Below the pieces are notes generated by a model. It was not told the DNA's origin and ran no database searches. It was given only the letters and a program-made list of their open reading frames with translations. A DNA stretch of 64,000 nucleotides from Hesseltinella vesiculosa (lineage: Eukaryota; Mucoromycota; Mucoromycetes; Mucorales; Cunninghamellaceae), in assembly GCA_002104935.1 (NCBI GenBank), contig MCGT01000008.1, forward strand, positions 682,001-746,000, read 5' to 3'. This document shows positions 1 to 64,000 of this stretch, piece after piece (position 1 is the first letter of the stretch; each line of letters starts with the position of its first letter). The translations under genes were made by a program, and so were the position numbers.

Positions 1-168
1 CCCGGTTCGCCATTTAGCAATTAACAAAAAAAAAAACTTGTTTGTAGATATTGTTCAAAAGTAGAGTGTTGTAGATGCAAAAAAAAAAAGGAAACAAAAG
101 CGAATATAAAAATGGGTAAGGGCGAGAGCGAAGAGGCGGGAAAGTATGCAGAGACCAAAACGACCAGC
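1..168. other. Window start, 3' flank of the FKBP gene
   Basis: AT-rich with two A runs (27-38 and 79-89). No gene recognised. Confidence 0.5.
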
Positions 169-1917
169 TTATTTCAAACTGACCAACTTAACCTGAGAAT
201 GAGAAGAAAAGTGCATGAAGTTTCCAAAAATGGTAAAAGATGCTTTCGAAAAATGACTTACTTCAAACACAAGGGTAGCATTAGGAGGAATTTGAGGAGG
301 AGCACCGCGTTTACCATAGGCCAAGGCAGGAGGGATAGTCAACTTGCGTTCACCGCCCAGCTTCATACCGGCAATGCCTTCGTCCCAGCCTTTAATGACT
401 TCACCACGGCCAAGGAGGAAATTGAAAGGTTTGCCTGAAGTGTTCTTGTCAAACACCTTGCCATTGGTCAAACGGCCAATGTAACGCATGCCAATCTACA
501 AAGAAGGTGAGCCATCGTTTATTCGATTTTCGTCATTCAACTTACGCGGTTGCCACGCTTAGCGTTGGGGCCATTGTCACCAACCTTGACATCTTCAATG
601 ATCAAACCGCTTGGCAGCTTGGTCACCTAACTCACCGAGAATAGGATATAGCGATATAGAATAAGTGTCAAGATCATTTTTTGCTTGAGATGATTCTTAC
701 CTTTTTTTGCTCTTGCTTCTTTTCTTGAGCTTTCTTTTGCTCTTGAGCCTTCTTTTGCTCTTGAGCCTTCTTTTGCTCTTGAGCCTTCTTTTGCTCTTGA
801 GCCTTCTTTTGCTCCTGAGCCTTCTTTTGCTCTTGAGCCTTCTTCTTTTGCTCTTGAGCCTTGTCTTGCTTTTCATTCACCTTTTGCTTCTTAGAGGCAG
901 GCTCTCCTTGTTCTTGGGCCGCACGTTTCTTTTCCTTCTTAGTAGGCTTGGCATATTCTTCGTTTTCATCCGAAGCTTCGTTTTCAATGATTTCCTTGAT
1001 ACGGCCTTCAGAGTCCTCTTCATCTTCAGAATCGTCATCCATGTCTTCAGAATCCAATTCACCGTTCAGGTAGGCCACTGAAAGAAAAAGCAATGATTAA
1101 TCCCAGATTCTTTTTTATATCCTAGTGAGTAGATATTACAAACTTTTTCACGATCAATACCAGGAGGTAAGCTATAAATAGAAACAGGAAAGTCAATCCA
1201 GGGACCTATCGACTTGCATAAGGTGGTAGAGGTTGAGATGTTACTTACTCAATCATGGTGTCATCGTCTTCGTCCAAAGATTCACCAGATTCCTCGTCGT
1301 CATCAAGCAAATCTTCTTCATCGGTGTCGATTTCTTCCGAGTCGATATCTTCATCGTCTTCATCATCTTGCTCGTACTCATCTTCGAACAAATAGTTACC
1401 AGTCAGGTGGATTGTGCTGAAAAAAAGTGTAAGCAATCTTTTTTTATGAGTCATTCTTGACTTACTTGTTGCCTTGGATAGAAAAGGCGACTTCCTCACC
1501 CTTGGCAATGATCAAATCCAGCAACTGCTGATCAACCTTGCCAGCAGTCAAGGTGCACAACACGAAATCTCGATCGTCAACCTTGATTCGAAGAGAAGCG
1601 CGGCTGTTCACTTTGCTTTCATCATCGAGACAAGCCTATAACCACGATCGCCCACCCAAAAAAAAGAATACCTTTTAATGAGATCTTGTTGCTTTTGATT
1701 CAGCTCTTTCCTCATTCCATGCATTACCATCGTCACACGGAAAGAGTTTTCTGCGATTTGGCTATACACCTTGCCAGGAACAACCTTCAAACCTATATTT
1801 TTTAAACAAAATCAAGAGATTAGTAAATGGCACGCCTTGGTCTTATTAGAGAATTGTGAAAGCAATGCCAGAACATTTTCCTTGCCACCTCTTACCAAAA
1901 AAGCCTTGGATACTCAT
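169..1917 (-). CDS. Nucleolar FKBP-type prolyl isomerase with nucleoplasmin-like N-terminus (Fpr3/Fpr4 type)
   Basis: Peptidyl-prolyl cis-trans isomerase and histone chaperone of the nucleolar FKBP family. Reading the minus strand and splicing about eight short exons, the first exon encodes MSIQGFFG and continues into [18 protein letters not shown], the start of the nucleoplasmin-like fold. Further exons give a segment ending in SIQGN, an acidic tract rich in D and E (about 1250-1418), a second acidic block (about 900-1080), a K/Q/E tandem repeat, and the C-terminal FKBP domain (169-630). That domain shows the family motifs [21 protein letters not shown] and [14 protein letters not shown]. 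The last exon adds only VKLVSLK before the stop. The ATG at 1917 is chosen because it fits the family's N-terminus and is followed at once by a good GTAAGAG donor. In yeast such proteins act on ribosomal DNA chromatin and proline isomers of histone tails. Family is secure; exact splice sites are my reading. Confidence 0.9.
705..862 (-). repeat. 15-bp coding minisatellite (KAQEQ repeats) in the FKBP gene
   Basis: About nine tandem copies of a 15-bp unit translate on the minus strand as K-A-Q-E-Q, with small variants, forming a highly charged probable helix or coiled coil between the acidic region and the FKBP domain. The unit length is a multiple of three, so copy-number change keeps the frame. 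Confidence 0.85.
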
Positions 1918-2099
1918 GACTGAAATAATAGATTCAACAATGAAAAGAAAAAGGGCTATCTTTTTGCCCACAAAAAAAAAAAAAAACCAATAGCCGTGTG
2001 GCTTTGCAATCATGCGCATTTTGAAATCGGCTCCTGATGACAGGCAGTCATTTTTCATCAGCTTTACAGTATTTTAATGGAAGGATGCTGCTGCAAAAT

Positions 2100-5088
2100 C
2101 TATACCATGTTCCACGAATCAAGCCATTTGCGTCCGGCGAATTGTTGAGCGGGACCAGTCATACCGTATACAAAAGGTGAAAAATAGACGAACACCAAGA
2201 CGATGAGGGCAAAGACGGAACCAAATATGATGGCACGGGTTTCGGTGCGCAGTTGCAATGTGTACTGATCCAAGAGATAAGGCATCATAAAGATACTAAA
2301 GTACAGAGCTGGGAAATAGTGGTGTAGATAGGTGACACGGCCCATGATGAAGAAGGGAATGTAGTGCAACGCCCAACCAAGTGCGATTGTCTTACCCATG
2401 AAGAAGAATTGCTGCCATTGTGCTAAAAAAAAAAAAAAAAGAAAAAAAGAGGGAGGGGGTGTCAGGCCCAATGGTCTCTGGCAACTCTGCTTCCTTTCCT
2501 CGTTCTCCTCCGTCTCACCTTTAGACAAGTCGTAGATGGAGCGCTGCATGCGAATAAGGTAAAATGCCGTCAACGCACCAAAAGCAATGACCGAAAGGAA
2601 GGATGACCACCAGACAATAGGGTTACCAATCAAGTAGTATTTGATGCGATCATCTTCCCACCCACACATACGTAACCCTACCAGGGCCAGAGGCCAGTCC
2701 AAGGGTTCGGACGACAAGATATCATCTTTGTCAGGATCAGGAACCAATGCATTGTTCGAGGTCCACATGGCTACATTCAAATGCCAAAAGTCCTTGAAGA
2801 ATTTCGTTTTATAGGCATTCTTGGGAGCTGGTGGTACTGTATGAAAGAAAAGGGGTTGCGGTCTGAATTAATCAAGAAAGCAAAAGCAGGCAAAGATGTA
2901 CTTACGCATCTCATTGAAGTGCTCTTCAATGTTCCACCAACTGTGGGGATTGTCATCATTGTTGCGTTTGTCACAATAGACTTCGATCTGTTTGTAGCCC
3001 CACTGAGGTAATACAGTGTTGTCGGCGGTCAACAGGCAGTTTTGCGAGACATGGCGGATGCGGAACAATGTGGTCAGGGAGCGGATGTGACCAGTTTCGG
3101 TATCACGGTGGACGAGGTCATCAACAACCTCAATTTTCCAATTGTCCTGAAGATCTCCGACTTCCTCATCACCATAGCCACTGACTTCCCATTGACTGTT
3201 TGATACAGGGGCGGCAACGGGATGACTGTGCAGATTTCGGCCTGTCTTTAAATGCATCAGACGTACGACGTCGCCATCCTTGACAAATCGAGCCTCTTCG
3301 TCGTTGATCTCTTCGATGGTGGTTCCGTCACCGGTGCGAGGAGCTTTGATCACCCAGTGATTATTGTCGTCCTTGTGGTGGTAACACGTAATTTGCTGCT
3401 GTTTGGAACCTTCGGGGTATGTCTGAGAGTGTGAATGCAGCAGGCCACCTGCGTACCCAAAGTTTTTAATCGTCAATCGAGATCCGTAGACCAATTCTAG
3501 CAGAAGGGATAGAGGGATGAGTACCAATTCATTTCTTCTCTAAGAAAAACTTGGAAAGAAGCTGTACCAAGTGGGTTTTGACCAAGACTACTGCCTTCGA
3601 GGTTGGCTTGGAAAAGTGAGCTCATTTGGGCATCACCAGGACCAGATCGATAGAGGATGGCAAAATGAATAGCAAACGACAGGATATAGACACAAATGGG
3701 CAAAGCAATCAGGCACACACCACGGGACACCCAGTGCTTCAAATAGGTCATCTTTGGCATCGTCAGGTCGCCAAGCTTTTCCCACAAATCTTCAATGGTA
3801 TAGAGCCCAACAAGGGCAACCGAGAACAAGCCGACCCATTTTACACTATTGAAAAAAAGTCAATTTGCATGATCGTTTTGAATGTTTTCCTTGGCGATTG
3901 ACACGCTTGCCTTGAGACACATCCCAGGGAAACACCGGTCAATGTTAGCCATAGCCACCAATCTTCAGTAAAAGGACTATATATACAAAAAATAAGGAAT
4001 TAGGTTACTTTTTTTTTGTTGCAATGCTCTGAGACTTGCTATTGCCGTTCGTTGTGGAATTTCATAAGACAGTAAAAGGTAAGGCAAGTAAAGAACAAGA
4101 GCATGGAGTCCAGGAGAATAAACCGACTGATGCAGAGCAAAGCAGTATCGAAGAGGACCATGGTAGCGGCCAGTATACTAGCCTTGATAGACATGTGACA
4201 TTCGCGAGCAGTCAGATACGCCAGGGGAACAATCAGAGCGCCAAATAATGCATTAAACACACGCATGAAGCCATAATGCATACCTTCTGGGTACGTGGCT
4301 CCTGAAGTAAACTCAAAATCGCCATTGTAGCCAGCCAATGCCCCAGACAGTCCCACCAGCATTTTACCCAAGGGTGGATGCACGTCAAAGTAGAATTCAT
4401 TTTTCAGGTAATGTGAGCCAAACTAACGAAGAAAAATGAACGTGTCAGTTTGTCGTCACTGGTGTTTCAACCCCCCCCCCCGTATTAAAAAAAAGGGAAT
4501 GACATTGTGACCGTTGGTCTACCCTGTTCTTTCATCACGCATCCCTGTGCAGACCCCTGGATTTTTTTTTTTTTTTTGGTATGAAGAATTCGACAAACCC
4601 AACCAAACCTCTCAGGCAAGTCCCTTTCAAGGACCATACCAGCTGTAGACCCCTTGACCCCTCTCTCTCATACCTTGCCAAAGTGAGCCTAGAATCAAAA
4701 AAAAAAAATGTAAACTGGTAAATGTGTGCAACTGGCCAGTTATTAAAATGCTTACCTCATCCCATACAACAAAATTAGAGATCCCAATCAGTCTGAAGCG
4801 AGTGTAAAAGGCAAGGAGCGTCAGGGCTGTTGGAATGACAAAGCTGTAATTTTTTTGAGCATAAGCTATGAACTGAGAAAGAAGAGAAATAATGAGCATC
4901 TTTTGATAGCAGCTGATATTAGATAGAAATAGCTGTACCTTGTTGGTTGAGTAGGTGATGGGTTGGTATTGAGTTCGATGAAGTTGATGAGGTGCAGCTT
5001 GCTTATACAATTTCTCATGGTCTTCTGCTTCATGAGATGTGTATAGCTCATCTGCTGCCGATTTATGTCTTCTTTTTAAGTTATCCAT
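2100..5088 (-). CDS. Dolichyl-phosphate-mannose protein mannosyltransferase, PMT2 family
   Basis: Endoplasmic-reticulum protein O-mannosyltransferase, which moves mannose from dolichyl-phosphate-mannose to Ser/Thr of secretory proteins. After a basic cytosolic N-terminus (MDNLKRRHKSAADEL) come helices and the catalytic luminal loop VVWDEAHFGKFGSHYL, assembled across introns near 4430-4760, then EFYFDVHPPLGKMLVG, diagnostic of the PMT2 subfamily. The MIR-repeat region lies at about 2880-3480 and starts YGSRLTIKNFGYAGGLLHSH. The C-terminal multi-helix half (2100-2780) includes a short intron at about 2425-2520. The ATG at 5088 is preferred over an in-frame GTG two codons upstream. Expected substrates include Thr-rich cell-wall proteins such as those at 26.9 and 29.3 kb, though nothing here links them directly. 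Roughly eight exons; boundaries approximate. Confidence 0.92.
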
Positions 5089-5836
5089 GCTCACGTATTA
5101 TAATAATAAAATAAAAAAGAACAAGGAGCTAAAGAAAGAAAGGAAGAAAGGAAAAAAAAGAGCGAGAGAGAGCACACGATGAATAAAAAAGCGAGCAGCC
5201 AATAAGAAGTGTCACAGACATTTGGCGTGCAAGTTTTTTTTGGTTGTTGGCAATGAAGAATGCGTTGCAATTGTTTGCAAATTATTTTATTTCAGAGTGT
5301 ACTGCCGAAGTTTAGATTTGACGCCATTTTCATTGAACGTAAAACACCTCTAGTGCACGTGGACCCTTGGATCAAGGAATGTTAGGCCAAAATCATGGAA
5401 GGTAGGTGCCGATGTTTGGATGGCTATGATTTATAAACGTGCCCACACTGCACTTGGCACCAGGAACTTGCGAGGTTTCTCTCTCTGTGGCGAAATTTCC
5501 AAGGCTCACCCTCTCCTTATTGAAAAGCTGCTAGCTTATGAAGGAGATATTCCTGTTGGCTAATTTTTTTTTTAAAAAAAAGGCGACTTTCACTGGAGAT
5601 CTGGTTTGTGGGATGTGCAATGGTTTTTTTTTTTTTTTTTTTTTTTTTTTGCCTGTTGTCATCTGCTGCAGTGTTGGTGTGATTTCCGTAAAGCTTTGGC
5701 CGATAGTAGATCTAAATGGTTTACAATAAGGTTGCTAGTTTGGACATCCTTTCAGATAATGTCTTTTTGGAATCATGGAATATTGTCACAGTAGCTCAAC
5801 CATATCTGGGAAACATGTGTTACGTATAGGATCTGG
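5089..5836. other. Intergenic sequence with long homopolymer tracts
   Basis: No gene seen. It holds the presumed upstream region of the mannosyltransferase, a purine-rich stretch (5130-5180), and a run of about 27 T at 5623-5650. Short open frames here are T-run artefacts. Confidence 0.6.
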
Positions 5837-6014
5837 GGATTTCCATTTGGCGGGGATCAGGTTTTTAGTTAAGCCGAGAAAGAATTTTTTTATTTTCTAG
5901 TGCGCGCGAAAGTAAAATCAAGTGTGCGAAAGTTAAATCTACTGCACGCAAGCCAGATATTTCATTGCAGTAAGGTGAATCGCAAGAGAAAAAAAGACGA
6001 GGAGATATAGAGAG

Positions 6015-6425
6015 GGAGCTGTTGGAATTTGGCCAGGTTGGAGCACACTGGGGTTGCTGGATTTTGGATAGGTTGGAGAGCACTGGAGCAGCTGGATTTT
6101 GGATAGGTTGGAGAGCAATGGAACTGTTGGATATTGGATGACGATGTGTGACATTGTGGTGACATTACGCCAAAATTTGCCGTTTTTGAATTGGGAGCAC
6201 ACTAGAGCAGCTGGATTCTGGATAGGTTAGAGAACACTGGAGCTGTTGGATATTGGATAGATTGGAGAGCACTGGAGCTGTTGGATTTTGGAAAGGTTGT
6301 AGAGCACTGGAGCTGCTGGAATTTGGACATTTGGATTTTTTTGGGCAGGTTGGAGAGCACCGGAACTGTTGGATTTTGGGCATTTGGATTGCTTTGGAAA
6401 AGGTTGGACTTTGGACATTTGGATT
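6015..6425. repeat. 35-bp minisatellite inside the inverted-repeat element
   Basis: Roughly ten imperfect copies of a 35-bp unit of the form CTGGATTTTGGATAGG plus TTGGAGAGCACTGGAGCAG. Units vary by point changes and by deletion of the middle block. Open frames crossing it on both strands are repeat artefacts. Confidence 0.8.
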
Positions 6426-6479
6426 GTGTAACTAACCCATAAAAATAAGCAAATAAAAAACAAACCCCCTTTTCGCTAC

Positions 6480-6745
6480 AAGAATTAATTTAGAAATTTT
6501 GCACTGTGATTTTTTATCGAATGGCCTGGGCGTCCCCTGGCGAAAAAGGCCGATTTTTCGTTTTTTTAAGCTGGTGAATCGGAGGTGTCAAAACAATACT
6601 GATCAAAGTTGGCTGGGCGACCTTCACCAATCGACTTGAGTTTTTCAGTACCATCATCATTTATGCATTTGCGCTCCCTAATAAAATTTCACATGGATCT
6701 ATCACTCAAAAGTGCTGAGTAGCATCTTTTTTTTTTTTTTCTTCA
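6480..6745 (-). repeat. Dispersed repeat, copy A (internal part of the inverted-repeat family)
   Basis: Read on the minus strand, this segment shares GTCGCCCAGCCAACTTT, a following TTTTGACAC and an upstream ATGCATAAATGA-type block with copies at about 14355-14600 and 53685-53800. Because it lies between the terminal repeats of the 5.8-7.1 kb element, the other copies are probably fragments of the same family. Confidence 0.7.
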
Positions 6746-7119
6746 AAATGACAATGATGGAAGCTGTGGTCAAATTCAATTTCCGCACAATGGCGGTCAT
6801 CAGCAAATCCTACCTAACCTCGATATTACAAAGGAATCCAAAAGCTGATGTCACCCTTTACAAACGGTTCCAATGCTGGTAATATCTTCTTTTGATGTCG
6901 TGCCTGTTTCAATGTCACTCTCCTCAGCTTGGCTTGACAAAAGCAGCTCAAAAATGTAGGTCCTTTGGAAGTGGCAAAAATGGTTTTGCGTGCACTTGAT
7001 TTAACTTTCGGGCGCACTAGAAAATAATTTAGCGGTTCGCCCGATTGGTTTGCCTGCTAAAAAAATTCGTTCACGGCTCAACTAAAAACCTGATTCCCGC
7101 CAAATGATGGCGGAAATCC

Positions 7120-7557
7120 GTACAGTATCTTCTTCCGCTCTTGCCTTTTGCTTGTTGCCAGCAATTGATCATTCTGAGCTGAAGTGGTACCCGTGTCTCG
7201 CAATGCTTATTCATGGAACCTGTGTATATAGAGCCATTTATGGGAAAGGCAAAAATGCACCTGAATCAAGTGGCATCCACTTTCAGATAAAGCGATAACG
7301 GTTTTGAATACATATTATCTCCAGTGAACAAAACGCAGTAGCTGCAACGAAATCCTGGAATGTTGGAGTTCTATTGCTGTTTAACTTACATGGTCTATGC
7401 ATGGTTTTTAGGCGCTGGACCTTTGAAAATAATTTAGACGCCCGATTGGAGAGGAAATGAAGAAACGCACTCTCCAAATCGGGTTGAATCTGTTACTTTA
7501 GAGCTGAAGACTGACTTTTTGCACATCTTTTCTCTTTTCTCCTGCTTGAAAAAAAAA
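7120..7557. other. Upstream region of the CDF transporter gene
   Basis: No coding sequence recognised. A short piece at about 7423-7450 (GAAAATAATTTAGACGCCCGATTGG) resembles the inverted-repeat family end and may be a fragment. The rest is presumed promoter. Confidence 0.45.
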
Positions 7558-9101
7558 ATGACTTTTTCCTGCTCAGAAGCAGAACCCCTTTTATGCATGG
7601 AGCAGCCACGATATTTTCCTCGATCGACTTCCACCTGCTCACAGCTGAACGTGCTTAAGGAAATCAAGGAAGAAAACAAATCAACCAAGAAGCGCCTGCT
7701 CATGGCATGTTCGCTGGCATTTTTATTTTTTCTCACCGAAGTGGCAGCTGGATACTTGTCTAATTCCCTTGGTACCTATATTGAAAAAATGCGCGAAGTC
7801 TTACTTTTTTTTATAGCTTTACTGAGTGATGGATTCCATTTACTGACGGACGTGGCCAGTTTTGTGGTGGCTATCAGCGCTATATATTTTGCAGAAAAGA
7901 ATCCAACAAACCGTGAGTAACCCTGTTTTAAGAATGTTCTCCTTGCCCAGCTCTTGAGTTTCATGTTTTCTCATTCCAAACTGCCACGGAATACAACAGG
8001 TTTTTCCTTTGGCTTCCATCGCGCCGAGGTGGTCGCAGCACTATTTTCTGTGTTCACCATCTGGGTCTTGACAGGTTATCTTGTTATTGAGGCCATTCGT
8101 CGTGTTTACCATCCTCCTGATATCAATGCCAAAATCGTATGTAGACGGTGCCGTGACGGGAAAAATATCAAAGCGACATATTTTTTTTTCTTTCTGAAAC
8201 ACTGAATGTTTTTTTTATTATTTGTATTCATGTTCTATTTAGATGTGTGTAACAGCAACTATTGGAGTTCTTGTTAATATCTGGTAACAAAGAGAAGAAG
8301 TACTGAAGATCAACTAACTTGACCTGTTCGCTTAACATAGTCTTGCATTTGTGCTTGGCACCCACCATCATATTGGACATCACCATCACCAACCATCAAT
8401 CGCCCCGGATTCCAATCAAAGCTCAGAAAATAGCACTGTTCAAGATATTGAGACAGCACATACGCAGTACCACGTAAGTCTAAGCGCATTAAAAATGGCC
8501 AAAAGGAGCCCTTACACCGTTATCATGAAACCACAGCAACCTCCCAAAAACATTAACTTGCAAGCCGCAGCACTGCATGTGATCGGTGATTTATTAGCCT
8601 CTCTTGGTAAAAAAAAAAAAAAAAAAAAAAAAACAGTTCCCGGATGAGCAGCAAATATCCAATGCTTTTATCTTAATGTCGATAGGGGTACTGACATCGT
8701 CAATCATATTGCTATTCAAGCCAGAGTATGGGATTGTGGACCCAATGTGTACTTTTTTTTTCTCAATCATTGTGATGTACACAACGTTCCACCTAGTGCG
8801 TGATTCATTGGTGGTGCTTATGGAGGGCGTGCCAAACCAATTACAATTGGATCAAATCGAACTTTCTCTGCTACAATTGAAGAGAGTGGTGGCAGTTCAT
8901 GACTTGCATATCTGGACGCTGTCCCCTGGCAAGGTAGCAATGACCGCGCACGTTGTCGTCGAGCCTGATCTCAAGGAAAGTGACCGCAGATTCGTTCTGG
9001 CCGATGCCCAGTCCCTCATGCATCTAGTCTTTGGTATCCATCACACCACCTTCCAAATCGAAATCTTCCGCCATGAGATTTCTGATGGTGGCTGCCATTG
9101 A
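7558..9101 (+). CDS. Cation diffusion facilitator (zinc-type) transporter
   Basis: Metal/proton antiporter of the CDF family, probably exporting zinc to the vacuole or another organelle like yeast Zrc1/Cot1. Six exons (7558-7771, 7817-7912, 8000-8136, 8243-8283, 8341-8606, 8686-9101) join in frame to 389 residues. TM2 carries LLSDGFHLLTD and TM5 carries ALHVIGDLLASLG, the paired HxxxD metal-binding motifs. The loop between TM4 and TM5 is histidine-rich (THHHIGHHHHQ), as in zinc transporters. The cytosolic C-terminal domain has AVHDLHIWTLSPGK. The start is the ATG at 7558; an upstream in-frame TTG is ignored. The fifth intron contains a run of about 22 A. It converges on the neighbouring minus-strand gene with about 120 bp between stops. 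Zn specificity is inferred from the His loop. Confidence 0.92.
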
Positions 9102-9220
9102 TCGCTACCCTATCACTTTTTGTCCAAGTCCGTTTAAGAAAAATTCCAAGTCCGTTTAAGAAAAATATATTGTTGATTGACAAGTTTATGCTTTTTTTTG
9201 CCTTGCAATGATAGCTGTGA

Positions 9221-11290
9221 TTAGAGATGATTTTCAGCTTCACAATAGAATGGGACGGTTTCTGACAGGATACTGGCAAAGGTATAGGCATCTTGTTGCA
9301 GTTTATCCATGGATTCCTCCTTAGGGCCACGGATAAAGTCATAGGGGAGCCAGGAAGGAGATTCACCAACGTGCAAATTGAGATTTTGGGCGAAACGATT
9401 GCGCCATTCATCCTTATATAAATTGACAGAGTAGCAGACACAATGTGGAGCCATGTGTGAGAGATCCAAAGGTAAGGTGTTGCTGCCACGCTGTGCTTTG
9501 GGGGAGTGCATGTCACGGACTTCCCAGAGCTCCTGTTTTTCGATCTCAACAATGTACTCTTTCCAGGCATAGCACCATTTGGTGGATTGGCACACCTCAT
9601 GGGGTTCAAAGTCAGGTACTCGCAATAAGATCAAGCGCTTTTCAGTTGTATTGGCCACTCGTAGGAACTTGACAAATTCACCATGGGGGGTATCGAAATC
9701 GGAAACCAGTCGACGAGCACACTTGAGGCGAGTTTCCCACGAGTAAGGAAATTTTAGGCAAGCGGTAGCACATTCTATGATCGTCTGGGAATCGGTTACG
9801 CATGTCCACAAGCCAGCATGGCCATCTGAGGTAGTGTTTTCAATAGTGACTGTGGTGCGCCAAGGCTCAAGGTTGGCATGCGCTGCTGCTGCTGCGGCGG
9901 CGGCGGCGGCTTCGCGAGCGTTATAACCACCTGGGGTTGCACGAGGACGCAATGTAGGTTGCTGCATGGCATGAATCGTGTAAGTGGTCCGAGGCGAGTC
10001 GGTGAACTCTACTCCATGCGCACACAGGTAAGCAAACAATCCATTGACGTGATTGTAGTCGGTACCGATGCAGGGAGCAACTTTTGCTGTGAGATGAGGA
10101 TGGGTAAAAATGTTATTTGCCAGATATTCAGTAGGGATACGATCTCGGCGGGGGTAATCGAGCAAGTAGAACCGTCCAAAGCCCACATCCATGGTGATTT
10201 CCCAATCGGTCAGACGCAGGCTTTCCAACCCAAGATACATGGCTGTCTCCATGACCTTGGCATTGCGTTTGTTGACGCTGTTGTCATGAGCGGCGCGCGT
10301 GTCATTGATATTTGCAGGTGGCTGGACTGGAGCCAAATCCAAATCGATGAGGTTTTGCTGCTGCTGTTGACGTTTTGGCTCGGAGTTAGCCATCATAACC
10401 TGTATTGTCAGGCTTGAATCGATTTGATCACCAGCAATCACAGTTTCTAATTGACGATATTTAGCCTTGGTAGTGTCAGGTACGTTCCAGTCAACAGGGA
10501 TGAAACCATCAGGGAGGCCGATGAAATTGATCACTACGTCTTCCTCAGGCTGATAAAGGAGGCAGAGGCACGCAGGTTCGGGTTTGCGGGACAGCCTAAG
10601 ATACCAATTGCGTAGCCGCGAGGCGGCTTCCTGGACATTAATTTCATGCTGGCCTTCAACACGGTAGCAGTTGAGCTCGGGGTCAAAAAAGACATGACAT
10701 TTGCAGTCAGTACGGATGACGTTGAGGTAGGATTCCTTGTCGCCTTCGAATTTCTCAGGAGGCATACTGCGGTCCATGAGTGCGAAGACAGCTCTGTATG
10801 GCTGAGGGCCAGGAGGGTAGCCTTGGAAGCTCTTATCCTCCATCAGCCGCTGTTGACGTTTTTCTTCACGATGGCGTTCCTTTGTCGTCAGTTCTCTCTC
10901 GGGCCGACTCCATTTCTTCGTGCGGCGATGTGGATGCTTGGCTTCCGAGGCTTTGTCGCCCAATAGATCCAGGTACATTTTGGCTTGCCTGATCTTGTCT
11001 TCAGTTCCCCAAATATCAACTTGATGGCAATCAGAATTGAGGTGAAAGAAGACACCAGTTTTTTGTCGAATGCTGTCCAGCTGTGTCTTTCCTGGTCCAA
11101 GTAATTCTAATTCACTGACAGTAGGAGGAAGTATCCAATAATCATCAGGAGTTGGTCGTTGATTGTGAGCTTGTGTTTCCAAAAAGGATCGCTCCAGGGG
11201 TTGTTGATCCATTGCTTGGCGCCGAGCGTTCTCGTCATTTACAATGGATGGATCACGCCACGCATTCTGCTCACTATTCCGTCCGTACAT
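9221..11290 (-). CDS. Uncharacterised 689-residue protein, possible divergent KH-like repeats
   Basis: A single uninterrupted reading frame in an intron-rich neighbourhood. I do not recognise the family. Two stretches look like divergent KH-type RNA-binding folds: about residues 48-110 (LPPTVSELELLGPGKTQL through VDIWGTEDKIRQAK) and about 165-235 (SYLNVIRTDCKCHVFFDP through VQEAASRLRNWY). This is inference from pattern (hydrophobic-alternating strand, IR-x-TG/C, strand, amphipathic helix). A polyglutamine stretch (about residues 300-310) and a run of ten Ala (about 465-475) are low-complexity linkers. The C-terminal third is rich in Trp, Cys and Arg and resembles nothing I can name. No signal peptide or membrane segment. 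It shares a 97-bp divergent promoter with the ABP2-domain gene. Confidence 0.75.
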   Translation of the reverse strand: MYGRNSEQNAWRDPSIVNDENARRQAMDQQPLERSFLETQAHNQRPTPDDYWILPPTVSELELLGPGKTQLDSIRQKTGVFFHLNSDCHQVDIWGTEDKIRQAKMYLDLLGDKASEAKHPHRRTKKWSRPERELTTKERHREEKRQQRLMEDKSFQGYPPGPQPYRAVFALMDRSMPPEKFEGDKESYLNVIRTDCKCHVFFDPELNCYRVEGQHEINVQEAASRLRNWYLRLSRKPEPACLCLLYQPEEDVVINFIGLPDGFIPVDWNVPDTTKAKYRQLETVIAGDQIDSSLTIQVMMANSEPKRQQQQQNLIDLDLAPVQPPANINDTRAAHDNSVNKRNAKVMETAMYLGLESLRLTDWEITMDVGFGRFYLLDYPRRDRIPTEYLANNIFTHPHLTAKVAPCIGTDYNHVNGLFAYLCAHGVEFTDSPRTTYTIHAMQQPTLRPRATPGGYNAREAAAAAAAAAAHANLEPWRTTVTIENTTSDGHAGLWTCVTDSQTIIECATACLKFPYSWETRLKCARRLVSDFDTPHGEFVKFLRVANTTEKRLILLRVPDFEPHEVCQSTKWCYAWKEYIVEIEKQELWEVRDMHSPKAQRGSNTLPLDLSHMAPHCVCYSVNLYKDEWRNRFAQNLNLHVGESPSWLPYDFIRGPKEESMDKLQQDAYTFASILSETVPFYCEAENHL

Positions 11291-11387
11291 TCTGTGTTTT
11301 GAAAAAATATAAAAATATAAAAAAAAAAAGGATTTGCCACGCCTTCCCTTTTGTATTTTTTTTTATTTCTCTTTGTACCCAGCCTGT
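11291..11387. promoter_or_regulatory. Short divergent promoter
   Basis: Only 97 bp separate the ATG of the minus-strand 689-residue protein from the ATG of the plus-strand ABP2-domain protein. It contains A-rich and T-rich tracts and no clear TATA box. Both genes probably share regulation. Confidence 0.5.
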
Positions 11388-13420
11388 ATGAATCTATCCA
11401 ACCTTGTCCACAGCTCGCCCAAGGGCCCTTCTACCATGTGTAGTCCGAATGAACCCATAGAATCCGTGTTTCCTTCTACTTCATCCGAGCCTAATAACCT
11501 ATTCGCCTCTCATCCATCAAACCCACTACAAGCGCAAGTAAGTTCATTTTACACATGCTTCGACAATAGGACTATACGTTCAATGCTGTGCCTTTGACAT
11601 ATCTCTTTCGCCTCTCCTTTTGCATTATAGGCTGAAGGGCTAATTAAGAATTCAAATTCACTAACAGCGACTTATGATCCTACGGCGTTTTTGGTCGATA
11701 TGAATGATACCAAATTTCAAGAAATAGAATCGAGCGACAATTCCTATTCATCGTTTGGACAGACCACGACCCCTAAGTCCATATTTACTTCAGTAGAAAC
11801 GCTTCCACTACCGATGGTACCTGGCAATAATCACAATGCAGGCAATTGCAGCCTGCCAACACCTACCGATAATATCAATTGCAACCAGGCCATGCCTGCA
11901 TTGTTTGAAAGATCCCAATCCCCTATACACTCGCCAAATGATGTTCATACCGTCACCTCTAGTCAGACACTATCCACAAATATTGCTTCAGCTAGTGATT
12001 TTTCATCTATAGCAGCAGACAACAGTAAACCGCCGCCTCCGAACAAATTGGATATATCAATAACCAACTCCCTTATGGAACCAGTGACCATCAACCTTCC
12101 CACCAGTGACGAAGAGCTGATGGTACAAAAGCAAAACTCCAAAATGCGTCACCTCACTATTAATGGCGGTAATGTTACGCCTGAAAGTTTCGAGGACGGT
12201 TACGTCCAATTCATCCTACACCACGATCCAGATTCCATCAACGACGGCATTGACAGTCTGGTCTATACCCGGCGCAAGTTTTCTAGTGTTCCGAGAACTG
12301 GTGATCTCTCTTATACTGCTTGGGATATATTTGTCTTGGTCAACAAACTACATAATCAGGAGGTAAAGAAAAACATACTTGCGTAAAAAAAGAGAATTAT
12401 GGTTTCTCATTCTACTTCTTCATGCAGATAAAAAATTGGTCGCAGCTTGTAGGCCAGCTTGGGCTCTCAGACATGATGGGCCGGCCTCAGTTTGCTCAAC
12501 GAGTGAAACGATGGATGCACAAATACAAGATTGATTACTACTTTGATTATCTGATGGGTATACCTTTTGACTTCCACTCTGACGATGAAAAATACTCAGG
12601 GTGCTTGATGATGGGAAACTATCAAAAACGCTTCCCAGAAAATATCACTGATGGAACCAACGTCAAAAAGCGAAGGCGCGTGCTATACTCGGTAAACACG
12701 TCTACATCCACCACAATGGAAGTAGTAGATCCAGAAATAGTGGAAATAGACAAGAAGCGACCGGTCCTCATGGCTGGCTCAAGGAAACGAGGGCGTGATG
12801 CAAGTCAGACATTGGCCCTGGCCAATGACCTACCTCGGCGGCCGACGGATGGCTGCAGTATGATACCCATGCATTACGAGTTATTTGGAGACTCTGAGGC
12901 AAATCAAGATCTGGCCGACTCGCTGGACGAGGACAAACAGGAACCGGCAACCTTGGACAAGCAGCTTGAAAAGCTATATCAGATGCAACCGAATAACCAT
13001 ATACCCTCAGTTAAAAGCCCGCCACTTCGCAACAGAAATGATGATTGTGAGGAAGACGAGCTCGCCTCTTCCTCTTCAACGTCAGGTTCCCCGCTGCTAC
13101 CCAAACTACGTCTCCCAGAATTACATTCAACACCGTCGCCTTCATTACCAATGCACGGCTGTACGGATGAAGACGAAGAAAGCTCTAATTGCGTATGCTC
13201 ATCTTGCCAGCAGCTCGCTGTTAAGGTACGTTTCTTGCAATCCAAGCTAGATACCATCTCATCTCAATGGGAGACCTGGAAATCTAACATGGACACTAAG
13301 CATAAAGAATTACAAACCCAGGTTGCTGCCCTTGCTGACGAAAAGGAAAAACTCCAAGAGCAGTGGATGGCGTGGCGCAAGAAAATCGTCACCGATTTGC
13401 TCTCTGGACCGTTTTCCTGA
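11388..13420 (+). CDS. ARS-binding protein 2 (ABP2) domain protein
   Basis: Three exons (11388-11537, 11631-12362, 12428-13420) give 624 residues. Residues about 200-340 match the ABP2 domain of fungal ARS-binding protein 2: LTINGGNVTPESFEDGYVQF, FILHHDP, then TAWDIFVLVNKLHNQEIK and NWSQLVGQLGL with RVKRWMHKYKIDYYFDYLMG. The fission yeast namesake binds AT-rich origin sequences, so a DNA-binding nuclear role is likely. A basic KKRRR (about residue 380) could be a nuclear localisation signal. The N-terminal 190 residues are Ser/Thr/Asn/Pro-rich and probably disordered. A CVCSSCQQLAVKVRFLQSK segment near the C-terminus leads into a coiled coil ending at the stop. The second intron interrupts the ABP2 domain at HNQE/IKNW. 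Start is the first ATG after the divergent promoter. Confidence 0.83.
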
Positions 13421-14000
13421 TGTCCCCTTCTAACGATAGATAAATCGATATCATTCTTAACTTTACCATTCCACTCAAATTTACCCATCATCAACTTGAG
13501 GCATCAAATACATTAGTTGTACGCCTACAATATACAGAGAGAGTAGGGCAGTTTTTTTTTATTTGTTAGCACAATACTTGCAGGCAAAATATGCTTGGAG
13601 GCTCCGCTTTTCAATAGCCCTCTTGGATGAGATGCCAGGAGAGGGATGTCCACGTTGAGTGCGTACCGGCACTAGCTTGTGGATTTAACTTCACCAACTC
13701 CAACATGGTACCCCACATCATGCTGGCCCAAAGTCGAAACGATTAGGACTCATCTAATATCAGATTCATCGTTGCATGAGTGCCATGGACAATACATGAC
13801 AGCTAAAGTTTTGTCCATCATCTGCTCACCATATACAACCGTTACCATCTTTTAAATTTGAAGTCAAACGGGACGGTCCAGGCATTGGCTCGCTTCGCTA
13901 CAGTCCCCCCTGCATACTGCATTCAGCGCTGTGCTACTGCAGCGGAGGAGGAAGCTGAATATGGCAATCCATTTTTTTTTTTTTCATTTTGAAAATAATG
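13421..14000. other. Intergenic DNA without a recognised gene
   Basis: The 3' flank of the ABP2-domain gene followed by unrecognised sequence with a T run near 13972-13984. No RNA gene or long frame seen. Confidence 0.5.
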
Positions 14001-14290
14001 GCGCGAGCCTTGGCCTAGTGGTCTTTTGACTGGCTAGGTGACCTAAAGATGTGGCTTTTGAGGATCTGAAGGTTGTAAGTTCAATTCCTGCTCCAAGCTG
14101 TCCCATCCTGTTAATTGGACAAAATAAGTTTAGCCTGGTTCTTGTACCCCTCTATAACGCTCCACGCATGGCCCCACTCCATTGCTCTACTTGGTTAACA
14201 AGCATATCTGTCCGGTGTGGCGTGGCCTTGTTACCCTCACGTCTCGTTTGTTTAGCATTATTTCTGGCGAACGATGATCACACTTGAATA
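14001..14290 (+). mobile_element. tRNA-derived SINE-like element
   Basis: A perfect polymerase III A box (TGGCCTAGTGG, 14011-14021) is followed 57 bp later by a B-box-like sequence (AGTTCAATTCC, 14078-14088), inside a region that starts GCGCGAGCC and has a T-arm-like GTAAG/CCTGC pair. A clean cloverleaf with matching acceptor stem does not form, so it is not a working tRNA gene. The unrelated tail (14089-about 14290) continues as in a SINE. Only one copy is visible here. Family and 3' end are inference. Confidence 0.5.
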
Positions 14291-14344
14291 AACTTCTAGG
14301 GCTCCGACCATGAGCCTTCTGAACATAAACATTTTGAAAAAAAA

Positions 14345-14600
14345 AATGCAAAATGCTGCACAGCACGTTTGAGTGATTTGATCGATGTGGTATTTTGAAG
14401 GAATGTGAAAATTCATGAATGACGGCGATATTGAAAAAATCAGGTCGATTGAGCAAGGTTACCCAGCCAACTTTTGATCAGTTTCGTTTGGACACTTCGA
14501 TTCCCCCAGCTAAAAAAAATGAAAAAGCGACCATTTTCATCAGGGGATCCCCAGGTGAGCCGATTCAAAAATCACAGTGAGAACTTCCTTCAATCAGATC
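14345..14600 (+). repeat. Dispersed repeat, copy B
   Basis: Shares with copy A (minus strand of 6480-6745) the order ATTCATGAATGA, CAGCCAACTTTTGATCAGT, GACACTTCGATTC, then AAAAATCACAGTG. Divergence is substantial, so this is an old fragment. No terminal repeats are attached. Confidence 0.65.
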
Positions 14601-16060
14601 ACCCCAAATTTTAAAACATTCTCAGAAAACATCAAAGTGGAATTTTGCACAGGTGCAAGCTCTTACTGTATGAAATGTATGCGAAGGCTGTCGATCTTGG
14701 ACGAACATGCCAGATTCACCGGTAAAAAAAAACGTTCAAAACGGCTCAGGAGCTCACAAACGGAGAGCGATTTTTCATTGGCTGGTTCACATTCCCCTTT
14801 TTCTTTTTTTTTTCGGAGAGGGGCGTTCTTCTTTTTGCACTCTCTTCTTTTCCTCATTGCCCATGGTTCGTAATCAGATCTTCTCTTGCATTCAGTTCTT
14901 CATCAACCCAATATGCACTTGAAAGATAGGTAATTGTTGAAACCAGCCTTTACGCAAATTGTGCCGATTTGTACAATATGATATGAAAAAAGCTCTTGCT
15001 CATGACAGTTTATTTTTCATTGCTTGACAGCGATCAAGATGCTTCAATAATCTTGCTACTGCTCACCATGATCTTCCGTAAACTATGGTCATTCGCGTAA
15101 GACACGTCTTACTTTATGCAGTGTAAACTGTATGTTGGATTGTGAAAAAGATTTTGAACGGTCTTCGTAGATCGCGTGTTTTCGTTCTGCCAATTCACTT
15201 ATTTTTTATCTCCTTACGGTGATCAAATCAAACTGCCTTTTCCGCTGCTGTTACTGAACATCATGTCATTTAGCTATACGCTGCCGGTGTATATAAGAAG
15301 TTGCCTGCATTTTGTAAGCTGTGTGTTGGATGATGGTGGAGAAAAGAGGCCCTGCGTTGGATGATGCTAGGGAAGAAGCTCTGCGTTATCGAGCTATTCA
15401 TTTTCTCTCGTTTCTTTTTTATTTTATTCGTCTAGTAGCTATCAATCAGTCGCCACCACTCTCGATACTGTTCACCAAGCTCTTCAATGATACGCCGTCC
15501 TTGCGTTCAGGATACATTTTTCACCATGAAGTTGCACGTTCCCATAAAAAACATTGTGCCACCTTGCATTCATATTCAATCCTCCAAACAGCGATCAACC
15601 TGCTGCTATAACAGCTGCTACTTCTTATCATGATTTTCAGTTCCAGTATGCCCGTGCGTCCGTGATATTATGAAGTTATTTGTTGTATGCTGTATTAAAG
15701 AAAGGTTCTGGTTCATTCTTGTGTTTTACGATCGCTAATCGTTGATGGCACTTGACAGTAACCAATTTTCAGTACCATTACTTTCAGTACTGCTGCTTCA
15801 CATACCCTTGCATATCACTCTCCCTATGCACAGCAGGTTTTATTTTGTATTACACCGTAGTGTGCAGTAAGCAGTTGGTTGTTATCTGAAAGAGCAAAAA
15901 AGTATTTCGTGTATACCATAGCGGACTGTAAAGTTGCAACCGATAGATAAAAAGGTAGCTGAAAAAATAACCCGTAAAAGGCGGGTATGTTGAGGGCCAA
16001 AACCCTCAAAAAAACCTGAAAAACCTTGTGGGATCCCGCTGATTTTTTCCACTATGTTTG
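14601..16060. other. Intergenic DNA without a recognised gene
   Basis: AT-rich sequence with only short unconvincing frames. Phrases such as TGTTGGATGATG and TTTTCAGTACC recur loosely, suggesting decayed repeat material, but I cannot define a unit. Confidence 0.4.
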
Positions 16061-16377
16061 CCCGGTTCGAAAAAAAACCCATATTTAGACATAGCAAGAA
16101 AAGTGTCATTTTTAACCAAATACTTACCTTCAAAGGGAATTTAAATAATTGTGAGCGATATATTTTTCTTTATATGGGTGATGGATTTTTTGAAAAAATA
16201 CTTTCTAAAAAAGTAGCAATTATACTTTTTAGGAAAGTATATTTTCAAAAAATCCATCACCCATATAAAGAAAAATATATCGCTCACAATTATTTAAATT
16301 CCCTTTGAAGGTAAGTATTTGGTTAAAAATGACACTTTTCTTGCTATGTCTAAATATGGGTTTTTTTTCGAACCCGG
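16061..16377. mobile_element. 317-bp near-perfect palindrome (hairpin or foldback element)
   Basis: Two arms of about 155 bp are reverse complements with only about three differences: one extra G at the outer edge and two substitutions near the centre. They meet at a loop of about six bases around 16219. The arms begin CCCGGTTCGAAAAAAAACCC and end CGAACCCGGG. No coding content. The near-identity points to a recent origin or to arm-to-arm conversion. It is either a foldback/MITE-type element or an inverted duplication. A transcript would fold into a long double-stranded hairpin. No target duplication found. Confidence 0.85.
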
Positions 16378-17410
16378 GGTGACTTGGTTTCCTCCCCCCG
16401 CAATTCCTTTTTCAGGCTTTGACGGTTTTCACGCGTGTCCTGGAGACCAATTTTTTTTTTCGAGATGAGTGCACTCTATCCTTAAAACAACGTTCCCAAG
16501 CTTAAGAGCAGTTTTTTTTTTTTTTTGTACATCATTTTTCCTTTCAGATTTTTCTAGGAGAGCATTTGCGCCTTTAATTTTTTTTTCGAAATCTTTTTTT
16601 TATTTTCTGCGCGCAGGTAGTTGACTAGATGGTTCAACGATCTGACATTAATTTTGGGTTTTAAACACCGATGTTGAAATTGTCACCGTCAGCCCTAAGG
16701 ATAACCGGTAACTGGGTTTTTGAAAACCAAAAGGCCAGGATGACCAGTGATGTGCTCCAGCACTGCATTGTGGAAAATGTTCAAAAATTGACAAAAGACC
16801 CGTGGTCAAAAATGCTTCCTCATCTCGGACAATGCTCCAACTCGTGAAATCAATGATGAGCTGAAAATTGCCTTGGAAATGTAGAAATAATAATTTTACC
16901 TCCTAACACGGCCGGCCAGTACCAACATCTTGATGCTAGTATCATCCGGTCGTTTAAACGGCATTATTGGTAAATATAAATGACTGGTGTGCGATGCCAC
17001 CGACTTACTTTTTATTTTTTTTATCAGCAAAAAGCTCATGAAGCATGTCCTTCGCGCTGCGGAAAGCCCTCTCAGCAAGAATATGAAAGGTAGTGATCTT
17101 TACAAAATCAATGCGAAGACAGCAGTTTTCATTGCAAAAATGGCGTGAAACGATGTCACGCCCGTGGCCATTAAGAGCTGCTTCGTAAAAACGGGAATTT
17201 TTGTAGCCTCCTCTGACGGTGCTAAGATCACTAGAACGCGAAGAAATGACGAGCACTGAAGGCATGACTCAGTCAACGGACGCCACTATCGCAAGGCTCA
17301 GAAATGCCCGCATCCCGAAAGGCATCATGGACGATATTGCCTCTGCCAGTGAAATTGACCTGTTATATCTAGTGCACTCAAGTCAAATGGAAATCATTTT
17401 ACCGTCCAAA
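16378..17410. other. Decayed repeat-rich DNA with possible gene fragments
   Basis: Contains T tracts and two protein-like stretches that lack intact genes. On the plus strand near 16805-16885 a frame reads CFLISDNAPTREINDELKI before a stop. On the minus strand 17265-17005 reads LNGHGRDIVSRHF and RIDFVKITTFHILAERAF, followed by a plausible GTAAGT donor. Neither could be assigned. They look like remnants of mobile-element or host genes. Confidence 0.35.
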
Positions 17411-17805
17411 TTCCCAGTACAAAAACGGCAAATTTTGGCGTAACGTCGCCACAATGTCACACATCGTCATCCAATATCCAACAGTTCCATTGCTCTCCGA
17501 CCTATCCAAGATCCAGCTGCTCCAGTGCTCTCCAACCTTTCCAAAATCCAGCTACTCCAGTGTGCCCCAACCTGGCCAAATTCCAACAGCTCCCTTTATT
17601 TATCTCCTCGTCTTTTTTTTTCTTGCGATTCACCTAACTGCAATGAAATATCTGGCTTGCGTCAGTAGATTTAACTTTCGCAAGCAACTTGATTTTACTT
17701 TCGCGCGCACTTGAAAATTTTCCGGCTCGCCCAATTGCTTTGCCTGCTAAAAAAATTTATTCACTCAATAAAAACCTGATTCCCGCCAAATGATGGCGGA
17801 AATCC
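17411..17805 (-). mobile_element. Truncated copy of the inverted-repeat element (left end, inverted)
   Basis: The reverse complement of this segment matches 5837 to about 6195: terminus GGATTTCCGCCATCATTT, the GCAGGCAAA and GCGCGAAAG blocks, ATCTACTGACGCAAGCCAG, then three minisatellite units and the CAAAATTTGCCGTTTTTG block. It keeps the complete outer terminus that the 5.8-kb copy partly lost. The other half is missing. Confidence 0.75.
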
Positions 17806-17866
17806 GGAACAAAATCTAGCCAAATTACGGTCTCCGCCGATCGGCATTTAAACGTGGCACGGTCAT

Positions 17867-17877
17867 CCTCACAGTAT
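17867..17877 (+). repeat. 11-bp direct repeat, left (possible Crypton end)
   Basis: CCTCACAGTAT occurs here and again at 20777-20787, enclosing the tyrosine recombinase gene. Cryptons integrate by site-specific recombination and leave short direct repeats rather than inverted repeats, so this is a candidate element boundary. The link is inference. Confidence 0.4.
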
Positions 17878-17885
17878 CTGAAGCC

Positions 17886-18045
17886 TGAGACTCATTGAGA
17901 CTCATCTGAGTCTCAAAAATACTTGGTGAGACCGAGGTGGCACAAAGGTATTTTCCTCTGTTCTCCAGCCAAAACTAAAAAATACCTTGACAAAATACCT
18001 TGAAACTGGAAGTCTGAGTCTCATCTGAGTCTCATCGATGAGACA
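17886..18045. repeat. Subterminal TGAGACTCA/TGAGTCTCA repeats upstream of the recombinase
   Basis: A 20-bp palindrome TGAGACTCATCTGAGTCTCA lies at 17896-17915, preceded by another TGAGACTCA and followed near 18012-18043 by two more TGAGTCTCA copies and ATCGATGAGAC. Related CTGAGTCTCC and GACTGAGAC motifs lie at 20734-20760, past the recombinase gene. They are candidate binding sites for the recombinase or its GCR1_C-like domain. Confidence 0.5.
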
Positions 18046-18228
18046 GGCCAATCAATGTTTTGGTTTTGTCTCAACAGGCCAATCAAACGTCATGAAATGC
18101 GGCACAGTTACAAATGCGGCGCAGTTTCAATATAAACGCGGCGTGTGAGTTTTTTTTTTTTTTTCAACCTCTTCTTTCTTGTGTCTTGCTAAACAAGATC
18201 TAACCATACCATTCACCAATCACTCACT

Positions 18229-20455
18229 ATGAATAATCAAAAAGGAAAAGCCCCTGCTCAGCGATCCACTGTGAATAATGATCGCCTCCAACGTGTGCTT
18301 GACAATAACTCAGATATGCACTATGCGAGTCAAATGGTCCTGGCTCAAAGTATTGATCAACGACCCGTGAATACGACCAAATCATACGAAGCTAAACAAA
18401 AGGAATGGGTTGTAAGTATTATTTCTGCATTCTTCCACTTCATTGTAGTTAACAATAAATTTTCTTATTAGCAATGGTGTCGTGACAAAGGCTTTACAGA
18501 TGGTGAACTTGCCAGCGATCAGAAGCTTAATTATTTTTTGTCTGACTTTGTCATGAATCGTGGGCGCAAGTTGCGACGGAACAATGACGGAACCCCCATC
18601 CCTCTAGGCAAGGAATCAATACTTGCTTATGTAAAGGCTGTATCAGATATTTACAATCAGCAGCATGCACTTGGCACCAACACAAACGGACCAGCAAGAG
18701 GACCGCTTGTTAGGACATTCCTAGAAAATCTCGACAAAGAACGCGTCCGATCCAAACGCGCTAACTATGAAGACCGCGGAAAAAACACTCTGAATGACGG
18801 ATATACGGTGAAAGAGTTAGGCTTGGTCAGCACATACTACTTGACTCAAAAAAACAACCTTGTTGGCTGTCGCGATCGACTTTGTTTTTTATTAAGTCAT
18901 GCAATGCTATGTCGTAGCCAGAATGCTCTTGGTCTTCAGTTTGCAGACTTATTTGCTACGATTGTCGAGGATCAAGGTATGACCGAATGCATGGCTTTGG
19001 TAGCTACGATGAATTTTGGAAAGACCAACCAACATGGCAAAATCGAATATGGGTCATCTTTGCGGCATCGAGATCCTAATCTGTGCTCGGTGGGTGGTCT
19101 CGCGCTTTACTTTTTTGCAAGATTTCACCACCAAAATGAACCATTTCCGGATTTTACACGACGGGAAAACTGGTATGACATCTCTCTCTTTCCAGGAAAC
19201 AATGAAAAGACGCCAATCTCGTTCAGGACCCAGTTCAACTCATATGTGGAAGCGTTCAAAAAAGTTGGCATACGCACATCGAAAGTTACCCACGCCAACC
19301 GGAAGAGTGCGTTGAACATCATTGCTCAACAAGACGTGTCTGGTGACCAGCAAAGAAGAGTCGGACGATGGGGCACCGATCGCATGGTTGGTTGTTATGT
19401 GTCAAGTCTGCCGATGGAAGCAATGAAGGGCTTGGCTGGTTATGCCAACTTCCGCGGCAATTACTTTGTTACGCGGGCTGTGGTGCAGCCACCTTTGGAA
19501 TTACAACGCCTCGTATTCCCAAAAATTGAATATTGGATGGAAAGGTTCCATCGTGGAGATGCGATTCAAGACGACATAGCTGGCCCAAACTTCCTCGATC
19601 TTATGAATCGACTACGTGTCGTGCTTCTTCAGGTAAAAAAAATATATTAGAATGTTAAAGTTCGTTTTTCTAATAATTTAATAATGGTAGGACTCCGTTG
19701 TCTTGAAGAGGGATTATCCTGATTATTTCCTATGGACAAGTGAGATATTCGACACCGATTTATACAAGAAGTTTGAAGGAGAGCTACTTGCTTCTTTGGC
19801 CGAAAATAACGACGCTCTCTCCATAAACCAACGCATTCAAGTTGCCATGCCAGAATTGGTGTCATCTTTGAATGCTGGCTTTGAAGGTCTATCATCCAAT
19901 ATGGTTTCCATGAAGGAGTCCTTTGCGTCAGAACTTATGGAGATGAAAGAGGAACTTATGGAGATGAAAGGGGCGCATATGTCCGAAGCTCATGACGTCA
20001 GCAAGAAGATTGCTGAATTCTTTGCCATGGGGCACGAACGGTTTCCAACCAGCCATGATCCTCAGCAGTCAGCAACCACGCCAACATCTTCAATGACTGC
20101 TCCATCACCTATGCCATGCCCTACAACTACGACTACCCCTCTGCCATCTACAGCCCAGTACGTGATGAGCAGAGATCTCACCACGATCACGGATGTATGG
20201 AGAGAATATGCATCTGGTATCTCTGGAGGTCCTTCCGTCAGGTCCTTGGAACAATCCTATGGAACGGCATGGCGCAGAGATCGCAAGGAATCGCGTTTTT
20301 TCAGCAGACGTCTTGCACTTTACAGGGCAATCGAGGAAAAAGCAGTGAAAGACGCGATCCCTGAGGAAGAAGCCGCTCAATTTTTAGAGCATCAACGAGC
20401 CAGCAATGGCGTATCTTTGGCTAAATTCATAGCAAACATAAATATTGTTCAATAA
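18229..20455 (+). CDS. Crypton-type tyrosine recombinase with GCR1_C-like DNA-binding domain
   Basis: DNA transposon recombinase of the fungal Crypton (CryptonF/Ndc10-like) group. Three exons (18229-18411, 18472-19632, 19691-20455) join in frame to 702 residues without a stop. The catalytic set is complete: Arg209 in AMLCRSQNAL, His335 and Arg338 in THANRKSA, Trp361 in VGRWGTDR and Tyr370 in VGCYVSSLP. The nine-residue Trp-Tyr spacing equals that of Cre. Residues about 480-540 are a coiled coil with a duplicated ELMEMKE motif. Residues about 603-672 (SRDLTTITDVWREYASG, GGPSVRSLEQSYG, AWRRDRKESRFFSRR) match the GCR1_C domain. The group shares ancestry with yeast kinetochore protein Ndc10. GAGTCTC repeats on both sides and an 11-bp direct repeat outside them suggest the element's limits. 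It could instead be a domesticated gene, but its place among repeats favours a transposon. Confidence 0.88.
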
Positions 20456-20691
20456 TAAACTCGCAACCTTTGATGCTTAAAAAATGTTAGGAAGTGTCCA
20501 AAATTGAGTGTGTTAAATACGAAAAAAAAGGAAATTTCCAAAATTTTCTCGAAGCCGCGCAATTGCTAGAGCAACAACGATCAAACAGTGGCATATCTTT
20601 GAATAAATTTAGAGTCGGTACAAGGTAAAAAATAAACTTGTTGATGCTTAAAAAACGTTCGAAAATTGAGTGAAATTTCCAAAATTTTCTC
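20364..20691 (+). repeat. Degenerate tandem duplication of the recombinase gene's 3' end
   Basis: Sequence 20364-20550 (the last 30 codons plus downstream) is followed directly by a diverged copy at 20551-20691. Both begin GAAGCCGC, CAATT and a run encoding LEQQR/LEHQR-like residues, pass through TGATGCTTAAAAAA, and end GAAATTTCCAAAATTTTCTC. The second copy carries indels and is not coding. Confidence 0.8.
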
Positions 20692-20776
20692 GGGCACAGG
20701 TATTTCAGTGTCGGACTCACGCCAGCCAAATTTCTGAGTCTCCAGACTGAGACTGGGCTCAGCGCGGAGAAAATAC

Positions 20777-20787
20777 CCTCACAGTAT
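20777..20787 (+). repeat. 11-bp direct repeat, right (possible Crypton end)
   Basis: Identical to CCTCACAGTAT at 17867-17877. It follows GAGTCTC-type motifs at 20734-20760 and AGAAAATAC. If both repeats are true ends, the element is about 2.9 kb and does not include the Fanzor gene. Confidence 0.4.
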
Positions 20788-21629
20788 TTTGGTTCCAGGA
20801 GTCACAGCCAGATGCTAAAACAAGAATTGAGAAGAGGTGAGGATAAGTGGACGAGGATGAAGAGGTAATCCCGGATAGGTGACGATAGAAGATATTGCCA
20901 AAAAGAAGAAAGATATTTTATTGGGCAATTTTTTACTCTGTGTAACAGCCATTTCCGTGAGTTCTGGATGACTCCTATTCTTTTTGACAAAAATACTGTC
21001 GCTAACCAATCAAATCGATGTCATTTCGCGTTCTTTGAAAAGAGTAGTTGCGTTCGCTGAGTTTTTGTTCTCATAAATCGTGTACATGTAGCCGCTGTGA
21101 TATCGATAGCCCATGGAAGTGACACCAAGATATTGGTGCTCAGGGTTATTCCTTTGGCTCTGGTCATTTTAGGTGTTTTTTTTTGGGGGGGGGTATTGCT
21201 TATATCTTCGCTTTTTTTACTGATTTAACTTTCTAGCACTAGAAAATAATTTGGCGGTTGGTCGGTTGGTTTGCCTGCGAACAAAAGTTCATCCACAGCT
21301 CAAAAATAAACCTGACACGCGCGGAGGGATCATTTTTTAAAAAAGTCACGTTTTACATTTTTGGAAACTGAAATGTCACATAAACTTTTTGCATTGGCGA
21401 TATGGCACTCAGTTCGAAAATGTCCAGTACTTCCGCATTGATTGATAGAAATGTAGTCTGTATTCTGACGAAGCGCTGATGACAGAGGAGCATGAAGACC
21501 ACAAAGTTTCAAGTGAAACCGCGCACCCGATAGACGAATCAGGCACATGACGAGAAAAAACAAATAAAAGAATCCCTCAGCGGTTTTTTCCTTATTTACT
21601 TCTCTCCTTGCTTTTATTCATCGCTCACC
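20788..21629. other. Spacer between recombinase and Fanzor genes
   Basis: No gene recognised. It holds an inverted-repeat-family fragment (next entry), a G run at 21186-21193, and the presumed Fanzor promoter ending in TCACC directly before the ATG at 21630. Confidence 0.5.
21222..21320 (+). mobile_element. Fragment of the inverted-repeat element end
   Basis: Reads GATTTAACTTTC, CACTAGAAAATAATTT, GGTTGGTTTGCCTGC, CACAGCTCAAAAATAAACCTGA, in the same order and spacing as the right end of the 5.8-7.1 kb element. The extreme terminus is missing, replaced by CACGCGCGGAGG. Confidence 0.65.
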
Positions 21630-24600
21630 ATGACTATTGAAGTGTTTGAATTCAAAAGCTTAGAATATGAGCGTATTGAAGAACGTAGTGTTCAGGACGA
21701 AGACGACGAAGATCCTTGTAGGTGATTGATCTTTGGCATGAACAAAGAGCGGATGACTCACACATGACATTTACCCCTTGGTAGCGCCGAAAAGACAACG
21801 AACTGGGAGGTCGCGCTCGACAGCCAAAAGAAAACAAAATGTCGACGAGAAAATGATGAAGCAAGGGGCACGTGACGAATTCAATGCCAGTGTGAATCAA
21901 CGACGAGAGGATCAACCTCCGTGCCCAACATGCATGGCAGCCGCCGCGATCCTTGACCAAACTGGAGAAACAGAAGCCGCCAACGCTCGCCGGGCCCAAG
22001 CCAGAACCCACTCAAGATCATCAAGTAGCCAATGTCCGGACCACAAGGACCGACAACGAGTCCACAGCAAATCAACGCTCGGTGGTGTGACCAAATCCTA
22101 TACCCTGAAACACGGACTAAAAAACCTGATCAGGCACCCGGACTCCGCCGGCTCCAGCCTTGACGAATCCACCAAGACCAAGCTTATTGAGGCGGTCGAA
22201 AAAGTGGTTGACTTCAACACTGACATGACGATCAAAGCACACCTGTTCGCCAGATATTTCCTTACGACCGAACTTCACCAGCCTCAGCCCTCCCTGCCTG
22301 CCGCAATTTTCACGCAAATCTTCTTCACATAGATATTTCAGCTGCTCCTAGGGAAACCCATCACCAACAAAGCCACGCTGACTGCTGATTTTCGTGCCAA
22401 GCTCGAAACTAGCTTCCAGCAATTTCAAGGTAAAAAACGTATTATGTGCTCAGTCCTGGTGCTCACTTTTTATTTTCTCCGCAGCTGTCTATGGCCCAAA
22501 AGACGACAGTGACAGGCCCATCCCTTTTTGTAAGCCAGTCACTTCCACCTGTGGCAGACCAAATGTGGTGTTTTCACACGTCACGAATTCAACTGCTGTG
22601 GAATGTGCTACATGCTTCAAGAACCATGTGATCGAAGGATTTGAGGGCTTTACTACGACCTTCCTTGAAGCAGATCTCCTTCGGCGAATGCCAGTAAGCA
22701 TGGATAACTTTGATAGAAAGAGAGCACTCACCTTGTTTTATTTATAGGAGCTGAAGCGCGGGCACGGTCATGCCTATGTTGTCTACATGTATGCAGTCAT
22801 CGCCAACGACCCTAGCTTCCCCCCAGAATGGCCCACATTCAAGCATGTGAACGACGATCTGGAGAAGAAGGTCAAGGAATGTGCCACCAGCATTGTCCAG
22901 GACTTCCGGGCCATGATCGAGCCAGCCCTAACCAAAGTCGAACATGAATTACAAGAAGCATCATCAAGACGGGAGGAAGCCGCCAGGCGTCGACGATTTA
23001 CCTCTCCACACCAAGCCGCTGTAGCGTCGTCATCGACCTCTGCGGCTGCGCTCTCCGTCAGCTCACCTTCATCCTCAGCGACTGGGCCATCTACGCCTTT
23101 ACTCGGAGAACAAGACACGGCCTCGGAAATGTCTGTCGATGCGGCTACTGATGATCAAACCGTCGGGACCCTGGGTCTGTCGAATGTGAATCTCGAGGCT
23201 GCTGACCCTGACCTGCCTGACGTGACAACGTCCCGAATCACGATTTCAACAGCCACTCTCACCCGATTTCCACATCTGTTTTTGCCTGCCATTGCGACAA
23301 TGCTACAACGCCTCGAGGATTGGAACGCCGGCGATGAGTTACATGCTCCTTCTTCCCCACAAACCACTGCGCTTATCCCCTGGGTACGCCATTTCTTATC
23401 CAACGTCCCAGAATGGCATTTGATCAGGCCGCAGAAGCGATCCCGTTTAGTGTACGCAGTGACGAATATTATCAACGGTGATGCTTCCTTTGATTCCTCC
23501 CGCATGCCAGCGATTTTCAGTTCCAGTACGATTGCATCCATCCAAAGTCAAATTACACTTGCGAAAGAGGAGATCGCTGCCGGAACGTTTGCCCCTCCTA
23601 CGGTCTTCATCAAGCCATCTTCCCGCCTCTTCACAATCATGCCGGTGCCATCATTCAAGCGCCGTTATGCGAGATTCGACCCACAAAGCCTAAAAACACT
23701 GCTGCTGCACTTTGAGTTGACGGACCTCATACCAACGGCAACTTCCGATACAAACCCCACTGGTGGCCCTACCGTGTCCGACCCGATGTTTTCATTTTTG
23801 GATTTCACGAAGCTGCGAAAGTAAGTAGGAAGTGAAAAACAAAAAAAAAAAAAAGCAAACGTGTGTTTTTTTTCGCCTAGACACGGCGTGTTCGAGAACA
23901 CATTCCAGACAGATGGTTATGCTACCTCCTTTACCTTTAAAAAGGCCAAAGGCACGGCACTACCAAGGTTTTTGACCACAGAGGACATTGAGACGCAAGA
24001 TCTGGCTGGCTGCAAAGTGTGGGGCGTGGACCCAGGCGTCAATGAAGTTTTTGTTACTGTTGATGGCTGTTCAACTGATATCTATGACGACGACCCCACC
24101 AATACAGCGCCCGGTACCCGCCATCAAATTCGGAAATTTAGTGCAAATGAATACTACGACAAGGCTGGGTTCAACCGCACCAATGCCAAGATATCAAAAC
24201 GAACCACCGAAGACAGCATAGACCAATTAGCTACGTCTATTCCGAGCCCATGTACGTTGCACTTGGGAAACCTCGATCGGAACATCAAAGCTGTCCTGGT
24301 ATCACAAAATCAGCTCTGCGAGTTTTATGGCAAGCTGCTGCCCAGCCTCCGTTTTCTGAACTACCGTGGCCGCCAAAAAATGGACGAAGAAATGATCAAA
24401 ATACTCCTGTCCGGTGGTGAAAAGTATAGCAGCACAAATCAAGCCCAAAACCGTGCCAGCCTGGTCCCTGAGCATGGCCAAGACCAAGAGTCTCGCTGGT
24501 TGGAACCCGCGGAAGTCACAATGAACATCGATGCTGATGATTTGGCAACAAGCAATAACAGCCCGCCTCTAGCCCCGGCCGCGACAACCACGACTCCCCA

Positions 24601-25563
24601 CCTACCCTCGCATCACCAGCAAGTGGGATGGCAGTTGCAACAGCGACACCAATAAGTGATGGGCTCCCAGCCATTTCCCTTGCCATTCAAACGGCCGCCT
24701 CTGTAAACCATAGGGATTGGCCGGCAGCATCCAGCCCCAGCCATGCTACACCCATCCGTTTCAATTTCCGTGGCAAACACAGCAGCCAACATCGCGATTG
24801 CGATCGGTACAACTGGTGCGTCCGCTAGTGTCCACCCCAACCAGCCCTCAGCTACGGTTCGTCATCCTCAACAACCAGCTGCCACCATACAAACAACGGC
24901 CCCTCCACCATCGCGCCCTCCACCAACACCAATGCGGTCTCCACTAACACCAACACCAACACCAACACCAACACCAGTGTTCTCTCCACCAACACACTCT
25001 CCTCCGTCTGTGGCTAATGCAGTCGAAGTCACCAAAAAGTAAGTACCTGTTTTATCGCTGTCATGATTAGATACAACACTCCCTAAAACATGCTGATGAT
25101 GTTTTTTTTTAGCCCTTGGCGCCCCCTCCCAGGCGTCCCAACACCCCGTGAAACCGTGACCATTGTGTGTGTTGGCAACGGAGAATTCGGCCGCAAAAAC
25201 TTCCGCGGAAAACCAACTGGGCTGGCCACCCGCTTTCGCAAACTTGTCCAGCGTGCTGACCGCGCCGACCGCCTGGTGCTCGTGTCTGTGGACGAGCGAT
25301 GGACATCAAGGGTGTGCTCAAAGTGCGGACACCAAAGCTGCCAACCCATGCTGCTCAACTCGACGTCAAAATTGCACCCGGTGACAACCTGTTCAACTTG
25401 CTCATCGGTGTGGCAACGAGACATCAATGCAGCCAGAAACATCCGCGCTTTGGCCTTGATGTCCATCAACGGTGATCCTCGTCCCATTGTCTTGGACCAA
25501 AAGGTCGATGCCTCCTCTCTCGCTGCCGCTGCCTCACCAACAAGGGCTGAAACTGACCATTGA
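21630..25563 (+). CDS. Fanzor: eukaryotic TnpB-like RNA-guided nuclease, with one in-frame stop
   Basis: Homologue of IS605 TnpB, the OMEGA RNA-guided endonuclease family. Seven exons (21630-21717, 21785-22429, 22485-22693, 22748-23820, 23881-24622, 24728-25038, 25113-25563) join in frame to 1172 codons. Catalytic signature in order: RuvC-I GCKVWGVDPGVNEVFV with Asp722, a Fanzor-type VCVGNGEFG segment, VSVDERWTSRVC with Glu1084, a zinc ribbon (CSKCG and CSTC), and RuvC-III QRDINAARNI with Asp1126. SPKRQR plus STAKRKQ near the N-terminus resembles a nuclear localisation signal. Length, introns and the VDE-x-TS motif point to the Fanzor1 type. Codon 212 (22330-22332) is TAG, with no GT donor nearby to splice it out, so the copy may be inactive, read through, or an assembly error. 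The 24623-24727 intron is weakly supported (donor GTGGGA). Base composition is more GC-rich than the recombinase gene beside it. Confidence 0.9.
24550..25038 (+). repeat. Low-complexity Pro/Thr/Ala linker inside the Fanzor gene
   Basis: Between RuvC-I and the rest of the nuclease lies a long P/T/A/Q-rich insert, ending in an ACACCA tandem (about 24940-24980) coding alternating Pro-Thr. Two TAA codons (24653-24655 and about 24704) fall in the main frame and are avoided only if the proposed 105-bp intron is real. Such linkers tolerate indels, so frame damage here would be easy to acquire. Confidence 0.65.
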
Positions 25564-26935
25564 CCCCTGGTGCTCTTGTTGTGACCCTCCCCACCCCCCA
25601 CCATGTCGCATAGCAAAAATGCGATCGTTAACAGCTTTCGTAAGTGAAAAAAAGAGAGAATGGAACAATGGTCTCACTGCTTCATTGATATCCTTTCCTG
25701 CGATAATTTTATATCATCCACAATGTCATTTATTTCTTTTCATGGTCAAAAGTCCCGGCCATGATGGATTGTATGTGTGGTGGATGTAATTATTGCCAAT
25801 CAAGTAATACAAGGAGAGAGTGGAAGGGAAAAAAGCCGCTCACAAAAATTTCTTGGTTTCCGGGAAACTGTGCGTGTCATACTCGATATTTGACACTTGC
25901 GTGCGCGAGCTGCTGATTCATTGACCATTTCCACCTTTAACATAATGTCTGTTTAAATGCGAAACTTCCTGTGTTCATTGGGACTGAGACAATACCCTGT
26001 AATCTTGGAGCGTGAGCAAACAAACCCACTCGGAGGCTATTACAAATCTAATGAATCGGAAATATTTCATTTTTATACCGTGCAAAAAGTAGATTATGAA
26101 TATTTCTTTGTGTTCCCTTTGGTATGAAGGTCAAGAAAAGAGAAAACAGACTCCTTATTCTTAATTCCTTTCCTTGGGTAGTTTCCAAATCAAACCATCA
26201 AATGGCATGAACTAATGAGAAGGTCAGACACCACCGATAGGTGTCATTTTTTAAAGAAAAGGGGAGATGGACCTTGTTTAATAACAAATTGCCCAGACCC
26301 TGGAAGACTGGGTGCATATGACGATTCAGGTGTTCACCAACTTCGGCCAAAATGTGTCTTATCAATATGTCACGATTATCGGATCTTGGATGACCTCCTG
26401 CCTCCTAACCAATCCCGTTCTGCCCCTTTTACATTGCTTGCCCTTTCTCCTTTTTGGCAAGTTCCACTCTCACAGAATAACAAGCATCATTCTCGTCACA
26501 CACTTGTAGATTTTCATCCATTCTAAGTAGCCTCTATTTTTGTTACTGTACTCTCTTCTATCTATATGATCACATCCATTTCAATTAAAGTATAATGCTT
26601 AGATTGTTCTGACTGACGTCGGCGACTTCAATGTTATATTTCTACTCGTTGTATCTTCCTGCTCCTGCTGCTCATCACGCCGTTTGCTGCACGCCAATGT
26701 GACTTTCTGATTTCCTCGTTTCGTGCCTTTATTTGTTAGTCCGGATATTTCCTTCACCATTCAATACTAACAAACTTAAACTTACTTTTTTTTTGGCTTG
26801 GGAGAAAATTACATTATTGCATTGATGAATCCTTGGATATAACAAATACAGGCTTATTTTTTTAGGAAATTACGGAAAATGTTTATAAAAGTCAATACGG
26901 CGGGGTCTAATGCAGCATCGGTTTGCCACATCGCT
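25564..26935. other. Fanzor 3' flank and intergenic DNA
   Basis: No protein gene. In TnpB and Fanzor systems the guide RNA is usually read from the 3' end of the nuclease gene and beyond, so the first few hundred bases are the candidate guide-RNA region. A motif GACTGAGACAATACCCT at 25982-25998 resembles the GACTGAGAC and AATACCCT found past the recombinase. Beyond about 26100 nothing is recognised until the next gene. Confidence 0.45.
25606..25624 (+). ncRNA. Candidate structured element of a Fanzor guide RNA
   Basis: A perfect 6-bp stem TCGCAT/ATGCGA closes a 7-base AGCAAAA loop, starting 43 bp after the Fanzor stop codon. Position fits where the OMEGA RNA scaffold of TnpB-like nucleases normally lies. 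A stem of this size can arise by chance, so the call rests mainly on context. Confidence 0.3.
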
Positions 26936-27826
26936 ATGAAGTATCTGCTGGGAACTCTCGTGTTTATTTTCTGCCACCACTATCTACTCTCATACTTTGG
27001 CGTTTACGCCGATGATTGTGCCTCAACTCTCAATGTAACGACTATATATACCACACCCTTGGTAACTCAAACGCTTACTAACACGACACAAACCGTAACA
27101 AGTTATACCTATACCGAAACAGCTCTGGTTACGAGCGTAGTGCAGGCACAGACCGCTATCACAAACAATTTAACGACAACTACAGCCTTGGTTACCACTG
27201 TTCCAACGGCCGTCGCCAACACCACTGTGCCCATGTATACAGCAACAGACACGACCTATGCCACAGTAACAGATTACACAGCTTCCGTCAATGCCACTAG
27301 CACAAGTACCCAAATTTCCACTGCATCTTTCATGTCAACCCTAACCACAACAGTGGGTACCACCGTAGCTTCAACTAGTACAGACATAGAAACTTCAACC
27401 AACGTGCACATGAGTTTGTCATATGCAACGGCATATTCTCTCACTGTTTCTACAGTTAACGTGTCCAGCTGCAGTATTGTCCTTTCTAGATTCTTTTGTC
27501 GTGGGGTCACAGCAGATCTTAATCACTACGTCTATGAGATGACAAATGGGTTTTATAGCATCGATTCATGTGCGAGTTATTGTGTAGGAAAGTATGGGAC
27601 TGGAACTTGGTCAATGGTGCAAACAAATTCGGCCGCCGCAAATCTGAAGTGCCAATGTGCAAGTGGAACGTATGGAACTGCCCCTGATCCCAGTTACCCG
27701 TGCATTAACAACCCTTATGGTCCTGGTATGACTGGCCAAGAAGGAACTACTGGTTGGACCACGGGCAGTCCAACTACTGGAGGATCATTTTGGGCAACAC
27801 AGGGCAATACCACTGGAGCGTGCTAA
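26936..27826 (+). CDS. Secreted Thr-rich protein with Cys-rich (WSC-like) C-terminal domain
   Basis: Predicted extracellular or cell-wall protein of 296 residues. A hydrophobic N-terminus (MKYLLGTLVFIF and on to FGVYA) is a signal peptide. I chose the ATG at 26936 because the in-frame ATG at 26879 would put 19 polar residues before it. Residues about 30-185 are dominated by Thr, Val and Ser, an expected O-mannosylation region. The last 100 residues form a Cys-rich unit with about eight cysteines: RFFCRGVTADLNHYVYE, SIDSCASYCVGKYGTGTWS and LKCQCASGTYG. This resembles a WSC or similar carbohydrate-binding module, but the match is loose. A Gly/Thr-rich tail ends in GAC. There is no clear GPI signal. 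Single exon. Function unknown; wall or adhesion role inferred. Confidence 0.7.
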   Translation: MKYLLGTLVFIFCHHYLLSYFGVYADDCASTLNVTTIYTTPLVTQTLTNTTQTVTSYTYTETALVTSVVQAQTAITNNLTTTTALVTTVPTAVANTTVPMYTATDTTYATVTDYTASVNATSTSTQISTASFMSTLTTTVGTTVASTSTDIETSTNVHMSLSYATAYSLTVSTVNVSSCSIVLSRFFCRGVTADLNHYVYEMTNGFYSIDSCASYCVGKYGTGTWSMVQTNSAAANLKCQCASGTYGTAPDPSYPCINNPYGPGMTGQEGTTGWTTGSPTTGGSFWATQGNTTGAC

Positions 27827-29270
27827 AGTTAGCAAGCAATTCATTGATTTGAGCATATAAAAAGTAAACTCGTACGTATTACTCCCAATATATATCCAAA
27901 AAAAAAAAACGCTGTGTACCGGTAAGTGACTGGAGACATGGTGGGCGATAGATGTTTTTAAATAGTTGGCGACTGAGACAATAGCTTAAGGAGGCACCAG
28001 CAGCGGACGGAGACCGGATCATTTTTTCCTTTGTGAGCACCCTTCCGCAACCACCTTTTTTACCTTTTAGCTAAACTAGTCAGCATAAATACCATAGAAA
28101 CTCTCTATGACAGTCAAGAATGTCCTCTTGTATAGAATGAGCTATGGGCATATGAAATATATAATCATGCACCAGTACCGGTGTTTTGTCCGGGTAGTTT
28201 TTGGGTGACGCAATTAAGAAAAATATATATATAACAACCTTTTATTTAACGTTAGTGCACTATTAGGGAAAACGAAAAAGAAGGAGGTTCCTAGTATTCA
28301 GGTAATTTAGGTACTGTATTTGTGGGCTTACTAGATGTAAAGGCACACACGGTAATTATGCCAGTAGTCTGCAAGAATTAAACAAAGCCGAAAGAGAGGC
28401 GACCAAAGAACAGGGATAGAGAGTAAGAACGCGTACGCTTCCGTCTACTGCAATCCAGAGCTAATTTATTCAAAGAGTCTGTCCTGCTAAATATACGATA
28501 CGACCAGCTTGTGGATATTGTCATGGACACCCTTTGTGGCAAAGACCTTTGGATCCATGGGATATTGCGATTGATACTTCAATCATGTCTGAACGTCCTC
28601 CACTGTTCGTTTAATCTTGGGTTTTCAGGGCGTCCCAGCATACCATAACCCTTTTAACGAACTCTGTAAAATTGTGCGCAGTTTGGTACATTTTCGGAAA
28701 CAGCAATGAAGTTGATTTTGGACGCCACATATTGAAACAAGCCCAAACCGTGGAGCATCAATATTCAATCAAATGCTATTTGTTTTCAGGTAAAGCGATT
28801 GTTTTTAATATTCTAATAGGGTAAATAATTGATTTTACATGTATTTTACATGTATTTGATTTACTTTCTCGTGCGGTTCGGCTGGTTTGCCCGCTCAAAA
28901 AATTAATCAATTTCCGTCTACAGATGGTGGAAATCCGGGGTAGGTGTCAACACGTCAGTAACCCACCTACCTAATATAATGGTATGACACCAGCTCGTCT
29001 CAATTAGTGCTCAGAAGCATTTAATTCATCATGACAAACACATTCCGTATCATAAGGAAGCATTCATTCGTAGTTTTCTCATAACTTAACATTAGCTTTG
29101 AATGAAAGGGCAGGAATGAGGAAGTCTCCGATTAAATTACTTCAGGTTAACAGACGGTCGTAATCATGACATTCCTTTGAAAAGACTTTTTTCTTTATAA
29201 AAAAAATATGTTTAATAGAATACTGGGATATTGAGAATAGCGAACCTTATATTGCGTATAACTTAGCTCA
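27827..29270. other. Intergenic DNA between two secreted-protein genes
   Basis: No gene recognised. It includes GACTGAGACAATA at 27971-27983 (the same 13 bases as at 25982), an inverted-repeat-family fragment at 28858-28936, and the promoter of the large repeat protein. Confidence 0.45.
28858..28936 (+). mobile_element. Fragment of the inverted-repeat element terminus
   Basis: Reads GATTTACTTTCTCGTGCGGTT, GCTGGTTTGCCCGCT, then TTTCCGTC...GATGGTGGAAATCC, matching the right terminus of the 5.8-7.1 kb element with a small deletion. The end palindrome is retained in altered form. Confidence 0.6.
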
Positions 29271-32200
29271 ATGAAGTTGGCATTGGCAGCATACGCTGCA
29301 ATAATACTTCAGGTACTCTCGCTGTTTCACTTTGCAAATGCGCACCAAAGAGATAGTGGCGACTTAAAAAATGTCAAGGATATAACAAAGACTATCACGA
29401 TTTGCAGTTTTCCAAACAATCAAATTGGAACTTACACAAAAATCGTAAATTTCACGCCAATGATCACTACGACCGGTCCCAGACCAGGCACATCAACCAT
29501 CATTCTTGATGGTGCTGCCGTGGGTATTATCATTACCGTACAAGGTGGATATACTACCACAGTTCCCGGTAAAGCTCCTGGAACAGTTACTGCTACGTAT
29601 CCTGATGGTTTCGTTGTAACTGTAACCGTGCCCACCATGCAGTCGAGTACAGTTCCTGGGAGGGTACCTGGAACAACAACTGTCACAAAACCCAACGGAG
29701 AAATTGTAGAAATTGTCACCACACCAACAATCCAATCAAACACAGTGCCTGGCAGAATTCCAGGAACAACCACTGTCACAAAGCCCGACGGTGAGATTTT
29801 CGAAATTGTCACCACACCAACAGTCCAGTCAAGTACTGTTCCTGGCAAAATTCCCGGTACAACTACTGTCACAAAGCCGAACGGTGAAATTGTTGAGTTT
29901 GTCACTACCCCATCAATCCAGCTGACTACCGTACCTGGTAAAATTCCTGGTACAACCACTGTCACCAACCCTAATGGTGAGATTGTTCAAATTGTCACAA
30001 TGCCAACAATCCAGTCAAGCACTGTGCCCGGCAAGATTCCTGGAACAACAACTGTCACCAAGCCTGATGGTGAAATTGTCGAAATTGTCACCACACCTGT
30101 CATGCAGTCAAGTACTGTACCTGGCAAGATTGCTGGGACAACGATTGTCACAAAACCTAATGGTGAAATCGTCGAAATTGTTACCACACCAGTGATTCAA
30201 TCAAGCACTGTGCCAGGGAAAATCCCTGGAACGACAACCGTTACAAAGCCTGATGGCGAAATTGTCGAAATTGTTACCACACCAGTCATTCAATCAAGCA
30301 CTGTCCCTGGAAAGATTCCTGGAACGACAATTGTCACCAAACCCAATGGTGAAGTCATCGAAATCGTTACCACACCTACAATCCAGTCAATCACCATACC
30401 TGGAAAAATTCCCGGAACGACAACCGTTACAAGACCTGATGGTGAAATCGTCGAAATTGTTACCACACCAGTCATTCAATCAAGCACCGTCCCTGGAAAG
30501 ATTCCTGGAACGACAGTTGTCACCAAGCCCGATGGTGAAATTGTCGAAATTGTCACCGTGCCAATTATCCAGTCAAACACTATACCTGGCAAGATCCCTG
30601 GTACTACCACCATCACCAAGCCCAATGGCGAGATAATTGAAATTGTTACAACAGCAACAGTACAGCGAAGTACTGCTCCTGGTGATGCTCCTGGAACTAT
30701 TACATCGACCATGCCTGATGGGGAAGTTGTGGAAATTATTACCCAACCAAGAACACAATCAAGCACAGTCTCAGGGCATATTCCTGGAACAACAACAATC
30801 ACTAAGCCCGATGGTGAAATTGTGGAAATCGTCACTACTCCAATAACAGTAACATCCACTGTTCCTGGGAGCATACCCGGCACAGTAACTGTGACCTACC
30901 CCGACGGTCATGTCGATGTTACTATCACAACACCCACACCTGGCACTGTAACCGTGCCAGGCAATATTCCTGGCACAACTACCGCCACTTACCCCGACGG
31001 CCATATTGTTGTTACTATCACTACGCCTACCATTGCTACAACCACTGTACCTGGGAACATCCCTGGTACAACCACTGCTACTTACCCTGATGGCCATATT
31101 GTTGTAACAGTGACCACTCCAACCGCTGGAAAAACCACTGTGCCGGGCAGCATTCCAGGCACAACCACCGTTACCTACCCCGATGGTCATATTGAAGTAA
31201 CTGTCACCAACGCTACACCTGTCACCACCACTGTTCCCGGGAGCGTACCCGGCACAACAACTGTGACCTACCCCGACGGTCATATCGTTGTTAGTATCAC
31301 AACACCCACACCTGGCACTGTAACCGTGCCAGGCAATATTCCTGGCACAACTACCGCCACTTACCCCGACGGCCATATTGTTGTTACTATCACTACGCCT
31401 ACCATTGCTACAACCACTGTACCTGGGAACATCCCTGGTACAACCACTGCTACTTACCCTGATGGCCATATTGTTGTAACAGTGACCACTCCAACCGCTG
31501 GAAAAACCACTGTGCCGGGCAGCATTCCAGGCACAACCACCGTTACCTACCCCGATGGTCATATTGAAGTAACTGTCACCAACGCTACACCTGTCACCAC
31601 CACTGTTCCCGGGAGCGTACCCGGCACAACAACTGTGACCTACCCCGACGGTCATATCGTTGTTAGTATCACAACACCCACACCTGGCACTGTAACCGTG
31701 CCAGGCAATATTCCTGGCACAACTACCGCCACTTACCCCGACGGCCATATTGTTGTCACCGTCACAACCCCTGCACCTGCCACCACCACTGTACCTGGAA
31801 GCATCCCTGGCACAACCACCGTTACCTACCCCGATGGCCATGTCGTTGTTACTGTAACCTCTCCTGAACCTGCCACCACTACTGTGCCAGGTAGCATCCC
31901 TGGCACGACCACTGCTACCTACCCCGATGGTCATGTTGTGGTCACCGTCACCACTCCTGCACCTGCCACCACCACTGTACCTGGCAGCATCCCTGGCACA
32001 ACCACTGCTACTTACCCCGATGGTCACGTCGTTGTTACTGTCACAACGCCTACCGCTGGCACTGTAACCGTTCCTGGCAGCATTCCTGGCACAACCACTG
32101 CTACTTACCCCGATGGTCACGTCGTTGTCACTGTCACAACGCCTACCGCTGGCACTGTAACCGTTCCTGGCAGCATTCCTGGCACAACCACTGCTACTTA

Positions 32201-35200
32201 CCCCGATGGTCATGTCGTAGTCACCGTCACAACCCCTGCACCTGCCACCACCACTGTACCTGGCAGCATCCCTGGCACAACCACTGCTACCTACCCCGAT
32301 GGTCATGTTGTGGTCACTGTAACCACTCCTGAACCTGCCACCACCACTGTGCCAGGTAGCATCCCTGGCACAACCACTGCTACCTACCCCGATGGTCATG
32401 TCGTTGTCACCGTCACAACCCCTGCACCTGCCACCACCACTGTACCTGGCAGCATCCCTGGCACAACCACTGCTACCTACCCCGATGGTCACGTCGTTGT
32501 TACTGTCACAACGCCTACCGCTGGCACTGTAACCGTTCCTGGCAGCATTCCTGGCACAACCACTGCTACTTACCCCGATGGTCATGTCGTAGTCACTGTA
32601 ACCACTCCTGAACCTGCCACCACCACTGTGCCAGGTAGCATCCCTGGCACAACCACTGCTACCTACCCCGATGGTCATGTCGTTGTCACCATCACAACCC
32701 CTGCACCTGCCACCACCACTGTACCTGGCAGCATCCCTGGCACAACCACTGCTACCTACCCCGATGGTCATGTCGTAGTCACCGTCACAACCCCTGCACC
32801 TGCCACCACCACTGTACCTGGAAGCATCCCTGGCACAACCACCGCTACCTATCCCGATGGTCATGTTGTGGTCACTGTAACCACCCCTGAACCTGCCACC
32901 ACCACTGTACCTGGCAGTATCCCTGGCACGACCACTGCTACCTACCCCGATGGTCATGTTGTTGTTACTGTGACAACCCCTGCACCTGCCACCACTACTG
33001 TACCTGGCAGCATCCCTGGCACAACCACCGCTACCTACCCCGATGGTCATGTTGTGGTCACTGTAACCACTCCTGAACCTGCCACCACCACTGTGCCAGG
33101 TAGCATCCCTGGCACAACCACTGCTACTTACCCCGATGGTCATGTCGTAGTCACCGTCACAACCCCTGCACCTGCCACCACTACTGTACCTGGCAGCATC
33201 CCTGGCACAACCACTGCTACCTACCCCGATGGTCATGTTGTGGTCACTGTAACCACTCCTGAACCTGCCACCACCACTGTGCCAGGTAGCATCCCTGGCA
33301 CAACCACTGCTACCTACCCCGATGGTCATGTCGTTGTCACCGTCACAACCCCTGCACCTGCCACCACCACTGTACCTGGCAGCATCCCTGGCACAACCAC
33401 TGCTACTTACCCCGATGGTCACGTCGTTGTTACTGTCACAACGCCTACCGCTGGCACTGTAACCGTTCCTGGCAGCATTCCTGGCACAACCACTGCTACT
33501 TACCCCGATGGTCATGTCGTAGTCACTGTGACCACTCCTGAACCTGCCACCACTACTGTGCCAGGTAGCATCCCTGGCACAACCACTGCTACTTACCCCG
33601 ATGGTCATGTTGTGGTCACCGTAACCACTCCTGCACCTGCCACCACTACTGTACCTGGTAGCATCCCTGGCACAACCACTGCTACTTACCCCGATGGTCA
33701 TGTTGTGGTCACCGTAACCACTCCTGCACCTGCCACCACTACTGTACCTGGTAGCATCCCTGGCACAACCACCGCTACTTACCCCGATGGTCATGTTGTT
33801 GTTACTGTAACCACCCCTGAACCTGCCACCACCACTGTACCTGGCAGCATCCCTGGCACAACCACTGCTACCTACCCCGATGGTCATGTTGTGGTCACCG
33901 TAACCACTCCTGCACCTGCCACCACCACTGTTCCTGGTAGCATCCCTGGCACGACCACTGCTACTTACCCCGATGGTCATGTTGTGGTCACTGTAACCAC
34001 CCCTGAACCTGCCACCACCACTGTACCTGGCAGTATCCCTGGCACAACCACTGCTACCTACCCCGATGGTCATGTCGTTGTCACCGTCACAACCCCTGCA
34101 CCTGCCACCACCACTGTACCTGGTAGCATCCCTGGCACGACCACTGCTACTTACCCCGATGGTCATGTTGTGGTCACTGTAACCACCCCTGAACCTGCCA
34201 CCACCACTGTACCTGGCAGTATCCCTGGCACAACCACTGCTACCTACCCCGATGGTCATGTCGTTGTCACCGTCACAACCCCTGCACCTGCCACCACCAC
34301 TGTACCTGGCAGCATCCCTGGCACAACCACTGCTACCTACCCCGATGGTCATGTCGTAGTCACCGTCACAACCCCTGCACCTGCCACCACCACTGTACCT
34401 GGTAGCATCCCTGGCACGACCACCGCTACCTACCCCGATGGTCATGTTGTGGTCACCGTAACCACTCCTGCACCTGTCACCACCACTGTACCTGGCAGCA
34501 TCCCTGGCACAACCACCGTTACTTACCCCGATGGTCATGTCGATGTCACTGTAACCTCTCCTGAACCTGCCACCACTACTGTGCCAGGTAGCATCCCTGG
34601 CACAACCACTGCTACTTACCCCGATGGTCATGTCGTTGTTACTGTCACAACGCCTACCGGTGGCACTGTAACCGTTCCTGGCAGCATTCCTGGCACAACC
34701 ACTGCTACCTACCCCGATGGTCATGTCGTTGTTACTGTTACAACTCCTGCACCTGTCACCACCACAGTACCCGGACCATCCCCTGGTACGACAACGGCAA
34801 CGTACCCCGATGGCCATGTTGAAGTAACTGTTACAACTCCAGCCAACACATTCACAGTCACTACTCCTGGACCTAGTGCAGGAACGACTACAAACACCCT
34901 CTCTGGAGGTACTGTAGAAATCGTTATAACTACGCCTTGTACGACAACTTCCTTTTCGACGGTTCTTGCCACAGCCCCTACAACAACGTCTTCTGCTTTG
35001 GTAACTGCCTCTGTTACAGAGCACACTCTGACGACTTCAACTACATCAACAACTACCGATATCACTGGTACAACTACAGTTACTAGCATCGCAGCAACGC
35101 AAACTACAGTGTCCACAACAATGTCAGATATGACTTCTACTATTCCGTTGTATACTTCTTTGGAGACAGGCACCACAACAGTACCTGATTACACAACCAC

Positions 35201-35492
35201 AGTGACTTCGCTTTCAGTGGCTACGGGTCTAACTGTCACAAGTGAAACAAGTTTAATTACTGATACAGCTACCTCTACTGAGACATCCGTTGGCACTGAA
35301 ATGACAACTACTACGCTTGACACTTCTTCAACTCAGTTCGCTACGCTGACTGTCCCTTCGATTAGCTACGAAACTACGACACTTCCGGGCAGTACTATCT
35401 TCACGTCCTCAATTTCAACATTCACTGGCCCAGAAACACCCCCAGCTTATACGTACACTTACGCCTACACAACAATTGTTATCGTTCCATAG
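29271..35492 (+). CDS. Giant secreted repeat protein (about 57 copies of a 31-residue unit)
   Basis: A single-exon 2073-residue protein. MKLALAAYAAIILQVLSLFHFANA is a signal peptide ending about residue 24. From about residue 90 to 1860 it is a tandem array of 31-residue (93-bp) units. The C-terminal type reads TTTVPGSIPGTTTATYPDG followed by HVVVTVTTP plus two or three variable residues. The N-terminal third carries a variant with TVPGKIPGTTTVTKPDGEIV and EIVTTP. The alternating hydrophobic and Thr pattern, plus invariant PG and PDG turns, suggests short beta strands with heavy O-mannosylation potential. The last 200 residues are Ser/Thr-rich and end in TIVIVP. I see no convincing GPI-anchor signal. 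Architecture suits a fungal adhesin or wall spacer; no named family recognised. The neighbour at 26.9 kb is also Thr-rich and secreted. Confidence 0.85.
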   Translation: MKLALAAYAAIILQVLSLFHFANAHQRDSGDLKNVKDITKTITICSFPNNQIGTYTKIVNFTPMITTTGPRPGTSTIILDGAAVGIIITVQGGYTTTVPGKAPGTVTATYPDGFVVTVTVPTMQSSTVPGRVPGTTTVTKPNGEIVEIVTTPTIQSNTVPGRIPGTTTVTKPDGEIFEIVTTPTVQSSTVPGKIPGTTTVTKPNGEIVEFVTTPSIQLTTVPGKIPGTTTVTNPNGEIVQIVTMPTIQSSTVPGKIPGTTTVTKPDGEIVEIVTTPVMQSSTVPGKIAGTTIVTKPNGEIVEIVTTPVIQSSTVPGKIPGTTTVTKPDGEIVEIVTTPVIQSSTVPGKIPGTTIVTKPNGEVIEIVTTPTIQSITIPGKIPGTTTVTRPDGEIVEIVTTPVIQSSTVPGKIPGTTVVTKPDGEIVEIVTVPIIQSNTIPGKIPGTTTITKPNGEIIEIVTTATVQRSTAPGDAPGTITSTMPDGEVVEIITQPRTQSSTVSGHIPGTTTITKPDGEIVEIVTTPITVTSTVPGSIPGTVTVTYPDGHVDVTITTPTPGTVTVPGNIPGTTTATYPDGHIVVTITTPTIATTTVPGNIPGTTTATYPDGHIVVTVTTPTAGKTTVPGSIPGTTTVTYPDGHIEVTVTNATPVTTTVPGSVPGTTTVTYPDGHIVVSITTPTPGTVTVPGNIPGTTTATYPDGHIVVTITTPTIATTTVPGNIPGTTTATYPDGHIVVTVTTPTAGKTTVPGSIPGTTTVTYPDGHIEVTVTNATPVTTTVPGSVPGTTTVTYPDGHIVVSITTPTPGTVTVPGNIPGTTTATYPDGHIVVTVTTPAPATTTVPGSIPGTTTVTYPDGHVVVTVTSPEPATTTVPGSIPGTTTATYPDGHVVVTVTTPAPATTTVPGSIPGTTTATYPDGHVVVTVTTPTAGTVTVPGSIPGTTTATYPDGHVVVTVTTPTAGTVTVPGSIPGTTTATYPDGHVVVTVTTPAPATTTVPGSIPGTTTATYPDGHVVVTVTTPEPATTTVPGSIPGTTTATYPDGHVVVTVTTPAPATTTVPGSIPGTTTATYPDGHVVVTVTTPTAGTVTVPGSIPGTTTATYPDGHVVVTVTTPEPATTTVPGSIPGTTTATYPDGHVVVTITTPAPATTTVPGSIPGTTTATYPDGHVVVTVTTPAPATTTVPGSIPGTTTATYPDGHVVVTVTTPEPATTTVPGSIPGTTTATYPDGHVVVTVTTPAPATTTVPGSIPGTTTATYPDGHVVVTVTTPEPATTTVPGSIPGTTTATYPDGHVVVTVTTPAPATTTVPGSIPGTTTATYPDGHVVVTVTTPEPATTTVPGSIPGTTTATYPDGHVVVTVTTPAPATTTVPGSIPGTTTATYPDGHVVVTVTTPTAGTVTVPGSIPGTTTATYPDGHVVVTVTTPEPATTTVPGSIPGTTTATYPDGHVVVTVTTPAPATTTVPGSIPGTTTATYPDGHVVVTVTTPAPATTTVPGSIPGTTTATYPDGHVVVTVTTPEPATTTVPGSIPGTTTATYPDGHVVVTVTTPAPATTTVPGSIPGTTTATYPDGHVVVTVTTPEPATTTVPGSIPGTTTATYPDGHVVVTVTTPAPATTTVPGSIPGTTTATYPDGHVVVTVTTPEPATTTVPGSIPGTTTATYPDGHVVVTVTTPAPATTTVPGSIPGTTTATYPDGHVVVTVTTPAPATTTVPGSIPGTTTATYPDGHVVVTVTTPAPVTTTVPGSIPGTTTVTYPDGHVDVTVTSPEPATTTVPGSIPGTTTATYPDGHVVVTVTTPTGGTVTVPGSIPGTTTATYPDGHVVVTVTTPAPVTTTVPGPSPGTTTATYPDGHVEVTVTTPANTFTVTTPGPSAGTTTNTLSGGTVEIVITTPCTTTSFSTVLATAPTTTSSALVTASVTEHTLTTSTTSTTTDITGTTTVTSIAATQTTVSTTMSDMTSTIPLYTSLETGTTTVPDYTTTVTSLSVATGLTVTSETSLITDTATSTETSVGTEMTTTTLDTSSTQFATLTVPSISYETTTLPGSTIFTSSISTFTGPETPPAYTYTYAYTTIVIVP
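29540..34860 (+). repeat. 93-bp tandem coding repeat array
   Basis: About 57 in-frame units of 93 bp. Units in the last two thirds are nearly identical at the DNA level, while the first 15 or so are more diverged, implying recent expansion or conversion in the 3' part. Within the array, blocks of several units recur, for example the four-unit 372-bp block at 30932-31303 repeated at 31304-31675. Confidence 0.9.
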
Positions 35493-36201
35493 ACGCACAA
35501 GTATGAGTTACGGCATTGAATTACTTTAATTTTTGTTTGTTTATTTATTTATTACATAAAGAAGGAATCACACAATATATAATTCATAAAAATTGCGATT
35601 TCGTTCAGATAAAAGAGGCAACTCAAGTTGGCTCAAAGTGAGTAATAAATAGGCGAAAGAATCTTGTTGACTTCTCTCCTTCTGTACAGACGATGATGAG
35701 GATTGGAAAGGCGTGGAAACACATGAACACATAAAGGCAGTACTCGCAATGTCAACATGATTTGTAAGAGTGAGCAATTGAGCAGAAAAAATAGGATCAA
35801 GAAAACGAGTGACGTTGGGCATTGCCCAAATACACCAAGTTTGGATTCGCTTCTAGCCGACGGGAGACAGGGCGAACAAATGACCAGGTTCAGTCAGCAT
35901 TTGCAACAGTTGCCATTGGGGGGACGTTGCATACTGCGCCTATCTTTGTTGTTGCAAACTGGCGTCCCACTGTATGTTGTTTTTCCACTGAACGGGGCAT
36001 GCACAGTGTGAAATACCCACACACTCGTGCACCGGGTTTGTGCTTGTCATTTTTATCCAATCAATTTATTTTCCTTTTTCGGTAGCTGATTTTTTTCCTG
36101 CTTTGCAACTTTGACATTGTTCTGACCCCCCCCTTTTTTTTTGTTTGCGTCTCAATTCCCAACAATTGCATTACTACGTGTGCTATAACATTACATGGAT
36201 C
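35493..36201. other. Intergenic region upstream of the Sen1 gene
   Basis: No gene recognised. It contains the 3' flank of the giant repeat protein (TTTATTTATTTATTACAT near 35538) and, close to the next start, C and T runs (36126-36142) of the kind found in fungal promoters. Confidence 0.5.
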
Positions 36202-39200
36202 ATGTCTAACATAAGTGCTGATGCTTTATTGACAATAGCTTTGGATCTACTCCAAAAGCAAAAGACCAGTCGCAACCCTAGCCATGCTGACGAAAATCAC
36301 TTCTACAATACGCTACTGAAATACTTTTTATCAGATGCTTCTGATCATTGGTGGTGCTCACAGACGACCTTTGAACTTGCTGGCGAATCCTTGTGGCTAT
36401 TCTCTCTGCCTGGTCATGCTCGGATTGACCAGTACAAGAATAAACTTAACAAAATGCTCACCGTTTGCACAAAATGCGCCCAACAATACCACCAGGCAAA
36501 GCGCAGCAAACACAAAACGTAGGTAGTGATCAATCATGGATCAAAGATCATGACCTTTCCCTGCTTCTTCTCATATTTTTTTACAGGTATATGGATCTGT
36601 TCACCGCCGAAAATGTAGCTCATTATTTTTCGATACTGGATGCTTTTGACCATGATCGCATCTCCTCCACCTTGGCTTCTTCCAGCAGTACACTTCGTGA
36701 CGAAGATATTTGTGCATTGACAGAAATGCTGTGCCATCCCACCTGGATCCAAGTATTCCACGATGATCTCTGCCGCCTATTTGACTGTATGCAAGTATCC
36801 GGCCGATACCCTACCATGCCTACCTCCGTGATTGCTGGTGTTGGACTGCTCTCCTTCCATGATCATAAACCCGTTCGTCTCTGGGCTCGCAAACTAATGC
36901 AAAAGTACACGCTTGATACGCCCGGCTTAGTTGTTGAAAATGATGCAAGAACTAGGCTTTTAACGATCATGGGCACAGTGCTGCGGTTTGTTGCGTTCGA
37001 TACGCCAGTGCTCGTTATGACACTCTCGACTGACAAGGCCAAGGGCCAGGTGTTGATGGGAACGGTCCAAGACTTATCCGAGGTCTGGAAAAGTTTACGT
37101 TTGATCCTTGAGTTGCAGAACCACGACAGCTTAATGACAATTGCTTCCTCAATGTCTTCCGCAACTTCTTTGGAATGGTCTTGGCTTGCATTCGTGGAAC
37201 GTGTCCTTGCTCCTTCTACCAAAGCAAATTCACAGTATGATTGGTTCCCAGAGTTTGTCAAGTGTCTCAATACCCTATGGTCACACCTTCAAGAGGATTT
37301 TTGGTTCTCAGGACATTCCCTCATTACCGTGGATGCAGGACTCAGTCTCGTCAAGCATTTGTGTGCCAGCGCATGTTTTGGTGCAAATATCAAGTTTGCA
37401 CTAGCAAGCCATGCAAGCAAGGTACTCATGCGTAATGGCCAGCCCTTTTCAGGTGAGAAGCTAGCCTCGAAAATCAATGTTATGCTTGCTTGGATGGGAC
37501 CATGCCATCAATCTCTTCGAGCTGCCGTTTCTTCTGTAGACATGCTTACTGACCTAATGCTTGACACGTTGCTTGGCTATTTCCAACAAGAGATCTGGAC
37601 ACCGCTCTTCCAAGCCTGTGCTGTTCGAGTTGCCTTTGCTTTGATCAAGCAGCTGGAATCCGATGGGTGTCCTCTTCCTGTTGACAAACTGAACCAGTAT
37701 GCCTCGCAATGGCTTTCTATCTTCTTTTCTACACCAACGGCCAATCCGTGCCTCCTGCCGCCCAGCCTCCACCCGGTTCATGACATGTCTAAAGAATTAC
37801 TGTCTCGCATTTTAATACATGATACCCAGTCACTTCGTAACTACTTCATGTCCACTACCGCATCGTCAGCACCCACGACACCAGGGCAGAAAATTTTTGC
37901 ATTCGACCACGTGTGGCAAGTCGTACGAGCAAAAGCAACTTTGCGTGAATCATACCACCTCGTTCCTCTCTTGCTCTCTGCTTATGGTCCTCTGGTTTCC
38001 ATTTATACCTTGCAGAATAACCCGTCTCATTTATGTGCTGAGCCCTTGAAAATGGTCCATGATCTTGTGCAGTCGTGTCTTCTTCAATTGCATACATTAC
38101 CTGTCACTACCTGGAAACCTATTCTCTTTGATCATCAATGGGATCAACAGCCATCGCCGTCGCCACCACGCGAGTTGGTATCATCACTTTTGTTGTGCTT
38201 GACGTATAATACCAACACAATTCAAGACAGTGTATGCAAACTATTGCTGGCAGCTTTGCCGACCAGCCACTCACCCATTAGCAAAGGGAGAATTGAGGAC
38301 AACATAAACATTGAATCTGCTCTGGACTCCCTCTTCAATACCTCACCATTTACCTGTATGCGGGCTTGGAATGCCGTTACCAAGGACTTTTACGAACTGT
38401 GGTCTGTACGACTGGATATTTACGCGCTGACAGTGCCTGTGGAACAATTGCTGACCAGGATGATACATCTGCTAGTGGGTGACGAGGATGCTTATCTGTA
38501 TCAGGTCGAAACTTGGACTAATTTGGTGGACGTGACAAATCATGAGCTGACAATTAGTGAATTCTGGACCAATACCTGGCAAGCCTGTAATGCTGTCTTC
38601 ACCGCATGTTTGCAATGGGCAAACAAATATCGGCCCAAGGACATATTAGAAAAAGTCATGCCTTGGATAGATATTGCCACTGTCATGATTGGATGTCAAC
38701 AACATTTCCAACAACTTGTATCTGACGATGATGCTCTCGAAGTATCTGCCCTTGCGCCTGTCATGGATGGATTGTCGTCCTGGATTTACGTCACCCGTAC
38801 CCATGTTCTTGACAAACTAGTTCCATTGATTGAAGCAATACTCCGCAAACTGCAACAGCTTCACATGAAGATATCCGCCGAAGCCTATGACCGCTTGATG
38901 ACCGCTGCCACAAGCATGAACCCAACCCGACTGGAAAAGCGGCAAAAGGAGTCACTGTTTGTGTTACTCAGTGCCCATGAGCCCAGTAATGTGATCTTTT
39001 TGGATGACAGTGAAGATGACGATATCGAATGGCAAGCCATCTCGACTGCAGGTGCGTATTCCTCGCCTTCGAGATCCAGGTCATCTGAAACCAGTGCCAA
39101 AACCACCGCATATCGCCCCCTTGCAGCCTCCACTGAAACTCCTTCGAATAGGCCGTACGCGACACAGCGAAACACTCTCTGCAAAACTTTCCAGAATACT

Positions 39201-42200
39201 CCACCTGCGACTGATGTACCATTCAATCACCCCATTGGCGGCTCGCAGCGCAGCCGCAAAATCACAGCCTTCTTTGAGTCTCGGCCGATGGAATCACCAG
39301 CAGATGATGATGATTCGATGAATACGGAAGTCAAACTATCTGCAAGTTGCAAACAAAAAGTAGATGTAACGTGGAGATGATGTGTCATCGGAGATGTATT
39401 GGTACTAACCTCTTTATTATAATTGTGAATAGGCCGAGTTGGCAACTCAAACAGCCAGGAACCGAAGTGGACACATCCCACTTGGTGCAACCAGTGCAGC
39501 TGCTGCTAGAATATCTGCTCTTTCAAAACAACCTGCATCACGTGTCTTTGTCAAGCCTGATAAGCGCATGCCTTTTGCTGTCACTCCCACTGGCCGTAAA
39601 CTACGAATGCCCACATATACAGAGAAAATCGCTGGAGACGACACCAACACGCAGCGACTTGGAGTCACTGCCAAATCTCCATCTGCGATGGCCCGAGAAC
39701 GACGACGCCTTGGGCTGCTTTCGGACGAAGATGATGATGAAAATGACAGCGATAGTGACCATGTTTCTGATGACGAAGACGACGGATTACAAGGTCTTGT
39801 AGATGATTTAGCTTCGTACACCAGTTCCGCTGTCGAAAATCCTATCACTCCTGGCCGACCGCTTAGCTACTCCTCATCTGTGATCATTTTGGAAGAAGTT
39901 GACAGTGACACCCAAAAAAAATCCTCCGGAAGTGTCCATGAACTGTTTGTCGACCAACGCCGCTCCGCCAAGATGATCAATGCACCTGGCTTAACTCGTA
40001 AAGCAATCCAAACCCGTTTGCAATCTCACAAGGACGACAAACTCCGGATGCAGAAACTCGCACCCAGCATGAATGGCATATACAAACGCGTCCTTTCCTG
40101 GCCCTGGGAATCTCTGAATAATGATATACCAATCAACATGTCGTTGGATGATTTGATAAGTGTTCCTGATTGCTTCGTCAACTCTGCCTCGTATCAAAAA
40201 ATTTTCGAGCCCTTGACTATGATAGAACTATGGGCACAGTTACAACGCTCGCGTGATATGCTCTCTGCATCGGATACACTAGATGGTCTCATCATGGAGA
40301 GCCGATGCCACGTTGACGATTTTGTGGATGTCACCTTCCGCACTCCCCTCGGTGGCAGTCTGAACAGCGGTGTAGGAGTATCCTCACTCGCCCAAGATGA
40401 CCTCCTTTGTATTTCCAACCACTTTGGCTCAGCCTTTTTTTCCAACAATCGTCGCCAATGGCATGGCAAAGCTTTTTTAGCAAAAGTCATGTCTTTGACG
40501 TATCGCAAAAGCATGGGTGACTTGACAGTGCGCTGCTTCTTTCCAAGCGAGCGAATTGGCCTATTGAACTCCCTTGCCCCTAAATCTTCTTGGTGTGCCA
40601 TCAAGATCATGAGGTAAGCTCATCACATATTTAATGTGAACTTGACTTTTTTTTTTTAGTCTTACAACATGCCTACGAGAATATGGGGCGCTACAAAGCC
40701 TGCAGTACTACGATTTAGCTAGCGAGATTTATTGCCCGGAGTCGAGACCGTCACCAATCGTATCCTCCACAGATGTTAATGCATTCATGTCAGACTATGA
40801 TGTTAATAGACCTCAAGCAGAAGCCATCGTCGGTGCTTTGACAAAAAAGAAAGGATTCACTTTGATTCAAGGGTAGGTGCATCGCCGCTCCCCTTCGCCT
40901 CCAATAGATATGAGTTGCACTGACAGACTTCCTGTATATATTTATAGTCCTCCTGGCACAGGCAAAACAAAAACCATCCTCGGCCTGTTGGTTGCGATAT
41001 TGAATGAGACAAATACGACTACCAAATTGATTAGCACGCATGGCAAAATTCTGGTGTGTGCTCCAAGCAACGCTGCTGTTGATGAGATCTGCAAGCGGTT
41101 AAAAGAAGGTGTGCCAACTTCCAAGGGCGTTGTCAGACCAAATGTGGTGCGGATTGGTGCTCCCGAAAGCGTGCATGTTGGTGTGCGAGATGTGGTTCTG
41201 GAGCGACTGGTTGATCAGGAATTAGGAGCAAGTGCTGCCGACAAAGAAGCCAACCAAACGTTTATGACACGCAAGCAAGATGTACAGGACCAACTGAACA
41301 CCTTGCAATTAGAGCTAGAGCAAGTGATACGTGAATTAAGTGACAGCAATGATACGGCTACCACTTCTCGACTGCGTGATCGACGTCAGATCCTCATCAA
41401 ACAACGAAATGACCAACGGATGATGCTTAAGGACATATACGAAAGTCAACGTGATTTTGCTCGTGAAATGGATGCCTCCCGCGCGCGTGTTCGGCAAAAG
41501 GTGTTTGCCAAGTGTGATATTGTTTGTGCTACCCTGTCGGGCAGTGGTAGCTCCACCCTAACTGACTTGGGTATTGTGTTTGACACTGTTGTTGTGGACG
41601 AAGCAGCACAGGCAGTAGAAGTTAGCACATTGATACCTCTCAAGTACAATTGTCAGCGATGTATACTTGTTGGTGGTAAGTTCACCGCAACTGATTTGTT
41701 CTATGTTGCTTCTGACAGTTTCCCTTTTCGTCTCACTAGATCCGAACCAGCTGCCTCCCACTGTCATCTCAAGTATGGCTGGAAAGTACAAATATGAGCA
41801 AAGCTTGTTTGTCCGCCTTGAAAATAATACACCTGAGAACGTCTACCTCCTCAGGTACTGCCGACAGATAGAGTGTTCATGAATAGCTAAAAGCGATATT
41901 CATACCTTTTATTAGCATTCAATACCGTATGAACCCAGAAATTAGCGCTTTCCCAAGTTGCCAGTTTTATCGTTCGAAGTTATTGGACGGTCCTCGGATG
42001 TCAGATTTAACAAAGGCTGCTTGGCACAAATCGTTTAGCCCGTACATGTTTGTCAATGTTGTGGACGGTGAAGAACGGATGGGGTCTGGGTCATCCATAT
42101 ACAACACAGCTGAGGCTGAAGCTGCCGTTGCTCTTGTAGATTTGTTGGCAAAACTATACCCACAAGAAAAGGTAACTTCATTCAAATGAACACTTAATAT

Positions 42201-43468
42201 TTGACATGATATTTTCTCAGCTGGCCTCAAGGATTGGAGTCATTACTCCATACAAACAACAGCTCAGTCAACTAAAGTCTCGGTTTGAACTTGCTTTTGG
42301 GTCCAGGGTTCTCAGTACCATTGACTTTAACACAATTGTAACTTCCCCGCATTTAACCACCCTTAGCGAAACCATTTATCGTGCCATGTATCTCTTTTAG
42401 GATGGTTTCCAGGGGCAAGAAAAAGATATCATTATCTTTTCCTGCGTGCGCTCTCGAGGGCCGAAATCCCATGGTGGTTCTGCAATTGGTTTCTTGGCAG
42501 ACCGCCGTCGTATGAATGTGGGTATCACTCGTGCAAAGCAGTCTTTATTTGTACTAGGAAACGCAAAAACGCTTCAAAGCGATCCTCTTTGGGGACAGCT
42601 GGTTGATGATGCTTCTCGACGCAACTTGATGACAAACGTAAGTCGCTGGAAAATGAATAGGAAGCAATTGTTTTTCTTAATTCTTTTTCTCCTCTCTGCA
42701 ATAGTCATCCGCTCCATATTTTGGAAACATTGTGACAGGATTCAATCGACGCAGCAACTTATTCGAAGCTCCCCCGAAAGCAACCCCTGCTCTCCATCAA
42801 GAACGGAAACGTATTCGAGCGGATTTGGTAAGCCCTGATCCTAGTGCCATCCCGCGAGTCGCTACTGCACAAGGACCTACGGTCAAACGTAAAGTCACCC
42901 AAGACAAGCCCACTTGCCCTAATTCTGGACAGCCTACAGCGACCTCTCCCAGATCCTCGGGCCCAAAGCACATGGATATCGACCCCCCACCTCCGATTCA
43001 AGGCCGTAGGTCCCTTCCACCATTTACCACTGCAAATCCCTCATCAGATATGCACCACATCCACCATCAACGAGCAAACCTATTCAAGGCAAACTTACAG
43101 GAATATCAAAAGGCACGAAAAAATCTGCCAGTGCAATCTCGCCGATTGTTCATACCCAAGGCCAAGCAACGCTCAGATCGGGTAATTGGAAGCAAAAAAA
43201 AACTAAATCATCCTAGTGACAACCCTGTTTTCATCCAATCAGGCACCTCCTCGGTCATCTGACACTGTCATACCTGCAAAAGATAGAGTCAGAATGGAGG
43301 TAAGTGACAGGAGTTTATAGACAATTGACTGAACGGTGCTCACCCTGATTTGTGCTGATCATATAGCACGAAGGTCAAAAAGAGCGCATGCGACAGTACC
43401 GATATCAAGAGAATCAATATCGCCAAATTTCCCAGCAACAGTCAAGGAGCAGATCGATGAACGAATGA
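36202..43468 (+). CDS. SEN1: Sen1-type RNA/DNA helicase (transcription termination)
   Basis: Superfamily 1B helicase, orthologue of yeast Sen1 and human senataxin. It unwinds RNA:DNA hybrids and terminates RNA polymerase II on non-coding transcripts. Twelve exons (36202-36518, 36587-39359, 39433-40613, 40660-40872, 40948-41675, 41740-41854, 41916-42171, 42221-42337, 42401-42637, 42705-43181, 43243-43299, 43367-43468) join in frame to 2190 residues, matching the yeast length. The first 1000 residues are the helical Sen1 N-terminal domain. The helicase core has IQGPPGTGKTKT (Walker A, residue about 1495), VVVDEAAQA (1712), VGDPNQLPPTV, IQYRMNPEI, GVITPYKQQ, DGFQGQEKDII and MNVGITRAKQSL. An acidic Asp/Glu/Ser stretch (about 39725-39790) precedes it. 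The basic, disordered tail is Gln/Arg-rich. The tiny last exons are my best reading. Confidence 0.95.
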
Positions 43469-43845
43469 GTGAAGACAAAGCAACTGCAATAAAAATCAAC
43501 GATATGTATCTATACGACACACTCATCTGTAATGTTGTACTGGTCCTGTACATTGCACTTCACTTCAAGTGTGGCCCTTGCCCCTAACGATCTGCCAACC
43601 CCTAATCCTGATGTACTATGAACATATTGCAGAATCAGGTCTGGCTGGACGTAGCCATTTGTGAAACCTGACAATGAAACTCTGACGAATTTGGCGGGCT
43701 TCTGTGTAACCGAAGATCGCACGCAAAAAGAATTAGGGCGTTTTTTGAGTCCAACCCAGGCTTTTTTATTTTTATTTTTTTGCGCCCCTCTTTTTCCTTC
43801 TTTTTTCATTCCTTCCTGTTTTTTTAAAAAAGGGCTCATGGAACG
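43469..43845. other. Intergenic region upstream of the first seven-helix gene
   Basis: No gene recognised. It contains the Sen1 3' flank and pyrimidine-rich stretches (43761-43825) close to the next start. Confidence 0.5.
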
Positions 43846-45555
43846 ATGGAGAACAGTCAAAATCTAACGATGCACTGTATCGGCAACACTTGTCACTGTG
43901 ATTGGCGGCTTACGATATACGGATGTGCCGAGGAACGAGCATCGTATATCATTAATATGCTGAATATTAGTATATCAGCCTTGGCTATTGCCATTGGTAA
44001 GCGACTCAAATAAACTCAACTGCGAAAAAAAAATAGGGGAGAGCTTACTCTTTTTTTTTTCAACTGCAAACAGGGATTTCCATTTTAGTTTATCGACTTG
44101 GCTTCAAGGGGCAAAAGCTGTTTGATTTTGGTGTGCATAAAAATTGCTTTCGACCTCGGCCGCTCGACTCGATGATCTTTTTCTTGACCATTTTCAATAT
44201 TCGTAAAATCGGGATCTGAAGAAAAAATTTCGCCCAAAGGACGTCACATGAAAGAAATCATCTCTTTTTTTTAATAGTCCGTCTGATCAACAGCGTCGTT
44301 TTGATAACCGACGCTGGTGCTGGTAACTGGATTGCCCGATCATTCTTGTAAGAACTAAAAAAAATGCCAGCACAGGAATCCTGACTGTATCCATGAACAG
44401 ATTCGAAATTGGTTGGCAATTTGGCTATGGCAGTTTTGCTCTGTACTTGATTGGGATTGCTCAAACCTTAGCAGACGTGAGCTAAAAAAAAAATCTGGTG
44501 AAACCTGCCTACAATCCCGCTATAACATAACATTATTTTAGAGCCATAAAGCTCTTGCAAGCGGATGGTTGCCGTCGCCTCAGACGGTGGATGCCATTGG
44601 TTTAACATTTTTCTTTGCTCCATTTGTCACCAACAATGTTTGCTCTTTGGCAACTGGGTTTCTTGCTAATTCGAATCCATATGCTGCCGAAGTATTTGTA
44701 CGCATGCTCTACGTGCTTTGGTTTGTGCATTGCTTCAGCTTAGGCACCACTGTGACACTCTGTGGCTACCGTCTTGTTAATGTGCTGAATGGATACCTTG
44801 AAAAATTCAAAAGGTCAGGACCTCGTTGGATGCCTTTAAAAAATGGAATCTTCAAAGTAATGTTGAACCCCAGAAATTCGCCTCCTCATTAATTGCTGCT
44901 TTTTTATTCATCGGTCAATCAGATTAAGGCTGTGGTTGGAATCATTTTTATCTGCCTCGAGTCTTTTGCAACCTTCTTGCTACTTTATGGAATTCTACGA
45001 GATACGATCATTGTCAATGTGGTCGGTTCCATGGTCCTCAGTGCCATCTGGAATTTGCTGGGGGCCTTGACTACGTTAGCTGTCGAGGCAGCCATCTTAT
45101 TCAAGTCAGTGCTTTTTTTTTTTCTGTTTCCCTCAATTTACCTGTGCATATTTTTTTACAGCCCAAATACCATGACCAAAAAAGGAGGCACCTTTTTTGG
45201 AATCAAGCTCTCATCCACGTCCGATGACAAGACTGGTAGTGCCAGCGGATACGATTTCAACCAATCCACTCAAAGACAAACTGATATGTTTGATACCCAG
45301 TTTTCGAACTACACTAACAACCACGACAATAGTTACACCGGCACTTTAAGTCATAATGCTTTTAGCCATCTGAAACAGCAAGGCCCATACGATTTTGACA
45401 GCCATTTTGATCAAATCGATCATTCCGAGCTGGAACAACCAGGCGCTATCTTGGCCTCCAACGTTGGCATACCGCTGGACGACATGGTTTATCAACCCTA
45501 CGGGAATAAGGTTGGCACTGTGTCTGAAATTCATCTTGTTCAGCAAGCGGCATAG
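43846..45555 (+). CDS. Seven-transmembrane protein of unknown function, paralogue 1
   Basis: Seven exons (43846-43996, 44074-44202, 44278-44347, 44401-44476, 44542-44856, 44923-45104, 45162-45555). The N-terminus has a short Cys motif, GNTCHCDWRLTIYGC, followed by seven hydrophobic helices: NMLNISISALAIAIG, MIFFLTIFNILRLI, FGYGSFALYLIGIAQTLAD, VDAIGLTFFFAPFVT, FVRMLYVLWFVHCFSLGTT, AVVGIIFICLESFATFLL, and MVLSAIWNLLGALTTLAVE. A polar Ser/Thr/Asn-rich cytosolic tail of about 130 residues follows. Order, motifs and intron positions match the gene at 46757, so the two are tandem duplicates. The layout resembles a G-protein-coupled receptor, but no known receptor signature (DRY, NPxxY) is seen. 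Family not recognised. Confidence 0.8.
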
Positions 45556-46756
45556 TTTTAAACAACCAATACTTAGAACAGTGTCGCGAGAGCCCCGTCT
45601 CCGTGTTGCACGCGGAATAATCCACCAATCAGCAATAAAAAACAAAAAGGGGGAGTCAAATGTGGCAGGTCGCACAAGACATGTATTTGTCAATGTCCGA
45701 CATTTCAAAGATCGAATCACCGTGATGAGTTTGAATGCCGCAACAGATTAGACAAAATCCCTTTCTTTTTTGCCAACCGCCAAATGTTACAAAATAATTT
45801 CAGGCGGCTTGATTTATTTTTTCAAGACTCCACCGACGGAATTTTCCTTGACTGGCTGGTTTGCCTTCCTCTTGCCCATGGCCAAACAGTAAGACTTTTA
45901 CGCCGCCGAGTGATATGTATATTAGCCATTTTGTTTTTGTGAGTCCTCGCATGGAGGACAGCTATTTATTGGGGATGCTGATCCACGAGATGCATAGACG
46001 ATTTCAATTCTGCAAAATGCTGCTGGCTTTTGAAAAGGACAACAAATTAACCTGGGATCCGTTGATCTGGATCATTTGCACGTAACTGCAGAGGACTTTT
46101 TCAACGTGTCATTAGGTGTGCAACGTCGCCTTAATTCCCAATGAGGTTCTTAACGCATATTTTAAAGTTTCCGAGCTGGATAGGTGCAAATATGCAGGAA
46201 TGTTCGCAAGACACAGCATCTCGTTAAAAAATGCATACAGCACGCAACCCCCCATGCCCCAATTAAGCGACTGCTATCAAAGAAATGATTGACAGAGCAA
46301 CCCAAACAAGGTTAGATGTCTGACGTTCAAAAAAGAAGATGGTCACACAAGCTTCCTTCAAGAAGATGAAACCAGTTTAGACAAAAAAACAAGAAGATGA
46401 TAGTAGCATATTGATAATGATGATGAATTCTTTTTCTTCTTGATAATTGGGCAGCCCAACTACCAGATGATATGTGAGGAAAGCTCGCGACTCAAACAGT
46501 CAACGAAAAACACCAGCAAGAACCAAAACACTCCAGAGTGATCACATGCTCCTTGCAGATTTTGTTTAATTTCACAAGCAATGGTGGAACGAAAATTCAT
46601 TTACCTGTGCAACCAGAACTCATGGGGAAGCAAAAAAGTGCACGGGCGGACGAAGAAAGGACATTCTTCTTTACTCTGTTGCTTGTTCTGGTTAATTAAT
46701 TCTTTTTTCTTGTACCCTATACCCTTACTTTGTATAATTTACTACCCAAGAGCATC
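45556..46756. other. Spacer between the tandem seven-helix genes
   Basis: 1.2 kb with no convincing gene. I looked for a third paralogue and found none of its conserved motifs (CHCD, GIAQTLAD). Short frames at 45861-46085 and 46581-46781 have no family signal. Confidence 0.5.
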
Positions 46757-48413
46757 ATGTCTAACAATGAATTTACACTGATGCGCCAGTGTTTAAACGG
46801 TGTTTGTCATTGCGACTTTCGATTGACCATCACTAACTGCGTAGAGCACGAAGCACTCAGCATGGTCTACCTTGGATTCATTGGTCTTTCCGGTCTTGTT
46901 ATTCTTATTGGTATGAATGAAAACGCCACGCCATATGAAGTTTTAGCGTAAACAGCCCCGTTATTAATCATCATCGTTGTTATTTTCAACAAGGTATTGG
47001 AATCATCTACGATCGCTTGGTGAGAAAAGGGCACGAATTGTTTGAAACTGGCACAGATCGAGGCTTATTACGACCCAAACCCATCGACTGTTTAATAACT
47101 TTCGTGACTATATTCAACGCAAGTACGTATTCACGCAAAGAGAATCGACACAAACGTCCTGCACATTGCGCAGTTTTAATAATTTTTAATTTCTTTTTTT
47201 GGAACCAGTTCGAATGCTTGCAGGCATCATGCTTGTGATTGATAATGACCCGACAAATGTCGTTAAACGATCATTCTTGTTCGAGTTCTCATGGCATTTT
47301 GGTTATGCTGCGTGTGCTCTATATCTATTAGGGATTGCTCAGACACTTGCTGACGTATGTGGCGGCATGAACTTTGTGATCGAGCACCTAACGTTCAAAA
47401 TAACTTCTATCATTTATCTAGAGCCATAGAAAGCTGGTGAAAGGCTGGTTACCTTCATCCAAGGTAGTGGACATCATTGGGATTTCATTTGTACTTGCGC
47501 CAGTGATGTTGAATAACTTTTGCAGCGTATCAGCTGGTGCACTTGCATATTCCAACTTGCCGTTAGCCACGGCTTTCACTAATCTGCTATATGGCTTTTG
47601 GTTCATGCACTGCTTTACCTTGGGTCTAACGGTGTTCGTTGCCGGTGTGCGACTAGTTCTCATTCTAAAACAGCACTTACGGCGACTTCCACGTGGGAGT
47701 GACCGGTATAAGTCTATCCGCCTCGGTGTTTTCAAGGTAAAGAAATGGCCAAAGTTTTGACATGTGAAATGCTCAGTCGTCTCTTTTGCATGATTTTGAC
47801 GTAGATTGAAGCGCTCATGCTAATTATCTCCTTTTGTTTGGGTGGTTATGCTGTGTTTTGCTTAATATATGCTTGTTTGCGTGACATGATTACGCAGAAC
47901 AATGTTGGTAACGTAGCTCTGGCATTTTTATGGAACTGCTGGGCTCCTATTGCAACATTGCTAGGAGAGATCGCTTTGCTTGTTGATCCCACTCTGGGCC
48001 AAGGCGGTCTAGGCATCAAGAGCTCGTCAAATAGCAAGCCCACCGCATCGGATGTAGATAGCCCTCAGGACATCGCCAGCACGACCATGGTCTACACCTC
48101 CCATGCACACTACAACAGCAATGCTTTAAGCAAGGACGAAGACCACTACTCCTCGGTCCAAGCGGCCCCCACGCTAAGCTATGGTGTTATGGATTCCTAT
48201 AAGGACAAGATGAACAGCCCATTTTCTAAGCCCATGTTTGAGACCTCCGTGGATCACACCGGCATTCCTCTAGCCGACAACACATTTGAAATCTCTAGTA
48301 GCCCATCAAGGCATCCTGCAGACAGCCACATTCTGGATGGATCATTTCGTATCGAAGACCTTGATTCAAAATCTGGGTCATCTCAAAGTCATCTTGTTAG
48401 CCACTATTATTAG
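46757..48413 (+). CDS. Seven-transmembrane protein of unknown function, paralogue 2
   Basis: Tandem duplicate of the preceding gene, split by introns at the same relative places. It keeps the N-terminal GVCHCDFRLTITNC motif. Helices are MVYLGFIGLSGLVILIG, DCLITFVTIFNAIRMLAG, FGYAACALYLLGIAQTLAD, VVDIIGISFVLAPVMLN, NLLYGFWFMHCFTLGLTVF, ALMLIISFCLGGYAVFCL and ALAFLWNCWAPIATLLGE. The most conserved block between copies is YLxGIAQTLADSH(R/K) at the end of TM3, a candidate functional site. The C-terminal tail of about 140 residues is Ser-rich and differs from that of paralogue 1. Both tails end near a G-I-P-L-(D/A)-D motif (GIPLDDMVYQ versus GIPLADNTFE), which may be a docking site. Function unknown; receptor role is only suggested by topology. 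Confidence 0.8.
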
Positions 48414-48666
48414 CTCAACAACGCATGCCCTCCCCAGATTTCCCTATTAACAGTGTATGCCCTCTTTACTCTTTACTTCTATTGTATCACCCTACACGAA
48501 ACACCATAATAATACATACTCTTTTCACAAGGGGCGTGCCAAAGGTGTGGTTTTTGTGCCAGTACCGTACTGAACGGAATTGAACCAATCAGATGTGAGT
48601 TCGAACCGATCCTTGCTTTTGCACAGTAAATTTTTCATGCTCCTCTTATCTTTCCTACAGAATAGC

Positions 48667-49738
48667 ATGTGCATTTTATTCTGGTTAAAAGATCACGCAC
48701 AATACAAACTGTAAGGCATAACCATGGATAGAAATAAACAAAGATGTCATCATGTTTCTTCTCTCTCCTTATATTTGTGGATGCAGAATCTTTGCAGGGA
48801 ACAGAGATGAGGTTCTCTCTCGAGCAACAGCACCAGCTCAGGTATGGGAGACATGCACGAACAATGGTAACAAAGTGATTGCTGGTCTTGATCTTGAACC
48901 TCCTGTTGTCGAACACCGGGGTACATGGTTAGGCATTACGACGTCTGGTCGATTCATTGCGATGACCAACGTACGCGAACAGAAATATCCTGGTGCACAG
49001 ACCCGTGGACTTTTACTCAAGCAATTCCTGGAGGGGGACGATGTTCAGATCAAGGATTACCTCGAAGCATGCCAGGCGCAAAATCCTACAGCGTTTGGAG
49101 GTTACAACCTTGTATGTTTAGACTTACAGGATGATATCATGGCGAGCTACAGCAATCGAGACACTGGCAATCAGGCTCTAACTCTGGAATCTGGCAAGGT
49201 CTACGGTAAGTTACCTATGTGTTCACCACGTTTCACTTATTGCCAAGTATTTTTTTACAGGGTTGTCTAATTCAGTGTTAACTGATCCCTGGAACAAAGT
49301 AGTGGCTGGCAAGGAAGAGTTTGAACATTTGATTAGTGACAATTACTGGGACGCAGACCGTTTGACAGATCGATTATTCGATTTTATGAGGTAAGTACAG
49401 GGTGTTTAGTATAAGTGAATAAACGATCTGTCGTCTTCCATTTCATATTTAGCGCCACACCCAAGGGCTATAAGCACGATGACACACCTATCACGCAATT
49501 GCTCGAAGTCGTAAAAGGTACCAGATTTGTGCACAAGTTCAGCCGACCAGAATTCAACAATGGTCAAAGCTACGGAACACGCACAACTACTGTTGTTCTG
49601 GTTGACAAGGATGACAATGTGACGTTCACTGAACGAGACTGGTTCGAACTCCAAGGCAATGATTATGTGTATTGCAAACAGCCCGTGACGAGAAAATTTT
49701 GCTTTAGGATTGGTGATCAGCAGGTACTGCAAAAGTAG
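48667..49738 (+). CDS. TANGO2/NRDE family protein
   Basis: Homologue of the transport-and-Golgi-organisation 2 (NRDE) family, 292 residues in four exons (48667-48710, 48787-49205, 49261-49390, 49453-49738). The short first exon encodes MCILFWLKD; Cys2 is the family's likely N-terminal nucleophile once Met is removed. The second begins IFAGNRDEVLSRATAPAQVW, matching the family's NRDE signature, and continues with HRGTWLGITTSGRFIAMTNV. The C-terminal part has SYGTRTTTVVLVD and VTFTERDWF. The human protein is linked to metabolic crises and to lipid or haem handling, with uncertain molecular role. A reading that begins at 48752 would lose Cys2, so I prefer the spliced start. All exon phases agree. 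Confidence 0.92.
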
Positions 49739-49964
49739 CAATGATTTATCGATTGTACCCACACAGTACTGTACCATACTGTTCTGTAAATGATGACTGT
49801 GTGAAGCAAATCACACTAGTAAATCTGCTTTTTTGCACCAATACCATTTAAGAGTCGAAGTCGGAAGTGTAACTTTTTTGTTTGGTCTATCTGCAAAGGG
49901 CCAGGGCTGTCAGTAAGTGAACCACTTTTTCGGCTTTTGTTTTTTTTTTCAAAAAAAAAGTGTC
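49739..49964. other. Intergenic region
   Basis: No gene; a pyrimidine/A-rich run (49935-49960) precedes the next start codon. Confidence 0.4.
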
Positions 49965-51376
49965 ATGGGTAAAGCCAACATAATATATTTGTTAAGTTAA
50001 CATTATTGCTTATTCCTTATTCCTTTTCAGCGGAAAGCTTCAATGACTTTCTTGCAGGTAAACTAAAGATGAAAAAATGGTGGAATGAAGGAGTGAATTT
50101 GAAAATAGGAGAAAGAAACAGCTCTGCAGGGAGGCAAGAAATGTTACCAAAGCAAGTTTACTAATGTCTATTTTATGCCATACTCCAGGTTGGATAGGAG
50201 GTGCAGCCGGGATATTGATTGGCAATCCATTAGATGTTGCAAAGGTACCATAGGATGTAAACTTATTACGAGAAGGATCAAACTTTTTTTTTATTTTTAT
50301 TTGCGGCAGGCACGGCTCCAGGCGCCAAAGCAATCTACGAGCTCTACATCATGCGTTGGCGCTTGGGAAACCCTTCATAGAATGGTCCAGGCTGAAGGGG
50401 TAAGGAAAGAGGGGGCGAAATTTGTATAAGGGAATAAACGCCAAAAAAAAAGAGCACGTGGAGTTGCTTACCGTTTCTTTTTCACATTTCTCTGGCTGTG
50501 AATGGGTTGCTACTTGGCGCGTACTACTTTGCTGATTCATTGAGTCAGGTAGGATCGCTATTCAAAGGAGTGATGGCACCCGTCATGGGGCTAGCGGGGC
50601 TCAATGCGATTTTATTTGTGTCATATGGTAGTCTGCTGCGCGCGCTTCACCCTGGTGATGACGCTCCAAGTTTGATGCAAGTATACCTTGCAGGTTGCGG
50701 TGGAGGCATAGCTAGTTTTTTTTTGTCCACGCCAACGGAGCTAATCAAGATCAAGGCTCAAGTGTCTCGCTCCAACAAGTCAGTTTGGGATGTCAGCCGG
50801 CAGATATACCGACAACATGGATTGGGAGGGTTTTACCAGGGTGGGTGGATCACCCTGATCCGTGACACTCCCAGCTATGGTATTTACTTTTGGGTCTACG
50901 AAGGAATGAAGAGGGCTCTTCAAGTACAAGACTACGAAGACAGTGGAACGCAACAAGCATGGAAACTTTTACTTGCTGGCGGATTGGCAGGCACGATCTC
51001 CTGGTCATCTATATATCCCATTGATGTGATCAAGTCTCGACTTCAGATGCAGTCAATACCTTCTTCGTCTGTGTCCTTGCTGCCAATTTCTCCCATAGTA
51101 CATTCCTCACCGACGTCTTCATTTTCCTCGGCCACCCTGCAGCACACTTCGGCCGCTGTAGACGACCCGCTCTTACAGCACCAGCAGAAAATTTCTCACG
51201 CCCATTCGGCTACGCATTTTACATCGATCCGGGACTGTGTGGTACGCTCTTATCGATCTGAGGGCATTAGCGTGTTTTTCCGTGGACTTGGTCCAACTGT
51301 ACTTCGTGCTTTCCCTGTCAATGCTGTGACTTTTTGGGTGTATGAGCTGGTCATAGGCTGGCTTTCCGGGAAATAA
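49965..51376 (+). CDS. Mitochondrial carrier family protein, with an unresolved exon junction
   Basis: Inner-membrane solute carrier of the SLC25 family. Exon 1 is only ATGG (49965-49968). Exon 2 (50031-50057) continues AESFNDFLA, exon 3 (50189-50244) GWIGGAAGILIGNPLDVAK, and exon 4 (50310-50399) ARLQAPKQ. The remainder (to 51376) is one long exon. The three carrier signatures are present: NPLDVAKARLQ, TPTELIKIKAQ and YPIDVIKSRLQ, with VYEGMKRAL and FRGLGP motifs after them. The closest resemblance I can name is the SLC25A45/48 or carnitine-carrier-like group; the substrate is unknown. A Ser-rich insert (residues about 250-290) lies after the third signature. Between 50400 and 50500 the frame breaks: RGVAY is in one frame and PFLFHISLAVNGLLL in another. 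One base is missing, the acceptor lies elsewhere, or the gene is damaged. Confidence 0.8.
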
Positions 51377-51806
51377 AACAAGGCTGTAGACATATTATTC
51401 GTCTTTCCTGTATATTTTATCGTTGTGTTGGAGCGGAATCTGACAATAATTTACTCCTGTCGTGTTGCCTCATCGTGAAAGCAACAAAAAAAAGGAGCGA
51501 TCAAGGAGTCTCAAAATAAGCGCGTGTGCATACAACCCCTCCCTCTTCCGACGTTGAGAAAACCTTGTTGGCGACAGGTGACAATACAGGGGCAGAAGGA
51601 AAGGGGGAAGGAACCCGTTAGTCCACAGAGTTAGAATGGCTGGGGGATTATACTTTTCATCGGTGTTCATTTCAACTTTTTTTTTCTTTTTCTTATTTTC
51701 TAGCATCCTTATTACAACACTTTCTTTCACCTGTGTGTTTTATTTCCAAGTATATTATAAATATAATTTTTCAATCTCCTATTTCTGTACAATTTCATAC
51801 TCCTAG
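51377..51806. other. Intergenic region between carrier and MFS genes
   Basis: No gene recognised. Pyrimidine tracts at 51676-51700 and AT-rich sequence (51750-51770) lie upstream of the MFS start. Confidence 0.5.
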
Positions 51807-53603
51807 ATGGTTCTACGTCCTACTGTCGTTGCCCCAGCTCCAATGGGCGGAAAGCCCGTAAAGGTGCGAAGAAAGCCTTTCCTATTTTCCATTCGGTCGT
51901 CCAAAACATTTTTGTTCTGGACAGCAGCCATTGGGCTATTTACAAGCGTGAGTTCAGATGAAAATCGATTACTTTAAACTCATTATTATATATGACTATC
52001 TAGACATTTGTACACTCCATATTATTTCCGCTTTCTCCATTTATTGTACACCGTGTCATGCACCCAGAAGATGCAGAATCCTACCACAAAGCATCGTCTT
52101 TATCTATGGGCACAGAATCAACATCACAAGAAACCGGCGTGTTAGTAGCGTGTTATGCCGTCGGACTTCTGAGTAAGTGGCAAAAGCCAACATTACGACG
52201 CAAATTTCAAATATTCACGGAGGTGGGGATCATACATAACGAGGGATAAATACATAGTTTGAAAGGGGGCCCTGTTGGGAGGAAGGCAAAAAAAATGGGG
52301 GGGGGAAATACAGGGGTGATGGCGCTGACACTTTACTGGTTTAGTGGGCTCGCCACTGTTTGGTTGGCTAGGAGACAAAATCAAACAACGACGACTTCCA
52401 ATGTTACTTGGCATTTTGGCTTCAATGATGGCTAATTTCCTCTTCATGTTCAGCACGACTTATTGGATGTTGCTGGCCGCCCGATATTTACAAGGTATTG
52501 CCAATGCATGCGTGTGGACCATGTCTCTTTGTTTAGTGGCCGATAACTGGCCTACCAGTGAACTAGGTTTCCAAATGGGTCGCTTAGTAGGATTCTACCC
52601 ATTAGGACTGGTTGTGGGGCTACCTGTAGGAGGTAATTTTTTTTTATTTTTTCAAGGAGCTGCTTCACAAAATCTCATTTGTTAGGTGTGCTTTATAGTA
52701 AACTTGGTCCACAGGCACCGTTTGTTGCATCTTCGATCATTGGCGGTGTCGATTTTTTTATGCGGCTTTTCGTGGTTGAACCTGGCCATTGCCCAGCAGA
52801 ATGGCTGAGTACGCCTAAAGATGAAGAAGAGGCAAAGAGCGATCACCATTCCGATACGACAGTTGTGCTGGATACTCAGGGCTCTCACCAAAATGTTACT
52901 GCTTGGCAGTTGCTAAAACACCCTCGGCTGATAGTCTCTCTACTGCTCACTGTCATGGTTGCCATTTTCATGAGTGCATTCGAGGTAATGCAAAAAAAAA
53001 AAAAAAAGATTTAAGGACTTGACATCATTTACACTACCTTGTCCTTCTCAGCCTACCTTGACGATGCGATTTGCGACAGAATGGGATTTTGATGCTGCTG
53101 AGTGTGGTTTGATACTGATAGCTTTCATGGTCCCAATGGTGGTGGCTAGTGCAGGATTTGGCTGGCTGTGTGACCGTTATGGGTGCAAGATTGTTGGCCT
53201 AGCGTCCTTGGTTGCCATCGCACCGATGGGTGTGGTTATGGGCTTGCCTGATCACCGTGTCTCTTATTGGCTATTTCTACCCATCCTTGCAACGGTAGGA
53301 GTCTTGACTGCTGGTTGTCAAGCTCCTGTCTTTCCGGAAATTGCTAAAGTGGTGGAGCAAGCTAATCAGTACCGCACAAGTGAAAAAGATGGCCTGGCCA
53401 AAAGCTATGCCCTGTTCAATGCGGCGTATGGCACTGGTATGTGTTTGGGGCCTATTCTAGCCGGGTTTATCTACGGAAGCATAGGGTTCTTCTGGCTATG
53501 TTGCATTTTAAGTGCCATGCCATTCATTTGTATTCCACTGGTGTACCTATACACGGGTGGGTCTCGTAATCTCATTGTCATGCAGGGATCTGCCGTTAAA
53601 TAA
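51807..53603 (+). CDS. Major facilitator superfamily transporter (DHA1-like, vesicular amine transporter type)
   Basis: Twelve-helix drug/amine-type antiporter, 482 residues in five exons (51807-51947, 52004-52172, 52345-52632, 52686-52984, 53052-53603), all in phase. A basic N-terminus (KPVKVRRKPFLF) precedes TM1. The TM2-TM3 loop carries the MFS signature GSPLFGWLGDKIKQRR, repeated in weaker form between TM8 and TM9 as GFGWLCDRYGCK. TM5 has GRLVGFYPLGLVVGLPVGG, and a later segment has AAYGTGMCLGPILAGF, both typical of antiporters of this branch. The long acidic central loop (PKDEEEAKSDHH) separates the two six-helix halves. Similar fungal proteins export drugs or amines. The substrate cannot be told from sequence. 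The start ATG is the first one in the exon. Confidence 0.88.
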
Positions 53604-54106
53604 AAAAAAATCTAATATTCATGGAAAGAAGGTCAAGTTATTTTCGGACTTCACTCAGGGAGGGGGGGGTGGCTCTATCTGAAATTAGTAATGGTGTGCA
53701 AATGCATGAATGACAATTGTGCTGAAAACCTCAGATCAATTAGTGAAGGTCGCCCAGCCAACTTTTGACCAGTCTCATTTTGACACTTCCAATTCACCAT
53801 TGCTGGATATGCCACTCTGTGCGCTTCTTTGATCCGCAGTGGAAGGGGAGGATTATTCCTTTTTTTTTTTTAGCCAGGATTGACTTTGACTGGGCACTAA
53901 GCATGATTTCGCGCGCACCAGATTTAACTACCTCACGCATTTGACTTTACTTTTGCTCGCACTAGAAAATAGTTTACCAGTTCGTCTGATTGGTTTGCCT
54001 GTTAAACCCATTTATTCATGGAAAACTGATTTCTTTCATGTACATGATTCACCAATGAAAATTAAGCGCTATACAGTAAGTTGGCACACTGTTTACGATG
54101 TGTTCT
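53604..54106. other. Convergent intergenic region carrying a mobile-element fragment
   Basis: Lies between the stops of the MFS gene and the minus-strand Mpe1 homologue. A G run occurs at 53661-53669 and a T run near 53860-53871; the mobile fragment is listed separately. Confidence 0.55.
53685..54030 (+). mobile_element. Partial copy of the inverted-repeat element (internal repeat plus one end)
   Basis: Repeat copy C (ATGCATGAATGA, GGTCGCCCAGCCAACTTTTG, TTTTGACACTTCC; 53685-53800) is followed by an end-type segment (GCGCGCACCAGATTTAAC, CACTAGAAAATAGTTTACC, GATTGGTTTGCCTG; 53910-54030). The order matches the reversed 5.8-7.1 kb element with its minisatellite missing, so this is one decayed copy of that family. 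Confidence 0.65.
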
Positions 54107-55690
54107 CTACTGTATTTCAAGGTCGTCAGAGCTGGGTGCATACTTTACTCCTTGAGTTGATCGCATGCAGTGAAGACGTACGTAACTGTCTATCCATTGT
54201 CGCACTTCCATATTAGGCATGATGCCGTCGAGGCCTTGGGGAATGGCATGTTGGCATTCAGGGCAGTTAAATTCGCGGTCCATCAGCTCTTTGCGAATAC
54301 ACTCGTCACAAAAACTTGAACCACAGCAAATCGTTATCGAGGCTTCGCGCATGAGATTTTGACAAAGGGTACATCGAACAAATTCGGGCACTGGGACAGA
54401 GTCATACCAGTCAGATAAGTCACCTGAGGCAGCAGTGGCAGCCTTTGTTACATGCTGGTTCCAAGCAGACGAATCGGCCTGAGCAACAACAATTTCACCT
54501 GTTGGTGTCACCATTAATCCTCCAGTCCCTGATCTCACAGCATTTTCAGGGGCATCGATCACTTTGAGGAAGCTCTTGGGGATCCCAGTGGTACGCTTGA
54601 TCCTTGGATGGTTGTCATAGTCACGATCGCCGTTGGTGGGGCATTGATTAATAAAATGGCCTAGCAATGTGCAAGGAAAAAAACAATGACATTGGTACCT
54701 GGTAGGAGGTGTGATTTTTTTGTTTACCTTTTTGACCGCACCGATAACAAACATAATTTGGAGGGGGTTGCTTATGCTGTGTGTATTCACCCATACTGCC
54801 GCCGCCGCTGCTGCTGCTGTTGTTGTTGGCGGAATTACCACTTACACCGCTGGCAGCGCCATTTCCTGTCACAGGTCGATGCATGTTATTGGCAAAACCG
54901 CCACGACCTCTCCGGCTGTCACTGCCTCGATTAACAAAGGGAATATATTGCTGTCTGTGTAATAAATTTAAGTGTCAGTCCGTTGCTAACAGCTTTTCTC
55001 AACAATTGAAAGGGAGATATGTGCTTACTCGGCCATGGACTCCTGTAAGGCACCCCACTGGTCGGTTTCTTGCTGGAGCATGGCTTGTATAAGTGCCTCT
55101 TCTGAATCATCCTCTGGTTTTGATTGGTTAGCCATGTCCTGCATGTCGGTCTTGGATTGATCAGGCGAATTTAATGAATGATCATGGGCTGGTGAAGACG
55201 AAAATGCATGCGAATGTTTTTGCATTTGCTGCTGACGAGCATCAAACACCATATTCCGGCCAGAGGCATGGGAGGCTGCAGGCTTGGGTATGTTTGTTGA
55301 CGGAGCCATACATCTGGATTCAGGAGCAGCACCTTGTACGTATCGAAACGCTGTACCTTTACCTGGTCGGGCTGGTGGCAAACGTCGCCAAATCACTGAT
55401 GTGTTACGTGGGATCATATAGGCATCATCCTTGTATTCTATCGATTATAAGCATAAAGGTAGATGAATATGTTTTGCTGACGACTTGCTTATTGCAGTAA
55501 ATAGAGAGATCGCACCTTCATCGGCTTGAGCATTATATAGTGCAAGATCAAAATCGTAGCCTTTTCCTAGCCGCTGGGCGCGAATGATTTCTTTCTTGAC
55601 ATCAAACACGCCAGCACTGGGTCCATCAAAAGTGAATACTTTGTAGTCTGTATCCTTCGCCGCCTTGAATTTGTAATAGATCACAGACAT
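54107..55690 (-). CDS. Mpe1/RBBP6-type cleavage and polyadenylation factor subunit
   Basis: Subunit of the mRNA 3'-end processing machinery and a RING-type protein, like yeast Mpe1 and human RBBP6. Exon 1 (from 55690) encodes the ubiquitin-like DWNN domain: MSVIYYKFKAAKDTDYKVF and FDVKKEIIRAQRLGKGYDF. The second exon continues EYKDDAYMIPRNTSVIWRRL, also diagnostic. An Asp/Glu/Ser/Gln-rich linker follows, then a zinc knuckle CYRCGQKGHFINQC that spans an intron at about 54664-54726. Next come PRIKRTTGIPKSFL, conserved in this family, and a RING/U-box-like module: FVRCTLCQNLMREASITIC, CGSSFCDECI and FNCPECQH. Four exons. The 5' end faces the TBCD homologue across 415 bp. A repetitive Asn/Ser/Gly tract precedes the knuckle. 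Confidence 0.93.
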
Positions 55691-56105
55691 GTTGTGTAAA
55701 ATCTGCTCTTCAAATACTGTACAGAAATGCTGTAAAGTAGAAAAAATGAAAAAAAAAATTGTTTAATTTTTTTTGGCCGGAGGATCAGAGGTGTCCTAAC
55801 AAAAGCGACGAAAGTTGCAAAAATTCACATCTACCCCTTGGCTCAAGATTGCTGTGCAGCCTCCAGCATTTTTATCAGGAAGACTGTTTTACTTAGGACT
55901 GACCTCATCGTAAGTTTGATTTCAATATGATCATCATTTACGACATGTGCTGTAAATTTTACTGCAATGAACTTGCGGTGCGTTCAAGAATGTAATTGTT
56001 GACTGCTATACTGTACAGCCACACAGTATTCCCTTTGACATTCAAAATTTCTGTCAACTCTAATGGATCAGGCAGTCCTTCTCCATTATTTTCCTCTGAT
56101 TGAAC
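55691..56105. promoter_or_regulatory. Divergent intergenic region between Mpe1 and TBCD homologues
   Basis: About 415 bp between two divergent starts. It is AT-rich with A and T runs at 55742-55772. No specific site can be named. Confidence 0.45.
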
Positions 56106-60588
<4,483 letters not shown>

Positions 60589-61032
60589 CTTGTTTTCATC
60601 CTCGACTTACGGAGTACAGTAAAATACTCGAATTTCGGCAGTTTGTTTTATTAAGCTTACCACGGCGGAAATCCTGCACAAAAACGGAGGAAGGCCATAC
60701 AATTCTTTTTTCCTCCTGAATGTATATACCAGTAGCGACACGCCCTACTCCACCGTGGCAAATCGACCAGACGCCCTACCTGCCAAATCCCGCATTACCC
60801 ACTTACCAACCCTTGTTCTTGACACCTACGCGAAATTCAATATCTTGCTGGCTGGCATGCACCAAAGTATCTCCGGATGCTGTCCCTTTTACCTTTTCAC
60901 TCATGCTAGTTACAGTTTATGATTTATTTTCAAACTCGCAGTCGCCAACTCTGAGCTTGGGACGTTTTTTTTTCCGCTTTTGTAGCAATTGAAGCTCAAC
61001 CTTCAAATTTTTTTTTCTTTCAGTGATTAACG
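60589..61032. other. Intergenic region upstream of the Bmt5-like gene
   Basis: No gene recognised. GGCGGAAATCC at 60664-60674 resembles the inverted-repeat element terminus but nothing else of it is present. The downstream T tracts and TTTCAG close to the ATG may be a 5' UTR feature. Confidence 0.45.
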
Positions 61033-62109
61033 ATGCCTCCAAAGCGCAAACTGAAAACCGCATTACAAAATGTCCTTGCCGATTCCAAGCGTCGCAAGGT
61101 AGAAGATCAGAAGACTAAGGTACGCGCAGATATGATGGAGCGACAAAAACAGAATGCAATGTATGGTGGACGACGCCAGAAGAAACTCAAGACATGCCCT
61201 CAAGGACAAGATTCAGTGTCTACAGCAATACGACACACCAAGCCACTGATAGTATGTAACGAAAAGGACCGAGTACTGCTCGTTGGTGAAGGCAATTTCT
61301 CGTTTGCAGCTTCCTTGGTACATTTATTTTACATGCATGGGGCTGAGCACCTGACAGCCACCTGTTTTGACAGCAAAGAGGTGTTGTACGAGAAGTACGG
61401 TGATGAGGCCAAGGAAAACATCGACACGATCACAACAATGGGCGGGACAATACTGTTTGATGTTGATGCAACCAAAATAGACAAACACCAGCGGATCGGT
61501 CAAAACCGCTATAGCAAAATCATCTTCAACTTCCCACATGCTGGTAAAGGAATCAAGGACGAGCAACGCAACATCGAAAGCAACCAAGCCTTACTCTCGG
61601 GCTTCTTCAAGGCGGCGTCGGCACTCTTAACTCACAAACACAATCCCATTGACACCAAAGATAACGATGATGCCGAGTTGACCAGCAAAACGCAAGCAGC
61701 CAAGGCCAGGCCAGATGGTCAGCTAGAGTTGGATGGCGAAGTGTATGTGACAATGAAGACAGGGAAACCTTACGACGATTGGAAGGTTAAATTTGTTGCA
61801 AAGTGGACAGGCGTGATGGGTATGAAAACCAGCATGCCGTTTGACCCTCATGCCTTCCCAGGCTATTGTCACCGCCGTACAATTGGCTTCAAGGACGGCA
61901 TGAGCATGGCCAATAATGAAGAAATCCTCAAGGCAAACCCACGTACTTGTGTCTTTGTCCATAAACACGTCATTGAGAGACGGGTCGAGCACGCCAAACA
62001 AGGAAAGCGCTTGGCTGCAAAGAACCGGCAGTCTGGCAAGCACCGCAAACTCGAGGCGGATTCCGATGATGAAGCTATTGATCGTGATCGGCGTGCCCAA
62101 GGTAATTGA
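61033..62109 (+). CDS. 25S rRNA uridine-N3-methyltransferase-like protein (Bmt5/DUF2431 family)
   Basis: S-adenosylmethionine-dependent methyltransferase related to yeast Bmt5, which methylates a uridine in 25S ribosomal RNA in the nucleolus. Single exon, 358 residues. A basic N-terminus (PPKRKLKTALQN, SKRRKVEDQ) suggests nucleolar targeting. The Rossmann-type core opens with DRVLLVGEGNFSFAASLVH, the glycine-rich cofactor loop. It continues with TATCFDSKEVLYEKYGDEA, then IIFNFPHAGKGIKDEQRNI, diagnostic for the family, and SNQALLSGFFKAASALL. The C-terminal part has PGYCHRRTIGFKDG. An acidic/basic tail follows (DSDDEAIDRDRRAQ). The loop with THKHNPIDTKDN appears to be an insertion. Confidence 0.93.
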   Translation: MPPKRKLKTALQNVLADSKRRKVEDQKTKVRADMMERQKQNAMYGGRRQKKLKTCPQGQDSVSTAIRHTKPLIVCNEKDRVLLVGEGNFSFAASLVHLFYMHGAEHLTATCFDSKEVLYEKYGDEAKENIDTITTMGGTILFDVDATKIDKHQRIGQNRYSKIIFNFPHAGKGIKDEQRNIESNQALLSGFFKAASALLTHKHNPIDTKDNDDAELTSKTQAAKARPDGQLELDGEVYVTMKTGKPYDDWKVKFVAKWTGVMGMKTSMPFDPHAFPGYCHRRTIGFKDGMSMANNEEILKANPRTCVFVHKHVIERRVEHAKQGKRLAAKNRQSGKHRKLEADSDDEAIDRDRRAQGN

Positions 62110-62606
62110 AGCGAGACTCGTTCCTTTGCTCCTTCTGATTTTCATTAATTTGCTTGAAGCGAAATAAATATCAAATGTGATTGCACAAGGTTATTTACAT
62201 GTAACGTTGCACCAAACCTTGTAGTTAGAATTTTTATTTCATTGCCTACATTTCTTATTTTCAAATTGAACAGTGTAAAATGAGAACAGCGGAAGAAAAG
62301 ACAGACAACGAAAAATGAGATAACATACGAAGGGGTAGACAACCATGGGGCGAGGAAGGGCGCGTATAACATTTTTTCTTTTTTTTGGAGGGGAGGGTAT
62401 CCTAAGCAAAGTATTTACAAACAGTGAGGTAAAAAAAAAAAAAAAAAGACATATAAAGAGGATCTATACGACAAGGGGAAGAGCAATGGAAGATAGAGAT
62501 GTACATAGAAATATAAGAGTATATACCAGAAAAGAGACGAGTGCCATTGCAGATAATTTTCGTTTGCTTTTTCTTCTTTTTTTTTCTTTTCTGTTGGCGG
62601 TGGTGC
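62110..62606. other. Convergent intergenic region
   Basis: Lies between the stops of the Bmt5-like and zinc-finger genes. It holds A and T runs (62431-62447, 62575-62592) and no recognisable gene. Confidence 0.5.
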
Positions 62607-63974
62607 TTAGTGTCGAGAGGCATTATTAGCACAAGCGGCTTCAAAGGCTGCAGCAGCAGCTTGCTGCTGCTTTGGTGTGCGCATTAATGGCAACCGCTTA
62701 CGGGAGAACTCGACAATCACCCGCTTTTTCTTGAGGTTGTCGCGGCAGACATCGCCTTCGCAGAAGAAGGGCTCAGATGAGGCACAGAAGCTGTCGGCAA
62801 GATCTTGTTGGCGTCGACAGTGTTGGTGGTAGGCCATGGGGCAACCATCGCATTGGACAAGGAGATTGTCGTCCCAAGAAGTCGAGCCGTGGCAAACAGT
62901 GCAGAAATTTTGAAGGACTGGGCGGATGCGTTGATCGATATGCTCGTGGACGAAGGCCGTGAGATCCAACCGTGGCAGCTTGCAAGCAAACCCGTAGCCC
63001 TTGTAGTCGCAGCCATGTTTATTGCAGAGGGTGCGTTTACCCCAGGGTCCAGGGCGCCAATTAACACCTTCAGTTGTGCCACAGTACCGACACCAATCGA
63101 CCCGCTGCTTGAGCAAATGCTTGTAAAGGCCTTGGGAACTGAGGCGTAGTTGAACCTCAGGAGCATCATGAGGAACATAGCATGGCAAATCGGTTTGATT
63201 TTCATCTTTTTCCTTGGGCTTAGTGGTAAGCTTTTTAGTGGACGGCTTTCGTGGCTTCTTGATGGACTTTTTCTGGAGGGTAGGTGAAGATGGTGAAGAC
63301 AGAGGATGGTCAGATTTTGTGGTTTCATTGGCGGTGAGTTCGAAATGGCTTGGTTCGTGGAACGCTGTGTCTTCGTCTTCATCGTCAGTCAATGCCTCAA
63401 GATTGGTAGGATAAGGCTGAAAGTCCGTGGCTTGAGTTCTGGAAGAAATGGAAAAATTGTCACACGTCAAACCTTCGAACCTTTACTACCCACGCACAAT
63501 AAAAAAAAGAGAGGGCACTTACAGATCATCCATCGACTCAGTAGAGGAGTCGTCTTCGTCATCTTCGAAATCAAACATAGGCAAAGGGGTATCAGGCAAG
63601 GATACAGGTGAGTGCACTAGGCAAGGGCGCTTTTCCGCCTCCGATTGCACACTGATGCCATCTTCACTGTCGCTACTACTGCAGATGCTGCTGTGGCGTC
63701 GCTTCATGCCTACGATGTCACCATAATAGTAGTCAAAAGCAGGGGGTGTGGGTAGGTCGTTGACTGGAGGCTTTTTGTTGTCGTCCAGGAGGATGACGGT
63801 ATCATCATTCAAACCAAACGCTTCAGATTCGTCCAAGATCAAATCAGAAGGAACCTCAACCTTTTTTATTTGCAGGCCAGTCGATGCAAGGTGCGCGGTG
63901 GACGACAACATAGGTGGAGACAGGAACACATCCTTGACGAGCAATTCCTTGTGCCACTTGATGGGATGCTCCAT
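62607..63974 (-). CDS. GATA-like zinc finger plus PHD finger nuclear protein
   Basis: Two exons (63974-63533 and 63439-62607) join in frame to 424 residues. The N-terminal half is Ser/Asp/Glu-rich and disordered. A basic tract (KKSIKKPRKPSTKKLTTK) may be a nuclear localisation signal. The C-terminal part holds a GATA-type finger, WCRYCGTTEGVNWRPGPWG then TLCNKHG, with C-x2-C and C-x2-H/C ligand spacing. It is followed by a PHD-like finger, NFCTVCHGSTSWDDNLLVQC, DGCPMAYHQHC and a final Cys pair (FFCEGDVC). Combined GATA and PHD fingers occur in chromatin regulators, so a role in recruiting a histone-modifying complex is likely. The specific complex cannot be named. A Gln/Ala-rich tail ends the protein. 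Confidence 0.8.
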
Positions 63975-64000
63975 TACGTCAAAGCTGATAGTATAATTCT
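63975..64000. other. Window end, upstream of the zinc-finger gene
   Basis: Only 26 bases remain, and nothing can be said. Confidence 0.5.

Follow-up and report, generated by a model that had tools for sequence, protein, structure and literature searches.

A probably degenerate Fanzor1 gene copy in Hesseltinella vesiculosa, its recently moved relatives and a candidate omega-RNA

Fanzors are eukaryotic relatives of CRISPR-type RNA-guided DNA cutters. Among described systems, SpuFz1 of Spizellomyces punctatus (PDB 8gkh) is, like the gene reported here, a Fanzor1; it is described as a protein of 633 aa in one reading frame, carried by an element with inverted ends, TA duplications and an omega-RNA at the right end, no transposase being found within these ends. 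MCi-2, MCi-4 and MCi-5 of Mucor circinelloides and ROr-4 of Rhizopus are also mucoralean Fanzor1 transposons (PMC3627910), with duplications of 11-12, 9 or 6 bp, whereas the Hesseltinella families A and B described below have mariner-like ends and TA. Another mucoralean Fanzor bears FRI, that is, extra sequence inside RuvC, as does our gene. The two inserts are likened by description, FRI being a folded, cyclophilin-binding segment of about 100 aa and ours longer and of low complexity; both RNA scaffolds, ours a candidate, comprise SL1 and a small SL2 only.

The window, a stretch of 64,000 nucleotides from a Hesseltinella vesiculosa contig (MCGT01000008.1), contains a Fanzor1-type gene at 21630-25563; this and all features given below lie on the forward strand. 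Very probably it is a degenerate, non-working copy from an old Fanzor1 transposon family, here called C, and since its reading frame is broken we file it as Fanzor1 by descent. In contrast to the single frame of SpuFz1, our model, running from ATG 21630 to TGA 25561-25563, comprises 1207 codons in six exons. Exon 1 (21630-21717) starts with MTIEVFEF; its intron position is the same in family A, and the MTIE start is common to both proteins. Exon 2 (21785-22429), 50% identical to family A across 216 residues, holds a TAG at 22330. Four of the five introns are also present in family A, the exception being that at 22430-22484, which precedes exon 3 (22485-22693). Exon 4 (22748-23820) is followed by exon 5 (23881-25038), with a TDG motif, RuvC-I Asp722 (24029-24031) and then, inside RuvC, a low-complexity stretch of 202 codons that contains TAA 24653 and TAA 24704. 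Exon 6 (25113-25563) carries the RuvC-II Glu (25294-25296), the zinc ribbon and the RuvC-III Asp (25420-25422).

A sequence-only reading had spread the motifs of this locus over seven exons. Its ATG, TGA and order of motifs stand: GVDPGV, with the Asp codon 24029-24031 as residue 722 just as numbered there, is followed by VDERWTSRVC, CSKCG, CSTC and WQRDINAARNI. An open seven-exon gene does not, our model having six exons and three stops, and the residues read as Glu1084 and Asp1126 are 1119 and 1161 in the six-exon numbering. Both earlier numbers are smaller by 35, equivalent to the removal of 105 bp, and the segment 24623-24727 (GT...AG, with a weak GTGGGA donor) presumably was the extra intron. 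The seventh exon would skip both TAA codons; the TAG at 22330 was missed.

Fanzor descent, as that reading proposed, is well supported. The TNB domain PF07282 matches the last exon (4.2e-12; 46.5 bits, cut-off 26.3), the RuvC-I DPG motif is present (GVDPGV, codon 722), the glutamate is shifted, and SpuFz1 is the top structure match of a profile built from relatives. The molecular fingerprint of Fanzors consists of DPG and an alternative glutamate that precedes the zinc ribbon by six residues (PMC10711439); the window gene has this glutamate at that distance (E1119-RWTSRV-C1126), which also upholds the earlier remark on a shifted glutamate in Fanzor1. The C4 zinc ribbon is followed by the RuvC-III RD (CSKC...CSTC-SSVWQ-RD), and the TDG motif of the Fanzor1 WED domain is found as QTDGYATS with T at residue 682. 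Against the PDB, the relatives' profile matched SpuFz1 (8gkh) best, with 4.9e-8 over the stretch following RuvC-I and a weak second stretch (6.8 alone) at the zinc-ribbon end; for the last exon alone, Cas12m and TranC rank ahead of any Fanzor. An AlphaFold model of P0002, an annotated family-A relative, was too poor to use (mean pLDDT 35.7, pTM 0.27) for judging whether the three acidic residues come together in a RuvC fold. The Fanzor/TnpB consensus places 125-275 residues between the RuvC-I Asp and [TS][TS] (PMC3627910), a range that we treat as descriptive and not as defining. The spacing is 399 in the window and 455 in family A, both outside, and 244 and 206 in family B and 257 in Cunninghamella, all inside; over-long spacing accompanies the low-complexity insert. 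The window gene is one more Fanzor1, very probably a dead one.

An intact reading frame, expected of a working Fanzor1 nuclease, is absent from the window copy, which in the six-exon model has in-frame stops at 22330-22332 (TAG, codon 212), 24653-24655 (TAA, codon 930) and 24704-24706 (TAA, codon 947). The TAG site reads FFT*IFQLLLGK against FFTSVFQLLMGK in family A, and the alignment is gapless on either side, so that an intron is a poor explanation for this stop. The gene might nevertheless be alive, if an intron at 24623-24727 removed both TAA codons and the TAG were an assembly error, a strain polymorphism or a site of readthrough. The net frame is maintained across the stops, the catalytic residues are intact, as are zinc ribbon and SL1, and the stretches aligned to family A at 36-58% identity show no other break. 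We nevertheless consider a living gene unlikely, because family A has uninterrupted coding sequence in the region of the two TAA codons, with no intron, GTGGGA is a weak donor, the TAG sits inside a conserved block and the closest copies, L025 and L026, carry frame-breaking gaps. Of the earlier statement that the locus once encoded, or still encodes, a guide-RNA-dependent nuclease, only the first half is supported, given the three stops of the six-exon model and the decay of these closest relatives. Host domestication, with the gene kept for a cellular role, appears highly improbable: among the family-C copies examined only the window copy aligns over the whole gene, but against this stand the in-frame stops, relatives that are multi-copy and mobile, and a codon-position bias that is only mild (106/382 changes at third positions versus 140/763 at positions 1 and 2, window against L025).

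Set against this probably dead copy, the surrounding genome matters more than the window gene: several Fanzor families live in it, and in two of these the copies are near-identical and moved recently. Counting itself, the last exon has 71 matching stretches in this genome. The window gene can be aligned to an intact family-A protein in three stretches with 50, 36 and 58% identity. Copies of family A are 96-98% identical across about 4.9 kb and those of family B 97-98% across 4.0-4.5 kb; the elements of both sister families moved recently, have mariner-like ends and are flanked by TA duplications. The one family-A copy checked for coding capacity (L016) encodes an intact Fanzor of 1298 aa. A right end GGAAA[TC]ACAG|TA behind GTAAGT was found in 14 of the 15 copies (A, B and A-like) examined out of 20 fetched. 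No TAM beyond TA was seen by eye in the seven left ends of A and B among these 15 copies, seven being too few for this purpose. Such near-identical copies allow target duplication, guide and empty site to be compared copy by copy, and several families in one small fungus make guide-RNA structure readable by covariation.

Over the region scored, two H. vesiculosa proteins share 98% and 96% identity with family A. By similarity, DM01DRAFT_1409196 and _1372391 (family A), _1377999 and _1376804 (family B), Cunninghamella blakesleeana protein P0006 and Halteromyces radiatus protein P0007 belong to the same gene family, and the relatives in the three genera are labelled hypothetical, uncharacterized or unnamed protein. 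P0001-P0004 and P0006 retain DPG and the zinc-ribbon motif, and P0007, as annotated, has neither. In viral contigs, 11 stretches fitted the search pattern and none was a relative.

Homology to L044-L047 identifies the upstream part of the Fanzor element at 20986-21629; its left end lacks roughly the outermost 30 nt, and the left-end motif was not found in the window. The element is abutted there by a repeat of about 200 bp (20785-20985), which elsewhere in the genome forms six inverted pairs 1.8-3.7 kb apart and is probably an end of a different transposon with long TIRs. On the right, homology ends at 25703 in three copies (window, L025, L037), making this position a candidate terminus. Defined ends with a TA duplication are seen in families A and B, and the window copy is without its left end. 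Farther upstream lies a Crypton tyrosine-recombinase gene (18472-20455; NDC10_II 9.6e-48, GCR1_C 1.6e-25), whose repeat has its right edge at about 20786-20790. The locus is indeed the mobile-element island it had been taken for.

The two genes have the same orientation and are separated by 1.2 kb. For MCi-2 of M. circinelloides a single composite element has been considered (PMC3627910), and a partial Crypton transposase lies within MCi-2A. A composite of this kind is very improbable here: four other Crypton copies (C24, C35, C47, C14; 97-100%) end at the position corresponding to window 20786-20790 with no adjoining Fanzor match, another repeat separates the two genes, and mariner-like ends are found in the sister Fanzor families. 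The Crypton next to the gene inserted independently. A Crypton-borne Fanzor with one shared pair of ends, on the model of MCi-2A, is contradicted by the Crypton copies that have no Fanzor beside them.

Shortly behind the stop codon of the window gene, at 25605-25625, we found an SL1-like hairpin, a candidate omega-RNA stem loop 1, with a 7-bp stem and the 7-nt loop AGCAAAA. In ten aligned sequences this hairpin near the stop codon varies in its stem and keeps an A-rich loop; all seven pairs are changed on both sides and 90% of cells are paired. None of 500 shuffles scored as high, and slid alignments reached at most 50%. SL1 of GtFz1, SpuFz1 and PpFz1 is likewise 7 bp long (PMC11423790), and the covarying hairpin, new here, appears to match the SL1 of known Fanzor guide RNAs. 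These counts cover ten of the 12 listed sequences, L009 (8-nt loop) and L061 (bulged stem), both 22 nt, being excluded; L063, nearly identical to L061 and one family with it, was not added, and L022-L024, L028 and other family-A copies were left out as near-identical, while the ten include L015 and L016, two family-A rows that hardly differ. Two pairs are broken in L020 and L065 and one each in L025, L021 and L062.

Of five check loci fetched afterwards (L061-L065), four have the hairpin and L064 showed none; scans of L026, L027 and L017 gave no match. Alignment-free folding of five right ends (105-106 nt, SL1 included only in the window and L025) and plain folding of window 25564-25720 were no better than shuffles, and two snoRNA matches of Rfam on 20000-27000, below gathering scores, were taken as chance. 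The candidate omega-RNA scaffold would span 25605-25703, with SL1 at one end and the right homology edge at the other, and any guide of the window copy would begin near 25704.

While active, the element would have encoded a zinc-ribbon RuvC nuclease. An omega-RNA from its 3' end would have started at the hairpin behind the stop codon and run past the right end, flanking DNA serving as guide. By analogy with TnpB, a matching empty site would then have been cut and the element copied back by repair. The ends of the sister families suggest that transposase was supplied in trans by mariner-type elements. The window copy presumably no longer makes the full protein, its left end having apparently been broken by another transposon, beside which the Crypton lies.

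Behind the hairpin, the window has a 5' splice-site-like GTAAGT at 25640-25645. Families A and B have such a motif 3' of their hairpins as well as a branchpoint-polypyrimidine-TAG acceptor 50-56 nt before the element end, and their guide RNA may therefore be spliced. Family C retains the 5' splice-site motif, and no acceptor was seen in the stretch scanned. Tentatively, and with rather more doubt than conviction, we propose that in families A and B the spliceosome joins a donor directly behind SL1/SL2 to the acceptor 50-56 nt before the right end, or to one exactly at it, so that a distant scaffold would come to lie beside the guide in the flank. With the terminal ACAG|TA as acceptor, spliced family-A RNA would fold the TA duplication into SL2 (UAGGG-CUUU-CCCUA). 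Use of these sites would make Fanzor guide RNAs dependent on the spliceosome and so tie RNA-guided transposons to the RNA processing of the host; anyone employing such Fanzors as tools would then have to allow for splicing. For the family-A element as a whole, IStron-like splicing was considered and rejected; GGGTAAGTTT occurs near the left end of A, and none was seen in the left end of B. The random 60-nt control stretches were drawn from loci that include Fanzor elements. In the alignment scoring, GTAAGT is matched at four of six positions in L010 and L020 owing to gap placement, and both sequences contain GTAAGT.

The Fanzor gene occupies positions 21630-25563 of the window (contig C78, 682001-746000; the genome searched comprises 27.05 Mb in 85 contigs; loci fetched from it carry L-numbers). 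Our model contains six exons and 1207 codons with three in-frame stops (TAG 22330, TAA 24653 and TAA 24704), the first of which lies inside a conserved block that aligns without gaps between the window and the sister family A. The acidic residues named in the sequence-only reading are real. Its Asp722 is the same Asp in our model, where its Glu1084 and Asp1126 are numbered 1119 and 1161. We infer that this shift matches excision of a 105-bp GT..AG stretch (24623-24727), the family A counterpart of which is coding and has no intron. Comparison with locus L025 revealed substitutions at 74/382, 66/381 and 106/382 sites for codon positions 1, 2 and 3 and at 35/213 sites outside exons, together with several frame-breaking gaps. 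This pattern points to weak past constraint on the window copy, followed by decay. Given these rates, the noncoding 3' stretch is conserved no less than the exons, and not clearly more. At 21922-22050 an N-terminal CPTC...CPxH motif, common to family A (PCPTCM...CPSHK), forms a possible extra zinc site.

Next, we examined family assignment. Profile searches with the last exon gave PF07282 at 4.2e-12 and NCBIfam guided_TnpB at 1.1e-8 (34.8 bits, against a cut-off of 100 set for whole proteins). When the window exon alone was compared with PDB, Cas12m (1.9e-5) and LaTranC were found on top, Guillardia theta Fanzor1 reaching only 0.52. SpuFz1 was the top match of P0002, an annotated relative of family A (6e-4), as well as of a ten-row profile built from seven proteins and three window pieces (4.9e-8, mostly over the stretch past RuvC-I; the zinc-ribbon stretch of this profile gave 6.8 by itself). 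The predicted structure of P0002 is too poor a model to bear on the assignment (mean pLDDT 35.7, pTM 0.27). Both features of the Fanzor fingerprint, DPG and a glutamate six residues upstream of the zinc finger (PMC10711439), are present in the window gene. The spacing from the RuvC-I Asp to [TS][TS], for which the consulted part of PMC3627910 gives 125-275 residues in Fanzor/TnpB, is 399 residues in the window. It overshoots this range because of a low-complexity insert, which occurs also in family A (455 residues) and is absent from family B proteins (244 and 206) and from the Cunninghamella protein (257). We treat the range as descriptive. According to excerpts of PMC11423790, Fanzor1 proteins mostly have 600-700 residues, and a RuvC insertion (FRI) is reported in Parasitella and Rhizopus only. 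The family-A protein, spliced from one copy (L016), comprises 1298 aa in five exons; two database proteins named Hesseltinella vesiculosa, a member of the Cunninghamellaceae in the Mucorales, are 98% and 96% identical to it over the region scored. Among the matches listed, no paper names both Hesseltinella and Fanzor.

The sister families A and B consist of near-identical copies. Over about 4.9 kb, five family-A copies (L012-L016) are 97.5-98.3% identical to the reference L011 and L017 is 96.4% identical, the similarity of L018 (96.9%) being confined to its last 1.7 kb. With L021 as the reference of family B, identity is 97-98% both for L022 and L028 (over about 4.5 kb) and for L023 and L024 (over about 4.0 kb); the reading frames of L021 show a break. 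Elements of both families begin with TA|CAGT[CG]TTTC and end with GGAAA[TC]ACAG|TA. Of 15 copies, 7 show the left pattern (in one case with a base change) and 14 show the right pattern downstream of a GTAAGT motif. No second long gene was seen by eye in the L016 element among frames of at least 60 aa, and we infer mobilisation in trans. Fanzor1 inside mariner elements devoid of transposase is already known from the consulted part of PMC3627910, and a copy-back model for TnpB from that of PMC10432273. In L013, a 775-bp mariner-type repeat (L013:1801-2574) with TACAGYGTTTCC-like ends, a transposase-like remnant and dozens of genome copies sits together with family A at one site of another repeat, the uninterrupted homologue of which lies at window 14611. 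The Fanzor elements have ends like those of this mariner-type repeat, and both may use the same transposase. Part of exon 2 seems to be duplicated upstream of the family-A gene, at L016:2740-2880 (FASVFQLLMGNDTANKKTVTEN), as though the element had retained an older N-terminal fragment.

The window copy is flanked by other mobile sequences. The neighbouring Crypton (18472-20455, with NDC10_II and GCR1_C domains) has four further copies (97-100%), all ending at the equivalent of 20786-20790 and none with a Fanzor match beside it. In three of them the recombinase exon shows a rounded 100% identity, which marks the Crypton as a tyrosine-recombinase transposon active very recently. Between Crypton and Fanzor, a repeat at 20785-20985 forms elsewhere six inverted pairs 1.8-3.7 kb apart and is therefore probably the long terminal repeat of another transposon; its outer edge adjoins the Fanzor element just inside the left end of the latter. 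Relatives on contigs C6 and C28 extend further left than the window copy, up to the motif GTGCTTCCAACAARCAATGTCGCA. With as many as 3 mismatches allowed, the genome contains 13 occurrences of this motif (reversed control, 0) and the window none. Since five of the 13 occurrences (L053, L054, L056, L057 and L058) follow TACA or CACA, a mariner-like left end of the form TA|CAGTGCTTCC is probable; the eight lacking these bases include L046 and L047, the copies aligning furthest into the window's element. On the right side, ..CCTTTCCTGCGA (window 25703) is common to the window, L025 and L037, and the sequences diverge afterwards. By eye, L009 and L037 are partly alike beyond this point, and 25703 is therefore named a homology edge rather than a terminus. 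Family C is represented at L037:1501-1591 by no more than its final ~92 nt, and L037 gave no Fanzor match; this remnant resembles the ghost elements described in Spizellomyces. Elsewhere in the window, 16061-16377 is a near-perfect inverted repeat of the foldback type (155-nt arms, 97% complementary, 7 nt apart), and 29262-35492 is a single 2076-aa frame of tandem TTTVPGSIPGTTTATYPDGHVVVTVTTP-like repeats, at a guess a cell-surface repeat protein.

A hairpin whose stem has 5-8 bp and whose 7-8-nt loop terminates in AAA recurs in families A, B and C (window), in L009 and L019, and in the distant L061/L063, L062 and L065. Relative to the end of the stop codon, it starts 29 nt upstream in A and L010; downstream starts were measured in B, L009 and L019 (0-2 nt) and in the window (41 nt). 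Stem sequences vary among most families, L009 being like L019 and L062 like L065. In an alignment of ten sequences, 7/7 pairs have changed on both sides and 90% of cells are paired; none of 500 shuffles matches the real value, and slid pairings do not exceed 50%. A further measure, the count of extra pair types, is equalled in 53/500 shuffles. A comparable hairpin occurs in 119 of 4000 random 60-nt stretches of the fetched loci. When 1 kb surrounding the stop was scanned, no other hairpin of this type equalled it in length in four of six loci; in L021 two others are just as long, and in L009 the coding region contains a longer one. The loci L061-L065 were read only after the hairpin rule had been set, and four of these five show the hairpin, none being found in L064. 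SL1, the first stem loop of the guide (omega) RNA, is always 7 bp in three Fanzor1 omega-RNAs, and SL2 alone separates it from the guide in SpuFz1 and PpFz1 (PMC11423790, which also gives omega-RNA lengths of 75, 90 and 150 nt). The window copy spans 99 nt from SL1 to the right edge, a distance bracketed by known scaffold-plus-guide lengths. In family A, comparison of L016 with L010/L020 gave 96%/93% identity in the 45-nt hairpin block, 72%/75% in the coding stretch ahead of it and 71%/67% in the stretch past it (last 18 nt, 94%/89%). In the distant Fanzor families L062 and L065, SL1 is followed by a second stem loop that is longer (GCTAAC..GTTAGC and GCTAA..TTAGC, inner stem by eye).

Splicing of the guide RNA is possible. 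GTAAG[TC] lies at most 90 nt downstream of the hairpin in 9/11 sequences (L015 counted with L016), the exceptions being L025, with GTATGT instead, and L061; its background frequency in the window is about 0.00063 per base. In several families the motif also supplies the 3' arm of SL2, and it may therefore be conserved for structural reasons. A candidate acceptor, composed of a CT[AG]AC branchpoint, a polypyrimidine tract and a final TAG, is present in A, L010, L020 and B; it measures 28 nt in 4/4, and 50-56 nt separate its TAG from the end of the TA on the right. None such was detected in the 164-300 nt scanned in the window, L009 and L019. Family B has a second candidate ending at the terminal ACAG. 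The right ends have ACAG|TA in place of the ACTG|TA expected if they mirrored the left CAGT. No mention of a spliced Fanzor guide RNA was found in the consulted parts of PMC10432273, PMC11423790, PMC10711439 and PMC3627910, in which spliceosome wording is one reference title (the first), splic- wording is a list of cellular processes plus one reference (the second), or such wording is absent (the last two). The C-terminal residues of the public model P0001, an annotated relative, can be read as CC|GTAAGT joined to ATACAG|TA, which in L014 coincides exactly with the right end. This junction may be a gene-finder artefact, since the L014 frame near its end departs from that of L016. Joined likewise, family B yields no SL2 incorporating the TA duplication. 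Family-A RNA joined in this way would fold into SL1 and an SL2 that takes the TA duplication into the structure, much as the consulted part of PMC10711439 describes target site duplications within other Fanzor1 RNAs.
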